Shown one piece after another: positions 1 through 64,000 of a stretch of 64,000 nucleotides of DNA; position 1 is the stretch's first letter, and each line of letters opens with the position of its first letter. The translations under genes were made by a program, and so were the position numbers. The notes beneath the pieces are model-generated. The model ran no database searches, was not told the origin of the DNA, and saw only the letters and a list, made by a program, of their open reading frames with translations. The DNA comes from Aurantiochytrium sp. KH105. Lineage: Eukaryota > Sar > Bigyra > Thraustochytrida > Thraustochytriidae. Location of the stretch: contig BGKB01000047.1 of assembly GCA_003116975.1 (NCBI GenBank), forward strand, positions 186,001 through 250,000, written 5' to 3'.

Positions 1-524
1 ATAGATCAACGATAACGAAAAACTACTCGAGTAATCCCACGGTCTTCACTGTCGCAAGCACGCGCGTCTGCGCCTGCGCTTGGGCTTCCGCTTGCACGCG
101 GGCTTGCTAGATGTACGGGAATTCCTGCTGCGGGACCCGCGACGAAATTCCTCGCATGAAAACGTCGCGTAAAAATCGCGTGGTGAAAAACCAAAATGGC
201 GGGGGTCTCCGCGTACCCCTATCTCGGCATCCAAACGCAAATCGCGGAGAACCCTGCGCGGCGTTCGCGGCGTGCGTGCGTGCGTGCGCAGCGGCAGGCC
301 AGCGCTGGCGCCGACAGGCGGGCAGGTGCACGGCCTGGCTGCCTGGCTGCCTGGCTGCCTGGCTGCGAGGCCGCGGCCCCGGTCGGAGAGCGAGCGCCAA
401 CGCGGCGACCAGCGAGCGCCTCGCAGGTCGCATTTATTTTGTTACTCCAGGGTCAAGGCGCGCGCGCAGAGGGCGGCGGGCGAGGTAGCGTCGAGGCGAG
501 GGCAGCAAGAGCAGAGCAGAGAGG
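1..524. other. Upstream non-coding region with CTGGCTGC repeat
   Basis: No convincing gene here. The open frames are GC-rich with low-complexity Arg/Ala translations. A short tandem repeat of an 8-nt unit (ctgcctgg) lies at about 332-364. The region directly precedes the bestrophin start codon, so it probably holds its promoter and 5' UTR. Confidence 0.5.
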
Positions 525-2884
525 ATGATCGTCTACGATGCGAGAAAGCTTGGCGGATACGACATCTTTTTGCATGCAAAGGGCAGCGCACTCTACTCGG
601 CCAAGACGCTTCCTATCGCATTTGCATCGGCATTGCTGGCCACTGTTTTTGCGTATGCGCCAGTTTTGCGCACATGGACAGAGGCACACGTGCTACAGAG
701 TACATCTTACTTTGGTGTAGGTTTTTTACTTTTGTATGAGTGTGCACCGCGATCAACATAGAAAACTAACCCAGACGAGTTGAGTCACCGCGACAACAGA
801 GCATCAGCTTCATCGTAGGCTTCACAGTCGTGTACCGCTCGCAGATCGCCTATGAGCGATATGCTGCGGCGCAACTGGCTTATTTCAACATGGCGTCCAA
901 AATGCACGACTTTATTTCTTTCACCAATGCATTTCTGCTGGACAATGACGAACGCACGCTCGTGATTCGCGATACCCTCGTACGCTGGGCTCGTGCGTAC
1001 CACGAATTGGCGCTTGATGAGTTTCAAGGAACCGAGTTCATTCCGCTCGATCGTGCCAATCTCACCCCGGAAGAGATTGAGCTGCTGATGCGCGATCGCA
1101 AACGCCCGATTCAGGTTTCGTCGTGGATGCACCGGCTCATCATGGAGAACCGCAAGTGTTTCAAAGCAGGCGATGCAATTCTCAGTCGCGCATTTCAGAT
1201 TCAGACCAACGCCAACATGTACTTCAATAATGTGCGCCGCATTGCAGAGACCCCGTTTCCCTTTCCCTTTGTGCAGCTGACCAGCGTTATGATCCATATT
1301 TGGGCTATCCTCACGCCCATTGTCACTGCCGCATTCTTTCCACAATCGTACATTCTGGCTGGTGCCATTGCTGGAGCGAGCACCTGGATTCTCTTTGGCG
1401 TGAACGAGACGGCCGCGCAGCTCGAGCTACCCTTTGAGCCTTCCGCTAACAACCTTCCCGTCGTCTACTACACAGTCGCCTTTGATGACGACATGAGCGC
1501 CGTTCAGTACATGCAAGTACCCGAGGTTTTTGAGTGTTGCCGGATGAACGACTTTACAACGCTCAAGGCAAAGTCAGCGCTCGCCGGCGATGCGACGCGC
1601 ACGTCTGGGCCGGGGCCCGATCACGATGCTCACTTGCCTTCTCTTCACCACGAGCCTAATCGTGCAGCCAGTGACGTGGCGCCGGACTCCAACTCAATCA
1701 TGAGTAAATTCCGTTTCCGCAACAAGCTCGACGCCATCATGGAGCCTGAAAAAGAAGACCCTTCGTCGCCACAGCTGCGTCCGCGGAGCCCGAACGCCAA
1801 TGGTGGTCCGCTGCGTACAGAGTCAGTCGGGAGTGATGGGATCAATGTTTCCCGGCAAGGTTCCGGGTCGAAGCTGTTCGACCTGTTCAGTCTTAACCGC
1901 GATGACATTCTACGCGAGTCAGGAGGTGCGAAGACGGAAGAAAATGATGATCCGAGCGACAGTGAAACCGAAAGTGCAAGTGGGGCAAAGAGCTCTGGTG
2001 GGTCTGTCAAAGACTATGAGAACCGGCAAAGAGCCCTGAGCACAAATACTTCGCCCGGCGTGAAAAGGCTCAACGAGCTAAGCAAAGAAGCAGCAGCAGA
2101 TGGTGACGCAAACACCTCGAGTGACGAGATTCGCCTCAACATTTCAAACAGCAAGGAAGCGAGCAAAGAAGGCGCTGCGTCCGAAGACAGTAATGACGTC
2201 ATTCAGCTGCCTCGACGGAGCTCGCTTCCCAACTCGGGCCTGGCCCTCGACGACTCGGCCATCGAGACGCGGATTAGAAACAGGCACGACGAACCGGACA
2301 ATTCCGTAGCACCTGGCGAGCGTCGACTCATTGAGAGCATGGACTCGCGGGCAGTCTTGTACCATACCGTTCATGGCGCAGAGGCCAAGCGCATGGCGCA
2401 AGATTTGCAAATCGAACGCGAGATTCAACGGCGCGCCGTTGCAAACCGCGCACTTGCACTGCAGATACGGGTTGATCGGCAGCGGTACGATATGCGTCAT
2501 CATCTCCGAGATGTGCCTTCATTGAATGCGGAGAATTACCATGCGGGCCACAATCACAACACGTTGGGATCGCGATCGCTCGACGAAATCTTTGAAGGTC
2601 GTGACTTGGTATCGGGCTCCATCAGTCGCTCCTCGGCGGGCCCTACAGAAACAGAGCCTCCTGCGCCAAACGATGATGCCTCGCTGCCAAGGCGTAACAG
2701 CAGTAGTCGTCCAAGTAGCCATCATACCGACCACGAGACCATTAGAAGCTATAATACCTTGCGACGCAGGCTACTCGGCTCGTCCAGAAAGGTGGGTCGA
2801 AACGACGTGAATAACTGGCCTGGTTGGACCACGAAAAGCTTGGCGTGTTCGAGGACGCAGGGTTTCTTTAAAGTTTTCTATTAA
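525..2884 (+). CDS. Bestrophin-family (UPF0187/RFP-TM) anion channel with long disordered tail
   Basis: Two exons, 525-716 and 800-2884, separated by an 83-nt GT-AG phase-0 intron; 758 residues. The junction restores a bestrophin-like N-terminus: an early VYDA-like start, a KGSALYSAKTLP stretch, a hydrophobic helix, then SFIVGFTVVYRSQIAYERY, which matches the family pattern of a hydrophobic helix followed by FR-x-x-x-A-Y-x-R. Family members form pentameric anion channels. Further hydrophobic segments lie near 1255-1420, with the family-typical acidic run (AFDDDMS) after them. From about 1560 on, the roughly 440 C-terminal residues are Ser/Asp/Glu/Arg-rich and look disordered, perhaps regulatory. 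The start at 525 is the first ATG in frame with the conserved core. The family call is firm; ion selectivity cannot be read from sequence. Confidence 0.8.
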
Positions 2885-3414
2885 CTCGTAGGTAGGTATG
2901 GTCAGACTCCCGACTATTTAGCCGAAAAAAAATGAAACCAGTTTTGTGTTCATTGACATTTCGAAAGCAAGCTATGGGGCCTTGACGCCGTCTTCTCGAA
3001 AGTTACCCCCCTCCTGTGTCGCATGCTCCTGCTGCTACTGCATGCGACTGAATGTTTACATTAACGGCAGGGGTAGACTTCGTGCTAGAAACCTGCCTGA
3101 TATGTTTCAGCCGTCCAGTACGCGATTCGAGATGTCTAATGGCGGGCACTACGTCACCAAGGCATTTGTTTGCATCCGTTAGCGTGAAAATCCGCCCGGG
3201 ATTTCCGCGCATGGCACTCGGATCGTATAGGGATAGACCCACAGACCCGCTCGATTGTGGCGTCGAAACAGTAGTGGACACCGCGCGCCACGAGCCTGGC
3301 GGTGAGTTCGAGGGGCTTCGCTTTGGGCGCTACATCGTTGCACGTGCTGGTGGATTCACGCGTGTGCGTGGTTCGGGTTTCAGATCGAAAAAAAATAAAC
3401 GTATCGTTATAGTC
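2885..3414. other. Convergent intergenic region, no gene seen
   Basis: About 530 bases between the 3' ends of the bestrophin gene (plus) and the glycosylase gene (minus). AT-rich runs near 2926-2940 and 3388-3400 fit 3' UTR and polyadenylation sequence. The open frames overlapping it show no recognisable domain. Confidence 0.5.
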
Positions 3415-4239
3415 TCAAACTTGCTCAGGTTGGTCTTTCGCAAGACTTGTGCCGCCCTCGCCCGTATACCTGAAACAATCGGGATGATGATCGTTGAACA
3501 TGCCAACGGCCTGCATGAATGCGTGGCAAATAGTCGGGCCAACGAACTTGAAGCCTCGTTTTTTCAAGTCGTTGCTCATGCGCTTAGCCTCGGGGGTCAC
3601 GGGTTGGTTGCGATCAGGGTTGGACAGTGGATCTTCCGGGGCAAAGGTCCACAAATACGCGCTCAGCGACCCGTGCTCTTCGGTCACAAGCTGAGCTAGT
3701 CTGGCGTTACTCAAGACGCTTTCGAGCTTGCCTCGGTGGCGCACTACCCCTGGGTCCTTCATCATCTCCTCGACATCCGTGGCCCCAAGTTTGGCCACCA
3801 CATCAATCTCGAAGTTCCGAAAATGCTTGCGATATCCCTCTCGCTTTTGCAAGATTGTATACCAGGAGAGACCAGCCTGTGCGCCTTCGAGCGAGAGCAT
3901 CTCGAAGAGCTTGCGGTCGTCCTCGCGCACGGGCACGCCCCACTCCTCGTCATGATATCTTCGGTACAAGCTCGTGCCATTGCACCAGCCGCACCGCACC
4001 TTGCCGTCGTCCTCCAGGGGCTTGTCTTTCCCCTCGGCCTTTCCCTTCTTCGTCCGAGCCGTCTTCGTCTCCGCCTCCGCCGTCTTGCTCTTCCTCTTCT
4101 TCCGAGGCGGTCCTGCGCCCGCGGCGCGCGTCCCCTCGGGCTCGGCCTCGGCCTCGGCCTTCTGCACGCTCGACGAGCTCGCGGCCCTCGCGGCTCCGCG
4201 TCGCGCGGCCGCCCGCGCCGCCCGCGCCGCGGCCTGCAT
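3415..4239 (-). CDS. tag: DNA-3-methyladenine glycosylase I
   Basis: Base-excision-repair glycosylase of the bacterial-type Tag family (HhH superfamily), which removes 3-methyladenine from DNA. The Tag domain opens with RCGWC, then YRRYHDEEWG and EGAQAGLSW (the Glu expected in the active pocket), and closes with NDHHPDC. The first Cys, the His of YHDEEWG and the late His/Cys match the zinc ligands known for E. coli Tag. A basic Ala/Arg/Lys-rich N-terminal extension of about 80 residues precedes the domain and may be a nuclear or organellar targeting region. The frame stays open to an ATG at 4404, but that part only translates an ATGGC-type repeat, so 4239 is preferred. It is head-to-head with the rRNA methyltransferase gene. 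Confidence 0.85.
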   Translation of the reverse strand: MQAAARAARAAARRGAARAASSSSVQKAEAEAEPEGTRAAGAGPPRKKRKSKTAEAETKTARTKKGKAEGKDKPLEDDGKVRCGWCNGTSLYRRYHDEEWGVPVREDDRKLFEMLSLEGAQAGLSWYTILQKREGYRKHFRNFEIDVVAKLGATDVEEMMKDPGVVRHRGKLESVLSNARLAQLVTEEHGSLSAYLWTFAPEDPLSNPDRNQPVTPEAKRMSNDLKKRGFKFVGPTICHAFMQAVGMFNDHHPDCFRYTGEGGTSLAKDQPEQV

Positions 4240-4344
4240 GTCTGTCCGCGCAGCGGGTCGCGCCCGGCGAGCGAGGTATGCGCGGGCTCGGCGACGCGCT
4301 CGACTCGACGTGCGCTGCCAGCGCGCGGCGCCAGGCCGTGCCGC

Positions 4345-4412
4345 GCCATGGCATGGCATGACATGGCACGGCATGGCGTGGCACGCCGCGGCATGGCATG
4401 GCACGCCGCGGC
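4345..4412. repeat. Imperfect ATGGC/ACGCC tandem repeat
   Basis: Degenerate tandem array of 5- to 10-nt units (atggc, acatggc, acggc, acgccgcggc) in the shared 5' region of two divergent genes. It adds several ATG triplets on the plus strand and CAT triplets (ATG on the minus strand), which makes both start codons uncertain. Confidence 0.75.
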
Positions 4413-5345
4413 GCAGACGCGCATCGCGGCGCCATGCGCGGCGCGCGGCGGCTGCACGCGGGCGCGCGCGAGGGCGGCCGGGCGCCGCAGCGGGGGCCCG
4501 CGCGGGCCGGCGGCGGCGGGGCCGCGCGCGGGCGCGATGCGCGGCCCGAATGGGAGGTCCTGGGCGGCCGGCATGCGGTGGCGGCCGCGCTGTGGACGGC
4601 GGCGCGCGCGCGGTACGGGCGGCTGCTGCTGCAGACGGGCGTGTACGAGCACTTCGGGGACAGGGACGTGGAGCGCATCTTGGCGCCCTTGCGGGCCCGC
4701 GGCGTCTCGCTGAACACGAGGCTCGTCTCGAGGGACAAGCTCGACGCCTTCAACCCGAACCACAGGGGCGTGGCGCTCGAGGTCTCCCCCATCGAGGCGC
4801 AGCAGACGACGGCGAGCGACGCATGCTGGGAAACCGGCAAGGGCCGCACGGTGGTTTTGCTGGATCAGATCCAGGATCCGCAAAACCTAGGCGCCATGCT
4901 GCGCACGGCCTGGTTTCTTGGCGTCGACGACGTCGTTCTGAGCAGGAAGAACACCGCGCCGCTGAGCGAGACCGTGGCCCGCGTTTCTGCCGGCGCTTTG
5001 GACATGTTTTATGGGAAACAATCTCTGTGGGCGGTCAAGGGCCCATCGGCAGATTTTCTGCGCAGCTTGCACGAGGATCGGGGATGGAGAACAATAGCAA
5101 CCAAGGCCGGGGCCTCGGGTGCGTTGGAGGCTTCGAAATTACAAAGGGACGAGAATGTCATTTTGGTCATGGGGAGCGAGGGTCCGGGATTGCGCCCAAA
5201 GGTTCTCGAGGCTTGCTCTGACTTTATGAGCATCCCTGGGCGCAAGGACGGTCTTGACATCGAGAGTGGACAAATCGTCGATTCTCTCAATGTCTCGGTT
5301 GCTTTCGGCTTGCTTGCTTCCTCGCTCGTACATCGTCGATCATGA
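4398..5345 (+). CDS. MRM1: SpoU/TrmH-family rRNA 2'-O-ribose methyltransferase, MRM1-like
   Basis: SAM-dependent SPOUT methyltransferase that 2'-O-methylates a ribose in rRNA; in eukaryotes the closest relative is mitochondrial MRM1. The substrate-binding part (EVLGGRHAVAAAL, about residue 52) is followed by the three knot motifs: LLDQIQDPQNLGAMLRTA (motif 1), VMGSEGPGLRPKV...SIPG (motif 2) and DSLNVSVAFG (motif 3). The Asn of motif 1 and the Glu of motif 2 are present. The N-terminus is Arg/Ala/Gly-rich, compatible with a mitochondrial presequence. The first ATG is at 4398, inside the repeat; 4434 is an equally good start. Length of 303-315 residues fits the family. Family certain; mitochondrial location inferred. 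Confidence 0.85.
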   Translation: MARRGADAHRGAMRGARRLHAGAREGGRAPQRGPARAGGGGAARGRDARPEWEVLGGRHAVAAALWTAARARYGRLLLQTGVYEHFGDRDVERILAPLRARGVSLNTRLVSRDKLDAFNPNHRGVALEVSPIEAQQTTASDACWETGKGRTVVLLDQIQDPQNLGAMLRTAWFLGVDDVVLSRKNTAPLSETVARVSAGALDMFYGKQSLWAVKGPSADFLRSLHEDRGWRTIATKAGASGALEASKLQRDENVILVMGSEGPGLRPKVLEACSDFMSIPGRKDGLDIESGQIVDSLNVSVAFGLLASSLVHRRS

Positions 5346-5542
5346 GCAGATAGATCCCTACGATCAAAACCCAAGCCTTGCTCTAGGCTAGGCCTATTGA
5401 CCCTAGACCAATTAGGGTCTTCTACCTATTTGGCGCCTTCTTGGCTCGAAATCGAGGTGAGGATAAAAAAAATATGCACCACACAGGGAGCGAGTGGCAT
5501 TTCCCACGCTTGTGGGAAGCTCGAGAGAACGAGAACAATCTT

Positions 5543-6048
5543 CTACAGCTCTGGGTCTCGCTGCGCTTCTGCAAAGGCCTGTGCGCTGTCTGGATGTGAT
5601 GAAAACGAGGCAGAGGAAGCCGCCTCTGCGCGCTCTTTGTACCCTTCGCTAACCTCTTCAAGAGTACCTGTCATTGCTGAGAGATTATTTTCAATGCCTT
5701 GTGCCCATGCCTCAAGGCCCTGAAGATCTTCCATGGCGCGATTAAGTCCTTGGAAAGCATCGAGCCAGCGAGTAGCTTGTCCTGCAAAAGCTTCTGCTTC
5801 TTGCGCGAGTTTTTGAGATTCCCGTTCGAGATCGTGCTGTGTCTTGTGCACGAGGACCGCATCTCTGTTGACGGCCATGAGGGCCGTTGCATTGACTTTA
5901 CGCCCAGCTTGAATTGCCGCTGCTTTGGCAGCCTCTGTGCAAGTGTGGAGGAGACCTTCTCGTTAGTCAAAATCGATCTTGACATAAACTTGACGCCTGC
6001 TTGCCTACCTGCTCGCTTGCCTTGCTCATTCTTTTGTATCTTGCACAT
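5543..6048 (-). CDS. BLOC1S1: BLOC-1 subunit 1 (GCN5L1-like)
   Basis: Two exons: 6048-6009 (13 codons plus one base) and 5934-5543, with a 74-nt GT-AG intron (6008-5935); 143 residues. The splice joins a charged start (NEQGKRA) to EAAKAAAIQAGRKVNATAL and then to the family core FAGQATRWLDAFQGLNRAM followed by LEAWAQGIE. That core closely resembles animal BLOC1S1 (FAKQTGQWIGMVENFNQAL, then VENWARSIE). In animals the protein belongs to BLOC-1/BORC, which control lysosome-related organelle biogenesis and positioning. The protein is mostly helical with no membrane segment. The C-terminal tail after the core is Ser/Ala/Glu-rich and variable. Confidence 0.85.
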
Positions 6049-6108
6049 CAAGGACTAGTTTGTCGAAGAGCGCACCGTTCGCACAAGTACACGAAAGCTA
6101 TGCTCTCT

Positions 6109-6230
6109 TGTTCTTGCTCTTGCTCTTGCTTGGGCTAAGCTGGGCTAAGCTGCGCTGCGCTGGGCTAAGCTGGGCTAAGCTGGGCTAAGCTGGGCTAAGC
6201 TGCGCTGCGCTGCGCTGCGCTGCCTAATCT
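6109..6230. repeat. GCTGGGCTAA decamer tandem repeat with GCTGC variant
   Basis: Tandem array of gctgggctaa-type decamers mixed with gctgcgctgc units, flanked by a (tcttgctct)n stretch at about 6105-6130. Non-coding, upstream of BLOC1S1 and downstream of the importin gene. Confidence 0.8.
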
Positions 6231-6523
6231 AGTTTCGACGTACCGATCTCGCGACGATTCTGAGCGCGGCGCTGCCGCTGCTCGCGCACAAGGTCCTGCA
6301 TTGCTCCAAGGCACCGCTGCGGCGTCGGGGCGCTTCCGACACCCGTTGCACCCGCGCCTGAGTCAACTTAACGTGCGCGAAGGCTCGTCGGTCTGCTGAT
6401 CAAAGTTTGCTTGTTGTTGCTTTCTGCGAACAAAAGGACCAAAAGCTGAATGGCCGGCCAACCGCAAGTCTGAGCGCGTGCTCCAAGCAAAAAGGAAACT
6501 GTGATGGATGATTTTTTTTTTCT
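6231..6523. other. Intergenic region, no gene seen
   Basis: Short spacer between the decamer repeat and the importin stop codon. Apart from a T-rich run at about 6509-6522, probably importin 3' UTR, nothing recognisable. Confidence 0.4.
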
Positions 6524-9500
6524 TTATTGCGGAGGCGAAGGCCACAAGGCAGTGTTGGCGCCCTGGGAAACGCGCTTGGCACCCTCTTGCAAAAGACCAC
6601 GAATGACATTGCCGGTGTCCGCGTCAACCTGACTAACGACTTGCTCGAGCTCGGACTTGGCCGCGGGACCCGCATTCTCGAATGTTTGGAAGAAGAAGAC
6701 GCATTCGTCCATGCTCTCCACCGGATACTCGTTGACATCGTCATCATCATCCTCTTCTTCCTCATCATCGTCATCCTCCTCGTCGGGGTTGAAGATGGAG
6801 GCGCCAAAGGCATGCGTGCTGTTGCCGGTCGACTGCTCAAAGACGTTGAGCGTCTCGTCGACGTCAGTGGCGCCCTCTCGGAAGATACCTGCGAGGCCAT
6901 CGCCCTCGTCGTCCTCCTCGTCGAGGCTTTCGTTTTCCTCAGATACGTTCGTATCGTCCTGGGCCGTCGTGCTACTGGCGGCCTCCTGACGCTCACGTTT
7001 CTCAGCCTCGATAGCGGCGCGAAGCTGGTGCAGCATGCGGATAAGAGCACCAATAGCTTTGGCCAGATCCTTGCGCTGTGCATTGATTTGCGGCGGCGTG
7101 TGCGCTGAAGGCAGGGCGAGGATTCGGGTGAAGGCGAAAATACAAATGAGCTTCTCTCCGGCCACGAGGTGCGATTCGAGGTGCTCGAAGCAGGTCAAAA
7201 AGAAAGCATCGAGGTTGGAGGCCCCAATGGCTTCGAGAGCAAGCACCGGGTTGTAAAAGATCGCGCTTTGCACAGTGTTGAGCAGGGCAGTGAGAATGGC
7301 CGGTTCGAGGTTCATGGGGCCAAGGGCATTGATAGTTGTCATGACAGACTCCACAATAGGCCTCACGAGGTCGTCGACTTGACCAGGGCACATTTGCAGA
7401 ATCGTCGACAAAACGGCGGATGCCTCTGCGGCGCATTGGTCCACCTGGTTGTCGCCGAAACGGCGCATCTGGTCATCCAAAAGGGCGTTCAGCTCGATTT
7501 CCTCAATGCCGTCGTCGTCATCGACGAAATCGTCATCGTCATCATCGTCGCCAAAGCCTCCAGCGTCATCCCCTCGCTCATCCTGAGCGTTCTTCACGGC
7601 AAGATCGAGCTGGTCCTTGCAGTAGGTAAAGACAATAGTTGCGTTTTTGCTGCCAGGAGGGTTGTGGTTGATGAAGCCCTGCGGGTCAAAGTGAATCATT
7701 GTCTCCGTAATCGCGAGGATCTCTGTAACGTATTCAGAAGACCAGCCCTTGAGCAACGAGGCAAAGAGGGGAATATAGCACCAGGAAGTGGGTGGCACAA
7801 TTCGCGTCGAGTAAATAACACGATGGATCATGGCGAGCGCCTGGTCCAAGTAGTCGATCATATCAAGCTGCGTTTCGGCGATTGAACCTCCACAAAGCTG
7901 CCGTCCGCAAGCCATGGCAAGCTGATGAAGCGGGTCATCCTCTTCGGCGCCGTCCGCGATACCTGCTGCCAAAATATAATTGAGCATGGGCATGACGGTG
8001 GGCATAATGGTCTTGAGGATCTCGACGCCCGGGGGAGCGTCGGAGGCGCTGTCTTTGGCCTTGTAGTTTTCCTCATTGGCGAACGCCGAAAGAATCGTGT
8101 GCAGGGAGTCGAGACAATCCATGGCAGCGCTCTCCACCTCAAAGCCTTCTTCGCCAGCCTTCATGTCGCTATCCTCCGAGGCAAAGCGAGAAAAGGCTCC
8201 AACCAAATTCTTGCAAATGTCCTGGCCAAAGGGCAAGACTTCGCGCGGATAAATGTTAATGAGCTGCTGGAGCGCAGCAAAGACATTGTCAACGCCCACG
8301 TCCTGCATGATGGCAAGAAAACTTCGGACAACGTCAGGAAGCACGTTGCCAATGACCTTGTGCATGGTCTTGGTGCCGCGACGAAAAATGTGAACCATGT
8401 TGCAGCTGGTCTCAACGCGGACAGGCAGCGACGGATCAGCAAGCAAACGGAGCATATTCTCCGCGACGGCTTGTTCGACGTTGAGGTTCGACCAGCGGAA
8501 CCGGACCTTGACGAGCTTTGCGAGGCAGCGCACCGCTGAAAAGCGCACAAAGGGAAAGGGGCTCTTGAGGTCCGGAACAATGGCCTCGCCGACAAAGGTC
8601 TCGAGAGGGAAGCTGCCGTCCTTTTTGAGCACGTGGACGAGACATTCGACGGCGCGGAGCGCAGCGGCCTTGTCCATGGAGCGCTCAAAGTTCGTCGGGT
8701 CGGCGCGATGTTGCTGCACGACGTGATCAACGACGCGCATGGTAAAAGGAAGCGCGTAGCGCTTGCGCATGCGGCAGAGAGCCTCGAGGGCAGTGCTAGC
8801 GTCGTCGGTAAGGCTGATTCCGCGCGTGCTCATGGTGCGGTCGAATCGGTTCAGGTCCGCGACGAGATCCTGCGGGTCCGTCTCCCAGAGCTCGAGCTCG
8901 ACTTGCGTCCACCGCAGCGACGGCAACAAGACCTTGCCCACGAAGAATTCAAGGTCAGGCTTGATGAGCTGAAACATGGTGGCAAATTCTATTGCCTCCT
9001 CGATAATCATAATGAGGTAGCTAGCCACCAGCATGGTCACGAATTGGCCGTCCTGATAAATGGCCTTGAGCTGTTGCATGGCGCCAGGAACGATAATTTG
9101 CGTCGCGACACCCGTGCGCGAGGAAATTACCATGCAAAGACTATTATCGCCTTCACCCTTTGGGTACCCATAGCGGCTAAAGAGACGATGCAGCGACTCT
9201 GCTGCGCGAACCTTTGCCTTCCACCAAGGCCAGTCATTGCGGGCCTCGATATCGGCCGGCTGGCCTTCGGGGACCGGCTTGTGCACGAGAGCCATGAGCA
9301 TCTTTGACCACGCCGTCAGCTGCTCGCCGTCCTGAAAGTACGCAGGGATGGCAAGGTTAATAGCCTTGAGGAAAATTTTGCACACGAGTCTCATGAGCTC
9401 GGCTGCGTAAAGCTCATTGACATTTTGTGCAAGGAGGGCCTCGAAGAGCTGTCGCAGGAGGCCAAAGGTGGCCTCTGCAAGCTGATCGAGCGGCACTCGC

Positions 9501-10051
9501 TGTTCAGGCTTCATCTGGAACCTGTACTTGGAGCAGATCTTATTGAGCACCGTCAATCCGGCATGCATCCGACCGGGGTCCTGCGTCATGAGCAGCTTCA
9601 CCGACTGATCAACGGGCGTGGACCATTCCTCGGGAAAGTCCTCCGAGGCGATCTTCTTCACGCAGGCGGCCAAGAGCTTGCGCAAAGCCTTTTGCTGCGA
9701 GAGGGCAAGGGCCTCGATGATGTTGTCGCGGACCATGGCCTTTTCACTTGGGTCCAGAATTTGCGGCCGCATGTTTCCAAAGTACTTGGCGTTCCAGCGC
9801 GTCGCGCGCTCCGATTCCTCCTCGGGCGTGCGCTTCCAGTTGAAGTGCACGCAGTTTTTCAGCTGCACCGCCGCCGCGACCCGCACGTCTTGCTCTGCAT
9901 CGTCCCTGGCGACGATCTTGAGCAGCTCCACGAGGAACCCCTTTTCCGCGCTCGACTTGCTCAGGAACTCCTCGGCCTCCCTGCGCTTCGTCGCGTCCGG
10001 GTTCATCGTGTGCTGCAGCGCCAGCAGGAGCATAGCGGCGTCGACGCCCAT
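6524..10051 (-). CDS. IPO7: Importin-7/8-type karyopherin beta
   Basis: Single-exon gene of 1175 residues, within the usual 1000-1200 range of importin-7/8 and yeast Sxm1/Nmd5. The N-terminus carries the Ran-binding importin-beta signature: an LQHTMNPD helix, REAEEFL, then VRVAAAVQLKNCVHFNW. HEAT-type helical repeats follow throughout. Two acidic loops are visible: an Asp run near residue 835 (GFGDDDDDDDFVDDDD) and a longer Asp/Glu run near residue 1090, then a conserved-looking PVESMDECVFF segment. Importin-7/8 proteins carry ribosomal proteins, histones and other cargo into the nucleus in a RanGTP-dependent way. The start at 10051 is the first ATG of the conserved frame. Confidence in the family is high; choosing between importin-7 and -8 is not meaningful here. 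Confidence 0.88.
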   Translation of the reverse strand: MGVDAAMLLLALQHTMNPDATKRREAEEFLSKSSAEKGFLVELLKIVARDDAEQDVRVAAAVQLKNCVHFNWKRTPEEESERATRWNAKYFGNMRPQILDPSEKAMVRDNIIEALALSQQKALRKLLAACVKKIASEDFPEEWSTPVDQSVKLLMTQDPGRMHAGLTVLNKICSKYRFQMKPEQRVPLDQLAEATFGLLRQLFEALLAQNVNELYAAELMRLVCKIFLKAINLAIPAYFQDGEQLTAWSKMLMALVHKPVPEGQPADIEARNDWPWWKAKVRAAESLHRLFSRYGYPKGEGDNSLCMVISSRTGVATQIIVPGAMQQLKAIYQDGQFVTMLVASYLIMIIEEAIEFATMFQLIKPDLEFFVGKVLLPSLRWTQVELELWETDPQDLVADLNRFDRTMSTRGISLTDDASTALEALCRMRKRYALPFTMRVVDHVVQQHRADPTNFERSMDKAAALRAVECLVHVLKKDGSFPLETFVGEAIVPDLKSPFPFVRFSAVRCLAKLVKVRFRWSNLNVEQAVAENMLRLLADPSLPVRVETSCNMVHIFRRGTKTMHKVIGNVLPDVVRSFLAIMQDVGVDNVFAALQQLINIYPREVLPFGQDICKNLVGAFSRFASEDSDMKAGEEGFEVESAAMDCLDSLHTILSAFANEENYKAKDSASDAPPGVEILKTIMPTVMPMLNYILAAGIADGAEEDDPLHQLAMACGRQLCGGSIAETQLDMIDYLDQALAMIHRVIYSTRIVPPTSWCYIPLFASLLKGWSSEYVTEILAITETMIHFDPQGFINHNPPGSKNATIVFTYCKDQLDLAVKNAQDERGDDAGGFGDDDDDDDFVDDDDGIEEIELNALLDDQMRRFGDNQVDQCAAEASAVLSTILQMCPGQVDDLVRPIVESVMTTINALGPMNLEPAILTALLNTVQSAIFYNPVLALEAIGASNLDAFFLTCFEHLESHLVAGEKLICIFAFTRILALPSAHTPPQINAQRKDLAKAIGALIRMLHQLRAAIEAEKRERQEAASSTTAQDDTNVSEENESLDEEDDEGDGLAGIFREGATDVDETLNVFEQSTGNSTHAFGASIFNPDEEDDDDEEEEDDDDDVNEYPVESMDECVFFFQTFENAGPAAKSELEQVVSQVDADTGNVIRGLLQEGAKRVSQGANTALWPSPPQ

Positions 10052-10966
10052 CGTGCCTGTCTCTAGCGGCCTGTTCGCTATCTAACTGGCTGGCTGGCTG
10101 GCTGGCTGGCGACCTGCTCGTCCGGCAGCCGCTTCCTCGCACTCGAGGTCTATCTCTGCGCCTGCCAGCGCACGCCCAGCGCGGTCTCCAGCCCCAGCTC
10201 GAGCCCGCCCGCGCGGCTAGCTAGCTAGCTCGCCCGCCGCGCGCGGCGACGAGTGGTGGCTGGGTGGCTGGGCCGGGCGAGATGAGATGGGCCAGCGCGC
10301 TAGCCAGCTCCAGCTGCCTCCCGCCGAGGCCGCTCTGCCGGCGCGCAGGCGCTGCTGCCGCGCCGCCCGCCGCGCGTCCGGGTCCCTGCGCGCGTCGCGT
10401 CCGGCCGCGCCGGGGCTCGCGGCGGTGCTCGCGCGCGGGTCTGGCCGGGTCTGTCTTGGGTCTGCCGCGGGTCTGCTCTACACGTGTCTGTCTGTCTGTC
10501 TGTCTGTCTGTCTGCCTGCCTGTCTGGCGCCCAACCACCGGCCGGCGGCCGCGCAAGTGGCCTATGCGCGCGGCGCAAGTGCGCGGCGGGGCATTCTTCA
10601 CTTGCGGCCGCCGTCTCCAAGTGGAGGGGTCGGCAAACAAAACCGCCTGCGGTGCTGGGACGAAGCAGCTGGCTGGGGATGGTGGGGGCGAAGGCGAGCG
10701 CTGGGCCGAGGCGGAGATCGCGCGGGAGAGGAAGTGCATGCATGCGAGAGGGGGGGATGTGATCTTCAAGGTTTAGATATCTATCGGTCAAGCAAAGGTG
10801 CGAGGCAGGCGAGAGGTTCTGGGGAAGTGAAGAGGAGAAGAGAAGAGAAGAAAAGAGAAGAAACCCCCGAATACTGACTGCAGCTTGGAGAAAAAGTTTC
10901 CATGTTGCTGGTGAGACAAAGAAAAAGGGGAGTGGGGCGTCCTGATCCTCGCAAGCAGCTTGCCCT
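10052..10966. other. Intergenic region with GGCT and TCTG microsatellites
   Basis: About 900 bases holding the importin promoter side and the 3' flank of the Mpv17 gene. Contains a (ggct)n run at 10087-10110, a (gcta)n run near 10217-10229, a (tctg)n run at about 10484-10520 and purine-rich gaaga repeats at 10828-10862. Overlapping open frames are low-complexity translations with no domain. Confidence 0.6.
10484..10520. repeat. (TCTG)n microsatellite
   Basis: About nine tandem copies of tctg grading into tgcc units. Probably polymorphic; no coding role seen. Confidence 0.85.
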
Positions 10967-11875
10967 TTACGAAGAAGAAGCAGAAGAAGGAGGAGGAGAG
11001 GAAGCAGCAATGATGTCTACAGGCGAATTCGAAGCCTGGGCGTCCTTGTTGGCGACCATGGCGAGATAAATGTTCCAGACGACACCAATGAGACTAGATG
11101 CCACTGCACGGTGCAACGTGGGCACGTAGCGGTAGACGAGCATATTGAACACGGGCCAGTAAAGCGAACCGGCCATGAAAGTTGGCACAAGGTCGCCGGC
11201 AATTTTGCGGCGCGCGTCCTCAAGCGAACGGCGCTCTCCGTTGGGCCCCGGCTGCAAAAGCGTGACAGCAGTAAACATGATGGGTAGCGAGACACAAAAC
11301 GCAAAGGTGCTATTGCAGAGCGTCTTCTTGACGATCTGAGCGCCAGAAGTGCCCGGCACCATCCTCTCGAGAAACATTTGGAAAGAAAAGGAGACCGGGC
11401 CGGTGATGAAGGTGCCGATGAAGGCAAAGACGGCGCTCCGAGGCCAGTTCGTGACGTGCCCCTCCAAGATTATTTGACACAAGATGTCGCCCGTGCCCAT
11501 GGACGCCCCAATGAGCACCACCGACCGCGCCATGGGCGCCACAAATGCGCGGACTCGTGCAGCGAAGCTCGGGTGCTCAAGGTGGCGCTGGCCCTGCTCC
11601 TGCGCCGCCTCGATGGCCTCTCGCGTGGTCGTGGACTTTGTCCGCGCCGCCATCGAGTCCCTCGCGGCCCGGCCCGCCCAGCAAGGGCCGACGGCGGCGT
11701 CCGCGCCGCGCCGCGCGCCCGCCAGCGCGGCGCGGCCCCGCATGGCGGCGGCCTCATGCCATGGGCCCTGCGCCTGGCGGCATCTCCCCGCGCTCTGGCG
11801 CAGCGCGCTCGCCGCGAAGCCCGCCCGCCGCAGGGGCCCCGCCCCGCGCTGCGCGAGTGCAGAGGCCGCAAGCAT
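10967..11875 (-). CDS. Mpv17/PMP22-family organelle membrane protein
   Basis: Up to 302 residues. The Mpv17/PMP22/Sym1 pattern is clear: a GDILCQ motif after the first helix, a GP followed by FLERMVPG in the middle, and the terminal signature YWPVFNMLVYRYVPTLHRAV then GVVWNIYLAMVA. That signature corresponds to the family's W-P-x-x-N-x-x-x-F-x-x-VP and W-x-x-Y-L. Four hydrophobic helices are expected. Members sit in the inner mitochondrial or the peroxisomal membrane, and Sym1/Mpv17 are reported to act as channels. The N-terminal 74 residues are Ala/Arg-rich and could be a mitochondrial presequence; alternatively translation starts at the ATG at 11653 just before the conserved part. Precise substrate unknown. 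Confidence 0.82.
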   Translation of the reverse strand: MLAASALAQRGAGPLRRAGFAASALRQSAGRCRQAQGPWHEAAAMRGRAALAGARRGADAAVGPCWAGRAARDSMAARTKSTTTREAIEAAQEQGQRHLEHPSFAARVRAFVAPMARSVVLIGASMGTGDILCQIILEGHVTNWPRSAVFAFIGTFITGPVSFSFQMFLERMVPGTSGAQIVKKTLCNSTFAFCVSLPIMFTAVTLLQPGPNGERRSLEDARRKIAGDLVPTFMAGSLYWPVFNMLVYRYVPTLHRAVASSLIGVVWNIYLAMVANKDAQASNSPVDIIAASSPPPSSASSS

Positions 11876-12349
11876 GGCGCGCGTTCTGGCATTGGTCGCC
11901 TGCGACGCACACTTCGCGCGTCACCTCCATCATCGCCCTCGAAGACGTCGTCGTCCTGTCCTGTCTGTTCTCCTCGAATGCATGCGGTGGTGGGAATCGC
12001 TGGGAATGGTCTGGGAATGGTCTTTGTGGCGACGCTGCGCACGATGCGAATACCGCCCGCCTCGCTTTCGAGGTCGAGCGAAAGGGACATGCTGCCAAGA
12101 CGAGCGGGCGGTTGATTGCATGCGGTCTCGTCTTCTTCAAGGTCTGCTCGATGCGAGCTCAAGTAGCACGGACCCCCATCATACACCACCATGCGGCATT
12201 TTTCACAATCGTTCTTTTTCCTGACCCTCGAATTTTGCTGTGCGGTAGCAGCCCGAACATGATGCCAACCTTTACGCGTTGGCGACTGGGATAGCAAAAA
12301 CGTAAATTGCGCATCATGAAAGCTTTCAACAAAAACCAATCCTTTCACG
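11876..12349. other. Intergenic region, no gene seen
   Basis: 474 bases between the Mpv17 start and the stop of the first bZIP-like gene, expected to hold the Mpv17 promoter and the bZIP-like 3' UTR. No recognisable coding or RNA feature. Confidence 0.4.
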
Positions 12350-14152
12350 TCATTTTTTGAGTTCGATACTATTCATCGCTCGCACGTTCGAGTTGACAAG
12401 AGCAACTGCAGTCGGGCCAATGGTGAAATCGTCATTGACGAATTGCGTGGGAGTCATGTGAGCAAAGCCATTTTCAAGCAACGGACACGAATGAATGATG
12501 GTCCAGTGGCAGCCCTTACCGTTCGTTCCAGGTCGCAACACATGGCCTTCAATAAGAGGGGCGCGAATGCGATGCACACCGTCCTGTGCAGGCTGCAAAC
12601 CCACGTCATCCGTCGTTGTAAAGCTGCAGACGATGAGAGACGCCTCAGGATCATCCGCGCTCACGGCTTCCAAAGGATCGATGGCGGGACGCGGCGTGCT
12701 CGTGGAACTCCTTGCACCGAAACCACTCTCCAAATTTGATGCTGCTGCTTCCACGGCTGCCTGGGCTTCGGCCATTGCGGCCTCGGCGTCGAACTCGGAC
12801 TGATCTGTGGCCCCGTATCCGCCATCTAGATTGAGATCAACATTGAGATCGACAGAGCGAGCATCGGCGCTAGCTCCGGTCGCCGTCTGGTCTTTTCCGG
12901 CCGACACGGGAAAATTCGTGGGCGTAAAAAGCTTGGTTGCACGCCATGTAATCGTGTAAATGAACTCGCGGCGTTGCCTGGTCCCAAAGGTGTTCTCCTC
13001 AAGGTAACGAAAAACGCGCATTTCGGGGTCTCCATCACGTTTGACTTCCTCGAAGCCGGTCGGAATCTCGGTAATTTTCACCTTGATGTTTCGCATATCG
13101 GGCGAGTACAAAGCAGCGGTGACTTCAGGATGCGACCATGCTGTCCAAATCCGGTTCTTCATGTCCATTGGCGTGTCCGGGCGCCACGGCAAATCAATGC
13201 GGTAGTTCCCGCGCTTACTGTCGCGCGCCTCGCAGTTCAGAGGGAGCGCTTGCAAGCCGACGTTGCACTCTACAGCGGATCCATCGTGCGCGGGGACCTT
13301 CATTGTGTGCCAGTTCCAGGATTTATCAGCAACGCTGGTGAATACGAGACCGACGACTTGGCCCACGACACTTGCCGATCCGCTGTGGATGAGTCTGAAC
13401 TGCTCCTCCGCTGTGAGACTGGGTGCTTCAGTTGTGGTTTCCTTTAACTTTTTGAGAAAGGCCCTATGCTTTCGGATCTCGACACGCAACAATTCATTTT
13501 CACGTTGCAGATTGACAGCACCCAGGTCTCGAAAGGCTTGAACTTCCGTCTGTAATTGTGCGATGCGGCCCAAGTACATCTCGCGCTCTTGTTCCAAAAT
13601 CATGTTTCGCCGCTGGAGCTCTTCCCGCTCGCATTTACGCTTCGCTCGCGTTGCGCGGCTCGAGGCAGCCACGATCGCGCGCCGTCGGGCCTTGCTTCCG
13701 GTGGGGCCCTTTGCGATGCGGTTCTCCGCATCTCTATCATCGCTCGAGCTTGCAGCTGCAGAGAGCACGGCAGCGGAAGTTAAGGCTGAGGCGGGTTCAG
13801 AGGCGGTCTCTTTCTTTTTCTTGCCCGGAGGAGTCTTGCTTACAATGGCGGAGCTGCTGCTGCTGCTGCTGCTGCTGACGCTGACGCTGCTGCTGCTGCT
13901 GCTGCTCGCAAAAGTTGACACTGGCGATTTAGCAAGGCTGGTTGCATCCTGGGCAAAAGAGGAAGTCTGGTCAACATCGTCCTCTTCTTCCTCGCGTTCA
14001 TCCTCTGACGCTGGTCGCGAGGCTGACGAGATGATTTCCTGATCCTTTGGCGAGAGGACAAGCTCCGAGGGGTAAAAGGCACCGTTATAGAAGGTCTCGG
14101 GCGGAGCGCCATCGTCCTCGTCCCAGAACGAAGCCATGCTGTCCTCGCGCAC
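12350..14152 (-). CDS. bZIP-like protein with conserved C-terminal domain, copy A
   Basis: 600 residues from the first ATG (a second ATG lies five codons later at 14137). Layout: an acidic start with DEDDGAPPETFYNGAFYP and SELVLSPKD; a Ser/Glu-rich linker with a poly-Ser tract encoded by (ctg)n on the plus strand; a basic stretch RRRAIVAASSRATRAKRK near residue 157; a coiled-coil/zipper with Leu, Ile and Tyr at heptad spacing; then about 330 residues conserved in all five copies (LTAEEQFRLIHSGSASVVGQ, a WNWHTMK segment, ICSFTTTDDVGLQPAQDGVHR, and GCHWTIIHSCPLLENGF near the end). This resembles stramenopile bZIP-like proteins with a START-like or M96-type C-terminal region, an assignment I cannot prove by eye. 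Likely a nuclear regulator. Closest to copy B. Confidence 0.72.
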   Translation of the reverse strand: MREDSMASFWDEDDGAPPETFYNGAFYPSELVLSPKDQEIISSASRPASEDEREEEEDDVDQTSSFAQDATSLAKSPVSTFASSSSSSSVSVSSSSSSSSSAIVSKTPPGKKKKETASEPASALTSAAVLSAAASSSDDRDAENRIAKGPTGSKARRRAIVAASSRATRAKRKCEREELQRRNMILEQEREMYLGRIAQLQTEVQAFRDLGAVNLQRENELLRVEIRKHRAFLKKLKETTTEAPSLTAEEQFRLIHSGSASVVGQVVGLVFTSVADKSWNWHTMKVPAHDGSAVECNVGLQALPLNCEARDSKRGNYRIDLPWRPDTPMDMKNRIWTAWSHPEVTAALYSPDMRNIKVKITEIPTGFEEVKRDGDPEMRVFRYLEENTFGTRQRREFIYTITWRATKLFTPTNFPVSAGKDQTATGASADARSVDLNVDLNLDGGYGATDQSEFDAEAAMAEAQAAVEAAASNLESGFGARSSTSTPRPAIDPLEAVSADDPEASLIVCSFTTTDDVGLQPAQDGVHRIRAPLIEGHVLRPGTNGKGCHWTIIHSCPLLENGFAHMTPTQFVNDDFTIGPTAVALVNSNVRAMNSIELKK

Positions 14153-15878
14153 GTCTCGCTATAAAGCAGCAACTTCGGTGGGACTGGACTCTGCAAAGAC
14201 GAGCGTGGCAGGTCGGACGCCCAGCCGCCTCGCCTGGCCGCCTCGGCACCCGGTCCTGCCTGCGAGTCTCTCTGAGGTCGCGCCGGCCCGGTGCCCGCGC
14301 CGCGCTCCGCCCTCGCCTCTTTCGCGGACTGCAGCTGCAGCAACGACAGCACGTAGTAGAAGTTCTTGTAATCGAAGCGGGCGTTTGCTGCCTGTTCAGG
14401 GGCAGCTTGAAGCCTTCTGGTATTGTCTATACTGCCAGGCTGCTGCTTCCCTTTTCTCTCTTTCCAAATGTACTTTGCACCTTGCGCCCTTGACCTGAAC
14501 TGACAGTGACAGCGACGAAGAAGTTGGAATTACGTAGAAGTCACGGGGAATAAGAAATTGCACCTCGCGGCCTCCGGAGTCGCCTTGCGGTTAATTGGTT
14601 GTGTGCCAGCGGGCGTTGTCTACGTTCCTGGCTAGTACTGCACTTAGTGCAATACCTTCTTTGTCAAAGACACTTTTGTTTTCTGGTGTCCTGGGCGGCG
14701 GAGTGCACGACGCGGACCCAGAGCCAATGATGCCATATTGGGGGTTTGCGCGATGTTCTCCGGAAATCGCAAAGTTCATTGTGCAAACGTCGGCGTGCGC
14801 AGGCTGCTGCTGCGTGGTGCTGTCTTCCGCACGCACAGGCACACGCACGCGTTCGAGCACGCGGGGCTCGAACTTGCAACATGCAAGCTCGCTTATCTGC
14901 GCACACGCCAACTTTTGTACTGGTATCGATCGAATGTGCTGGCTGGCAGCCAGGTATAGGTTTATGCATTGCGCGTCAGGTGTGCAAGTTTGAAAGAAGA
15001 TCGGTGCGGCCCCGGTCAGCAACCATCCCTGGTACTGGTGGTAGTGCTGCTGCTGCAGCAGCAGCTGCTCGTGGTGGTGGTAGTGCTTCTGCTGCTGCTG
15101 CGGCTGCATCTGGCTGGTGCACTGCTGCAGTATTTCATTCGCGGTGGTTGACTTGCTCGCTCGGCTTGCTTGCAAGTTACTTGCTTCATTTTGGTGCGAC
15201 AGACAAGACATGACAAGCAAGACTAAAGACTATAGGTTTGTGTCTAGGCCTTACTGTAAAACAGAAGACAAGATCGTCTTGCCTTCTTTCCGCCCGTGGA
15301 CGAGAAAGCGTTCGCTATCTAACTAAAAACCTAGGATAAAAGATCGCGCGATACCGTGGTATGGCTGCGTCGCTTTTCCACACGAAATGCGCCTCGCGCA
15401 CCATGTCCGCTACCACTTCAGCCACGTGCACGCCTTCTAGGCTTGCGAAGGTAGAGTTTCGGCTGAAAGCCTTGTAACGTGGTGCCTTCAATAAGAGAAA
15501 AAGGTGAAGACCTCACGGAATGTGTGGCGCGCCTCAGAAAGGGGTCTCAGAGCCTTGTATACACGTCCACCACCTTCGTTTCGACAAGGCCTGCCTCCTC
15601 GTTCTGCTCGTGGTATGGATGGAGGTCTTGTGGATCAATGAAGAAACGAAACTCCCGATGCCCAGACCGCCGTGCAATTTCTATAAAGGTCCCATGACGA
15701 GCTCGCGTTCGTTGCGTAAAAAGTGTCATCGAACGGATAAGCCCCGGCCCTGGCTGGGGAAAGGAGCCATCACCCATCAAGTCTATCCCCAAAACATCAG
15801 CAGCTCTTTCCGCACACGCGTGAACAATCATGGCGGGATAAATGGATCACGATGGTAGAGTAGATAGACCCATGAGCA
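14153..15878. other. Long spacer between bZIP-like copies A and B
   Basis: About 1.7 kb. Holds the presumed promoter of copy A, a CAG/CTG-rich tract at about 15046-15128 whose minus-strand frame (15220-14591) gives a Gln/His-rich 209-residue translation with no domain, and a small minus-strand ORF at 15831-15547 listed separately. A minus-strand stretch around 14290-14400 has an amphipathic protein-like translation (FDYKNFYYVLSLLQLQS) without a start codon. No confident gene. Confidence 0.4.
15547..15831 (-). CDS. Small hypothetical protein, doubtful
   Basis: Open frame of 94 codons from an ATG at 15831. The translation is not low complexity and looks protein-like (CAERAADVLGIDL, then FIEIARRSGHREFRFFIDP), unlike the shadow frames around it. 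No family recognised, no signal peptide or membrane helix. It lies between two bZIP-like genes on the same strand. It may be a real small gene, a single exon of something larger, or a relic. Transcript data would decide. Confidence 0.3.
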   Translation of the reverse strand: MIVHACAERAADVLGIDLMGDGSFPQPGPGLIRSMTLFTQRTRARHGTFIEIARRSGHREFRFFIDPQDLHPYHEQNEEAGLVETKVVDVYTRL

Positions 15879-17495
15879 TCATATTTTGACTTTGTTGATT
15901 GCGAGGATGTTGGAGGCGACGAGTTCGAGCCCGTTGGGGCCAATGGTCAGGTCATCATTGAGAAGATCCTTGGTGTTGACGCCGTTGAAGCCCTGGTCGA
16001 GAAGCGGCACAGAGTGCACAAGCGTCCACAAGCAACCCTTTCCGTCTGGGCCGCGCCGCAAGACGTGACCTTCAATTACCGGAGCGCTCACGCGCTGCAC
16101 ACCCTCCTCAGAAGGCTGCAGACCAGCATCGTCCGAGGTGGTGACGCTACAGACAATGAGGGCAGCGTCTGGATCATCGACACTGACGTTTTCGAATGGA
16201 TCAATCGAGGGGCGAAGCGTGCCCTTGGTGGTGAACGAGTCGGCGTCAGCCGTGCCAGCTTCAGTCTTGATTTCAGACTTGGCACCGATATTTTTCTCGT
16301 CGTCAGGCCTGTCGGTCGGTAAGGGAAACTTGCCCGGAATGAACACCTTGGTTGCGCGCCAGGAAATGGTATACAGATAGTCGCGACGACGACTTGGTTC
16401 ATGCTCGCCCTCCTCGTTGTAATGAAAGACGCGCATCTCTGGGTCATCGGGCCTTTTTAGATCCTCAAAGTTGGTATGAACCTCGGAAATGCCTACTTTG
16501 ACTTTGCGCGTGAGCGGCGAGTAAAGAGTCGCGCTAATTTCAGGTCTTGACCAGGCTGCCCAAATCTTTTGTTTCATCTGCATGGGGGTCTCTGGGCGCC
16601 AGGGCATGTCAATACGGTAATTCCCACGTTTTGCAGCGTGCACCTCGCAGCCGAGAGGCAGAGGCTGCAGTCCGACTTTGCACTCGACGAGAGAATCGTC
16701 ATAGGATGGAATGGTCAGCGTCGACCATTTCCATGTGTGATCCGCCGCGCTGGTGAAGACAAGGCCTACGACTTGGCCAACCGCGCTTGCCGTGCCGCTA
16801 TGAATGAGCCTGTACTGTTCCTCGGCAGTAAGCTTTGGCGCAGCTCGCGTTGCGTCTACAATCGTGCGGAGGAAGGCCTTGTGTTTGCGAATCTCGACTC
16901 GAAGTAATTCATTTTCCTTTTGCAAATTAACCACACCAGAATCGCGAAAAGCTTGTACCTCCGTCTGTAGCTGAGCGATGCGCGTCAAGTAAATCTCGCG
17001 CTCTTGCTCGAGGATTTGATTCCGTTTGTGAAGCTCTTCGCGTTCGCGTTTGCGTTTGGCTCGAGTCGCGCGACTTGAAGCGGCGACGACCGCGCGTCGT
17101 CGATCCTTTTCATTTTCTGCTTTCTTGGCAGGACGCCGTTTGCCATCACCTGTTGCCAACGTCGCGCCGGACGTACTAGCTGGAGCAAGAGAATCTTCGT
17201 ACGAGCATTTCTCGTTTGTAGGCCGTGTGGTGCGCTCGCTGCCGGATGTCGACAAGGCATCGGCGCCTACCTGGGACCCTTGCAAGTCTTCAAGCTTAAT
17301 GTCGCTAGCTCTGTTCAAGGAGGAGGAGGAGAAGGAGGCTGAGCCTTCGTCATCCTCATCAGACAATGATAGCGACGTGGAGGCGATAATGTCGAGATCT
17401 TTCGGCGGGAGGACGAGCTCGGCAGGGAAGAACGAGCCATTGTAAAACGTGTCGAGGTCAGCGCCGTCGTCCTCGTCCCAGTCCACGTACGCCAT
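15879..17495 (-). CDS. bZIP-like protein with conserved C-terminal domain, copy B
   Basis: 538 residues from the ATG at 17495 (MAYVDWDEDDGADL), chosen because it aligns with the start of copy A; the frame is open to an ATG at 17597. The same layout follows: DTFYNGSFFPAELVLPPKD, a Ser-rich linker, basic RRRAVVAASSRATRAKRKRE, a zipper with EREIYLTRIAQLQTEVQAF, and the conserved C-terminal part (LTAEEQYRLIHSGTASAVGQ, ICSVTTSDDAGLQPSEEGVQR, GCLWTLVHSVPLLDQGF). The Lys of KDLDII replaces the acidic residue seen in copies D and E. It sits in a run of five same-strand copies and forms a subgroup with A. Likely a DNA-binding regulator; targets unknown. Confidence 0.72.
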   Translation of the reverse strand: MAYVDWDEDDGADLDTFYNGSFFPAELVLPPKDLDIIASTSLSLSDEDDEGSASFSSSSLNRASDIKLEDLQGSQVGADALSTSGSERTTRPTNEKCSYEDSLAPASTSGATLATGDGKRRPAKKAENEKDRRRAVVAASSRATRAKRKREREELHKRNQILEQEREIYLTRIAQLQTEVQAFRDSGVVNLQKENELLRVEIRKHKAFLRTIVDATRAAPKLTAEEQYRLIHSGTASAVGQVVGLVFTSAADHTWKWSTLTIPSYDDSLVECKVGLQPLPLGCEVHAAKRGNYRIDMPWRPETPMQMKQKIWAAWSRPEISATLYSPLTRKVKVGISEVHTNFEDLKRPDDPEMRVFHYNEEGEHEPSRRRDYLYTISWRATKVFIPGKFPLPTDRPDDEKNIGAKSEIKTEAGTADADSFTTKGTLRPSIDPFENVSVDDPDAALIVCSVTTSDDAGLQPSEEGVQRVSAPVIEGHVLRRGPDGKGCLWTLVHSVPLLDQGFNGVNTKDLLNDDLTIGPNGLELVASNILAINKVKI

Positions 17496-18154
17496 CTCAG
17501 TTTCGATGGTGTCTCCAAACGCGTCGCGTGGTGCTGCTGCGTGTAGTATGGTGGGCAATTGTCCGTCCACTCTTCGAGAACTTCCTTTCGACCCCAATCG
17601 CGACGTCTGCGCGGACTTGCCTGCCCCAGACGGAGACGGCGCCGCGACAGCGGACCTCCGCCGCCAGAGGGATGCGCTGCGACGTGCGCGCGCTCGTGGT
17701 TCGTCGAGACCCGCGCGGTCTCAAGATAGATCTCTGCGCCAGTTGCTCGTTTGCGCAAGCTCGACTCGACTCAACTATCAATTTTTTGGGACGGAAATGG
17801 AAACGGAGGTCGCGCTTTTCTCCTTCTTTATAACAGTCAGCGAAGCGCATTTGTTCGCCGCCACATCTGAGCCGATGGGGCGTTCCTGAGAAGAGATTTC
17901 TGGTATAGTGTTCGAGAGAGACAAGCTGGCAAGCCAGCGCCTCTACTGCCAGAGGTGAGTGACTTACTCCAGACTGACAGTGAGAATGGGTTGATCAAGA
18001 ACAGAAACGCCGTGAGATAATAAACAGGCTATGACCGACTCGGACTCTGCTGTATGATTTAATCAGAGCGCCAAAAGAGTTAGGCTCGACAATGGTGTAG
18101 TGTCACCTGTGAGCGGAAATGAATGTTGTTTGCCAGCATTCGCTGTAATAAAAA
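17496..18154. other. Intergenic region, no gene seen
   Basis: About 660 bases between the starts of copy B and the 3' end of copy C, presumed promoter of B and 3' flank of C. Overlapping frames are shadows without a domain. Confidence 0.4.
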
Positions 18155-19843
18155 CTAAGTATAGTCCTGAATGGAGTTTAAAACCCCTACGAGCGAGCTC
18201 ATCAGCTCTGAAGCCATGCTACCAGGGCTCAGATCTTGCTTTAGGATGTCTCTTTCATTGCTGAAGACTGCAAAACCTTTGTCCATCAAAGGCAGCGAAA
18301 TCATCATTGTCCACAAGCAGCCTCCCCCCCCCCCCGGCGCGTGGCGCAGCACATGACCTTCAATCAGTGGCTCACCGATTCGATGTACTCCTTTTTCGCG
18401 AGGGAGAAAACCAGCGTCTTCTTTGGACGTTCCGCTACAAATAATTGAAGCGCTATATGGCTCTTTAGTACGCTCGAATGCACAGTCACGGCCTGACTCT
18501 CCCTGGGCGATCCGCGCCTCGTTCACTGCTTGGCAACATCCTTGCAATGACCCAGATCCATCCGCTTCTGTATTCCTGGCGCAAAATTGTTGCCTACGCG
18601 ATGCAGGGAACGCAGCTGCAGTAAAGGCTGTGCTCGTCTTACGCGAAATGGCAGTGATGCAGTCGCGTATCCTGGCCTCTCCTTCCTGAAACTCTTCCTT
18701 GATATGAAAGACACGAAAGTCTTCTCCGAATTCGCCTCGAAATTTGTCGAAGCCAGTCTCGATGTCAGAAACCACAGAGACTTTGACGTCGTTTGGCTCG
18801 AAGACAGATTTCGCGTATGATTTGAAAAAAAAGCTCCTCGGTAGTCCATATTTTCCATATCTTCCCGCCCACTTCGTCCACGCTTTCGGGCCGAAGGGGC
18901 ATCTCGATTCGCGCGTTGATGCGCTTGACCGTTTGCGCATTGCACCCGAGGAGAAGAGGCTGCATGGCCATCCGAGATTTTTGGTATGTCCCATCGTGCG
19001 TAAGTGTGTCCATCGTGGACCATGTCCAAGACGAATCAGCCATGCTGGTGAAGATGAGTCCGACAATTTGGCCAATAGCGCTCTCAGTGCCCTTGTGGAG
19101 AAGCCTGAACTGTTCTTCTGGAGTGAGACGAGGCACCGCACGTGTGGCGTCAATAATTGTACGGATAAAAGCCTTGTGTTTTCGAATTTCGACACGAAGT
19201 AGCTTGTTTTCCATTTCTATATTTGTTGACCCTGTATCGCGAAAGGTTTGAACTTCGGTCTGCAACTGAGCAATACGGCTGAGGTAGATCTCGCGTTCTA
19301 GTTCGAGCTCCTTGTTTCGTTTATGAAGCGCTTCGCGCTCACGTTTGCGTTTGGCACGTGTTACGCGACTCGCAGCAGCAACGGCTGCACGGCGTCGATT
19401 CTTCTGTTCCTCCGACTCCCCCGCGCTCTTGAGAGGAGTTTTAGGCGGCAGATATCGCGTCTTACTCACGCTTTTACTACCTCTTGGTCATTGTCATGAT
19501 TACTTGCAGCGGCGGGAACAGCTTCGTGGCTTCCTCCTTTGCGACTTTCCCCGTTCTCCTCGGCCTCGGGCGAATCGCCTGCGGCGAGAAGTTTAAAGAC
19601 AATACTACAGGGGAAGAAGTCATTCTCGAAAAAGGTCTCTTGCTCTTCCTCCTCGCCCTCGCCGATGCCTCCCTCTTGCACCTCCCGACCGAGAAAGTCC
19701 AGTTTTTTGGAGAAGATGATGTCTTGGATGACTTTCGAACGCGCTGTTAAACTTGCGACGCGCGACGCGCGCCCTGCAGCCGAGGGAGAGCGAAAGCACG
19801 ATTGAGGGCGTGGTCTTCCTCGCCTCACGTCCGCTTCTTGCAT
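18155..19843 (-). pseudogene. Broken bZIP-like gene, copy C
   Basis: Homologous along its whole length to copies D and E, but the reading frame is interrupted at least twice. The N-terminal part (up to 19466) carries QETFFENDFFPCSIV and ends at a TGA near 19466-19468; the bZIP part (from about 19469) continues in another frame with KNRRRAAVAAASRVTRAKRK. A second break falls at an A8 run on the plus strand (18825-18832), after which homology resumes in a third frame (SVFEPNDVKVSVV through ICSGTSKEDAGFLP to CLWTMMISLPLMDKGF). Relative to E, the LVLNEDDLQLL region is shortened, and the expected start methionine is missing. A C12 homopolymer at 18324-18335 also lies inside it. It may be a pseudogene; sequencing errors in the homopolymers could explain part, not all, of this. 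Confidence 0.7.
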
Positions 19844-20081
19844 ATGCGTGTCACTCTAGAGACCCAGCCAGCTCGTCAGCCAGCCAGCCAGGAGATAAAA
19901 GTGGAATGAATGCATCCATTCCAAGTTATGCCCGAAAGGGATGTCGTTAATGGGAATAATATTTGTAATGGCGATAGCGAACGAGAGGCCAATACGAATC
20001 AGGTCAAGAAATCAACTGAAAGTTGCCGCTTTTTGCGAGAGTAGAGTCTTGTACGTCAGTTGGCCTTGTTGCTTGGCCAAG
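19844..20081. other. Short intergenic region
   Basis: Spacer between copy C and the stop of copy D, with a (cagc)n run at 19865-19890. Nothing else seen. Confidence 0.4.
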
Positions 20082-21656
20082 CTAATTCATTTCATTAAGT
20101 ATGACAAGGAGTTCATTGAGCATGCCAACCGCCGTTTCGCCAGGAGCAAAATCCTTCGTGAGCATTGTTCCGTCAGCACTGCATCCTGCAAAACCTTCGT
20201 CCAAAAGCGGGAGCGACACAAAATTGGTCCAAAGACACCCTTTGCCGCCTGGTCCTCGACGGAGCACATGGCCTTCGATGAGCGGCTCGCCGATGCGATG
20301 TACGCCCTCTTCGATAGGTTTCAGCCCCACGTCGTCCTTGGATGTTGAGCTGCAGATGATGAATGCAGCACCCGGGTCAAGATGCACACGACGAAACAAG
20401 CTTTTGGATGTATCGTCTGCAGATGACTCGCTGACTTTGCATTTGCCTTCTCCGTAGGCAGATGAATTTGCGCCACCATCTTGGCCCTGCAAAGGCGTAA
20501 GATCAAGAAGAGTGCCATCGTCTGATAATGGAGAAGGAAAGGCTGAGGAAGTCAACGCTTTCGAGACCCGCCAGGTGACAGCATTTATGCAGTCGCGCGT
20601 TGTCTCGGGTCCATCTGAAAATTTCTCCTTGTAGTGAAAAACGCGTAAGTCGGGATCTGTAGCACCACGAAGCTGTTCGAACCCCGTATCTAGCTCTTCC
20701 AGCGATACGGTGACGCCTTGTGGCTCGAATAGCGGTCTCGTATAGAGACTGACGAACGGGTCCTCGTTGGTCCAGATCGTCCATAATTTCTGCGCTAGCT
20801 CTTCGATGCTTTCCGAGCGGAGAGGCAGATCGATGCGTCCATTTACGCGCTTGGTCGTCTGCGCAGAGCAGCCCAGAGGAAGGGGTTGTACGCCGGTGTG
20901 GCACGGAATCTGCGTCCCTTCGGGGCCTTGAAGAGTAAGGGTGGACCACGTCCAGGAGGCATCAGCCATACTTGTAAACATGAGACCAACGATTTGGCTC
21001 ACGGCGCTCTCTGTACCCTTGCGAAAAAGTCTGTACCGCTCTTCGGGCGTCAGTCGAGGTACTGCTCGCGTTGCCTCGACAATTGTGCGGATGAAGGCCT
21101 TGTGTTTGCGAATTTCCACACGAAGTAGTTTGTTTTCCATCTCAAGGTTTGCAGATCCTGCATCGCGAAAAGCTTGGACCTCAGTTTGCAGTTGGGCGAT
21201 GCGGCTGAGGTAAATCTCCCGCTCTTTTTCTAGCTCTTTGTTCCGCATCTGGAGCGCCTCGCGTTCACGCTTGCGCTTGGCGCGCGTTGCGCGGCTCGCG
21301 GCGGCTACAATGGCTCGGCGACGATTCTTTTCCTCTTCAGACTCCTCTGATTCTACTTTTGCACCAGTGGTTTTCTTGGCTGCAGGCTGAGGGTTCTCGC
21401 TTGTACCATTTGGTTTCTTTGCAACCTGGAGAGCGGCAGTACTCGCTTCATCGCTGCAAAATTGCTTGTCAGTTGCCACGGATGCGGACTCTGATGATGA
21501 TTCGGGTGGATCTTCACTGCTAGCCAAGAACTGGAGATCATCTTCTCCAAGTACGAGGTCTGCTGGATAAAAATCGTCCTCGAAAAAGGTGTTCTCTGTT
21601 TCCTCAGCGGCTTGGTCGCCCTGGACGTCTTTCCAGGACAGCTCGAAGAACTCCAT
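20082..21656 (-). CDS. bZIP-like protein with conserved C-terminal domain, copy D
   Basis: 524 residues from the ATG at 21656 (MEFFELSWKDVQGD), chosen because it aligns with the start of copy E; upstream codons to 21989 translate a repeat-rich 5' region. Layout: ENTFFEDDFYPADLVLGEDD, a Ser/Glu/Thr linker, basic KNRRRAIVAAASRATRAKRK, a zipper with REIYLSRIAQLQTEVQAF and NLEMENKLLRVEIRKHKAF, then the conserved C-terminal region (LTPEERYRLFRKGTESAV, ASWTWST, ICSSTSKDDVGLKPIEEG, GCLWTNFVSLPLLDEGF). Subgroup with C and E. A (cctt)n run just upstream (21681-21705) lies in the presumed promoter. Confidence 0.72.
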   Translation of the reverse strand: MEFFELSWKDVQGDQAAEETENTFFEDDFYPADLVLGEDDLQFLASSEDPPESSSESASVATDKQFCSDEASTAALQVAKKPNGTSENPQPAAKKTTGAKVESEESEEEKNRRRAIVAAASRATRAKRKREREALQMRNKELEKEREIYLSRIAQLQTEVQAFRDAGSANLEMENKLLRVEIRKHKAFIRTIVEATRAVPRLTPEERYRLFRKGTESAVSQIVGLMFTSMADASWTWSTLTLQGPEGTQIPCHTGVQPLPLGCSAQTTKRVNGRIDLPLRSESIEELAQKLWTIWTNEDPFVSLYTRPLFEPQGVTVSLEELDTGFEQLRGATDPDLRVFHYKEKFSDGPETTRDCINAVTWRVSKALTSSAFPSPLSDDGTLLDLTPLQGQDGGANSSAYGEGKCKVSESSADDTSKSLFRRVHLDPGAAFIICSSTSKDDVGLKPIEEGVHRIGEPLIEGHVLRRGPGGKGCLWTNFVSLPLLDEGFAGCSADGTMLTKDFAPGETAVGMLNELLVILNEMN

Positions 21657-22053
21657 GCTGGTCTTGCTCTCGCGAAGCCTTCCTTCCTTCCTTCCTTCCT
21701 TCCCTCGCTCGCTTGATCCGCAAGCCCTCAGACCGTGGTAAAGACGTTGCGTACGGCCGCGCAACCGCGCGCTCGTATGTGCGCGTCTGAACAGCTGCGT
21801 TGGACAGCCAACTCGTTGCGCCTTCCCCCCTCCCCCCCCGCCGAATGCACGTGCGACACGAACTTTACGCTCGTGTTGCGTTTTACTTTTGTTGCCGAGT
21901 CGAACGAGGAATCGAATGGAAATAAAATACGAACGCGAAAGCGTTTTGCAATGAACGCGGGGTAGGAAGTCGGGCACATTGTCCGTCAAGTCCCGCCTCG
22001 CGCAAGATAGAATAGAAGAAGGAAAGAGGAAAGAGGTTTATTTAACGCGTGAT

Positions 22054-23691
22054 TCAATCCATTTCATTGATCATGGCAATCAGAGAGTTAAACAACTTGA
22101 CACTCACTTCTCCCAAGGCGGATTCGTCTGACAATAGCCCTCCGTCGACGCTGCAGCCAGCAAAGCCAGTGTCCAAAAGGGGAAGCGAAACGAAATCGGT
22201 CCAATAGCACCCCTTTCCGCCAGGTCCACTTCGTAGCACGTGACCCTCGATCAGTGGCTCGTTGATGCGATGTACCCCCTCTTCGGGAGGTTGAAGACCT
22301 GCGTCTTCCTTGGAGGTCGAGCTGCAAATGATGAATGCGTCGTCTGGATCGAGCTGGGCACCCTGAATGAGTGCATTAGGGACTTTATCTAAACATCCGC
22401 TGCTTGCAAGATGCTCTTCTTCTTCTTCTTCTTCTTCCTCTCCTTTAATTCTGGAAGAAGATCCAGGCAGCTTTACTTCAGCAGGAATGTCTCCACTTGC
22501 CGCGTCAAGAGGCTCTTCCAAAAAGCTCATCTCGCCAACAGTACTTTCGGGTAGAGAATGAGGGGATGGAAATGCGGACGCGCCAAGTGCTTTCGTCGTT
22601 TGCCAAGTGACAGCGTTAATGCAGTCGCGCACTTTTGCAGGTCCATCTTGAAAGTGTTCCTTGTAATGGAAAACGCGCAATTCGGGATCTTTTTCGTCGC
22701 GAAGCTCGTCAAAGCCAGTTTTCAATTCCACAGATGACATCTTGACACCATGAGGCTCGTAAAAAGATTCCGAGTAAACTTTCGAGTACACGTTTGGATC
22801 GATCCAAATGTTCCACAGCTTCTGACCTAGCTCTTTAATACTTTCCGGGCGGAGGGGCATATCGATACGCGCGTTGATTCGTTTGGCCGTTTGTGCAGTA
22901 CAACCGAGAGGTAAAAGCTGCACGCCTATCCTGCAGGGACCTTGTGTATTATCATGCTTTAAGAGATCAACGATGGACCAAGTCCACGATGGATCAGCCA
23001 TGCTGGTGAACATGAGACCGACGACTTGGCTGACTGCGCTTTCAGCACCCCTGCGAAAGAGTCTGTACCGCTCTTCGAGCGTCATTTGAGGCACAGCGCG
23101 CGTAGCGTTGACAATCGTGCGGATAAAGGCCTTATGTTTGCGGATTTCTACACGAAGCAGCTTATTTTCCATTTCAAGATTGGCAGATCCCGCGTCCCGG
23201 AACGCCTGGACTTCGGTTTGCAGCCGGGCAATGCGGCAAAGGTAGATTTCTCGTTCCTGTTCGAGCTCCTTGTTTCGCACTTGGAGCGCCTCTCGCTCGC
23301 GCTTGCGTTTGGCGCGTGTCGCGCGGCTTGCAGCGGCGACAACCGCACGACGTCGATTCTTAACCTCTTCTGACTCCTCTGTTTTGATGTTGATTTGGTT
23401 TTCTGTTTCTACGCATCGCGTCTCGCTCCTAGTAGTAGGAGGAGTAGTGGAAGTGGTAGTATCAAGAGTACCGAGTTGTTCAGTTTCGGCATCTTGTGCT
23501 TGGTATAGTGACTCGTCAGTCTCTTCCGGGAAACCTTCGGACGAGTCACTGCTGGTCAACAATTGTAAATCGTCTTCGTTGAGAACAAGACTGGCAGGGA
23601 AAAAGTCATTCTTGAAAAAAGTTTCCTCGGACACATCGCTCTCCTCTTCGGCTCCCCAAGCCAAAGGCTCGTTGAGCTCCAAGTCCTCCAT
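22054..23691 (-). CDS. bZIP-like protein with conserved C-terminal domain, copy E
   Basis: 545 residues from the ATG at 23691. Layout: acidic start, EETFFKNDFFPASLVLNEDD, a Ser/Thr-rich linker, basic KNRRRAVVAAASRATRAKRK, a zipper (REIYLCRIARLQTEVQAF, ENKLLRVEIRKHKAF), then the shared C-terminal region (MTLEERYRLFRRGAESAVSQ, PSWTWSI, ICSSTSKEDAGLQPPEEGVH, GCYWTDFVSLPLLDTGF). A poly-Glu stretch encoded by (ttc)n at about 22411-22440 sits in the variable middle. It is the first of the five copies relative to the direction of transcription and is divergent from the ABC transporter gene. Confidence 0.73.
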   Translation of the reverse strand: MEDLELNEPLAWGAEEESDVSEETFFKNDFFPASLVLNEDDLQLLTSSDSSEGFPEETDESLYQAQDAETEQLGTLDTTTSTTPPTTRSETRCVETENQINIKTEESEEVKNRRRAVVAAASRATRAKRKREREALQVRNKELEQEREIYLCRIARLQTEVQAFRDAGSANLEMENKLLRVEIRKHKAFIRTIVNATRAVPQMTLEERYRLFRRGAESAVSQVVGLMFTSMADPSWTWSIVDLLKHDNTQGPCRIGVQLLPLGCTAQTAKRINARIDMPLRPESIKELGQKLWNIWIDPNVYSKVYSESFYEPHGVKMSSVELKTGFDELRDEKDPELRVFHYKEHFQDGPAKVRDCINAVTWQTTKALGASAFPSPHSLPESTVGEMSFLEEPLDAASGDIPAEVKLPGSSSRIKGEEEEEEEEEHLASSGCLDKVPNALIQGAQLDPDDAFIICSSTSKEDAGLQPPEEGVHRINEPLIEGHVLRSGPGGKGCYWTDFVSLPLLDTGFAGCSVDGGLLSDESALGEVSVKLFNSLIAMINEMD

Positions 23692-24261
23692 GGTCGTTTC
23701 CGCTTTCGCACCTCTCCCTTCGCTACGGCTTTAACACCAACAGCAGCAGCTTGCAGGGGCGCGAAGCAGCGTTCCCTCCCCTCCCTCGCGTCCGCCTCCG
23801 TGCGTGCGTCCTTGCGTGCTTTGCACGCGCACGCAAAGCGCCGACCAAGACAAGAGGTCGGTGGTCGCGCGAGTCTTGCGAGTTTGCGATCTTCTTGTTT
23901 GCGACTCTGCGATCGCGACTTTGCACAAACTTCAAGTTCCCTCTCTCCATTCCATCACCGTCGCGAGACTTGAACGCAAGGCAAGCCAAGAGAAGGCGAG
24001 ACCATCACCCTCGGCCGGACGCAAGGAAGCCTTCGCGACGCGAGCTTGCTCGTCTCGGCGAAGGCGACGGAACCGCCGAGCCGAGGCGGAGCGAGGTGGC
24101 GATCACAGAACAGTGAAGAAGAAGAAGAAGAATGGAGATTTGAAAAAGAAGAAGAAGGGCGAATCAAGAAGGAGGAGGAGGAGAAGAAGAAGAAGACGAG
24201 GCGAGGCAACAAATCCAAATCCCGAATCGAGGTCGATCCGCTGCGCTTCGTCGCGCGGGGC
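23692..24261. promoter_or_regulatory. Divergent promoter region, bZIP-like copy E and ABC transporter
   Basis: About 570 bases between two head-to-head genes, so both promoters must be here. A purine-rich (gaagaa)n tract occupies 24114-24200; if translation of the transporter starts at 24046 instead of 24262, this tract would encode a Glu/Lys-rich N-terminus. No specific factor site identified. Confidence 0.45.
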
Positions 24262-26937
24262 ATGCGAGGCGGCATGGGCATGGGCATGGGCAGAGGAGGC
24301 GGCGCAGGGCGCGGGCGCGGCAGAGGCAGGATGGGACCGCAGCAGCGGAAACGGCCGGGCGACGACGACGAAGGCGAGGGTCTTGTAGACGCGGACTGGA
24401 CCTCGGAGGAGAACGTCAAGCGTGATATCCTCGAGGTGAGACGCATTCGCGCTAATCTCGCGGTGCTCCTGCTGTGCGCCGTGCTCGATGTGGTCGCCGC
24501 GCTGTACTCTGCGTCCAAGGATGGTGCCGACGCGGCGTTCTCGTTCAAGAATTTTGATCTGACGCAAGATCTCGCCGACGTGATGCTCTTTGTGAGTATC
24601 CGAAGTCTAGTCATGCTCCTCGTCGCGGTTGCCAGTCAGCTTGGTCCTGCGTATGCGTGGAGCGCCAGTGTCGGTTATTGGACATCGTACTCGGCACTCG
24701 TGTACGCGATTGGCAAGTTGATTGCCTTTGACTGGTCTGCCTCGGGCGGTCGCGTCTACCTTGGTCTCTTTACATGGATTGCCTTTGGCGTCGCCGAAAT
24801 GGTCATTTTGAAGCGTCTCGAGTACTGGCTTTTAGAGCGCGGTCGTTGGACCGTGCGACCCGCCTCCGAGGGCGTTGCGGTGGACCAAGAAACTGGAAAC
24901 GCAGCCGGCAGCGGCAGCAGCGTCAGCAACAGCAGCAACGCCCATGATGACGAGGACCAAGACAGTATGCGCCGCGCCGCGGTGCCACTTCTTGGCAACC
25001 ATGGGGGGCAAATTGAACGCGTCAAGCGAGTGCATCCGAGCCAGCTCCACAAACCAGACGGTGCAGAGGACAAGCTGCCGCCTTCGCAGCTGTCGAATGC
25101 TGGTTTGATGCGCGTGATGAAGCCATATTTCTGGCCCCGCGGCTTTATGAACAAGCTGCGATGCCTTTTGACATGGGTTTTTCTGGGTCTCAGCAAGGCC
25201 TGTAATCTGGCGAGCCCGCTCTACATTGGCAAGGCAGTGCAAGAGCTATCGGAGGCGGGGACCACGGAAGGCACAGTATTCTTTCACATTGTCATGTTTT
25301 CGGGCCTGACGCTGGGCTCGAAACTTTTAAAGGAGATGCAGAATGTCGTCTATCTCAAAGTGAAACAAACGGCGTACGTCGAGGTAGCCGAGGAGACGTT
25401 TACGCATTTGCACGCTCTTTCGCTCGAGTGGCACCTCAAGAAGCGCATGGGAAACGTGCTGCGAAGCATGGATCGTGGTGTGAGCGCAGCCAACACGCTC
25501 GTGACGTACCTCTTTTTGTATCTTTTGCCCTCGGTGGCAGAGTGCGTAGTTGTCTTTGTGATTTTCTACTCTCACTTTGACATTCCCACGGTTTCCGCCA
25601 CGGCATTTATCTCCTTTGTTGCGTACTCGACGCTCACGGTACAAATCACGTTGTGGCGAAAGAAATTCCGTGAAAAGACGAACTTGCACGACAACGAGGT
25701 CTCGGCGCGTGCTTCTGACAGTCTCATTAACTACGAGACAGTCAAGTACTTTACCGCCGAAAAGTACGAGATTGGGCGCTACACGGAGTCCATCTTCAAC
25801 TTCCAAAAGTATTCCGTCAACACCTCGTACTCGCTTTCGTTTTTGAACTCGACACAAAACACCATTATTCAAGTGTGCACCGCAGTCTCGCTGTGCATGG
25901 CGGCGCACGAGGTTCTCACAGGCTCGGGTCGCCTCACGATTGGCAGCTTTGTTTCGATTTCAAGCTACATTGGCAACCTCTTTGCGCCGCTCAGCTTTCT
26001 AGGATCCGTGTACAATGCGGTGATTCAAGCGCTGGTGGATATGACGAATCTTTCCGAGCTGCTCGCAGAAGAGCCTGATCTTACCGACGCGCCAAACGCG
26101 CGGTCTCTGGTGGCAGTCCCCTCGGGCCGCGCGGGGGCCGCGGTTGAGTTCCGGAACGTCTCTTTTCACTACCCTACGCAGCCACCCAACTCGGGTTTGC
26201 ACGCAGTCTCGTTCACCATTGCTCCCGGTACGACAACAGCCATTGTAGGCTCGACGGGAAGTGGCAAGAGTACGTTGGCTCGTCTGCTCTTTCGCTTCTA
26301 CGACCCGCTGGAAGGCCAGGTGCTTATCTCGGACCAGGATATCAAACTTGTCACGCAGCACTCTCTTCGCAAAGCCATTGGTGTCGTCCCTCAGGATACG
26401 GTGCTTTTTAACGATACCATCATTCATAACATTCGATATGGCAACCAGGACGCCACGTATGAGCAGATTGTAGAGGCTAGCAAGTCGGCGCAGATTTACG
26501 AGTTCATCATGAGTCTACCCAAGGGATTCGACACAATGGTCGGCGAGCGTGGTCTCAAGCTTTCAGGCGGCGAAAAACAACGCGTATCGATTGCGCGATG
26601 CCTTCTCAAGGACCCGCCCATTGTTGTGCTTGACGAGGCTACCTCGGCGCTGGACAATGTTACGGAACGTAGCGTTCAAGCCGCGCTCAACAACCTGACC
26701 GAGAGCACGACAAGCGCCACCAAGGCTGCGCGAACCACCTTGGTGATTGCCCATCGCCTCTCGACCATTCAGACCGCGGAACAGATTGTTGTTCTGGAAA
26801 AGGGACAACTTTTGGAAAAGGGAACGCATCAGGAGCTACTGGACAAGGGCGAAGCGTATGCCAACTTGTGGCACTCTCGTCTTGAGCAAGAGCTGGAAAT
26901 GCGCGCCAAGGCACAGCAGGAAATGAAGGAAGAGTAA
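24262..26937 (+). CDS. Half-size ABC transporter, ABCB6/HMT1-ATM1 type
   Basis: 891 residues from the ATG at 24262 (an upstream ATG at 24046 would add a Glu/Lys-rich extension). An N-terminal Gly/Arg-rich stretch is followed by a hydrophobic TMD0-like region (about residues 60-190), a linker, six membrane helices, and one nucleotide-binding domain. Visible motifs: Walker A GSTGSGKST (663-671), signature LSGGEKQR (767-774), Walker B VVLDEA with Asp791/Glu792, and the switch His in VIAHRLSTIQ. The sequence NYETVKYFTAEKYEIGRY is characteristic of the ATM1/ABCB6/HMT1 branch. The extra TMD0 favours ABCB6/HMT1 (porphyrin, phytochelatin-metal or glutathione-conjugate export at mitochondrial, vacuolar or endosomal membranes) over ATM1. 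Half transporters act as homodimers. Substrate not determinable. Confidence 0.85.
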   Translation: MRGGMGMGMGRGGGAGRGRGRGRMGPQQRKRPGDDDEGEGLVDADWTSEENVKRDILEVRRIRANLAVLLLCAVLDVVAALYSASKDGADAAFSFKNFDLTQDLADVMLFVSIRSLVMLLVAVASQLGPAYAWSASVGYWTSYSALVYAIGKLIAFDWSASGGRVYLGLFTWIAFGVAEMVILKRLEYWLLERGRWTVRPASEGVAVDQETGNAAGSGSSVSNSSNAHDDEDQDSMRRAAVPLLGNHGGQIERVKRVHPSQLHKPDGAEDKLPPSQLSNAGLMRVMKPYFWPRGFMNKLRCLLTWVFLGLSKACNLASPLYIGKAVQELSEAGTTEGTVFFHIVMFSGLTLGSKLLKEMQNVVYLKVKQTAYVEVAEETFTHLHALSLEWHLKKRMGNVLRSMDRGVSAANTLVTYLFLYLLPSVAECVVVFVIFYSHFDIPTVSATAFISFVAYSTLTVQITLWRKKFREKTNLHDNEVSARASDSLINYETVKYFTAEKYEIGRYTESIFNFQKYSVNTSYSLSFLNSTQNTIIQVCTAVSLCMAAHEVLTGSGRLTIGSFVSISSYIGNLFAPLSFLGSVYNAVIQALVDMTNLSELLAEEPDLTDAPNARSLVAVPSGRAGAAVEFRNVSFHYPTQPPNSGLHAVSFTIAPGTTTAIVGSTGSGKSTLARLLFRFYDPLEGQVLISDQDIKLVTQHSLRKAIGVVPQDTVLFNDTIIHNIRYGNQDATYEQIVEASKSAQIYEFIMSLPKGFDTMVGERGLKLSGGEKQRVSIARCLLKDPPIVVLDEATSALDNVTERSVQAALNNLTESTTSATKAARTTLVIAHRLSTIQTAEQIVVLEKGQLLEKGTHQELLDKGEAYANLWHSRLEQELEMRAKAQQEMKEE

Positions 26938-27331
26938 CAGATTCAAGAACCCTTGTTTGTAGCAAAAGAATGGTTGCATTTTGTTTGTCTTCGATCGTGC
27001 CCCTTTCTTTTCTTTTTTTTCATCAATGGAAAGGGACTTTCAACAAAGGACACCAACTTTCGATTGGAAGGGGGTTAGCGAGCGAGCGTATTCGAGAATA
27101 GGAAAGAAATGATTGCAAAGGTCAGTCAAATTGATTTTTATCTTGCGAAGATCTAAAGCAGCTCATTTGCTGGACGCTCGCCATTTACGACAGCGTTGTC
27201 ATCTTCAAGTCGAGAACAGATTTTCACAAGCATTTTTTTTTATGGAAAGAGGAGAGCAGAGTTTTGGGGGAATGGTATTATGATTTTTTGGGGGTCAGGG
27301 GTGTGTGAGAGGAATGGAATAATTCGCTTAC
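26938..27331. other. Convergent intergenic region, no gene seen
   Basis: 394 bases with T- and A-rich runs (27006-27021, 27231-27241) between two converging genes, consistent with 3' UTRs and polyadenylation signals. No coding signal. Confidence 0.45.
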
Positions 27332-27712
27332 TTATTCCAGCTGGCCCTTGATGAAGGTCTCAAAGTCCTCGAGAGCGCGGCGGCCCTGGTACTTTTCGCC
27401 CTCGCCAGAGCCCTCCTTGAAGAACTTGAGCGTGGGGTAGCCACGGACGCCGTGCTTGCTGCAAAGCTCCTTCTGCTGGGTGCAGTCGACCTTGGCGACG
27501 GTGACCTTGTCGTCGCCGGCGTACTTCTCCGCGAGCTCCTTCCAGGTGGGCGCGAGGCGCTTGCAGTGTCCGCACCAGGGGGCGTAGAACTTGACAAAGG
27601 TGTGCTTGCCCGTGCCAGTGATCTGGTCCTGCGACTTGATCTCCTCCTGCGCCGTCACCACGGCCAGCAGCGCCATCAAGACGGCCACAACGCTCATGAA
27701 CTTCATCATCAT
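27332..27712 (-). CDS. Secreted single-domain thioredoxin/PDI-like protein
   Basis: 126 residues from the ATG at 27712 (MMMKFMSVV). A cleavable signal peptide is evident (hydrophobic core [14 protein letters not shown], cut likely before QEE). One thioredoxin fold follows, with [19 protein letters not shown] carrying the PDI-type CGHC active site, VAKVDCTQ, and the cis-Pro motif GYPTLKFF. It resembles a single catalytic domain of protein disulfide isomerase, so dithiol-disulfide exchange in the ER is likely. The C-terminus ends QLE with no KDEL/HDEL-like retention signal. The open frame extends upstream to 27910 through a Gln-rich (ctg)n region that is probably 5' UTR. Confidence 0.82.
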
Positions 27713-29305
27713 CGTCGGCTCCCTGCCTTTCTCTCCGCTAACTCTCTCTGCGCTGCGCGCGAGGTCTGTGCGGGCGCGGGGCGAAGCGAGCGTGGGCGGC
27801 GAGCGGGGCGCGTGCGGCTGCTGCTGCTGCTGCTGCTCCTGCTGCTGCTGCGATGGTCGGCGTCGGCTCGCAGGTCGATCGGGGTCTGCTCTCAGCGGCC
27901 CGAAATCCAAGATTGGGCTCCGGCTTCCAGGCTGTCACGATCATGTTCGGTGATAAATAACAGCTCGAGAGTGCGTACGTTGAGAGCGCCGAGGCGTGCT
28001 TGCGCGACACGAGAAGGAGAAACTCGGCGGGATTCGAAGCGAGGAAAAAGGGCGTCGCGGCGGCTCAAGATGCCGAAAAAAGAGGGGGTTGGGAGGGAGG
28101 CACGGCGGAGCCGGATGGAGGTTCGCGAGCACGGCAGCTCTGTTCGATTTTGTAATGGACTCTGTGACCTCAAATTCGCGCGGGGAACACGTGCACTTAT
28201 GGTGATTGTGGTCGTACAATACCAACACTATGCTCGATGAAGCGGATGACGGTGATGCGGACGCCCTATCTCGCGACATGTCTTCTGTTGACGACTTTGA
28301 ACCAATGGATGAATCCCATACCAAACAAGAGTGAATCTCAATCCCTTTTGGTCTTTGAGCACAAAAGTTCGGCACATGAGGTTCATCCGCATCCATGCGC
28401 GCAAGGTCGAGGCTTTTGTTCTTTCATAGCATGGTCTTAAGAATTTTAGAAAATCGCGAACTGGCCTTGAACAACCAACTGTCGGTCGGATGCCTGCAGC
28501 AGCCTGAGAAGGGTTCCCGTTACAGTTACAAGCTGGGGCCCGAAGTCTTGCTCTGACATTTGACGTCACGTTCTCTGGAGAACCACACTTTCACTCATCA
28601 ACCGCAAAGGGATGTGCGTGCAACGGTTTTTGCCCCAACGACCAGAGTCACCAGTCATCAAGCCAGCTATACGAGAACAAAACTCCGACGAGCGAACACA
28701 TCGAAGACCAATCCATAGCGATTGTGGTGTGTTTACCCCTCTCTCTATGATGATTCTGCGTGGGTAGGTAGTACTAGGCCTAGGCCTACTCCACTGTCAA
28801 ATCACGCCTCACAGCGGTGGCTATCCCAAAATCAACGGCGTCTTCTCGGCTATCGGAGAAACCCATGCACCTGTGGACCGCACAACCCATAATTTCAAAA
28901 TAATATATCTGGAAAACATGGCAGTGTTTATCCAAAACGGAAAATAACATGTTTTCCCGAGCCTAACCACCTAGTGGGGAAAAAACGATGAAGCGAAAAG
29001 CAAGCAAGACAAAGACCCAACTCCCCAAGCGCATCGACGACCAAGCTCGAGACGGGCCTGGCCTCGCCTTGCTCGACGCGCAGACGCGGAGCACTCCGCA
29101 TCTGAAGCCGCCCGCCGCTTCCCCTCTCCCTAGGCTCTGTCTAGGCCGCGAGCTCGCCTACGCTGCACCTTTGGCGTGAGTGGGTGGGTGGGCCGGCCCG
29201 GCCGCACAAGTTCGATTTCGAGTGCCTCAAACGCAACGAGGTCGTGAACGAAAAGACCTTGGAGGAGGACGGACGAGCGAACGCGAGAGCACAAGACCAA
29301 GGAGA
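27713..29305. other. Long intergenic region, no confident gene
   Basis: About 1.6 kb between two divergent genes. Contains a (ctg)n run at 27818-27852 and a 14-nt palindrome around 28775-28788. Several overlapping open frames under 160 codons show no domain and no start context. Presumed promoters of both neighbours. Confidence 0.45.
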
Positions 29306-30250
29306 ATGCACGTCATTTGCCTGGAAGGATGCCACGGTACGTTTGCGAAAACCATATCATGCGCGCGAGGACGCTAAACCTAACTTCTCCTTTTCCCCAC
29401 TAAAAATCAACCTGTCATCGGCCACGATGTATACGAACGTCTTTGACGCGCTGTCTTGTATATCTCATGCACAGGATGCGGCAAGACGGAACTTTGTAGA
29501 CGGTTCGAAAGCGAAGGTTTCCGCACGCTTGACGAGGCCTTTCTAGATATGCCCTCGTACGGCCTGCACCCCCAGTCCTTGCTCATGGAGACAACCTGGG
29601 TGTGCTCGTGGTTCGAGCGTCTTCTCAAGTACGCGCAAGGCTTCAAGGAGCGCGGAGAATCCCATGAACGTGTCGTCTTCTTCGCAGATCGATCTCCGAT
29701 GAGCGCTGTCTTTTACAGCAGCCACGGCGAGCTTCTCACGCCCATCATCAACAAGCAAATGGAGGAGGTCCGCAAATTTGCTGACATCAACATTCATACA
29801 GTGCACGTCCGCGTCCAGCGTGAGATCCTCTGGAGACGCGTCCAGGCCCGTCTCGAGCTTGAACCCGACCGCGTTCTTTACAAAGAGGACCAGCGGGACT
29901 GGATGGACCAAGTCGTCTCCTTTTACGAGACTTTTGCCTGGGATACGGAAATCGACAACTCGGAGGAAGACGTGACCATGTCGCTCCAGAAACTGGTCGA
30001 TCACACCGTGCGCACCATCTGCAGCTCGCTCCCGGGCCTCGACGTGTGCATTCGTGATGCCACCCCTCATCTCTACAAGCGCGCTGGCACTGAAGCGGCC
30101 ATGTCTGATGATGATGAGCACGCTGACTCTGGCGACGATGCCATGTGCAGCATCGATCTGCGCTCCTCAGCGATTCCACACCTCGCTGTCCCATCCCCGC
30201 GCTTTGCTGGCTCGCGCAGGGTCCAAGCGGCGCCACCCTTGATCAACTAA
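29306..30250 (+). CDS. P-loop kinase resembling deoxynucleoside kinases
   Basis: Two exons, 29306-29336 and 29475-30250, joined across a 138-nt GT-AG phase-1 intron; 268 residues. The splice completes the P-loop: exon 1 gives MHVICLEGCHG and exon 2 continues CGKTELCRRF, making G-C-H-G-C-G-K-T. Later, FFADRSPMSAVFYS resembles the DRS/ERS motif of deoxynucleoside kinases, and REILWRRVQAR resembles a lid segment. About 65 C-terminal residues are Asp/Ser-rich and look disordered. The reaction would be ATP-dependent phosphorylation of a nucleoside, but a related P-loop function is possible. The intron falls inside the ATP-binding loop, so the upstream exon is essential. Confidence 0.65.
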
Positions 30251-30353
30251 TCTAAACAACGTAAAATCCAGCCTCACCTTGTTTGTATGTATGTATACCT
30301 ATTGTAGTGCATCTGTTCTCGTTACGAAGTCGCCAAAGGTGCGGTGTCATCCA

Positions 30354-33300
30354 CTAAAGCCTGCTGGCACGCAGCTGAAGCTCAAGAATAAGCGCCTCGA
30401 GCTCGTGCTCTTTTTGGTAGTTGCGTTGAGGGATCTCCGCGCGCACCGAACCCGTGCTCGTTGCAGAAGAACCCCCTTCGTGCGACCCGTGCCATGAAAG
30501 AGCTTCGAGGTGGTCAAACAGCTTCTTCTGCAGTTCAACGTGAAATTGCTCCTTCTCTTTGCCGCCATAGTTCCACCCACTCTCCACCGCGAGGAACTTC
30601 TTGCTCTTCAGCAATTCAATGTCTTCGTCGATGGATTCGATGCCTAATGCATCATGCACATCGCGGTAGCATCCAGGTTCCAACACGATCACGACCACCT
30701 CCGCCATACTCATCGACGAAACGCTGCTGAGCTTCCGTTTAAGGATCGGGACAACGTGGGACTCAAACTTTCCAAGAACGTATAGCTCAGGAACTTTTCG
30801 CGGCTTCTCAGGCGCCCTCATTTTGAAGCCTGCGAGCTTGGCCAGTTCGCGAAGCATGGCTTCTTCTTCAAAGTGACGGCGACGATAAGGGATGATGTAG
30901 CACTTTTCCAGCGCCTCTTGAGCTGTCTCATAATACTTCTTGTAATTGTTCGCTGAATCGTGGACAGAAATGTCGTCATCACCGTCTGCGGCGCTCGCGC
31001 TGAGATCGAAAAGTGAGCTCGAGAGATCTTCTTCCAGCTTCCTTCGCTCGAGCCTGCGCTTGAACTCTTTCGCTTTCTTCCTCGCCTTCCTTGCTTCCTT
31101 CTTGCAGCTTTTCGCAAACTCCTCTTCATCTGTCTCGTTGGCAAGATCTTGCAGCATAGTCGCTCTGTCCATCTCTGCCTTCGCTTGCACTTTAAGACTC
31201 TTCTCGTCCTCCTTCTCTAGGGTGTCTGGGGTCCATGGCTCGTCTTCGATTGCTCGCCAGGGACTAAAGCGCTCGTCCTCCTCTGCAAGAAAGAAGATGT
31301 GCTTCCACAGATCGCTCTCCATGCTTCTGAAGTAGTCCACAGCAAACTTGAGCTCGGCGAGACAAAAGGGCCGAAACAGGACGTCCGTCGTCAGAACCAT
31401 CACAAAGCACTGCGACGACATGACGCCACGCTGCATCGCTCCCATCGTGATGTCGAGAGCGCGCATATCGACCCACGCCGTCATTTGGTTCCGCTCGAGA
31501 CCAGCGTCCAGATCCTTGACAATACCAGCCGCCTGCTGCTGCATGTGCGACAGGAAAAAGTGGTACCTGGGCAGCTCGAGCAGATCATTCATGAGGGAAG
31601 GATTGTGATACCATTTGTCGTCCTCTTGTCTGTTCCGTTGCGACAGTCTGAGTGTTGTTCGTATGGGATCGAAGCGCGGGCCAAGGCCTTTCATACTTCT
31701 GTGAAGGCTCACAAGTCTGTCCTTCATCGGTCTCGCCATCTTGGTTCTCAGAGACCGTTGCCTTGACAAGCGCGTACGCTTTGACTTTGACCCAGATATG
31801 CGTCCAAACGCGCGACTTGTTCTGCGTTCAGACGCGCGCCTGCTTCCTGACTTGTGCTTCTTCCTGGACTCTCGCTGCCTCGGGTCATCTGCAAGCGAAG
31901 CTCGCCGACTTGGGTCCTCTGCAGCTTCGCTTAAAGAATCGAGCTCAGACTTCAGGATCTTGTCAAAGAATGGATGCCCCAGGATCTCATTAAGCCCGAG
32001 TCGCTCCGTGGCTTCTCCACGGAGACAGACACGCACTAAATCACGGGCCGCCTCGATCTCGCTCTCATCGCCGCTCAGCCCATTCTCTGCTCCACGAGCT
32101 GGTCTGCTCCCACGCCGAGCACGTCCGTTCACGCCTTTTCGCTGCTTGATGCGCTTGATGCGCTCTTCGTCGAGTCCAAGCCAGTTCATGAGCTCATACT
32201 TGTCGCGACTGTGTACCAGATTGTCATCCGACTCGTCAACCATGAAGAGCTTGGTGCCCGAAAGCAACTGATACAGCAGGACGCCAAAGCCCCATACATC
32301 CTGAGATGTGTCTCCTTTTGGCGCCTCATCACCGTCAAACATGAAGCGGGCTACCTCTGGAGATATATAGCCAGTACTTGCTTTCTCGCTGACCTCGGAG
32401 CCGATCACCACAGAGGCATCGAGGTCGATCAGCTCCCACTTCTCTTCGCGATCGAGCCCTTCACCCGTCGGCGAGTTACGCCAGGCCGTGGACACCATCA
32501 GCCTTCCTTTCATGCTGTCCTCCACAAAGGTGTTTGCGCTCGATTCACTTGTGCGCACCGCATTGCGCGGCTTGATATCGCCGTGGATGCGACCGCTGGT
32601 GTGCAGGCTTTGTAAGGCTGATGCAATCTGGTACGAGATCTCGCGAATCTTGTCAAGATTGCGACCTGCAAATCGTTCGGTGTTGATCGCCTCGAAGAGA
32701 GACCGAGTACCACGAGGCATGACCAGACATAATTCCTTATCCAAGTGCTTGCGGTCCTTTTTTTTCTCGCGATTCAACAACTTTAGGCAGCCTTGGATTT
32801 GGTTGCCATCTTTTGGCTTTCGCGCTTCGATTTCGCGATCGTATTGTTTTCTTTCGCGCATGATCTTGATTGCCACAGGCTTGTTGTTGTTGCGTATATC
32901 TGTGGCAAAGTGCACGGCGCAGGTCTTGGACTCGTGCACGGGTGGCCCCTCGGCGATCTCGTAGCGGCCGAGGTAAGTGCCGTAGGTCTTGGCCCAGGCT
33001 TTCGTTCTTTTGTTTGCAAGTGCGAGCGAGCGAGCGGAGCGGCCACTGTTGTCCTCTGCTGCCATCAAGCGCAAACCGTCTTGAAGAGGTAGCTTCTCAG
33101 TGATATATTCCTTCAAGAAGGCATTTGGGAGTGCAAATTCCGTGCCACCAGGGCGGCAATCTAGCAGTGCATGAATGATCGGGACGGCGTCATCATCCTC
33201 TTTTTGCTCGTCGTGCTGAAGCCAAAATTTATAGTCGTCGAGAGGTAGTGCTACGTCCGGATCATGAGTAATCAGCATCGACAAAAAGATCACGAAGACG

Positions 33301-36300
33301 TGAGCATTTTTGCTTGCAAGCTTGTGTGCAGCTGACGTCCATCTCAAACCTAGCTCATCGACAAGGTACTCGCGAATCTCTTGTACGCGCTCCGATTGAG
33401 TCAAAGGCTCCCAGATTGCCTTGCCATCCTCCTCTTCGCCAACCTTTCTGGACCAGAGGTCCTTGAAAGTAAGGGGCTCTGGTATATCTGGCATGCCACT
33501 TTGGAGATGGTTATAAGCGATTAGGAGTTTCTGTCAGCGAATTGATAGAAACAAGCAAGAGTGCGAGAGGAGACTTACGACAATGATGTCAGTGTGAAGT
33601 TCTTGTCCAGCAGACGGGCCAGATGCTCATAGCCTGCGGTGCCGATCTCGTTATCTTCGATGCTGCGCATGTCGAATAATTGCGCAGCAGATGAATCCCA
33701 AAATTAGAAGAGGTGATTTTGAAGAGGCGCGATATTTCGTTGCGTCAGTTTTGCTCATCAATCCAGACAAATAGAAATCATCTCAATCTAATGAGTGTAC
33801 ACATCTGCTTTCGATTTAGTCGAGAGATTTTCTGCTGAAGCATGAACTTACTTGAGCGATGTCAGCGTACTATTGGCCGCCAAGCTATTAGCCAGTGACT
33901 TGGCGCCCTCGACGCCGATTTTGTTCTCTTGGAGACTGCGCGTTCCATGGCCGCATCATCAAATAAAATTAGAAGAGTAATGGTGTGTAAGTTATGTCCG
34001 TCCATGAAGTCGAGGCAAGTCAGATCACTACTGCTGCTCTTCTTTCACGCCTGCATGCATCTGCAATCAGAGCGGTCATGCGCACCCAGCTCCTCCCCAC
34101 CTCCCAATCTCATAAGAATCGGACCATGAACTTACTCCAGCGTCGTCAGCGTGCTGCTGGCCGCCAGTCCCTCAGCCAGCGCCTTGGCACCCTCATCGCC
34201 GATCTGGTTGTCTTCAAGACTGCGCGTGCCGTGACAGCAACAAACAAAGCACACAAACGCGTAATCATGCACAAGAAACCGGCCGTTTGTCAGTTTTGCC
34301 CGTCAGTATTGTCAAGCCAAGTCGAAGCCTTGTTGCCACCAGTATTTAGGTATACAATCGCGTTGTCACACAGTGCGCTCATGCGCCTGCCCGATGATCG
34401 TGAACTTACTCCAGCGTCGTCAGCGTGCTGCTGGCCGCCAGTCTCTCAGCCAGCGCCTTGGCACCCTCATCGCCGATCTGGTTGTGTTGAAGCCTGCGCG
34501 TGCCGTGACAGCAACAAACAAAGCACACAAACGCGTAATCATGCACAGAAAAACGACCGTTTGTCAGTTTTGCCCGTCGGTATTGTCAAGCCAAGTCGAA
34601 GCCTTGCTGCCACCAGTAGTGAGGTATACAATCGCATTTGCACGTAGTGTGAATATAGGCCTCACCGATGATCTTAAACTTACTTCAGCGTCGTCAGCGT
34701 GCTGCTGGCCGCCAGTCCCCCAGCCAGCGCCTTGGCACCCTCAACGCCGATCTGGTTGTGTTGAAGACTGCGCGTGCCGTGACAGCAACAAACAAAGCAC
34801 ACAAACGTGTAATCATGCACAAAAAAAAGACCGTTTGTCAGTTTTGCCCGTCTGTGTTGTCAAGCCAAGTCGAAGCCTTGCTGCCACCAATATTTAGGTA
34901 CACAATCGCGCTGTCACGCAATGCGCTCATGCGCCTGCCCGATGATCGTGAACTTACTTCAGCGTCGTCAGCGTGCTGCTGGCCGTCAGTCTCTCAGCCA
35001 GCGCCTTGGCGCCCTCATCGCCGATCTGGTTGTGTTGAAGACTGCGCGTGCCGTAGCAGCAACAAACAAAGCACACAAACGTGTAATCATGCACAAAAAA
35101 AAGACCGTTTGTCAGTTTTGCCCGTCTGTGTTGTCAAGCCAAGTCGAAGCCTTGCTGCCACCAATATTTAGGTACACAATCGCGCTGTCACGCAATGCGC
35201 TCATGCGCCTGCCCGATGATCGTGAACTTACTTCAGCGTCGTCAGCGTGCTGCTGGCCGCCAGTCCCTCAGCCAGCGCCTTGGCACCCTCATCGCGGATC
35301 TGGTTGTATTGAAGACTGCGCGTGCCGTAGCAGCAACAAACAAAGCACACAAACGCGTGATCATGCACAGAAAAACGACCGTTTGTCAGTTTTGCCCGTC
35401 TGTGTTGTCAAGCCAAGTCGAAGCCTTGCTGCCACCAGTATTTAGGTATACAATCGCGCTGTCACACAGTGCGCTCATGCGCCTGTCCGATGATCTTGAA
35501 CTCACTTCAGCGTCGTCAGCGTGCTGCTGGCCGCCAGTCTCTCAGCCAGCGCCTTGGCACCCCCATCGCCGATCTGGTTGTATTTAAGACTGCGCGTGCC
35601 GTCGCAGCAACAAACAAAGCACACAAACGCGTGATCATGCACAAAAAAACGACCGTTTGTCAGTTTTGCCCGTCTGTGTTGTCAAGCCAAGTCGAAGCCT
35701 TGCTGCCACCAGTATTTAGGTACACAATCGCGCTGTCACGCAATGCGCTCATGCGCCTGCCCGATGATCTTGAACTTACGTCAGCGTCGTCAGCGTGCTG
35801 CTGGCCGCCAGTCCCTCAGCCAGCGCCTTGGCACCCTCATCGCGGATCTGGTTGTATTGAAGACTGCGCGTGCCGTAGCAGCAACAAACAAAGCACACAA
35901 ACGCGTGATCATGCACAGAAAAACGACCGTTTGTCAGTTTTGCCCGTCTGTGTTGTCAAGCCAAGTCGAAGCCTTGCTGCCACCAGTATTTAGGTATACA
36001 ATCGCGCTGTCACACAGTGCGCTCATGCGCCTGTCCGATGATCTTGAACTCACTTCAGCGTCGTCAGCGTGCTGCTGGCCGCCAGTCTCTCAGCCAGCGC
36101 CTTGGCACCCCCATCGCCGATCTGGTTGTATTTAAGACTGCGCGTGCCGTCGCAGCAACAAACAAAGCACACAAACGCGTGATCATGCACAAAAAAACGA
36201 CCGTTTGTCAGTTTTGCCCGTCTGTGTTGTCAAGCCAAGTCGAAGCCTTGCTGCCACCAGTATTGAGGTATACAATCGCGCCACAGTGCGCTCATGCGCC

Positions 36301-38668
36301 TGCCCGATGATCTTGAACTTACTTCAGCGTCGTCAGCGTGCTGCTGGCCGCCAGTCCCTCAGCCAGCGCCTTGGCACCCTCATCGCCGATCTGGTTGTTC
36401 CAAAGCCTGCGCGTGCCGTGACAGCAACAAACAAAGTACACAAACGCGTAATCATGCACAGAAAAACGACCGTTTGTCAGTTTTGCCCGTCGGTATTGTC
36501 AAGCCAAGTCGAAGCCTTGCTGCCACCAGTAGTGAGGTATACATTCATGCGCCTGCCCGATGATCTTGAACTTACTTCAGCGTCGTCAGCGTGCTGCTGG
36601 CCTCCAGTCCCTCAGCCAGCGCCTTGGCACCCTCAACGCCGATCTGGTTGCCATAGAGACTGCGCGTGCCGTCGCAGCAACAAACAAAGCACACAAACGC
36701 GTGATCATGCACAGAAAAACGACCGTTTGTCAGTTTTGCCCGTCAGTATTGTCAAGCCAAGTCGAAGCCTTGCTGCCACCAGTATTTAGGTATACAATCG
36801 CGCTGTCACACAGTGCGCTCATGCGCCTGCCCGATGATCGTGAACTTACTCCAGGGTCGTCAGCGTGCTGCTGGCCGCCAGTCTCTCAGCCAGCGCCTTG
36901 GCACCCTCATCGCGGATCCGGTTGCCACGGAGACTGCGCGTGTCGTGACAGCAACAAACAAAGCACACAAACGCGTGATCATGCACAAAAAAACGACCGT
37001 GGTCAGTTTTGCCCGTCTGTGTTGTCAAGCCAAGTCGAAGCCTTGCTGCCACCAGTATTGAGGTATACAATCGCGCTGTCGCACAGTGCGCTCATGCGCC
37101 TGCCCAATGATCTTGAACTTACATCAGCGTCGTCAGCGTGCTGCTGGCCGCCAGTCCCTCAGCCAGCGCCTTGGCACCCTCTGTGCCGATCTGGTTGTTC
37201 CAAAGCCTGCGCGTGCCGTAGCAGCAACAAACAAAGCACACAAACGCGCGTAATCATGCACAAGAAAACGACCGTTTGTCAGTTTTGCCCGTCTGTGTTG
37301 TCAAGCCAAGTCGAAGCCTTGCTGCCACCAGTATTTAGGTATACAATCGCGCTGTCGCACAATGCGCTCATGCGCCTGCTCGATGATCGTGAACTTACTC
37401 CAGCGTCGTCAGCGTGCTGCTGGCCGCCAGCATTTTCCCGACTACTTCGGCACCCTTGCCATCAATGCTGTTCCCGCCAAGGCTGTGAAATTGAAAGAGA
37501 AGAACGTCGTCAGTCCTGATCTAGCAATCCCTTCAATTTGCTTATGATCTCTGAGAAAGTTGAACATATCCTTCAGATCTACTTCTGTACTCACTTGAGC
37601 GTTGTCAGCGTGCTGTTCTTGGAAACAGCCCTTGTAATAGCTTCCAGCCCATCGAAGCCGAACTCATTGTTAAAAAGGCTGCATTACGACCCAGCTTTAC
37701 GTTAGCTTCTAATTCCGATGCGACGAAGGAAAGCATGCACAGAAGCGGTTTATCGGGACCTGTGACACTTACTTGAGCGAGGTGATCGTGGTGTTGTTTG
37801 CAAGAACTTGTGCAAGTTCTTTCACGGACGTGTCCTCGATGGAATTTCGCGAAAGGCTGTTTATTCAAGTCAGTATTCCTTGTCTACTCGATCCGGCGTC
37901 CACATTCGCGCAAACTTACTTGAGCGACGTGAGCGTCGCATTCGTGGCGACTGCCTTGGCCAGCGCTATCGCGCCTGCATCATAAATGTCGTTGCTCTCC
38001 AAGCTAAGAAGTGTAAATAGAAAATTGAGGAAACGAAAGGTTAGGTGACTGCGGCTGGCGGATTCTGTCCAAACGAATATCTCTAGGATATGAACGCGAG
38101 AGCATTTTCGTGGTGAAGCGCACTTACTTTAGATTCTCCAGCGTGCTACTTTGAGCAACCGCTTCGGCCAATACTTTAGCGCCTGCATCCTCAATCTCAG
38201 CGCCTTTGAGGCTTTGTAAATGAAGTACAGGGGTTCAGATCCTGGTTAGCTACAAGATCATCCCATCAAAGCTACTTAGCTCATAACGTACTCAATCAAC
38301 TTCGCACCTCGAGCGATTTCACGAAGTGCTCGCTGCAGTTTCGCCCGCGCTGTTACACTCAGATCCTTCAGCTCATCTTCGACGCCATCTTCAACATCCT
38401 CCTCTTCACGACCTTTGTCGTCACCTTCATGACCATCATTGTTATCGCCGCCATCGTAGTCATCAAGGTCGGCGACACTGCCTTCGTCGTCGTCGTCGTC
38501 GTTTACGAAGTCGTCTTCGCCCTTAAAACCTGACTCGTCATCGTGGAGCGCCTCCTCCTCGACCAAATCATTTTCCTCTACCAAAGCCTCTTCCTCTTGC
38601 GCCTCCGAGGCGTTGCGTCCAGGCCTCGTGACCCTCCTCATGCGCTCGGCCATCCTCTTCATCTTCAT
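30354..38668 (-). CDS. LRR-kinase-TIR receptor-like protein, 21 exons
   Basis: Predicted product of 1705 residues. Exon 1 (38668-38292) encodes a Lys/Arg start then an acidic Asp/Glu region. Nineteen 84-nt exons follow, each one leucine-rich repeat of 28 residues, with low-coordinate ends at 38128, 37920, 37773, 37596, 37399, 37123, 36850, 36576, 36323, 36054, 35780, 35506, 35232, 34958, 34684, 34410, 34136, 33852 and 33579. The last exon (33498-30354) starts in frame (SGMPDIPEP) and holds an unrecognised region of about 170 residues, a kinase (VAIK Lys869, RIHGDIKPRN Asp965, LIDLD Asp1016 in the DFG place, SPE, DVWGFGVLL), a basic linker, a TIR-like domain (FFLSHMQQQA near 1305, then RPFCLAELKFA with Glu1373) and a further C-terminal module. 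All 20 introns are GT-AG and phase 2. LRRs match the ribonuclease-inhibitor/NLR type. Role inferred: intracellular recognition coupled to signalling. No NB-ARC/NACHT, signal peptide or membrane helix seen. Further 5' exons cannot be excluded. Confidence 0.75.
33579..38211 (-). repeat. Array of 19 single-LRR exons
   Basis: Each exon is exactly 84 nt (one base, 27 codons, two bases) and encodes one LRR of the form L-x-x-N-x-I-x-x-x-G-A-K-x-L-A ending S-T-L-T-x-L. Acceptors end in CAG, TAG or AAG, donors are gtaagt, gtgagt or gtacgt. Because exon length is divisible by three and all introns have the same phase, any exon can be lost, gained or skipped without changing frame. The outer repeats (5' five and 3' two) are diverged; the central ones are near-identical. 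Confidence 0.85.
34120..37482. repeat. Homogenised tandem array of LRR exon plus intron, unit about 274 bp
   Basis: Thirteen exons (low ends 34136 to 37399) lie 274 bp apart in most steps (others 276, 273, 269 and 253 bp). Each unit holds one 84-nt LRR exon and an intron of about 190 nt. The introns are as conserved as the exons, pointing to recent duplication or gene conversion. The two-unit blocks beginning about 35206 and 35754 are nearly identical to each other, a second-order duplication of 548 bp. Confidence 0.9.
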
Positions 38669-39744
38669 TCTCCTCACGCAGACAGCCTCCCCTTTCGCCT
38701 TCCTTCCTTCGTCAGTCGTCAGTCGTCGGCACGTGCCGCGTCTCTTCGTCGGCACGCCGACCTCGCTCGCGCGCCGCTTTCTCTTCTCTTCTCTTCTCTC
38801 CTCCGTCCTCCGGCCTGCGCCGAGCTCGCCGCTCGCCCGCCCGCCCGCCCGCTCCGTGTCTCGCTCCGTGTCTCGTCTCGCTCCGTGTCTCGCTCGCTCG
38901 CCTGGTCGATCGATCGCGGTCTGCGGCAAGCGAGCGAGCGGAGGCCGGTCCGAAACGACACGTGAGTGAGAAAATCAGTCGTCAACCATTCAATCAAACT
39001 ATCGATCGATCGACCTGGGCCCTGCCGCGCCTCGAGCTTCGCGCCGCGCGCACTCCCCCGCGCAGAAGCAGCCTCTGCTCCTCGCTCGGCTCTCCCTGGT
39101 TCTCGCCGACGCGAACCTCGCGCGCGAGAACCGGACGGCGGTTGCGGCGGCCGCGGCCAGCCCGAGCACGAACTCGCGCGCGAGACTTACTTCATCAAGC
39201 CCGGGTACTACTCACGACAGACACGACGCACGTGCACGGCACGCGCGGCAGTGGTGGACAGAGGGGCGGATAGGGGTGCCCGGCGTCCTCGCCAACGCGC
39301 GGACTGGCCTGGCCTGGCAAGATTCCCACTCCGAGTCGGAGAACCTGCCTGGGCACGACGCGATCACGTGCGCACAGGAATTGCGGGGACGGCGCGAGGT
39401 TTGCGACAGCCGCGAGCGAGCAGCAGCGCAAGGCATTCCGGTTCCTGCTGCCACTGGCTGGTGAAAACGCACTTCGCTCAGACAGACGGCGCTAGATCTA
39501 GACTCGCTGCTACAAGGCGGGAAAGGGGGGGTACTCACTGCCGCTGAGACAAGGCCCGGGAGAAAGCGCAGCCGCCACGCGGAAAAAGCGAGCGAGCGGA
39601 CCCGGTGCCGCGGAGGTAGAAGTCACAAAAGTCGTAGTATACGATGGTTTTCACCAGAGATTGGAACGAAAAGAGGGTTCTGGCATTAGAGATGAAAAGT
39701 TCCGGGCTCACCTTGTCCACTACAAACGCTAATAAAGTGCCGAA
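38669..39744. promoter_or_regulatory. 5' region of the LRR-kinase-TIR gene
   Basis: About 1.1 kb upstream of the receptor's start codon. Contains (cttct)n and (cgctc)n pyrimidine-rich repeats at 38769-38900 and a (cgat)n run near 39000-39012. On the minus strand there are several gtaagt/gtgagt-like donor strings (near 39190, 39210, 39535, 39715), so untranslated or additional 5' exons are possible. No domain could be recognised. Confidence 0.35.
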
Positions 39745-40262
39745 ATTGTGCTGTCCTCCACTAGCCTGCTGGCACGCAGCTGCAGCTCAAGAATAAGCGC
39801 TTTGAGCTCGTGATCTTCCCGATAGTTGCGTCGAGGGATCCCCTCGAGCATTGACTCCATGCCCGCAGCAAAAAAAAAACTCTTCGTACGACCCGTGTCA
39901 AGAAAGAGCTTCGAGGTGGTCAAACAGCTTCTTCTGCAGTTCAGCATGGAATAGCTCCTTCTCTTTGCCGCCATAGTTCCACCCAATCTCCACCGCGAGG
40001 TACTTCTTGCTCTTCAGCAACTCATTGTCTTCGTCGATGGATTCAATGCTCAATGCGTCATCCTCAGAGAGATAGCATCCAGTTAATAGCACGATGACGA
40101 CCACATCCGCCATTTTCATCGACGTCACGCCATTAAATTTTCGTCTTGGGTCGGGACAATGGGAGATTCGGGCACTCCAAAAACGTACAGTTTCGGAATA
40201 TGTCGAGGCTTCTCGGGCATACTCGTCTTGCGAGTCTTGCCATTTCGCGAAGCATACAACTG
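39745..40262 (-). pseudogene. Decayed 3' fragment of a second LRR-kinase-TIR gene
   Basis: This stretch matches the C-terminal end of the receptor just downstream: MADVVVIVLLTGCY, SIESIDEDNELLKSKKYLAV, GWNYGGKEKELFHAELQKKL and LKALILELQLRASRL are near copies of the intact gene. It is broken by at least two frameshifts (one around the segment before VTSMKMADVV) and by a nonsense change where the intact LEALSW codon TGG has become TGA. The kinase, TIR and LRR parts are absent. Same orientation as the intact gene, about 1.1 kb beyond its 5' end, so it is probably the remnant of a tandem duplicate. Confidence 0.85.
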
Positions 40263-40646
40263 TAAAAAGTAAGCCCTGGATGTGCGGTTTGCGAGGCCGT
40301 CCGGTGCAACGCAAGTTTGCGTTCACCATTCGTATCTGGTATTGGGTTTACCTCTCAATGAGAAAGGGGAATACTCACCGAGCACACGTGCTCGTGGAAT
40401 GAACGCGCCAGGATTTCTATTGCAATTTCTTGTTCACTGCCTCGAACGGGACGATGCCGCGCTGCAACACCTGCTCGGGTTAGGCCTAGCTAGTCCAACA
40501 ATCATTACATCACTTTCATGCAGGTGTCTGCGCAACGCATTTTCGGCCAGCGAGTCATCCATCACTCATCAGCCCCTTTTCTGGGCTGTGACAAACCTCT
40601 TTCCGGAGAGCAAGACTACGCTCCTGACTCGCCTCGCGTCGCGACG
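40263..40646. other. Intergenic region, no gene seen
   Basis: Spacer between the pseudogene and RCL1. Nothing beyond short shadow frames; likely RCL1 promoter. Confidence 0.4.
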
Positions 40647-42117
40647 ATGCTTCGCGTGGAGGGCGCGCAGCTTTTCCGAGCGGTACGTTCACAGCGCGCA
40701 CCTCCTTCGCCGCGAGCGCTGCGCGCGCAGCGCTCCTGGCCAAGGTCTGGGACGCCGGGGTTCGAGAGACGGTGGGAAATGATTGGTCCCGGCGACTTGC
40801 TTGGGTGGTGGTGACAGGAGGCCGAGAGCGCGGGCTCGGAGGCCTAGCGAGCGCCTGCGCGCGCGCAATGGAGCGAGCAAAAGACTGACGTGAGGTGGCA
40901 TTGGCGCGGACGTGACACAGAGACTCACCAGCTCGATCCTGAGCAACCGGCCGGTGCTGATCGCCAAGATCAGAGAGCTGGACGACCGGCCTGGCGTCAC
41001 AGACTATGAAGTCTCCTTTGCCAAGCTCGTGGACAAACTGACCAATGGCACCGCCATTAGCATCAACGAAACAGGTACCTCCGTCACCGTGCGTCCCGGC
41101 TACATGGTCGGTGGTGCAATCGAGCACGAGTGTGAGGGTCGCGCCATTGGCTACTTTCTCGAGGGCATTCTCCCGCTCTGCCTCTTCGCAAGAGACCCTG
41201 TGGAGCTCACGCTGACAGGTGTGACGAATGATGACGTCGATATTTGCGTCGACCTCTTTGCCACCGTGACGCTGCCTCTAGTGCGCCGTTTTGGCCTAGA
41301 GCACCCGCCCACGCTCGAAGTGTTGCGTCGAGGTCTTGCGCCTCGCGGCAAGGGTGTGGTCATCCTTCGATCGCCCGTTGCACGCGAACTTCGTGCAGTG
41401 CAGCTCATGGATCCGGGTTTTGTTCGCAAGGTGCGAGGTCTTGCGTACGCCGTACGCGTTTCGCCTCAATTCGCCAACCGCATGGCGACAGAGGCCCGCG
41501 GCATTTTTAACACTCTCCTGCCAGACGTCTACATTAACACGGATCACACAAAGTCGCGCGATGTGGTGCCTGGTTTTGGCCTTTCCATTTACGCAGTGAC
41601 AACGACGGGCTGCTTGCTCGGGTCCAAGCGTGCTGCCACGCGCCGGTCACTTCTTGACAAGGGCAAGGCGAGTGCCAAAAACATTTTGGGCATCGATGAC
41701 CCCGCCGCGGCTTTTCGGTCTGACAAAGAAATCGCCGCCGAAAACGACAAGGCCGCTGAAAACGAGCAAGACGATGAGACGCGTACCAAGGGGTGGAGGA
41801 TACCTGGTGTCAAGGCCCAGTCTGAGCCGGAAGAGGTTGCAACGAACGTAGCCCACCAGGTCCTCGAGCAAATTGCGCAGGGCGGCTGCGTCGACGCAAC
41901 ACACCAGCCTCTCTTGTTCATGCTCATGACACTTTGCCCAGAGGATGTGTCCAAGGCACGCGTTGGTACCTTGACGCCATACTCGATGCGCTACCTTCGC
42001 ATGATCAAGGACTTTTTTGGTGTCACATTCCGTCTCCAGGTCGACGATGCAACGTCAACAACCTTGTGCTCGTGCGTGGGCGTGGGCTACAAGAATCTTT
42101 CGCGCAAGGTCACCTAA
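40647..42117 (+). CDS. RCL1: RNA 3'-terminal phosphate cyclase-like protein, 18S rRNA maturation
   Basis: Two exons, 40647-40682 (MLRVEGAQLFRA) and 40921-42117, with a 238-nt phase-0 GT-AG intron; 410 residues. The joined start (GAQLFRARLTSSILSNRPV) aligns with the RCL1 N-terminus (CNFLRQRLVLSTLSGRPV). Core matches include INETGTSVTVRPGYMVGG, LTGVTNDDVDICVD, PLVRRFG, VVILRSPV, RGLAYAVRVSPQFANRM and SRDVVPGFGLSIYAVTT. RCL1 is a nucleolar SSU-processome protein needed for early pre-18S cleavage and lacks cyclase activity. An insertion of about 65 charged residues (KNILGIDDPAAAF through KAQSEPEEVA) sits in the C-terminal third. Without exon 1 the protein would lack its conserved start. Confidence 0.85.
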
Positions 42118-42462
42118 ATGTCACCGCATTAAGGTGCTCAGGGTGATAGATGGCAGGAAGGAGTCCTTTGCCTTTCTTCTTTACTCTGCCATGCGAGACG
42201 CCCCGAAGCGAAAGCGTTCTTGTATTTTTTATCATAACATCATCGAGCCAGAGTAGGGCCTCGATTTACTAAACTGTACAAGCAAGATGGCCCGTTTTTC
42301 TCACAGATGAATCGAAGAACCTGGGTAGAAATTCAGACCAGGGAAAAATAAATAAAAAGAGAACGAGAAAAGAAAATACCAGCAAGGTGGAAATCAAACA
42401 TCAAAATCAAATTGATTCACGTTTCATCAGAACCGAGCCCATAGGTTTCGCGTGACCGATCT
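42118..42462. other. Convergent intergenic region
   Basis: A-rich spacer between two converging 3' ends (runs near 42330-42375). No gene seen. Confidence 0.4.
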
Positions 42463-44289
42463 TTACACGCCGCCAGTTGGAAGCTTGTGGTGACGATTAG
42501 TCTTGCGCATGCGTGGCCGGTTCGGAGCCACAGCAGCCGTAACAATGTCTGCGACGCCGGCAGTACCAATGATGTTGTTGGCAGCGCTCTTGAAACCCTC
42601 AAAATTACTGAGATGCTGCTCATTGGAGACAAGCGCCAGCGCGCCAGAAGTCTCGTCCGTGTGGATCGAGGGCAGGGCCTCATCCGAGTCGTCCTCCCCC
42701 ATGGTAAGCATAAAGAGTCCAACAGAAACAATGAGGCACGAGAGAATCTTGATGCGCAGGTTGCTGACAGCAGACTCGCGACCAACACCGAGGAGCTTGA
42801 GAGCACCGATGGCAAAGAGCAGATTGAGACCCTGCGAAAGCGAGGCCTCAGCGGCGTGCACGATACTCGCCTGGTAATACCAGCTGTACGCGAACTGGCT
42901 GAGGTAGTAGCCAAAGAGCGTGAGCAGCTGGCCAAACCCCGAAAAGAAGATGATCTTGCGAGGAATATTTTGAAGGTCAATAAAGCGCTGGCGCAGCGAG
43001 GGAACGAGCGCGTACACAATGCAAAAAACCACAGCAAATCCGCACCAGGCGATAAAGAAGAACTCGAATTCGAGATCCGCGGGCAAGATGCCGCGAAACT
43101 TTTCCTTTTTGGCCGAGCTCTTGAGACTGTACGACATGACAAGGTCGTAGATGCCGACGGCAAACTCTGAAACAACCACGTTGCGAACATAGCTCTGTTT
43201 CCAAAATTTCCAGCGAAGCATGCGCTTAAAGTCGCCATCCAAGGACGGGAGAATGCCGCCCAGCACAATTACAAAGTAGCAAAAGAGATCAAACGGGCGA
43301 ATGAACGTTGATCCCGTCAATGCCGCGGGAACCGCGGAACCCACAAGCATCCACGTGCTGCTGACCTGGATGAGAGGGTTAATTACCGTGCTTGGCGCGT
43401 TATCGTACGCCTTGAGCAAGAAAAAGTAGTGCGAGAACATGAGGATTCCGCTCAGGGTCGCCAACCACCACTCGAGGTCGTCGCCGGGGGACCAGATGAA
43501 TTGGGGCTGCGAGCTCCCCTGCAGACTGGCCGAGTCCTTTTCCAGCGTGGCTGCCGCAGCCGCAGCGTGAATGGCGTGCCGGGAAAGGTGCACGCGTTTC
43601 AGCGACAACATGTACATGATGCTGCCCGTAGTGATACCGGCCACGGCGCAGTCTTGCACGCCGTCCAAGTGCTCTTCCTCGTCATCGCTCCCAACGCTAC
43701 TATCGTCCCGATGCAGGCTGTTCTCGTTGCCCTCGAGGTCCTCGCTTTTGCTGCCTAATTTGCGCACGTCTGCGCTCAAGTCTGCAGGACTGCCATTGGC
43801 AATGGTGCCGCCGATGCCATTATTTGTGCTGGAAACGTCGTTGTTGTCATCAAAGCTTGACGAATGCGCGCGTCTGCTCCTCACTTCGAGCGCGTCGGAT
43901 GACACGTTGCCGTCTCCAAGACGTCCCGTCTCCATCGAGCTAGTCCCGTTTCGCGCATCGATGCGACTTCGATTACCCGCTGCTGCATTATTCTCTCCAT
44001 TTCGCATGCGCAGCGAGGCCTCTCCCTGCTTTTCAAGGGTCTGTGAGCTCGAGCGATTTTTCAATTTGTGCGTCGGGCTCGATTCGTTGGCGAGCGCGCG
44101 TAGATTTTCCGCCGACGACTTGTTGACCATCTTATCCGAGAGGGGCACCATTTCGAACCCGTGCTCTTCTTCGTCGTCGTCCTCGCCAATGCACATGTCG
44201 CACAGGATATCGGCCGCGCTCCAGCACAAGGCTGCGCCAAGCGTCGCAATGAGCCACTTGTTCTCATCATACCACTTGGAGTCCTCCAT
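42463..44289 (-). CDS. Multi-pass membrane protein, DMT/EamA-like transporter
   Basis: 608 residues. One membrane helix at the N-terminus (WLIATLGAALCWSAADILCD) is followed by a polar, Ser/Asn/Asp-rich loop of about 170 residues, then roughly nine hydrophobic helices, including ATLSGILMFSHYFFLLKAYD, VINPLIQVSSTWMLVGSAV, FFFIAWCGFAVVFCIVYALV and ILSCLIVSVGLFMLTMG. The helix spacing and motifs such as the proline-containing VINPLIQVSS helix suggest the drug/metabolite transporter superfamily, with the first helix separated by a large loop. The C-terminal 75 residues are polar and end basic (RPRMRKTNRHHKL). Substrate and membrane unknown. Confidence 0.55.
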   Translation of the reverse strand: MEDSKWYDENKWLIATLGAALCWSAADILCDMCIGEDDDEEEHGFEMVPLSDKMVNKSSAENLRALANESSPTHKLKNRSSSQTLEKQGEASLRMRNGENNAAAGNRSRIDARNGTSSMETGRLGDGNVSSDALEVRSRRAHSSSFDDNNDVSSTNNGIGGTIANGSPADLSADVRKLGSKSEDLEGNENSLHRDDSSVGSDDEEEHLDGVQDCAVAGITTGSIMYMLSLKRVHLSRHAIHAAAAAATLEKDSASLQGSSQPQFIWSPGDDLEWWLATLSGILMFSHYFFLLKAYDNAPSTVINPLIQVSSTWMLVGSAVPAALTGSTFIRPFDLFCYFVIVLGGILPSLDGDFKRMLRWKFWKQSYVRNVVVSEFAVGIYDLVMSYSLKSSAKKEKFRGILPADLEFEFFFIAWCGFAVVFCIVYALVPSLRQRFIDLQNIPRKIIFFSGFGQLLTLFGYYLSQFAYSWYYQASIVHAAEASLSQGLNLLFAIGALKLLGVGRESAVSNLRIKILSCLIVSVGLFMLTMGEDDSDEALPSIHTDETSGALALVSNEQHLSNFEGFKSAANNIIGTAGVADIVTAAVAPNRPRMRKTNRHHKLPTGGV

Positions 44290-45463
44290 TCTTGCCTCCG
44301 ATGAGATTAGACGAGGCCCGACGACCGAGACCTTTACGTTTGCGCTCTTCTTCCTCGCGCCCTACACGCCCACACAGACGCGCGCACGAGAGTGATTGAG
44401 CTCCCCAGGGCCGAGGTTGCCGAGCTGTTGTTCGCTCGCTCGCTAGCTAAGGAGAAGAGTCGACCGTGCTGGGATCGCCGCTGTCTCCAGCTCGCTCCAC
44501 GCCTGCGCGCCCGCGCGTCCGCGCTCGACTCTCGCGCGAAGCGATCGCCGACGCGCTCTCCGCTCCGCACGGCTTCCCGCCCAGCGTCTGCGCGCTGCGA
44601 GCTCGCGCGAGGTCTTGTTCTTCTCCACGTCGTCGGGGCCGCGCTCGGGCCTGGCTGGATCCCGCAACGACGTTGACGCGCCGGGCCCTCGCCCCGCGGC
44701 GGCCCCGCGGGCCCCGCGCCTCCCCGCGGCGCGCTCCCGCGCGGCCGGTCTGCCTTCCGCGCGCGCCTCCTCTCCTCTCCTCTCCTCTCCGCGCGCTCCT
44801 CTCCTCTCCTCGCGCGCCGCCGCCGCCGACGCCCGCGCCGTGGACGCCGCTCTCGCGCGCCGTGGCCGCGTCCGCCTTCGCGTTCTGCCCCTCCCGCGGG
44901 ATGGATTCAAAACCAGCGGCTCTCCGGCCTTGGCCGCTCTCGCGCAGAGGGCAGCCGCCCCCCAGCAGCGCCGCGACGTTGGCGGATTCGAATCGATTCG
45001 AATCGAGCGAGCGATCATCTTTTCCGGATTCGCGCCGCGAGGCGAGGCGAGGCGAGGCGAGGCGCGCGACGCGGGCGCGCAGACGCGCTTCGATCGTGCG
45101 CGCGGGCCGCGCGGGGGCTGCGAGCGCGGCGGAGGCGGCGGCCGCGAGGAGCCGCGGCCCGTCTCTCTCCGCGGGCGCGCGAGCGAGCGGGGACGCGGGG
45201 AGGCAAGAAGGAGGCCGGCGGGCGAGCCGGCGAGGACGTTGGCGAGCGCGCGCTGCGCTGCGAGCGCAGAGGGCCGGAACTGGGAGGCAGGAGCAGCCGG
45301 GGAGACGCGGCGGCGGCAAAGCCGCTTTGCGCTGCTTCGCGCTGCTTTGCGCCGCTGTGCGCCGCGGCCGGAGCGGCTGCGAAGAGCGGCGACGCCTGTG
45401 GACGGCGCCCAGCTGCCGCGCCGGGGTCTGCCGTAGAGCGCACGACAAGGTGGAGGGAGGATC
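44290..45463. promoter_or_regulatory. Very GC-rich divergent promoter region
   Basis: About 1.2 kb between two divergent genes. Extremely GC-rich, with (ctctc)n at 44770-44812, (ggcga)n at 45040-45062 and gcgctgctt-type repeats at 45318-45350. Long overlapping open frames on both strands here have Arg/Ala/Pro-rich translations typical of GC-rich non-coding DNA, so none is called. Confidence 0.5.
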
Positions 45464-47839
45464 ATGGGCGAGACCACCTCGAAAACGGCCTCCTTCAAAA
45501 AGCGAGAGCTCCAATCCGAAGCACTGCGCAGCAGACTCGAGGGAGACCTGCACGCTGCGGAAAAAAGCCTCAAAGGCCTCCTGGACGTTTGCTGCGAGAC
45601 GATCGGGGCTACAGACGTCGAGGCCGTGCATGAGAAACTGCTCAATGACCCCGCCGCAGAAACTGATGTGCGTCTTGAAGTCGCCTTCTTGCTCGACGCT
45701 TTGGGAAATGTGCTGCGCGGCATCGAGCAAGAGGATCGTGTGGCTGCGGCCACAACGGCACCTGCTCGCGCCGTCGACGTTGCTGAAGCCGTCGCCGAAT
45801 CTAAAAACGACGGCGCCCAAGAGGTGACGACATCTTCTTCAGAGGCTCTGAGGCGAATCGAACAAGGACTCGCACTACGCAAGGCCGTGCAACGCGCAGA
45901 TCCAGAAAATGAACGTCTTAAGATCACACTCGCGCGCTCTTATTCCTCGCTGGCAATGTTCTATCATGGTCGCCGCATGCAGCAAGAAGCAGACAAAGCC
46001 CATCTCGAAGCGCTTAATCTTTTCGCCGACGTTCCTTTGCACAGTACGGCGCGATCAGAAAAGCCGCCCTCACCGGCGGGCTCAGCGAGTAACGTATCGG
46101 CTTTGGGCCCACTGCCGCCAAACGCATCGTCCATGGCCGCCGAAGATGACCTCGAGACCCCGGATGCCGGAAACGTCGCCGCTGCTCTCGAGGACGCCAT
46201 TAAATACGATATCCCCTGGGAAAAGTTTCGCAAACAGCGCCTCAAAGCCCTGCAAGCCAAGGTCAAGGCGCACATTTTGCGAGCGCACCAGAGTGTTCAA
46301 GACAAGCGAGAAGCAAATGGTGGCGATGAAGAAGATGCAGGGCATGCGCGCCAAGACCCAGCTTTCGCAAGTGTCGCACATGGCGTGCAACGGGTGGTGG
46401 CCCAAGCGCAGCGAAGTCGGAACGTGCCGGCAAGCAGTGGGGACTTGGCGACCTCTGCGCGCTTGCAGCGAAACAAGATCGGTGGTACAGGCGCCGACGA
46501 CCGGGACGCAGGGCAAACGCGATGTCGCTTGGTGCTGCTCCGACGAGACGCGCGCGTCTCACGAGCAGAGACAGGAGTTGGTCTTGGTTTGATCAATCCC
46601 TTGCTCATGACCGGCGAAGGTGAGCTCGCCTCACGGGCTGCCGAAAAGGCTACAGGACTCGATGTGTCGGATGAGCACATCCCCGAAGTTGTCGATCTTG
46701 ACCCTGAAGCCCAAGAGCTCATCCATTTGGGCCGACAATCGTACACGGACGCTCTCGGATTTTTCCAAAGCCGACTCGAGACAACGCGTCGTCGCATTGG
46801 CTTTGTGCGTCTGGACAGCATACAGCACGACCGTCTCATTAGCCGCCGCCATGCTCAACTGAAATTTTCCAAAGTGCATCGTCTTTTGGCAACAGTGCTC
46901 GACAACTCTTTACATGAAAATAAGAGTGATGAAAACAATGCAGGGAATGAAGAAAACCAAGCAGTCAATGGGAAAAGCGACGCGGCAAACGACGACAAGC
47001 GTGCGAGCGCACCGGGCGCAGGTCGGCCCGCAGAGGAGGGTGTCAACAATCCCGAAACAGCAGGTCTTCAGACCGGCACAAACGCAGCGTCAGGTCAAGA
47101 TGATGCATCGAGAGCCGCTGCAGGCCGCCCAAATAACGGCGAGGCCGTTGCTGCCGCTGCACCTTCTTCTTCTTCGTCCTCGTCGTTGTCTGCTCCGCCG
47201 TCTCCTTCAGACCCTGCCGCCGAGGCCGCGACGGCTGCGCAAGAGCGCTCCCACCAAAACGCTGACGAGCTTGCGTGGGTCATCCGGGACCTGGACAGTA
47301 CAAATGGAATTCTTGTCAATGGAATACGTGTGCAAGAGTACCCGCTTCGCGATGGGGATATCGTGAGCTTTGGGGGCGCAACAAGCGTTCCCTTTGGATG
47401 CGCGGTACTGACGCACAAGCGTCGGCCCGTGAGTTCTGTGTTTGTGTACCGTTTTGAAGTGGTCAAGGCCGGAACGCGGGCGGAGGCGAAACGGCCAGAG
47501 TGGAAGCAGTACGGGTCGATGACGGCCGACTGGATGCCGGCGCTCTCGACGGTTTCTTCGCAGTTGGATCCTCTTGTAGAGGTCTTTATGCAAGAAAAAG
47601 CACGTTCTCGCGACGAGAATGAGCCAGCATCCAGCGACATGGAGAGTTTTCACTTTTTTGTCTTGTACATTTGCGCGCACCCTGAAAATATTCCCGAAGA
47701 CGATGCTCAGATCCGCACGCAGCTCGTCGAGAGCGTGCATGCAGCAAACCTCCTGCATCGCAAGGCTGTCGAACTTGACATTCCCTTTTCGCATTGGGCG
47801 AGCTGGATTCGCGCGCAGGCGCTCTCGCGCCCACTTTAG
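45464..47839 (+). CDS. FHA-domain protein with interrupted FHA fold
   Basis: 791 residues. An N-terminal helical region contains a tetratricopeptide-like pair of helices (LARSYSSLAMFYHGRRMQQE near residue 155). The FHA phosphothreonine-binding domain appears in two halves: DRLISRRHAQLKF (Arg and the S-R-R-H core, about 465) and WVIRDLDSTNGILVNGIRV (about 605), followed by LRDGDIVSFGG. The halves are separated by about 130 Asn/Ala/Ser-rich residues. A conserved-looking helical C-terminus follows (NIPEDDAQIRTQLVESVHAA, SHWASWIRA). FHA proteins bind pThr in signalling or DNA-damage responses. The stretch between about 46280 and 46590 is also open in a second frame with a plausible translation, so an error or unseen splicing there is possible. 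Confidence 0.65.
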   Translation: MGETTSKTASFKKRELQSEALRSRLEGDLHAAEKSLKGLLDVCCETIGATDVEAVHEKLLNDPAAETDVRLEVAFLLDALGNVLRGIEQEDRVAAATTAPARAVDVAEAVAESKNDGAQEVTTSSSEALRRIEQGLALRKAVQRADPENERLKITLARSYSSLAMFYHGRRMQQEADKAHLEALNLFADVPLHSTARSEKPPSPAGSASNVSALGPLPPNASSMAAEDDLETPDAGNVAAALEDAIKYDIPWEKFRKQRLKALQAKVKAHILRAHQSVQDKREANGGDEEDAGHARQDPAFASVAHGVQRVVAQAQRSRNVPASSGDLATSARLQRNKIGGTGADDRDAGQTRCRLVLLRRDARVSRAETGVGLGLINPLLMTGEGELASRAAEKATGLDVSDEHIPEVVDLDPEAQELIHLGRQSYTDALGFFQSRLETTRRRIGFVRLDSIQHDRLISRRHAQLKFSKVHRLLATVLDNSLHENKSDENNAGNEENQAVNGKSDAANDDKRASAPGAGRPAEEGVNNPETAGLQTGTNAASGQDDASRAAAGRPNNGEAVAAAAPSSSSSSSLSAPPSPSDPAAEAATAAQERSHQNADELAWVIRDLDSTNGILVNGIRVQEYPLRDGDIVSFGGATSVPFGCAVLTHKRRPVSSVFVYRFEVVKAGTRAEAKRPEWKQYGSMTADWMPALSTVSSQLDPLVEVFMQEKARSRDENEPASSDMESFHFFVLYICAHPENIPEDDAQIRTQLVESVHAANLLHRKAVELDIPFSHWASWIRAQALSRPL

Positions 47840-47966
47840 GAGGGAGAAGAACTCTCTAACTCTGTGTAAACCTAGGTGTCGCCGCTGTTTCTCCTCATTC
47901 CATCACACAATTCTTTTATATGCTTATACACGATCAGAGAGGGGGCTTGCAAAGTGCGCTCGGCGC

Positions 47967-48512
47967 TCAGCTGGTTGCTCGTCCCTTTTTCAAGGTGACA
48001 GCCACTGAACGAAAGGCGCGATGATGCGGCGTACCGCCATAAACCTTGTTGTTGGGAACAAATTCGCTGGCGAGGCCTTTGCGACTCTTCATCTCCTCGC
48101 TGGGTTCTCCGAACTGGCGGAACCAGTCCTGAAAGCCAGACACCGGGGGAGGTTTAGCCGTGAGAATGGCGTTGCGGCGCTCCTCGTGCAAGGTTTCGAT
48201 TTGCACAGTCACGGCACGGAGCTGGTCCTCGAGTCGCGAGATACGTGCTGCAAGTTTGGCGAGCTCGTTGCCCTTTTCCATGCGTCGCACGCGTCTCGAC
48301 CTTCGATGGTACTGGAAATAGCCGGGATTTCGAGACTGCGCAATGGCCGCCTCGAGGTTCTTGGTGGTCTTGCGGCTATTTTCCAGAGCGCCATCCTCAT
48401 TAGGGTCGTCGCTCTTGGCCGTAAGCCAATGGTTGAATTCCCGTGCCACCGCTGCCTGCTCGGCAAGAAGCGCGCGCTTCTTTTCCAGCAGCGCATCCAT
48501 GCGGTCCGCCAT
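47967..48512 (-). CDS. Coiled-coil protein of unknown function
   Basis: 181 residues from the ATG at 48512 (MADRMDALLEKKRALL); the frame is open to 48563 but those residues look untranslated. The protein is Lys/Arg/Glu-rich and mostly helical, with two coiled-coil-like segments (about 1-35 and 85-125) and a less regular C-terminal part (GFQDWFRQFGEP, NNKVYGGTPHHRAF). No signal peptide, membrane helix or known motif recognised. Convergent with the FHA gene, 127 bp apart. The non-repetitive composition and length support a real gene. Confidence 0.5.
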   Translation of the reverse strand: MADRMDALLEKKRALLAEQAAVAREFNHWLTAKSDDPNEDGALENSRKTTKNLEAAIAQSRNPGYFQYHRRSRRVRRMEKGNELAKLAARISRLEDQLRAVTVQIETLHEERRNAILTAKPPPVSGFQDWFRQFGEPSEEMKSRKGLASEFVPNNKVYGGTPHHRAFRSVAVTLKKGRATS

Positions 48513-49502
48513 CCTCCTCCTGAACTCGCAGCGCTTGGCACACTGCCAACCACCCGCACGCAATCTTCGCGACTGCCGATGCCGCGCTGCGCTGCACTGC
48601 GCTGCGCTGCGCTGCCCACGGATGATCTATCTGGCGGACCTAGCTCACTTCAATTCGCAGTCAATTCCATTCCATTCCATTCGAGGCAATATCATCAATC
48701 AATCTAATCCTCCTGCACGTGTATATATCTATATTCTCTCTAGCCCGCAGCAGGTCGAGCGTCGAGACGAGCGAGACATGGCGATAACAGCGGCACGTGG
48801 CACATGTCACTCACTCTCTGCGCGCCACATCCCACGTCCAAATCTCAGCTCATCTCATCTCAGGCTCTCGCCGATCGCAACGGATCAAAAAGAACCAAGG
48901 CGAACGCGCGCCATCTTTAGGGCAGACGGGCGGTCCTAGGGATCCTCATAGCATATCCCTAGGGAGCGGTACGTACGTACGTACGCCGTATCGTACCGCA
49001 CGCGATACCGTACAAACCCTTTTCCTTTCTCGCGGCACTTGTCGCGGCGCGGGCAAGTGCGCTATCTCAGTTTGTTGCACTTGCGGGCGGCGAAAGTCGA
49101 CTCACCGTGGCCAGGGGCACAGTGGCGGTGGTGGTCGTACCGGCGGCAAGAAGTACGAATGGGACACCGCGCAGCACGTGCAGCCTGAGGGCTCAGTCTT
49201 GCCGGGCCTGGCAGAGACAAGCAAACCCGCAAGCCGCAGACCTTCTCTTGCGCCGGGCCGCCCGAGGAAGGTCTCCGTGCGCGCTGGCCGCCGCGGGACG
49301 ACGCCAAGAGGCTGGACATCGGCCGTCTGCGTGTTTGGACGACTGACTCGCCCGGAGCTGGGCGGGAAGAAGAACTGGACCCAGCTTGTACCCGAGCGTG
49401 GTGGAGGAGAAGTCGCTCGAGCTTGCTCGCGCAGGGAGACCCGGAGAACCGATCGAATCGATGGGTTACTCTACGTCGAGTACAACTTGGACGAGAACGA
49501 GC
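48513..49502. other. Divergent intergenic region with short repeats
   Basis: About 1 kb holding promoters for two divergent genes. Contains (ctgcg)n at about 48584-48614, (cattc)n at 48667-48681, and an (acgt)n palindromic run at 48969-48984. Open frames across it are shadows, including an in-frame extension upstream of the ankyrin gene that lacks protein-like composition. Confidence 0.45.
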
Positions 49503-50804
49503 ATGCGAAAGGTCCTTTCCGCCCTGGTGGTACTGGGCGTGACTTTGCTTGCAGCCCCGGCTCGAGCTACGCCGGATGAAGACCTCGTGACGGCTGCAGA
49601 AGCCGGCGACGTCGCTGGTGCCACAAGCGCAATCGCCAACGGAGCCGACGTAAACTACGCTGTGGACGACCAGGTCCCGGTACTTGCGCTCTGCTCTACG
49701 GTTGATGTTGCTGAAGTGCTGCTCACGAATGACAACATTGATAAGAATTTCGCCCCAGACGCGAACAGCTCAATTGCAGCAGTTCACATTTTTGCATCGC
49801 GCGCCAACACAGATCTGGTCAATGCTCTGATTTCGACCTCGCCGCCAACACCGTCCCCAACGTCAGTCCTTAACGTTGACCAGCTGGAAGGCACAGGGAA
49901 GTCGGCGCTAATGCTTGCCGCAGGCGCAACTTCTCAGCTGTTGGGCTCTCCAGTAGACACAGCAGATGCCTTGCTGCAGGCAGGGGCCGACGCGACCCTG
50001 ACGGTCAGCAGCACTGGTAACACAGCGATCCACTTTGCTGTCGCGGCCAAGCCCGATACCGGTTTCGCTGACACGCGCGTCGCGCTCCTCGAAACGTTAT
50101 TGAGACATGACGCGAGTGTAACAACCAAGAACGATGATGGACGTGGTGCCCTGCATGTAGCAAGCCAACCGAACGTGGGCAGCGGCGCAGTCGTCCAAGC
50201 TGTTCTTGCCGCTTCTGCTGCTGATATCAATGTGGCCGATACCGCTGGGGACTACCCTGTGCACTTGGCTCTGAGGACCGCCCGAGAGAGCAATGCCGCG
50301 ACGGCAGAAAGCATCTTGAGCGCTTTGCTGACCGCCTCTCCCGACTTGACTGTTACGGGAAGCAACGGTCAGTCGCCTTTGCATCTTGGCGTGGCATCGG
50401 GTCAGGTCGAGCTCGTGACGGCGCTTGTGAATGCCGGCGCGCGCGACAACGTTGTGGATTCCAGCGGCGGACTGGCCATTCATGAGGCTGCAGCATACTT
50501 TGCTGTCACAGCAGCTCAGTGTTCGGAGATCACATCCATTGCCCAGACCCTGGTCGAAAACGGTGAAGCTGACCTGGACGCCACAAACACGGCAGGTGAG
50601 ACCGCGCTCGAAATTGCAGAAACAGCGCCCGAAGATCGGCGATGCATTAGCCTCGAGCAGGCCCTCGGGTCTTCGGTGACATCTGCACCTACTCCGCAGC
50701 CCACTCCAGCTCCCGTAGAAACACCTTCGGCGGCGACCTCGTTGCGTCCTCTGTTGACGCTTTTGGTCGTCCTGATTTCTTTCCTGCTGTACAAGATGGA
50801 GTGA
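49503..50804 (+). CDS. Secreted or surface-anchored ankyrin-repeat protein
   Basis: 433 residues from the ATG at 49503, chosen because it places a signal peptide exactly at the N-terminus (MRKVLSALVVLGVTLLAAP, cleavage likely after ARA). At least five ankyrin-like repeats follow, for example DEDLVTAAEAGDVAGATSAI then GADVNYAVD, NTAIHFAVAAK, GRGALHVASQ, QSPLHLGVASGQVELVTAL then NAGARDNVVD, and GETALEIAE. A Pro/Thr-rich stalk (TPQPTPAPVETPS) precedes a C-terminal hydrophobic segment (LLTLLVVLISFLLY) that ends three residues before the stop, as in a GPI-anchor signal or a type I anchor without a cytoplasmic tail. Ankyrin repeats are protein-binding modules and usually cytosolic, so this topology is unusual. 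Ligand unknown. Confidence 0.72.
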   Translation: MRKVLSALVVLGVTLLAAPARATPDEDLVTAAEAGDVAGATSAIANGADVNYAVDDQVPVLALCSTVDVAEVLLTNDNIDKNFAPDANSSIAAVHIFASRANTDLVNALISTSPPTPSPTSVLNVDQLEGTGKSALMLAAGATSQLLGSPVDTADALLQAGADATLTVSSTGNTAIHFAVAAKPDTGFADTRVALLETLLRHDASVTTKNDDGRGALHVASQPNVGSGAVVQAVLAASAADINVADTAGDYPVHLALRTARESNAATAESILSALLTASPDLTVTGSNGQSPLHLGVASGQVELVTALVNAGARDNVVDSSGGLAIHEAAAYFAVTAAQCSEITSIAQTLVENGEADLDATNTAGETALEIAETAPEDRRCISLEQALGSSVTSAPTPQPTPAPVETPSAATSLRPLLTLLVVLISFLLYKME

Positions 50805-51013
50805 GAAAACAAAACAAATGTTCTTTTATTATCACTGTGGCGAAAAGTAGTAGGTTGGCCTATGGTCAATGTGATTGGGTAGGCGCAAAGCGGCTTCGCG
50901 CTCTGCATCCATCGGAAAAGAAGGAAAAGAAAGAGAAGAAAAAGAAAGAGGAATGGGAAAGAGAATAGAAGCGCAATCTCTTGTGCGCGTACGTACGCTC
51001 GCAAGCAAGCAAA

Positions 51014-52021
51014 TCAGGTCGAAATGGCATCGAGATCAACCTCGGGAATGAAGTCGTCCTCCTCAATGACGTGGGTCCGTACAATGCGTGGGGTAAAAAT
51101 GGGCATGTTGTAGATGGTGCGGGTCATGCTGTAGCGGACCGAAAGCCTTTCCCAGCGAAGGGGCTGACCACGTTGGCGCCACCACTTGCCGGCCTTGTCT
51201 TTGATTCCCCAGCGTCTGCGAGCCTTGTCTTCAGACGTCTTCGCCTTGTTACGCTTGCGCGCCGCGTCTTTGTCTTGACTCTTGCCTCGCACCGCGTCCA
51301 AAATGCGGACAACCTCTTCGTCACTCTCCAAATTTGTCGAAGTATCGCCAACTTGACGCACGGCATCCTCAGCGCGACTAAAGGTGGCGGTCACTTCTTC
51401 AACGCGGTCTTCGGGGATCCGCAGGTGCTCCGGGAGCATGTCCTGCACGGTCTGGACGTCCTCTGCTTGATCGCCTTCGTTGAGAAAGCTGACCATTGCA
51501 ACCATGCGGTCCGCTTCGGTCCGAGCGCTCTCATCTGCGGCCTCTTCGTTCTCCTCGTTGTCGGCGATGGACTCAGCAAGGAGCGATGAAGCGGCAGCAA
51601 CTTGCCGCTGCATGAAGTTAAGTTCCTCGAGACCCTCGACCTGAATCATTTGAAAAGGGGCTCCGTAACGGAGGGTTTGAAGCATTTCTTTCGTCTCTTC
51701 GTCAGTCAGCAAGTTGTACACGAGAACGTTCTTAAACTGATCATCGGCAATGCCCCAGTAGCACAAGAAGGTTCGTTTGAGTCCGAACTTCTCGATGCGT
51801 TCGTTCAATGAGTCCATCTTAGCGCGATAATCTCGCTCGAGCTGTGCCCAATTGTCTCTGGTGATCGCTGCGCGACTCTCTCGATGGTTTCCCGTGGCGC
51901 AGCCCATGCAAAGGCTGGTGCTGGTAATGTGGAATTGTAGACCAGCCCGGGCCTCCTCCTCACTGATTTCCCCCTCCTCAACGGCAGCGCCGAGGCGGCC
52001 TTGCAAGGTATCAGTAGCCAT
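51014..52021 (-). CDS. Protein of unrecognised family, paralogue 1
   Basis: 335 residues from the ATG at 52021 (MATDTLQGRLGAAV); the frame is open to 52318 but the extra part is repeat-like. Clearly homologous to its neighbour at 52654-53763. Shared features in order: ISEEEARAG; a short cysteine cluster (SLCMGCATGNH followed by Arg); a helical part with MDSLNERIEKFGLKR then CYWG and VYNLLTDEETKEMLQTLRYG; QRQVAAASSLLAE; DRMVAMVSF; QDMLPEHLRIPEDRV; a basic stretch; and an acidic end (EEDDFIPEVDLD). No signal peptide or membrane helix. The Cys/His cluster could bind a metal but is too short to classify. I do not recognise the family. Confidence 0.65.
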   Translation of the reverse strand: MATDTLQGRLGAAVEEGEISEEEARAGLQFHITSTSLCMGCATGNHRESRAAITRDNWAQLERDYRAKMDSLNERIEKFGLKRTFLCYWGIADDQFKNVLVYNLLTDEETKEMLQTLRYGAPFQMIQVEGLEELNFMQRQVAAASSLLAESIADNEENEEAADESARTEADRMVAMVSFLNEGDQAEDVQTVQDMLPEHLRIPEDRVEEVTATFSRAEDAVRQVGDTSTNLESDEEVVRILDAVRGKSQDKDAARKRNKAKTSEDKARRRWGIKDKAGKWWRQRGQPLRWERLSVRYSMTRTIYNMPIFTPRIVRTHVIEEDDFIPEVDLDAIST

Positions 52022-52653
52022 GTTTGCCTTGCTTTCCTTGCTTGCCTTGCTTGCCTTGTTCAGGTCCCCGACCCGTCCTCGTTCACGTGCGCGAGACGAC
52101 CACGGCTTTCCGTGTTTGCCTCTTCCCGCTTTGCAGGTCTGCTGCGTCCGAAAAAGCCGCCAGCCAGCCAGCCATCTAAACCCCCTTTCCCCCCCTCCGC
52201 CCCCCGCCGTTCTCCGTTCTCCATCCAATGCCAGCCAGCTACGTAGCAGCCCGTGCTGGACGAGGTCAACGCGCCCCCAGTGTGTCACGATTTTTTTTAC
52301 CAAGGTTGAGTGGATCACGGCCAGGAGTCGCCCGCTATCTCGTCTTGTCCATTTTCCTCCGCGCTGGACTTCCCCGACCCTTGTGGCGGGCGCACTGTCA
52401 CGGTCCTGAGCTTTGCCGAATGCTTTGACTGCCAGAGGACGTCGCTCGACGTGTCACGAAAACGTGGCCTCGCTGCTGCTGTGCTGGGAACACATCATAC
52501 CGCTCTCAGCGCAACGCATTTTGCTGTCACGCGTAAGATCGATTTATTAGAAATTTGGTTTGTAATCTAAAACCTAGCTCGCCGACGACGGGGCTGAATC
52601 TGAGCACGGCCGTAGGGTTCTACTGGACGCACACCAATGCCTGGGGGCCAGGT
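52022..52653. other. Spacer between the two paralogues
   Basis: About 630 bases, presumed promoter of paralogue 1 and 3' flank of paralogue 2. A (cttgc)n run at 52024-52058, upstream of the paralogue-1 start, and a C-rich run at 52181-52205. No gene seen. Confidence 0.4.
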
Positions 52654-53763
52654 CTAGTTGTTGTCGAGGTCCACGTCAGGGAAAAAGCCGCTGTCGCTGA
52701 TAGACCGCTTGACTCGGGGAACGGGAACGGGAAACTTGCCCCTGACAGGACAGACAACCTCGCCAATCTCCATGGAGAAGCATTCCCAGTGAGCACTTCC
52801 GCCAGCTGCTTCGCGCACCCGCCAACGCTCCCCGTTCCGATCGAGGACTCCTGTGGAGCTATACGCACGGGTCAAAGCCCGCTTCTTGCGCTCTGCCTGC
52901 CGACCTTGCGCGAGAGTGAGAGCAAGCTCAGTGTTGCTCTTGGTGCTGTTCGTGAGATCGCCAACCTCCTCAGCAGTCTTGACTGCCGTGCGGATCACCG
53001 CGTCCACCTCTCCCACTCGAGACTTAGGAATGCGGAGATCCTCCGGCAGCATCGCTTGAACTGCACGCACGTCAATGTCTCGCTCGTTCTTACTCGCGAA
53101 AGTCACCATTGCAAGCATGCGGTCCACCTTGGCCTCGCCTGTAGGGCGCTTGTCGTCCTTGTTCTCTCTTATGTCAACGTACTCGGCGTACAGCGAGGCG
53201 ACCGCGGCAACTTGGCGCTGCTCAAGGCTCATGTGCGCAAGCTCGTCGGAGTCGTCCATCACAAATGGGAAACCAAAACGCAGCGCCTGGAGAGCTTCGG
53301 TGGTCTCTACGTTATCGCAGAGCAGATTGTAGACGCGGGCCTTGGCGAACTCCGCGTCTGTGGCGTCCCAGAAGCACAGACCGCCGCGTCTGATGCCAAA
53401 TTTCTTGATGCGCGCGTTGAGTGCGTTCATTTCTTTTCTGTATGCATCGAGGTTCTCCAAGGCTTTCTCGATGCCAGTAGTCATATTTTGGAGTCGCGCC
53501 TCGCGTTCATTCTGGTGCTCACCAGAGGAGCATCCTTCGCACTTGCAGATCTCACTCTCGAGTACGTAAAATTCCATTCCGGCCTTAAACTCCTCCTTCG
53601 AAATGTTGCCGTTCTGTCGCGCCTGCTCAAGTGGAGACCGGGCACTCTTGGTCGCCGGAACGGACCTGCCTCTATGCACAGGCGAAGGCGAGGATGAGGA
53701 AGTGGCCTTGCTGCGCGCGTCACGTTCTCTCCAAAACTCCATGGCCGTCTGATTGGGCGCCAT
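52654..53763 (-). CDS. Protein of unrecognised family, paralogue 2
   Basis: 369 residues. Compared with paralogue 1 it keeps ISKEEFKAGMEFY, a cysteine cluster with one extra Cys (EICKCEGCSSGEH), LNARIKKFGIRR, LCFW, VYNLLCDNVETTEALQALRFG, QRQVAAVASLYAE, DRMLAMVTF, QAMLPEDLRIPKSRV and the acidic end SGFFPDVDLD. It has a longer Ser/Arg-rich N-terminus with SPSPVHRGRSVP. The spacing and order of motifs are the same, so the pair is a tandem duplication that has since diverged. Probably cytosolic or nuclear (basic stretches ERKKRALTR). Function unknown. Confidence 0.68.
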   Translation of the reverse strand: MAPNQTAMEFWRERDARSKATSSSSPSPVHRGRSVPATKSARSPLEQARQNGNISKEEFKAGMEFYVLESEICKCEGCSSGEHQNEREARLQNMTTGIEKALENLDAYRKEMNALNARIKKFGIRRGGLCFWDATDAEFAKARVYNLLCDNVETTEALQALRFGFPFVMDDSDELAHMSLEQRQVAAVASLYAEYVDIRENKDDKRPTGEAKVDRMLAMVTFASKNERDIDVRAVQAMLPEDLRIPKSRVGEVDAVIRTAVKTAEEVGDLTNSTKSNTELALTLAQGRQAERKKRALTRAYSSTGVLDRNGERWRVREAAGGSAHWECFSMEIGEVVCPVRGKFPVPVPRVKRSISDSGFFPDVDLDNN

Positions 53764-55209
53764 TGTCTTGATAAAAGGCGATGCTAGGTTCTTGGATGTA
53801 CCGTCTTTCGCTGATCTGTCTCTTTGTCGGATCAGGAACGAGTTTGAGGTTTGCTTGCGAGATTGCTTTTCTTGGTGCTGTTCTTCATGTACATATTGAA
53901 CGGGAGTTTGCTCTTGAAATAGGAGTTCTCCTGATTTGATCTTTTAGTTTCATGGGCCAAAGTATCCGGCTCTTGAAGAAAGATGTGCAGCAGGAAATGG
54001 TGTTAGCTGCTAGAGATGGATTCTGGATCCAGAAGAAGGCTAAAAATTCATCGCTCGATCGAAGAAGACCTTTGCTCACCTTGAAATGCTTCCAGGTGGT
54101 GACATTCTCGGCATTTTGGCCAGCGCTCCGCATTCTAATTGTGCGTACCATCTGCAATGTTGGACTCACCTATTTTTCAAAAAAACAGTAGACGGTAGTA
54201 AGAGAAGACCGAGCGGCGCAATGAGCTCCAAATCGAGTGGATTCTTGCTGTGTATCGGCGCACTTTCACGCACTTTTCATGCAAGTGTGCAATTAACTTC
54301 TTTCTCCGTGAGTCAAGTTGCGCTCAAATAGAAGCAAATTTGCGCACAATCATCAACAAAACACTAGTGAAAAATCAAAGAGCTCTCCGCGAATTTGCAA
54401 TCCCGAGATGCCAGCGCGACGCTAGCCCAAACACCTATTCTGAAACCTTCATTTCCCAAATCACACTTTTGCAAATGGAATGAGCTCGTGGAGGCCGGTA
54501 ACGGTCATCGCCCAAGGCAACTGATCAACAGGAGGCTCCTCAAAGGAGCTCAATTGGTCTTCATGTTTGAGTGTTGGTGACCTTTTGGCGCATAGCTTCG
54601 ACTTTCCGCCCTGTTGTTAATTTAAAAGTAAGGATTCACACGACTGGGACGAAAAGTGCATGATACTTCTTGGACATCCAATTCCCGACCACACTCGGGC
54701 TGAGTGGATCAAATCTCCTAGGAGCCGAAAGCTAATCACGCTGTACGAGTCTCGAATTGGATGTTCAGCCATGATTGATTGAAAAACCTGGATGGTCAGC
54801 CATGATCGACCAAAAAACTGGACAGGCGTCCCTGATCTATTGATGCCCTGACAATCAGCCAGGGTTGGTGGTGACCCATGGTTAAGGGAGTTCAACATCA
54901 GACGAGAAAAAAATGACTGGGAAGCATTTCACCTGCCTCAAGAGTAAGGGTCACCTTGGCTCCCAACGCCGCTCACTCGCACTGCGTGGCCGGGCCTTGA
55001 ACTTGCAGTCTATACTGTATTATGGAATTAATCCCAACTCGGAGTCCATAATAATAACCAAATATGATCGTTCGAGGATATTCGCGGCGCGAAGCGAGCA
55101 ACCACTCGATCGATCCCGAGTCCGTCTCTCTCGCGTGCGGACGAACTTCAATCGGGACGTGCGTCGCGAGAGCGCACGCGGGCACGGAACCTTGGGAAGC
55201 CCTGCGTGG
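53764..55209. other. Gene-less stretch of 1.4 kb
   Basis: AT-richer than its surroundings, with no open frame that looks coding. A degenerate direct repeat is visible near 54766-54825 (two copies around tcagccatgat). The last part is the promoter side of PUS1. No RNA gene recognised. Confidence 0.45.
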
Positions 55210-56706
55210 ATGCTGGGACGCGCCTTTCGGCAGCTGCAAAAACTCGCTGCAGCGTCAAGTAAACCAAGGCCCGGTCCTGCGCACAGGCCCGCCGCCATGA
55301 CGGACACCAACACGACGTCCTCGGCTGGGGTGACGAAGGAGAACGAGAACGCCAAGACGGAAACAGCCAAGATCCCACCTGCGGAGCTCGACCTCTCGTA
55401 TGTCAGCAAGAGCAAGAAGCGCTACGCGCTTTTGTTTGGCTACAGCGGCATTGGATACTATGGTCTGCAAATCCAGCCCGAGGTGGTGACCATTGAGAGC
55501 ACCCTGGAGGATGCCATTACCAAAACAGGCGTCATTCGAAAGGAGAATGAAGGCGAGCTGCAAAAAGTGGGATGGTCTCGCGCAGCACGCACTGACAAAT
55601 CTGTGCACGCCCTCGGACAGGTCGTCTCTCTGCAGCTGCTCGTCAAGCCTGAAGAGGCGGAAATTGAAAAGTTCCGAGCTGCCCTTAACGCCCAGCTCCC
55701 GGACTCGATTCGCGTCTTTGGCGTGCAGCGCACGACCAAGTCATTCAACGCCAAAAGCGCTTGCTCGGGTCGCAAGTACGAGTACCTCATCCCAACGTTC
55801 ATGTTGACGGTATCGGACGACCTTCTCGCGGAGGCCGCCAAGCTCGCTGATTCGGCGGCGGAAACAACTTCGGCGCAGGGCGAGAATCAGGAAAAGGCAA
55901 AGTCCAGCATCAACGAGACTGACGTGCTCGTCAAACAGAGCGAGCTCCTGCGCTCCAAGGCTCCGGCATTTGACGCGGCGAGTAAGAAACGTCTCGAGGA
56001 CATTCTTGGGTGCTTTGTGGGCACCAAGAGCTTCCACAACTTTACACCCCGTATGGCCGGCAACGATCCGCGGGCTCAACGTTACATTGTTGGCATCAAC
56101 GTTGATGGACCGTTCGAGATCGAAGGCCTCGAGATGGTTCGCGTCAACATTGAGGGACAGAGCTTCATGTTGAACCAAATCCGCATCATGATCGCAGCCG
56201 CCATGGAGATTGCCCGCCGTGGACTTGATGGCCCCGAAGTCATCAACAAGCTCTTGGACAAGGAGAACATGTTTTCCATTGTAATGTCGCCTGGCGAGGG
56301 CTTGGCGCTTCGTGCTTGTCTCTACGATTTCTACAACACAAAGTTCGGTAGCGATTTCAAGGAGGGCAAAGCGACACCACAAAACATGTACGATTCGATC
56401 CAATTTGAGACTGGCCGTGTTGCAGAGGAGGCCAACGCCTTCCGCACAGACCACATTTATCCCATCATCGCCCGTCAGGAAGTCCGCGAGGGTGTCTTTA
56501 CAAAGTGGCTACTCCAGTCGCGCGAGCGCCCGTTTCCGCCACCACCCTCGAACTCGCAGCTCGACTATGAAAATTACAAGGAGAAGCTCAAGGACAACAA
56601 ACGTCAATTCGAGGAAAAGAGGCGAAAGGAAAACAAACGAAATGCTGATACTCCGGTCGACGACCTTCACAAGGAGGTGATGAGCTTCCTAACCTCCAAG
56701 CGATAA
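55210..56706 (+). CDS. PUS1: tRNA pseudouridine synthase, TruA/PUS1 family
   Basis: 498 residues from the ATG at 55210 (MLGRAFRQLQKLAAASSK), which gives a possible mitochondrial presequence; a second start at 55297 would give a shorter nuclear or cytosolic form. Visible family motifs: YALLFGYSGIGYYGLQIQP, the catalytic loop SRAARTDKSVHALGQ with the nucleophile Asp129, SACSGRKYEYLIP, GTKSFHNFTP, and GQSFMLNQIRIMIAAAM. PUS1 converts uridines to pseudouridine at several tRNA positions and some mRNAs and snRNAs. Length and motif order fit eukaryotic PUS1 rather than bacterial TruA. An Ala/Glu-rich insertion is present between the two halves, and the C-terminus is Lys/Glu-rich. Confidence 0.87.
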   Translation: MLGRAFRQLQKLAAASSKPRPGPAHRPAAMTDTNTTSSAGVTKENENAKTETAKIPPAELDLSYVSKSKKRYALLFGYSGIGYYGLQIQPEVVTIESTLEDAITKTGVIRKENEGELQKVGWSRAARTDKSVHALGQVVSLQLLVKPEEAEIEKFRAALNAQLPDSIRVFGVQRTTKSFNAKSACSGRKYEYLIPTFMLTVSDDLLAEAAKLADSAAETTSAQGENQEKAKSSINETDVLVKQSELLRSKAPAFDAASKKRLEDILGCFVGTKSFHNFTPRMAGNDPRAQRYIVGINVDGPFEIEGLEMVRVNIEGQSFMLNQIRIMIAAAMEIARRGLDGPEVINKLLDKENMFSIVMSPGEGLALRACLYDFYNTKFGSDFKEGKATPQNMYDSIQFETGRVAEEANAFRTDHIYPIIARQEVREGVFTKWLLQSRERPFPPPPSNSQLDYENYKEKLKDNKRQFEEKRRKENKRNADTPVDDLHKEVMSFLTSKR

Positions 56707-56936
56707 GTGACTCGAGTAAATCTTTCTTCTTACATAAATAAGGGAAGAGTATTGTTTTGGAATGATGGAAGGAAAAGGGAACAAGAGTGGAGAGGTGCGA
56801 GTTGTTCTGTACTTGATATGAGTCTTTGTGAGAAAGAATGGCGCTGGCACTCCACGAGGCAACATGCTTTACAGTGAGGTGGTTAAGTTGTTGCGTTAGA
56901 GTCAGCGCGGTCGCTCCGCTCGTAGCGTCAGTGTGA

Positions 56937-59900
56937 TCATCTTGGAAGAACGAGACCAGCAAGCACGCCCAATAGCTGTACAAGTAAGAGCACGGCGAGC
57001 AAAGCAATTTGCAAACGTTGCGGGGGACTTGCCTCACGCCATGCAGAAGCGTAAAACGAGGTGCGCAAAAGGTCCTCCGAAACCTCGTCGACGGCTACGC
57101 TCAAACCTGCAACAAATGTCTTGAGGACCCCTCCTTGTGCTTCGTCTTCAACCGAGGAGACCGTGGTCGTGGCCGCCTCCTGCGCATTTGCAACACGCGC
57201 GCTTGTAGGCATATTGGAAGTTTGCTGCTGCCGCGCCAAGTCGATCCAAGCGGCCATGTTACGCTTACCAGTCGCCACATTTTCCTTTTCAATCTTGCTC
57301 TTGAGAAAGGGAACCGCAACAGCTTTGAGCCACTTGATTCGGCACGAGACATCTAGGCGGCACCACGCCTCGTCAGGGTGTGTCTTGCGGTCATTACTCA
57401 TCTCTGACAGCACATAACGCGTGCGAACCATAAAGGTGTCCGAAAAAGGGAAACCGGAGAGCGAAGTGTCGCAATTGAGAATGAGACGCCCGCCAGGCTG
57501 TGCTCGAAAGGTCTTTGTTCCCTCCTCGCTGGCCTGATTCTGGTCGGTAGCCACGAGACCCAAAATACGCTGGACTTGCGCAGAGCGCGCAACCTGTTTC
57601 CCCCACGGGCTGTTCCCAACGGGGTGCGCGAAACTTACAATGCGCAAGAGAGCTTCGTCAGAGGGGGACTCGTCGTTTTCGTCAAGCAGGGAGGCGCTCG
57701 GATACAATTCGCGAGAGAACTGCGAGATTGCAGTGGAAGCGTCCTTGTTATGCTCAAAATCCGGAAACTCTTGCTCGTAGTCCCCAAGTGACTCGCCCAA
57801 ATCATGGGCGAGGTCATACTTGGCCGGGAGCGAAAGGTCGAGACGCTTGCGGCCGAGCCAGAGCCGCGCAGCAACTTCCTCTAGAGAACCAGTCCAGAAA
57901 GATTTGCTCAGTTCCTTGTGATCCGCGGACAGTTTCGGGGCATCTACTTTCCAGCATGGACACGGCTCCGATCCGGGAGGGCGCAGGCACTGTACGCACG
58001 GCTTTGCAAAAGGCCCATCCGCTTCTGCGGCGGTGCCAGTCGGCACGAGCGCGGCGGATCCATCTGGAGAGGTTTTTTCTGCGCGCTTTTCTTTGGCCTC
58101 AATCATCTCTTGCACTTCAGAGGTTGAAAGACCGAGTCGCAAAAAGCCGGAATTTCGCGGTCGTTTCGTTGGCTCGCCCGTCGAGGTCCCAGAGGACCCG
58201 CTCGAGGCCGTCTCGGTCACACCATCCCCGGGGCCGATCACGAGCTTGTTCCCCTTGTAGCTCTCTCCGAGACGCGGATCAAGCTCGTGCCATGGCGCGT
58301 TTTCGCTGTGGACTTTGGTGCCTTTCTCAACGAGGTCGCGGTTGACGCCTGAGAGCTGAACAATCCTGCCATGGCATTTGTCACGATTAAATAGGGAGGT
58401 AAACGTGAGCTCTGTCTGGGCTTTACCTTCTGCCCGAGGTTGAAGACGTACGACTAGCGAGTTTGCGACAAGACCCCACGCCGTGGCGGCCTTGATCACT
58501 TTTACAACGTGAGCAAGGTGCACGACCAGCTTGCAGCTGCCGAACACGGGCTCGTAAATAGCAAGTGTGCTGAAGCAAAGGAACTGCTTGGTGAGAATGA
58601 GTCGCCCTTGTTGCGGTACTTTGCCAGGTAGATATGCGCAAGAGTACGAGGCAACAACGACTTCGTTTGCAGGCAGCCCAAATTCCTCCGTTAGCATTTC
58701 GCTCTCTGTGAGCTTGAGCTTTCGCTTGGCGAAACCCCCATTGCGGCGATTCAAGGTTGGGACGGCATCCAAGGCGGCCTCGTCCTTCCCATCATTGCTC
58801 GCAGAATCGCCATCTTCGTCGTCATCATCGTCGTCGTCGCCGTCATTGATTCCATGGGCGTTGTTGTTGTTGTTGTCGTCGTCGTTGTCTTCGTCATCCT
58901 TTTCCTTTCCATGAATCTCATGATCGGGCTGAGACTTGGCGCTGTGAAAGGGTCCGAAGACAGTCGGGTTGTCTGGCTGGGCGTGCGGCATGGCAGCAAA
59001 CCGTTCGATATCTGTGACAGGTTCCATTTTTTTCAGCTCTTGCATCATCTTCTTGCCAAGTTGCTGGATGGTGACGGTAAAGTCTGAAGCACTGCGCACA
59101 AGCTTTTCGAGGCCGACCTTGAGATCGCGAAGACGCATTTGGTGAATAGACACGAATCCGGAGACTGTGCCAGCGATCTGCACTGCATAGGCCTTGATTT
59201 GAGCCTCGAGCCGTTGCGAAGCCTCATCAACGTCCGCCTGCAGCTTGACGCGCTGGTCCCCCAGGCTTGCAATGCGCTTGTTAAGCTTTTCAGCACGATC
59301 CTCGGCGTCCACGAGAACGGCTGCGCGCGATGGCGTAGAGAGTCCAAAGAGGCGCTTGACGACGCTCTTGCCCCCGCCGCTGTTTGAAGAGGCGGTTGCC
59401 CCATTTGAGGACGTTTGCGTGGCCGAAAGTCCACTTGCCGTCGACATCATTTCCTCATCCGGATGTGAGGCTGTTTCTGTCGAAGCGGCATCGTCACCAG
59501 CGGCAGGAGCAGCGGGAGCGGGAAAGCCCGCAGCAGGGCGCGACGGCGAAGAAGCATCGGGCGCGGCAGATGAAGACAAAGGCACATCAGCCTCTACATT
59601 TTCAGCCGACTGCGCTGTGCCATCTTCAGTAGCATTGGATGCCTCCGCGAGATCAGCCTCGCTAACATCGGAGCGAGAGCGTAATTTCTTGCGCGCATCT
59701 GCAACGTCGCTGAGAGCCCTTTCACGTGCTTGCGAGGACCGCGAAATGGATTCGTCGCACTGCTCAACTCTGGCACGCGCATCCTTGAGCGAGGTGGCGA
59801 CAAGCTGAAGCTCCTTGTGCGCCGCTGTCCGTGCGGCGAGCAATTGCTTGCTTCCAGACTCGTAGGCTGCAGTGACGGCAGCGAAACCGTCTGCGGTCGC

Positions 59901-61187
59901 GCCAAGCTTGGTTGCAAAGTCGGCAAGGACCATTGAGCTTTGTTTCATAATCACCATGTACATGCGCCACGCCTGGCGCTCTGTTTCCTTGGTCTCCTCT
60001 TCGGAAAAAAGGTCAGCGTACTCGCAGCTAACGCGCAAATGCTCCAGATTCATCGAGGACGCGAGTGCGTCTGTGTCCCGAGCTCGTTGATCGACGGCAG
60101 CCGCGAGTTCTCGCGAGACTGTCGCGGCTACACGAGAAATGGTTGCCCAGTTTGCGCAGGCGTTGGTCGCAGCCTCCACACTGGCGGAGGCCACGTCTGG
60201 TTCGGCACGACCGAGCGCCTCGTAAACCCGCGCCGCCGCATCATTGGTATCATCCTCTGCCTTTTTCTTGGAAGCTGCACCGGTGTCTGGGGCTTGCTCA
60301 CGAGTCTTTTCTTGTTGCGCGTCTTCGTTCGCAGCCTGCGTTGCAGCAGCAGTTTCAGTTTCCGGGATACCCTCCATGGCAGTATCAACGATGGCCGCAA
60401 CGTCTTTGCGAAGTTCTGCGGCTGGATCGACGGCAGCGACGACAGTTTGTAGCGCCGTTGCAACTTCTTCGTTGAAGCTAAGGACGTGCTGGTTGGCCTC
60501 TGCCATGGCATCGACGCAAATGAGCATGGTTTCGCCGCGATGAAGCCATAGGGTGTACAGATGCGAAAGATATTCGCGAAGACTGGCGCGTTGGGCACGC
60601 GCTTGCTTGTTGTACTTTACGGAGGCTTGCTGCACAGCCAAGGAGGATCCTGACTCCCTGGCACGCTCAACGGCGGCGCGCAAGGTCTTGGCCTCGCGCT
60701 GGACGCTTGTCTGGCCCGAGGTCCACTCTTGCACTTGCTTGCGGTGATCTTTGACGAGCGGCGTGAGCACAGTGTTGGCCTGCGTGAGAATGCACTGCTG
60801 CATGCCGAGATGGTGTTTGCCAAGGCTCTGGAAGCCGCCCACGACGGCGGCGACGGCGGCGACGAGGCCAGACTCGCCCCCGGCATCGACTTCGTTGAGC
60901 ACGTTCGCAGAGACGATGATCTTATCCAGGCTGGCGCCGTACTTGCCCTCCACCTCTGCCCACGTCTGCAGGATGCTCACGCAGTCCTTGGTCACCTCGA
61001 GCCACTCGGCGACCTGCGCGCGCGCCGGGTCTGGCGTTTTGCTCAGCTGCTTGACGAAGCTCCGCTCCAGCTTCGAGGCGTAGCTCTGCAGTCTGTGGCC
61101 CGTCCCGGGAGGTTTGCCGCTGCCTGCGTCCGGACCCGCCGCCGCCGCGGGCCCGCCGGCCTCCTCCTCGGTCTCCCCGGCCGTCAT
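56937..61187 (-). CDS. BAR-GRAM-VASt membrane-contact lipid-transfer-like protein
   Basis: 1416 residues. N-terminal BAR/F-BAR-like helical region (about 25-290; YASKLERSFVKQLSKT, KYGASLDKIIVS), further coiled coil and a Ser/Ala-rich linker, an acidic Asp/Asn run near 770-790, a GRAM domain at about 830-950 (LTEEFGLPANEVVVASYSCA, RLILTKQFLCFSTL), a Cys-rich stretch (CVQCLRPPGSEPCPC), a VASt domain at about 1095-1290 (FWTGSLEEVAARLWLG, WCRLDVSCRIKWLKAVAVP), and one C-terminal hydrophobic helix (about 1390-1413). Yeast Ysp1/Sip3 (LAM1/LAM3) have a related BAR-PH-GRAM-VASt-membrane layout and sit at ER-plasma-membrane contacts. I do not see a PH domain. Sterol transfer is therefore inferred by family. 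Confidence 0.72.
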   Translation of the reverse strand: MTAGETEEEAGGPAAAAGPDAGSGKPPGTGHRLQSYASKLERSFVKQLSKTPDPARAQVAEWLEVTKDCVSILQTWAEVEGKYGASLDKIIVSANVLNEVDAGGESGLVAAVAAVVGGFQSLGKHHLGMQQCILTQANTVLTPLVKDHRKQVQEWTSGQTSVQREAKTLRAAVERARESGSSLAVQQASVKYNKQARAQRASLREYLSHLYTLWLHRGETMLICVDAMAEANQHVLSFNEEVATALQTVVAAVDPAAELRKDVAAIVDTAMEGIPETETAAATQAANEDAQQEKTREQAPDTGAASKKKAEDDTNDAAARVYEALGRAEPDVASASVEAATNACANWATISRVAATVSRELAAAVDQRARDTDALASSMNLEHLRVSCEYADLFSEEETKETERQAWRMYMVIMKQSSMVLADFATKLGATADGFAAVTAAYESGSKQLLAARTAAHKELQLVATSLKDARARVEQCDESISRSSQARERALSDVADARKKLRSRSDVSEADLAEASNATEDGTAQSAENVEADVPLSSSAAPDASSPSRPAAGFPAPAAPAAGDDAASTETASHPDEEMMSTASGLSATQTSSNGATASSNSGGGKSVVKRLFGLSTPSRAAVLVDAEDRAEKLNKRIASLGDQRVKLQADVDEASQRLEAQIKAYAVQIAGTVSGFVSIHQMRLRDLKVGLEKLVRSASDFTVTIQQLGKKMMQELKKMEPVTDIERFAAMPHAQPDNPTVFGPFHSAKSQPDHEIHGKEKDDEDNDDDNNNNNAHGINDGDDDDDDDEDGDSASNDGKDEAALDAVPTLNRRNGGFAKRKLKLTESEMLTEEFGLPANEVVVASYSCAYLPGKVPQQGRLILTKQFLCFSTLAIYEPVFGSCKLVVHLAHVVKVIKAATAWGLVANSLVVRLQPRAEGKAQTELTFTSLFNRDKCHGRIVQLSGVNRDLVEKGTKVHSENAPWHELDPRLGESYKGNKLVIGPGDGVTETASSGSSGTSTGEPTKRPRNSGFLRLGLSTSEVQEMIEAKEKRAEKTSPDGSAALVPTGTAAEADGPFAKPCVQCLRPPGSEPCPCWKVDAPKLSADHKELSKSFWTGSLEEVAARLWLGRKRLDLSLPAKYDLAHDLGESLGDYEQEFPDFEHNKDASTAISQFSRELYPSASLLDENDESPSDEALLRIVSFAHPVGNSPWGKQVARSAQVQRILGLVATDQNQASEEGTKTFRAQPGGRLILNCDTSLSGFPFSDTFMVRTRYVLSEMSNDRKTHPDEAWCRLDVSCRIKWLKAVAVPFLKSKIEKENVATGKRNMAAWIDLARQQQTSNMPTSARVANAQEAATTTVSSVEDEAQGGVLKTFVAGLSVAVDEVSEDLLRTSFYASAWREASPPQRLQIALLAVLLLVQLLGVLAGLVLPR

Positions 61188-62408
61188 GATGCTCTCTGCG
61201 CGCGCTCCGCTCCTCGAAAGCGAGTCTGGGTTTCTCTATCTTTTATCGCCGTCTCTCTGTCGAGTTTGTTTGTGTCTTGCGTTTCCGAGTCGTCTTCTGA
61301 GCACCAAAACCCAAGGGCCGGCCTCGCGTTGTCGTCCTTTCGGCAAGCTCGTCGAGCAAGGTCGTCTTCTTTTTTCTTTTTTGGAGAGCGACGAGAATGC
61401 CTGATGAGAACGACGATGATGCTTGTGATCCGCGCGGACCGCGACGGGCATGACGTCGAGCAGCGCGACGGCCATGTTCTCTTTTTCAAGATCATCTCGC
61501 TGTTTATGAGAAATGCACGGAGTCAGTTCATGGTCAGCGGCAAGAGCAACTGCAAGTTGTGTCGCGCGGGGAACTCGATCGATCGACAGTGATGGTAATA
61601 GCAGTAGATCGAATGACGAGAACACCATGACTGTCATGCGATCGATGCCGGAGCCCCTTCGTCTGCCGCGATCAGAGAACCCCGTTCGGCGGACGGAGGT
61701 TGGGCCAGGGCTGCTCCACCAAGGCAAGTTCGAGCTCGAGCTGCCAAGCCACCAAACAAGCACGCCATGGCGCCTGGCGTGCGAGAGCGTCGTCCGTCCC
61801 ATGGGTCAGAGGACGTACACACACTCGCGTGGGGACGCTCACGCCTGCCTCTCACTGCAAACGCAAGCACCCTCAGCATCACCAATTTTTGCAAGGCCTA
61901 GTGAGAAGCGAACAACAAGAACAACAAGAACAACAAAAGCAGCAGCAGCAGCAGCAGCAGCAAGAAGACTTTTCTCGTGGTCCGGTCCGTCCACAAACCG
62001 GCATCCTCGGGATTGCGACGGCCCGCGTTTCCTTTCTTCGCCTTCAGCCTCACGAGGCAGGCGTCCCCGTCGCGCTCGTGCTGAGCATCACATCACCTCC
62101 ACCTCCATTCTCCCATCACCTCCCGTCCTTCACTTCTTCTGCGCTCCAAGTCGCCTTCACTTCACTTCACTTTCGCTTCACTTCACTTTCGCTTTCGCGG
62201 ACTGCACTGCACTGCACCTGTGGCGGTCCTGCCTTGCGGCGCGTCCCGTGCGAGTCGAGGCCAAGCGGAGCAGAGCGGGAACAGGGAAAGCAGCAGGCAG
62301 CTGGCGCGGCGGCGCGCGGCGGCGGCGGCGGCGGCTTCTCGCGCACGGGCGGGGCCGGCGCGCGCGCGCGCGGCGGTGCGCGGCTCGCGGCGTGGCCACC
62401 CTCGCTCG
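61188..62408. promoter_or_regulatory. Divergent promoter region with AAC/AGC repeat
   Basis: About 1.2 kb between two divergent genes. An (aac)n run grading into (agc)n lies at about 61908-61963 and a (ttcac/tttcgc)n run at 62155-62195. Frames crossing it give Gln-, Ser- or Arg-rich translations without a domain. Confidence 0.5.
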
Positions 62409-64000
62409 ATGCTGGCGGCGGCGAGGGCCGCATGGTCGCGCGTGGTCTCGGTGGGGACGACCACGCGGACGGCCGCCGGGGGCGCCGTGGCCGTGCGCGG
62501 CGAGACCGCCGTGCAGCAGTGGGGCGCGACGCCCGTCGTGCGCGACCTGGTGTGCGGAAACCGCGTCTCGGCCCTGCATGATGGCGCCGAGGGATTCCCC
62601 GCGCTGCACGAGGCCATCGAGGCCGCGCGCGAGGAGGTCCTCTTTGAGATGTACTGGTTCGAGTCCGACAAGGCCGGCTGGGGCATTGCACGGAGACTCA
62701 TCGATGCCGCCAAACGCGGCGTAGCCGTCCGCGTCGTCTACGACGGCTTTGGCTGCATGGACGCGGACAAGGGCATGTTCGAGGAAATGCGCCGCAATGG
62801 CTGCGAGGTGCTCGAATTCAACCCAATTCCACCATGGCAGCGCAAGTTCCGCATCGACCGCATTTTCCGACGCGACCATCGCAAAATGATGGTGGTCGAC
62901 CGCTCCGTCGCCTTTACGGGCGGCATGAACATTTGTGACTTTTGGCTGCCAAAGGAGGAAGGCGGCGACGCCTGGCGCGATGTCATCGTGCGTATTGAGG
63001 GACCCGTGGTCCCTGCCTTTGCGGGTATTTTCGAACGTTTGGTCGGTCCTCTTCGCGAGGGAAACGACGACCGCGGCGACGCGTCCCTGGACGATGAGGA
63101 CGCGGTGGGATGCTCCAAGACAATCCGTCCCACGTTTCTGCGCGCTCTCTTGGGCTGGCGTGCGGCGAACTCGGGGCATTTTCAGGAAATTCGGGACGAG
63201 CTCGCGCTCTCCGTGGACAAGGGCCGCGACTCCATGACCCGTTCGCTTCTCAAGCGCCTCAATGCGCTTCCCGACGACACGCTGATGCTGTTTCCCGTGG
63301 GCGTTCGGCAGGAAAACACGGTCAACACGGCCTCTGATGCGTGGTGGTCGGCCCAGGGCCGTCTCCGCGTTGGCCTGTTTCAAACCGCTCAGACCGAAGC
63401 TGCCGCGGAGGGCGCCGCTGCGAGCGTGACAGCGTCAGCGCCGGCGTCCGGTCCTGGGTTAAGCGAACGTCCGCCGGCTGGCTCCTTGGCGGGTTCTCTA
63501 GTCGCCTCGCCGGCGAATTCCTCTGAAGACCCAAAAGATGCGCATTTTGCGTCGTACGCCGGCCTTCGACCGCGAGACTTGTTTTTTGAACAAGTACAGA
63601 CGCGTTGGCAGAAACTAGGATCGAATGTGCAGATTATCACGAACGACGCTCTGAGCGAGCGAAATACGATTCGACGGGGGTATCTGCGCGCCATACAGAA
63701 CGCGAAGCGTCAAATCACTATTGTGAACAGCTACTTTTTGCCTTGTTCGAGCATTCGGCGCGAACTCTACCGTGCGGCGGACCGGGGCGTGGACGTTCGC
63801 ATTGTGGTGCCTGGTGAAAAGACAGACTTGCAGTCGGTTCGGCTCGCGACACACGCCATGTACGAGCGCATGCTTAGTAAGGGCATCCAGCTTTACGAGT
63901 ACATGCCTTCCGTTCTGCACAGCAAGGTTTGCATTATCGATGGCGAGGTTTCCACCGTTGGCACCTACAACTTGGACTACCGTTCCTGGTACTACAACCT
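62409..64000 (+). CDS. Cardiolipin synthase/phospholipase D-type protein (3' end outside window)
   Basis: The frame from the ATG at 62409 stays open to the window end (530 codons), so the protein is incomplete. Two HKD motifs of the PLD superfamily are present: HRKMMVVD (His157), followed by FTGGMN, and HSKVCIIDGE (His504), followed by TVGTYNLDYRS. Near the start, FEMYWFESD and GVAVRVVYDGFG are typical of bacterial-type (Cls) cardiolipin synthases. Expected reaction: transfer of a phosphatidyl group to make cardiolipin. The N-terminal 40 residues are Ala/Arg-rich with few acids (MLAAARAAWSRVVSVG), consistent with mitochondrial import. The spacer between the motifs is longer than usual, including an Ala/Ser/Pro-rich insertion near 345-375. 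Confidence 0.82.
   Translation, partial: MLAAARAAWSRVVSVGTTTRTAAGGAVAVRGETAVQQWGATPVVRDLVCGNRVSALHDGAEGFPALHEAIEAAREEVLFEMYWFESDKAGWGIARRLIDAAKRGVAVRVVYDGFGCMDADKGMFEEMRRNGCEVLEFNPIPPWQRKFRIDRIFRRDHRKMMVVDRSVAFTGGMNICDFWLPKEEGGDAWRDVIVRIEGPVVPAFAGIFERLVGPLREGNDDRGDASLDDEDAVGCSKTIRPTFLRALLGWRAANSGHFQEIRDELALSVDKGRDSMTRSLLKRLNALPDDTLMLFPVGVRQENTVNTASDAWWSAQGRLRVGLFQTAQTEAAAEGAAASVTASAPASGPGLSERPPAGSLAGSLVASPANSSEDPKDAHFASYAGLRPRDLFFEQVQTRWQKLGSNVQIITNDALSERNTIRRGYLRAIQNAKRQITIVNSYFLPCSSIRRELYRAADRGVDVRIVVPGEKTDLQSVRLATHAMYERMLSKGIQLYEYMPSVLHSKVCIIDGEVSTVGTYNLDYRSWYYN

Follow-up and report, generated by a model that had tools for sequence, protein, structure and literature searches.

Hypervariable leucine-rich repeat cassettes joined to a kinase and a TIR domain suggest a fast-evolving recognition system in a thraustochytrid

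Introduction

To our knowledge, immune-type receptors are hardly known from single-celled eukaryotes. In plant TIR-NLRs the TIR domain lies at the N-terminus, and Toll-like receptors have N-terminal leucine-rich repeats (LRRs) and a C-terminal TIR domain. The closest described gene organization is that of the brown algal LRR-ROCO genes, in which, according to the available text of the source, each LRR has its own exon, all exons are phase 2 and arranged as a tandem cassette array, and sites on the concave face are under positive selection (PMC11378527; Zambounis et al. 2012 cited therein). Alternative splicing is also reported (PMC11378527).

Here we describe a gene of Aurantiochytrium sp. KH105 in a 64,000-nucleotide stretch of contig BGKB01000047.1 (positions 186,001 to 250,000; hereafter, the window). 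As far as the available text on LRR-ROCO goes, the two share one-LRR phase-2 exons, tandem cassettes, and variable concave sites, but LRR-ROCO exons are 72 bp and encode another LRR type, whereas those in the window are 84 bp and encode RI-type LRRs, and the effector is a ROC-COR GTPase in the former and a kinase plus a TIR domain in the latter. The gene has an LRR sensor, as do plant TIR-NLRs (RUN1, RPP1) and animal NLRs (NLRC3), but NB-ARC/NACHT was not found in it, and its TIR domain is C-terminal, unlike that of the plant proteins. It resembles Toll-like receptors in having N-terminal LRRs and a C-terminal TIR domain, and differs from them in its RI-type LRRs, in the kinase between LRRs and TIR, and in that no hydrophobic helix was found. 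Judging by their listings, literature searches revealed no account of an LRR-kinase-TIR architecture; those on thraustochytrid TIR or LRR-kinase-TIR proteins gave nothing on the subject, the best 20 of 156 matches for 84-bp LRR exons in NLRs were generic papers besides PMC11378527, and Aurantiochytrium appeared in none of the best 10 of 193 literature matches.

Gene structure

Consensus splice sites predict a gene of 21 exons on the minus strand, running from 38668 to 30354, with exon 1, 19 LRR exons, and a last exon. The spliced product (5118 bases, 1705 residues) is free of internal stops, and all junctions are GT..AG and phase 2. Exon 1 (38292..38668), which begins with the start Met, encodes an acidic, low-complexity N-terminus, ends in GA|GTACGT (phase 2), and is conserved in four of four genomic copies read. 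The N-terminus of the product is charged on inspection.

Each of the 19 LRR exons is exactly 84 bp. The first five (38128..38211, 37920..38003, 37773..37856, 37595..37678, and 37399..37482) form a 5' group that is constant by position. They are followed by a central cassette array, LRR exons 6-17 (34136..37206), with closely similar introns of 169-190 bp; its members lie at 37206-37123, 36933-36850, 36659-36576, and 36406-36323 (exons 6-9), at 36137-36054, 35863-35780, 35589-35506, and 35315-35232 (exons 10-13), and at 35041-34958, 34767-34684, 34493-34410, and 34219-34136 (exons 14-17). LRR exon 18 (33852..33935) belongs by position to a 3' constant group, and LRR exon 19 (33579..33662), the final LRR, joins in frame to the last exon (30354..33498), which encodes a helical middle region, the kinase, a linker, the TIR domain, and a C-terminal alpha/beta tail before the stop codon. 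A profile scan of the window and of three further genomic copies found 58 LRR exons, all 58 of them with AG/GT borders and in phase 2. It should be noted that the number of LRR exons in such near-identical arrays depends on the assembly (in copy C41 the array is interrupted by a run of N).

An earlier note on this DNA had described 19 LRR exons spliced in frame into an exon with kinase motifs, followed by a TIR domain, and every element was found where it had been placed. The locus could still consist of two adjacent genes, one with the LRR exons and the other with the kinase-TIR exon: its model was built from sequence alone, and an ATG at 33494 lies early in the frame of the last exon. We consider this very improbable and reject it because each of the 20 copies examined has one or more intron-flanked LRR exons upstream of the kinase exon. 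In addition, the phases match at the last junction; the independent Hondaea model P0001 starts in the last LRR exon and continues into the kinase exon at the identical junction, which speaks against the new start near 33494 that the note had named as a possible refutation; the Hondaea models P0003, P0004, and P0008 also join LRR to kinase; and P0055, an MMETSP transcript product (organism name starting "Mallomo"), has its LRR, kinase, and TIR domains within a single chain.

Domains of the product

Profile searches, proposed earlier as a check, matched all three modules (LRR_6, Pkinase, and TIR_2). LRR_6 was matched in 16 stretches of the N-terminal 842 residues (E 1.5e-124). The kinase domain (31965..32894, minus strand) was matched in a scan of the last exon (Pfam PF00069, E 1.9e-21) and contains in frame the motifs VAIK, HGDIKPRN, DLD, SPE, and DVWGFG. 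Among 14 aligned sequences, K210 and D357 are invariant and D306 and N311 nearly so; we take K210, D306, and N311 to be the catalytic Lys, Asp, and Asn, and D357 the metal-binding Asp, of eukaryotic protein kinases. A fold search with the last exon had kinases in the best 50 matches listed, and a PDB sequence search with it gave kinase-type chains, one of them unnamed, in the best 60 of 132.

The TIR domain (30825..31583, minus strand) scored modestly against TIR_2 (31.3 bits; Pfam cut-off 28). Because kinases were what the fold search listed for the last exon as a whole, the TIR part was folded alone, and the AlphaFold2 model and a VIA-align fold search agree on a TIR fold; we accordingly reject a mis-scored TIR. 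A PDB search with the TIR profile gave 10 weak matches, which comprise TIR proteins, a helicase, and one uncharacterised protein. Strands 4 and 5 are separated by a long helical insert (about 31274-30951). The conserved Glu714 (in FCLAELKFA) lies in the helix after strand 3, is nearly invariant in alignments A2 and A3, and aligns with the CWDEL Glu of Cat1, a CRISPR-associated TIR protein (a weak match, E 0.055). A Glu at this position is presumably the catalytic residue of NAD+-cleaving TIR enzymes. Judging from these residues, both kinase and TIR are probably catalytically competent.

The helical middle region (32985..33494, minus strand; residues 1-170 from the ATG at 33494), defined on the AlphaFold2 model, is unassigned to a family. 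The tail (30357..30824, minus strand), alpha/beta by secondary structure, is possibly a degenerate second TIR (hhalign profile comparison: probability 7.5%, P 0.0047). The absence of a nucleotide-binding domain, claimed earlier, held up: Pfam scans that covered the product as two overlapping pieces (E up to 1, E up to 0.01) found neither NB-ARC nor NACHT, on which we reject an NLR, and ROC-COR domains were likewise absent from them. By hydropathy no membrane helix was found between LRRs and TIR (highest 19-residue mean 1.47), on which we reject a Toll-like receptor, and the product is probably cytosolic.

Copies, haplotypes, and close relatives

The view in the earlier note of the gene as a lone oddity was not supported. 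At least 65 stretches of the same genome match it (44 of 313 candidates scored, and 150 of 258 in a second screen, so that counts are lower bounds). The TIR part was matched in 19 of the 20 copies; the exception, L020, matched in the middle region and kinase only and has one stop. Upstream of the gene, at 39762..40229 on the minus strand, lies what remains of a related gene's C-terminal end (73.9% over 92 residues by tblastn), its frame broken and with one TGA inside.

Eight proteins of Hondaea fermentalgiana (P0001-P0008) belong by sequence to one family with the window gene, P0008 being a more distant branch (33%). The LRR-kinase-TIR order, which the note had proposed looking for in other genomes, recurs in P0003, P0004, and P0008, and also in P0012 and P0013. 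P0003 lacks the conserved Glu, and its TIR falls below the Pfam cut-off. Compared with the window gene, the Hondaea models contain few LRR exons (only the last one in P0001). Their automatic names include "Protein kinase, putative", "CBL-interacting protein kinase 31", and "Protein NLRC3".

C47 and C33 appear, from their sequences, to be two haplotypes of one locus, with 19 and 11 LRR exons, respectively, and flanking genes 96-98% identical; such haplotype calls rest on a gapped assembly. For the flanking RTC gene the only matches are in C47 and C33 (98%); for the flanking ABC gene a single further match is near full length, in C33 (96%), besides 18 short matches elsewhere. Cassette number thus differs between two apparent haplotypes of one genome, as do contacts (see below). 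This contrast with the near-identical flanks would also suit a self/nonself receptor (mating-type or allorecognition) whose target is another strain's product and whose diversity is kept by balancing selection. Hondaea P0001 is 88% identical to C47 in the middle-kinase part, compared with 99.6% and 97.4% for P0005 and P0003 and their nearest copies. This is a weak point, because other Hondaea members are not that close to any of the 20 copies (P0002 94%, P0006 82-85%, P0004 64-66%, P0007 and P0008 <40%). Two loci and many paralogues, on general knowledge, exceed the needs of most allorecognition systems, and we regard such a role as unlikely.

Variation among the LRR cassettes

Cassette hypervariability, absent from the earlier note, is the strongest evidence for a recognition function. 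Variability is concentrated at the residues predicted to contact a target, whereas kinase and TIR are conserved. The hypervariable sites are concave codons 1, 3, and 4 of each LRR in the central cassettes; they were spotted first in the window's array and then tested on other copies. Across the 12 central window cassettes, 8/9 concave bases vary, compared with 13/75 other exon bases and 40/192 intron bases. Four copies provide 25 distinct concave triplets among 30 cassettes. In the pooled cassette profile, the entropy in codon 4 is 1.89 bits at the first base and 0.35 at the third; other variable bases are codon 9 base 2 (1.23 bits) and codon 18 base 1 (1.07), and individual intron bases reach 1.24. 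An exact 15-base word of the cassette framework has 24 genome matches, in C47, C41, and C16 only; the C33 cassettes lack it.

The pattern extends to LRRs at fixed positions. Between C47 and C33, 11/20 concave residues differ, compared with 14/175 others (Fisher P 1.3e-6); between the apparent haplotypes C41 and C16, the figures are 15/20 and 17/175 (Fisher P 5.6e-10). These comparisons, like the triplet count and pN/pS, leave out codon 1 of the first LRR. Because pS is also raised at concave codons (0.29-0.31 vs. 0.07-0.12), pooled pN/pS is only 1.21 there at constant positions (0.80 to 2.52, six pairs; few synonymous sites) and 1.65 in the central cassettes (few synonymous sites), and these codons may be a local hotspot of mutation or conversion. 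The kinase-TIR exon shows a pN/pS of 0.26-0.31 overall, and the TIR core one of 0.00-0.18 (six pairs).

RI-type LRRs are common in non-immune proteins, and the gene could accordingly encode a signaling scaffold of normal physiology that binds an internal partner, its variability reflecting drift of redundant repeats and tandem exon conversion. The raised concave pS fits such a scaffold, as does recent homogenization of the introns, whose mean pairwise divergence is 0.064 (calculated from 12 of the 18 LRR-to-LRR introns, leaving out four that are short and two at the 3' end). However, drift predicts spread-out change, whereas the variation sits at contact positions rather than in other exon bases or introns, and it is present between haplotypes at fixed positions. 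We rate a scaffold as slightly less likely even than a self/nonself receptor.

A candidate receptor class

Predicted contact residues far more variable than their surroundings, even between apparent copies of one gene, suggest a fast-evolving recognition system. The window gene, apparently one allele, probably encodes a rapidly evolving intracellular recognition receptor, which we call LKT (LRR-kinase-TIR). The intracellular recognition protein proposed in the earlier note is consistent with the variable concave face and the lack of a long hydrophobic stretch; only its supposed singularity finds no support. We infer ligand binding, an activation step, and a role in defence or self/nonself discrimination. 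The single-exon LRR cassettes would form a horseshoe whose concave face binds a variable target. The central array, in which cassette number and contact residues differ among haplotypes and loci, would be capped by five 5' and two 3' LRRs that are constant by position. Target binding would release the protein or make it cluster, allowing joint action of kinase and TIR, the kinase occupying the place of the NLR nucleotide-binding switch and the TIR domain providing the output, by NAD+ cleavage or TIR-TIR signaling.

Replacing the nucleotide-binding switch by a kinase would be a new way to control TIR domains. With phase-2 one-LRR exons and variable contacts, a labyrinthulomycete shares the brown algal genetic trick on a different signaling chassis, which would mean that stramenopiles evolved exon-cassette repertoires, or retained them, on more than one occasion. 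We give an even chance to the wider proposition that LKT represents an undescribed intracellular receptor class lacking a nucleotide-binding domain, with a protein kinase as switch and a TIR domain as output, in which hypervariable LRR cassettes are gained, lost, swapped between loci, and possibly spliced combinatorially, giving a unicellular organism an expandable repertoire, and in which kinase-TIR is a general stramenopile core for LRR, ankyrin, GPCR, or gas sensors.

Sensor-kinase-TIR proteins in other organisms

In other stramenopiles and metagenomes there are proteins that, like the window gene, have a kinase and then a C-terminal TIR behind an N-terminal sensor. The sensors differ (e.g., ankyrin-SPRY in P0011, LRR_8 in P0031, ANF_receptor-7tm_3 in P0044, and HNOBA in P0041), and their kinase-TIR parts are only distantly related to that of the window gene (P0011, 23% over 39% of the query). 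A Pfam scan at E 0.01 reported no TIR in P0009. Kinase-TIR is joined to another LRR type in P0031, P0048, P0055, and P0074, and in the distant relatives P0009 and P0011 ankyrin-type repeats lie N-terminal of the kinase.

Gene model and domain content

Spliced by consensus sites, 21 exons read as a single LRR-kinase-TIR (LKT) gene on the minus strand, running from 38668 to 30354. Exon 1 (377 bases) encodes an acidic N-terminus, the 19 LRR exons are each exactly 84 bases long, and the last exon (3145 bases) carries the kinase and the TIR domain. All introns are GT..AG and in phase 2 (the codon is split after its second base), therefore gain or loss of any LRR exon keeps the frame. Translated without an internal stop, the product is 1705 residues long, which bears out the earlier note's picture of 19 in-frame LRR exons spliced to a kinase-TIR exon. 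The domains it had read from motifs are all matched in Pfam: LRR_6 in 16 stretches of the N-terminal 842 residues and, in the last exon, a protein kinase (E 1.9e-21) and TIR_2 (31.3 bits vs. a cut-off of 28). Neither NB-ARC nor NACHT is among the Pfam matches of the product, in line with the claim that a nucleotide-binding domain is missing. By a simple hydropathy test there is also no membrane helix, because the 19-residue maximum is only 1.47.

The LKT family

When the last exon was used as a protein query, 11 proteins matched among 7990 scored candidates; eight belong to the thraustochytrid Hondaea fermentalgiana. The order LRR, kinase, TIR, which the earlier note proposed to seek in related genomes, is found by Pfam in three of the Hondaea proteins (P0003, with a TIR score under the cut-off, P0004, and P0008) and in two others, P0012 and P0013. 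That note knew of no described receptor with this order, and among the titles and abstracts listed by our paper searches, with subscription papers and preprints outside their scope, there was no description either.

In the Aurantiochytrium assembly itself (76 Mb, 367 contigs), in which the window spans C47:186001-250000, at least 65 stretches match the LKT last exon (44 of 313 candidates scored). We examined 20 copies, counting the members of each haplotype pair singly; in all 20 the kinase exon is preceded by one or more LRR exons with introns on either side, and the TIR part is also matched in 19. In the remaining copy (L020), the match is confined to the middle region and kinase and contains one stop. 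The nearest of the 20 copies matches P0005 at 99.6%, P0003 at 97.4%, P0002 at 94%, P0001 at 88% (middle-kinase part), P0006 at 82-85%, and P0004 at 64-66%, with P0007 and P0008 below 40%. The high identities point to one species or two closely related ones; the low-identity proteins may be family members beyond the 20 copies fetched.

Paired copies at two loci

The RTC cyclase gene flanking the window's LKT gene has its only other match on contig C33 (98%), and the flanking ABC transporter gene has one other near-full-length match, also on C33 (96%), plus 18 short matches elsewhere. Contigs C41 and C16 pair likewise by their flanks (89% and 77%), with one additional short match in C32. From synteny and identity, we infer that the window copy (C47) and C33, and likewise C41 and C16, are alleles. 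LRR exons number 19 in C47, 11 in C33, at least 12 in C41 (whose array is interrupted by a run of N), and 16 in C16, and their borders are intact in 58 of 58 cases. Exon 1 is kept in all four copies, and the five first and two last LRRs correspond by position. Between these constant LRRs lie 12 (C47), 4 (C33), at least 5 (C41), and 9 (C16) central cassettes. LRR exons 10 and 12 of the window gene (36137-35506) are identical, as are the introns behind them, which could mean either that a pair of cassettes was duplicated very recently or that this is an assembly repeat.

Kinase pS is 0.129 between C33 and C41 vs. 0.293 between C33 and its partner C47; in the TIR core C33 is instead closer to C47 (0.225 and 0.063, respectively). 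With affinities in such conflict, the two loci seem to exchange stretches of sequence. Conflicting relationships of this kind are expected under gene conversion between loci. Identity between the Hondaea protein P0001 and C47 is 88% in the middle-kinase part and 98% in the TIR region, an unevenness that may share this cause. Upstream of the LKT gene lies a relic of a related C-terminal end (window 39762-40229, minus strand), also present at C33:361151-361429 and C41:452466-453302, which suggests the remnant of an old tandem pair.

Variation in the LRR cassettes

Variation is concentrated in the three concave codons of each cassette, which encode the x residues in L-x-L-xx-N. Across the 12 central cassettes of the window gene, 8 of these 9 bases are variable; among other exon bases the figure is 13 of 75, and among intron bases 40 of 192. 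Mean divergence over 12 of the introns is 6.4%. When 30 cassettes from the four copies are pooled, 25 distinct concave triplets occur. In the pooled profile, base entropy peaks at 1.89 bits in the first base of codon 4, whose third base has 0.35; individual intron positions close to the exon go up to 1.24, and entropy is zero at 49 of the 75 other exon bases. Exceptions outside the concave codons are codon 9 base 2 (1.23), codon 18 base 1 (1.07), codon 2 base 3 (0.78), and codon 17 base 3 (0.77). At the seven constant LRR positions, 11 of 20 concave vs. 14 of 175 other residues differ between C47 and C33 (Fisher P 1.3e-6), and 15 of 20 vs. 17 of 175 between C41 and C16 (P 5.6e-10). The kinase-TIR exon is conserved across the six pairs (pN/pS 0.26-0.31; TIR core 0.00-0.18).

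Pooled concave pN/pS is 1.21 at the constant positions, where pairs range from 0.80 (C47/C33) to 2.52 (C47/C16), and 1.65 for the central cassettes, values partly driven by multi-step codon changes. Because these ratios rest on few synonymous sites, and pS at the concave codons is raised as well (0.29-0.31), the variability may instead reflect locally elevated mutation or conversion.

The earlier note read the gene as a recognition protein, a reading with which the concave variation agrees. Domain identities, the pattern of variation, and the gene logic are established; target binding, the order of activation, NAD+ cleavage, and a role in defence are predicted. Most likely, the LRR arc would bind a variable protein target; binding would cluster LKT molecules so that kinase and TIR fire, with the kinase standing in for the NLR switch. 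Brown algal LRR-ROCO genes (PMC11378527) have LRR exons of 72 bases in phase 2; their concave sites show positive selection, and alternative splicing is reported. LKT shares their exon logic and variation pattern but differs in exon length, LRR type, and effector.

Other TIR and kinase-TIR proteins

In the same genome, TIR_2 exceeds the curated cut-off in no fewer than 150 places, with 150 of 258 candidates scored; the control also gives matches in 4 of 14 genomes. Many of the 150 lie in open frames 800-1500 residues long, and for a unicellular eukaryote this TIR repertoire is very large. Four TIR genes sampled encode COR-A plus TIR (L024), Roc, COR-A, and TIR (L025), TIR plus NPHP3_N with a NACHT match under the cut-off (L026), and TIR only (L027). 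Thus, LKT genes lacking a nucleotide-binding domain coexist with other TIR gene types. Genome searches gave 17 NACHT matches, 15 over the cut-off (11 of 14 control genomes also match), and two for NB-ARC (6 of 14).

A search from an ankyrin-kinase-TIR protein (P0011) found 125 proteins with E up to 1e-20; by our count, 92 of the 120 matches listed have TIR_2 in the precomputed family column. Sensor order was checked by Pfam coordinates in six of these proteins and, separately, in P0011, where ankyrin-SPRY precedes kinase and TIR. The LRR-kinase-TIR order recurs in P0031, P0048, P0074, and P0055 (a transcript product; organism name beginning “Mallomo”). In P0041 (name beginning “Dinobr”) HNOBA comes first, and in P0044 one predicted chain joins ANF_receptor and 7tm_3 to kinase and TIR. 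With sensors this varied, the kinase-TIR pair appears to be a signalling core whose sensor can be exchanged. P0044 would be a GPCR-like receptor with a kinase-TIR tail. P0134 follows a similar plan (PDZ_6, LRR_6, kinase), with a C-terminal NAD:arginine ADP-ribosyltransferase (ART) in the TIR's place, another predicted NAD-using output.
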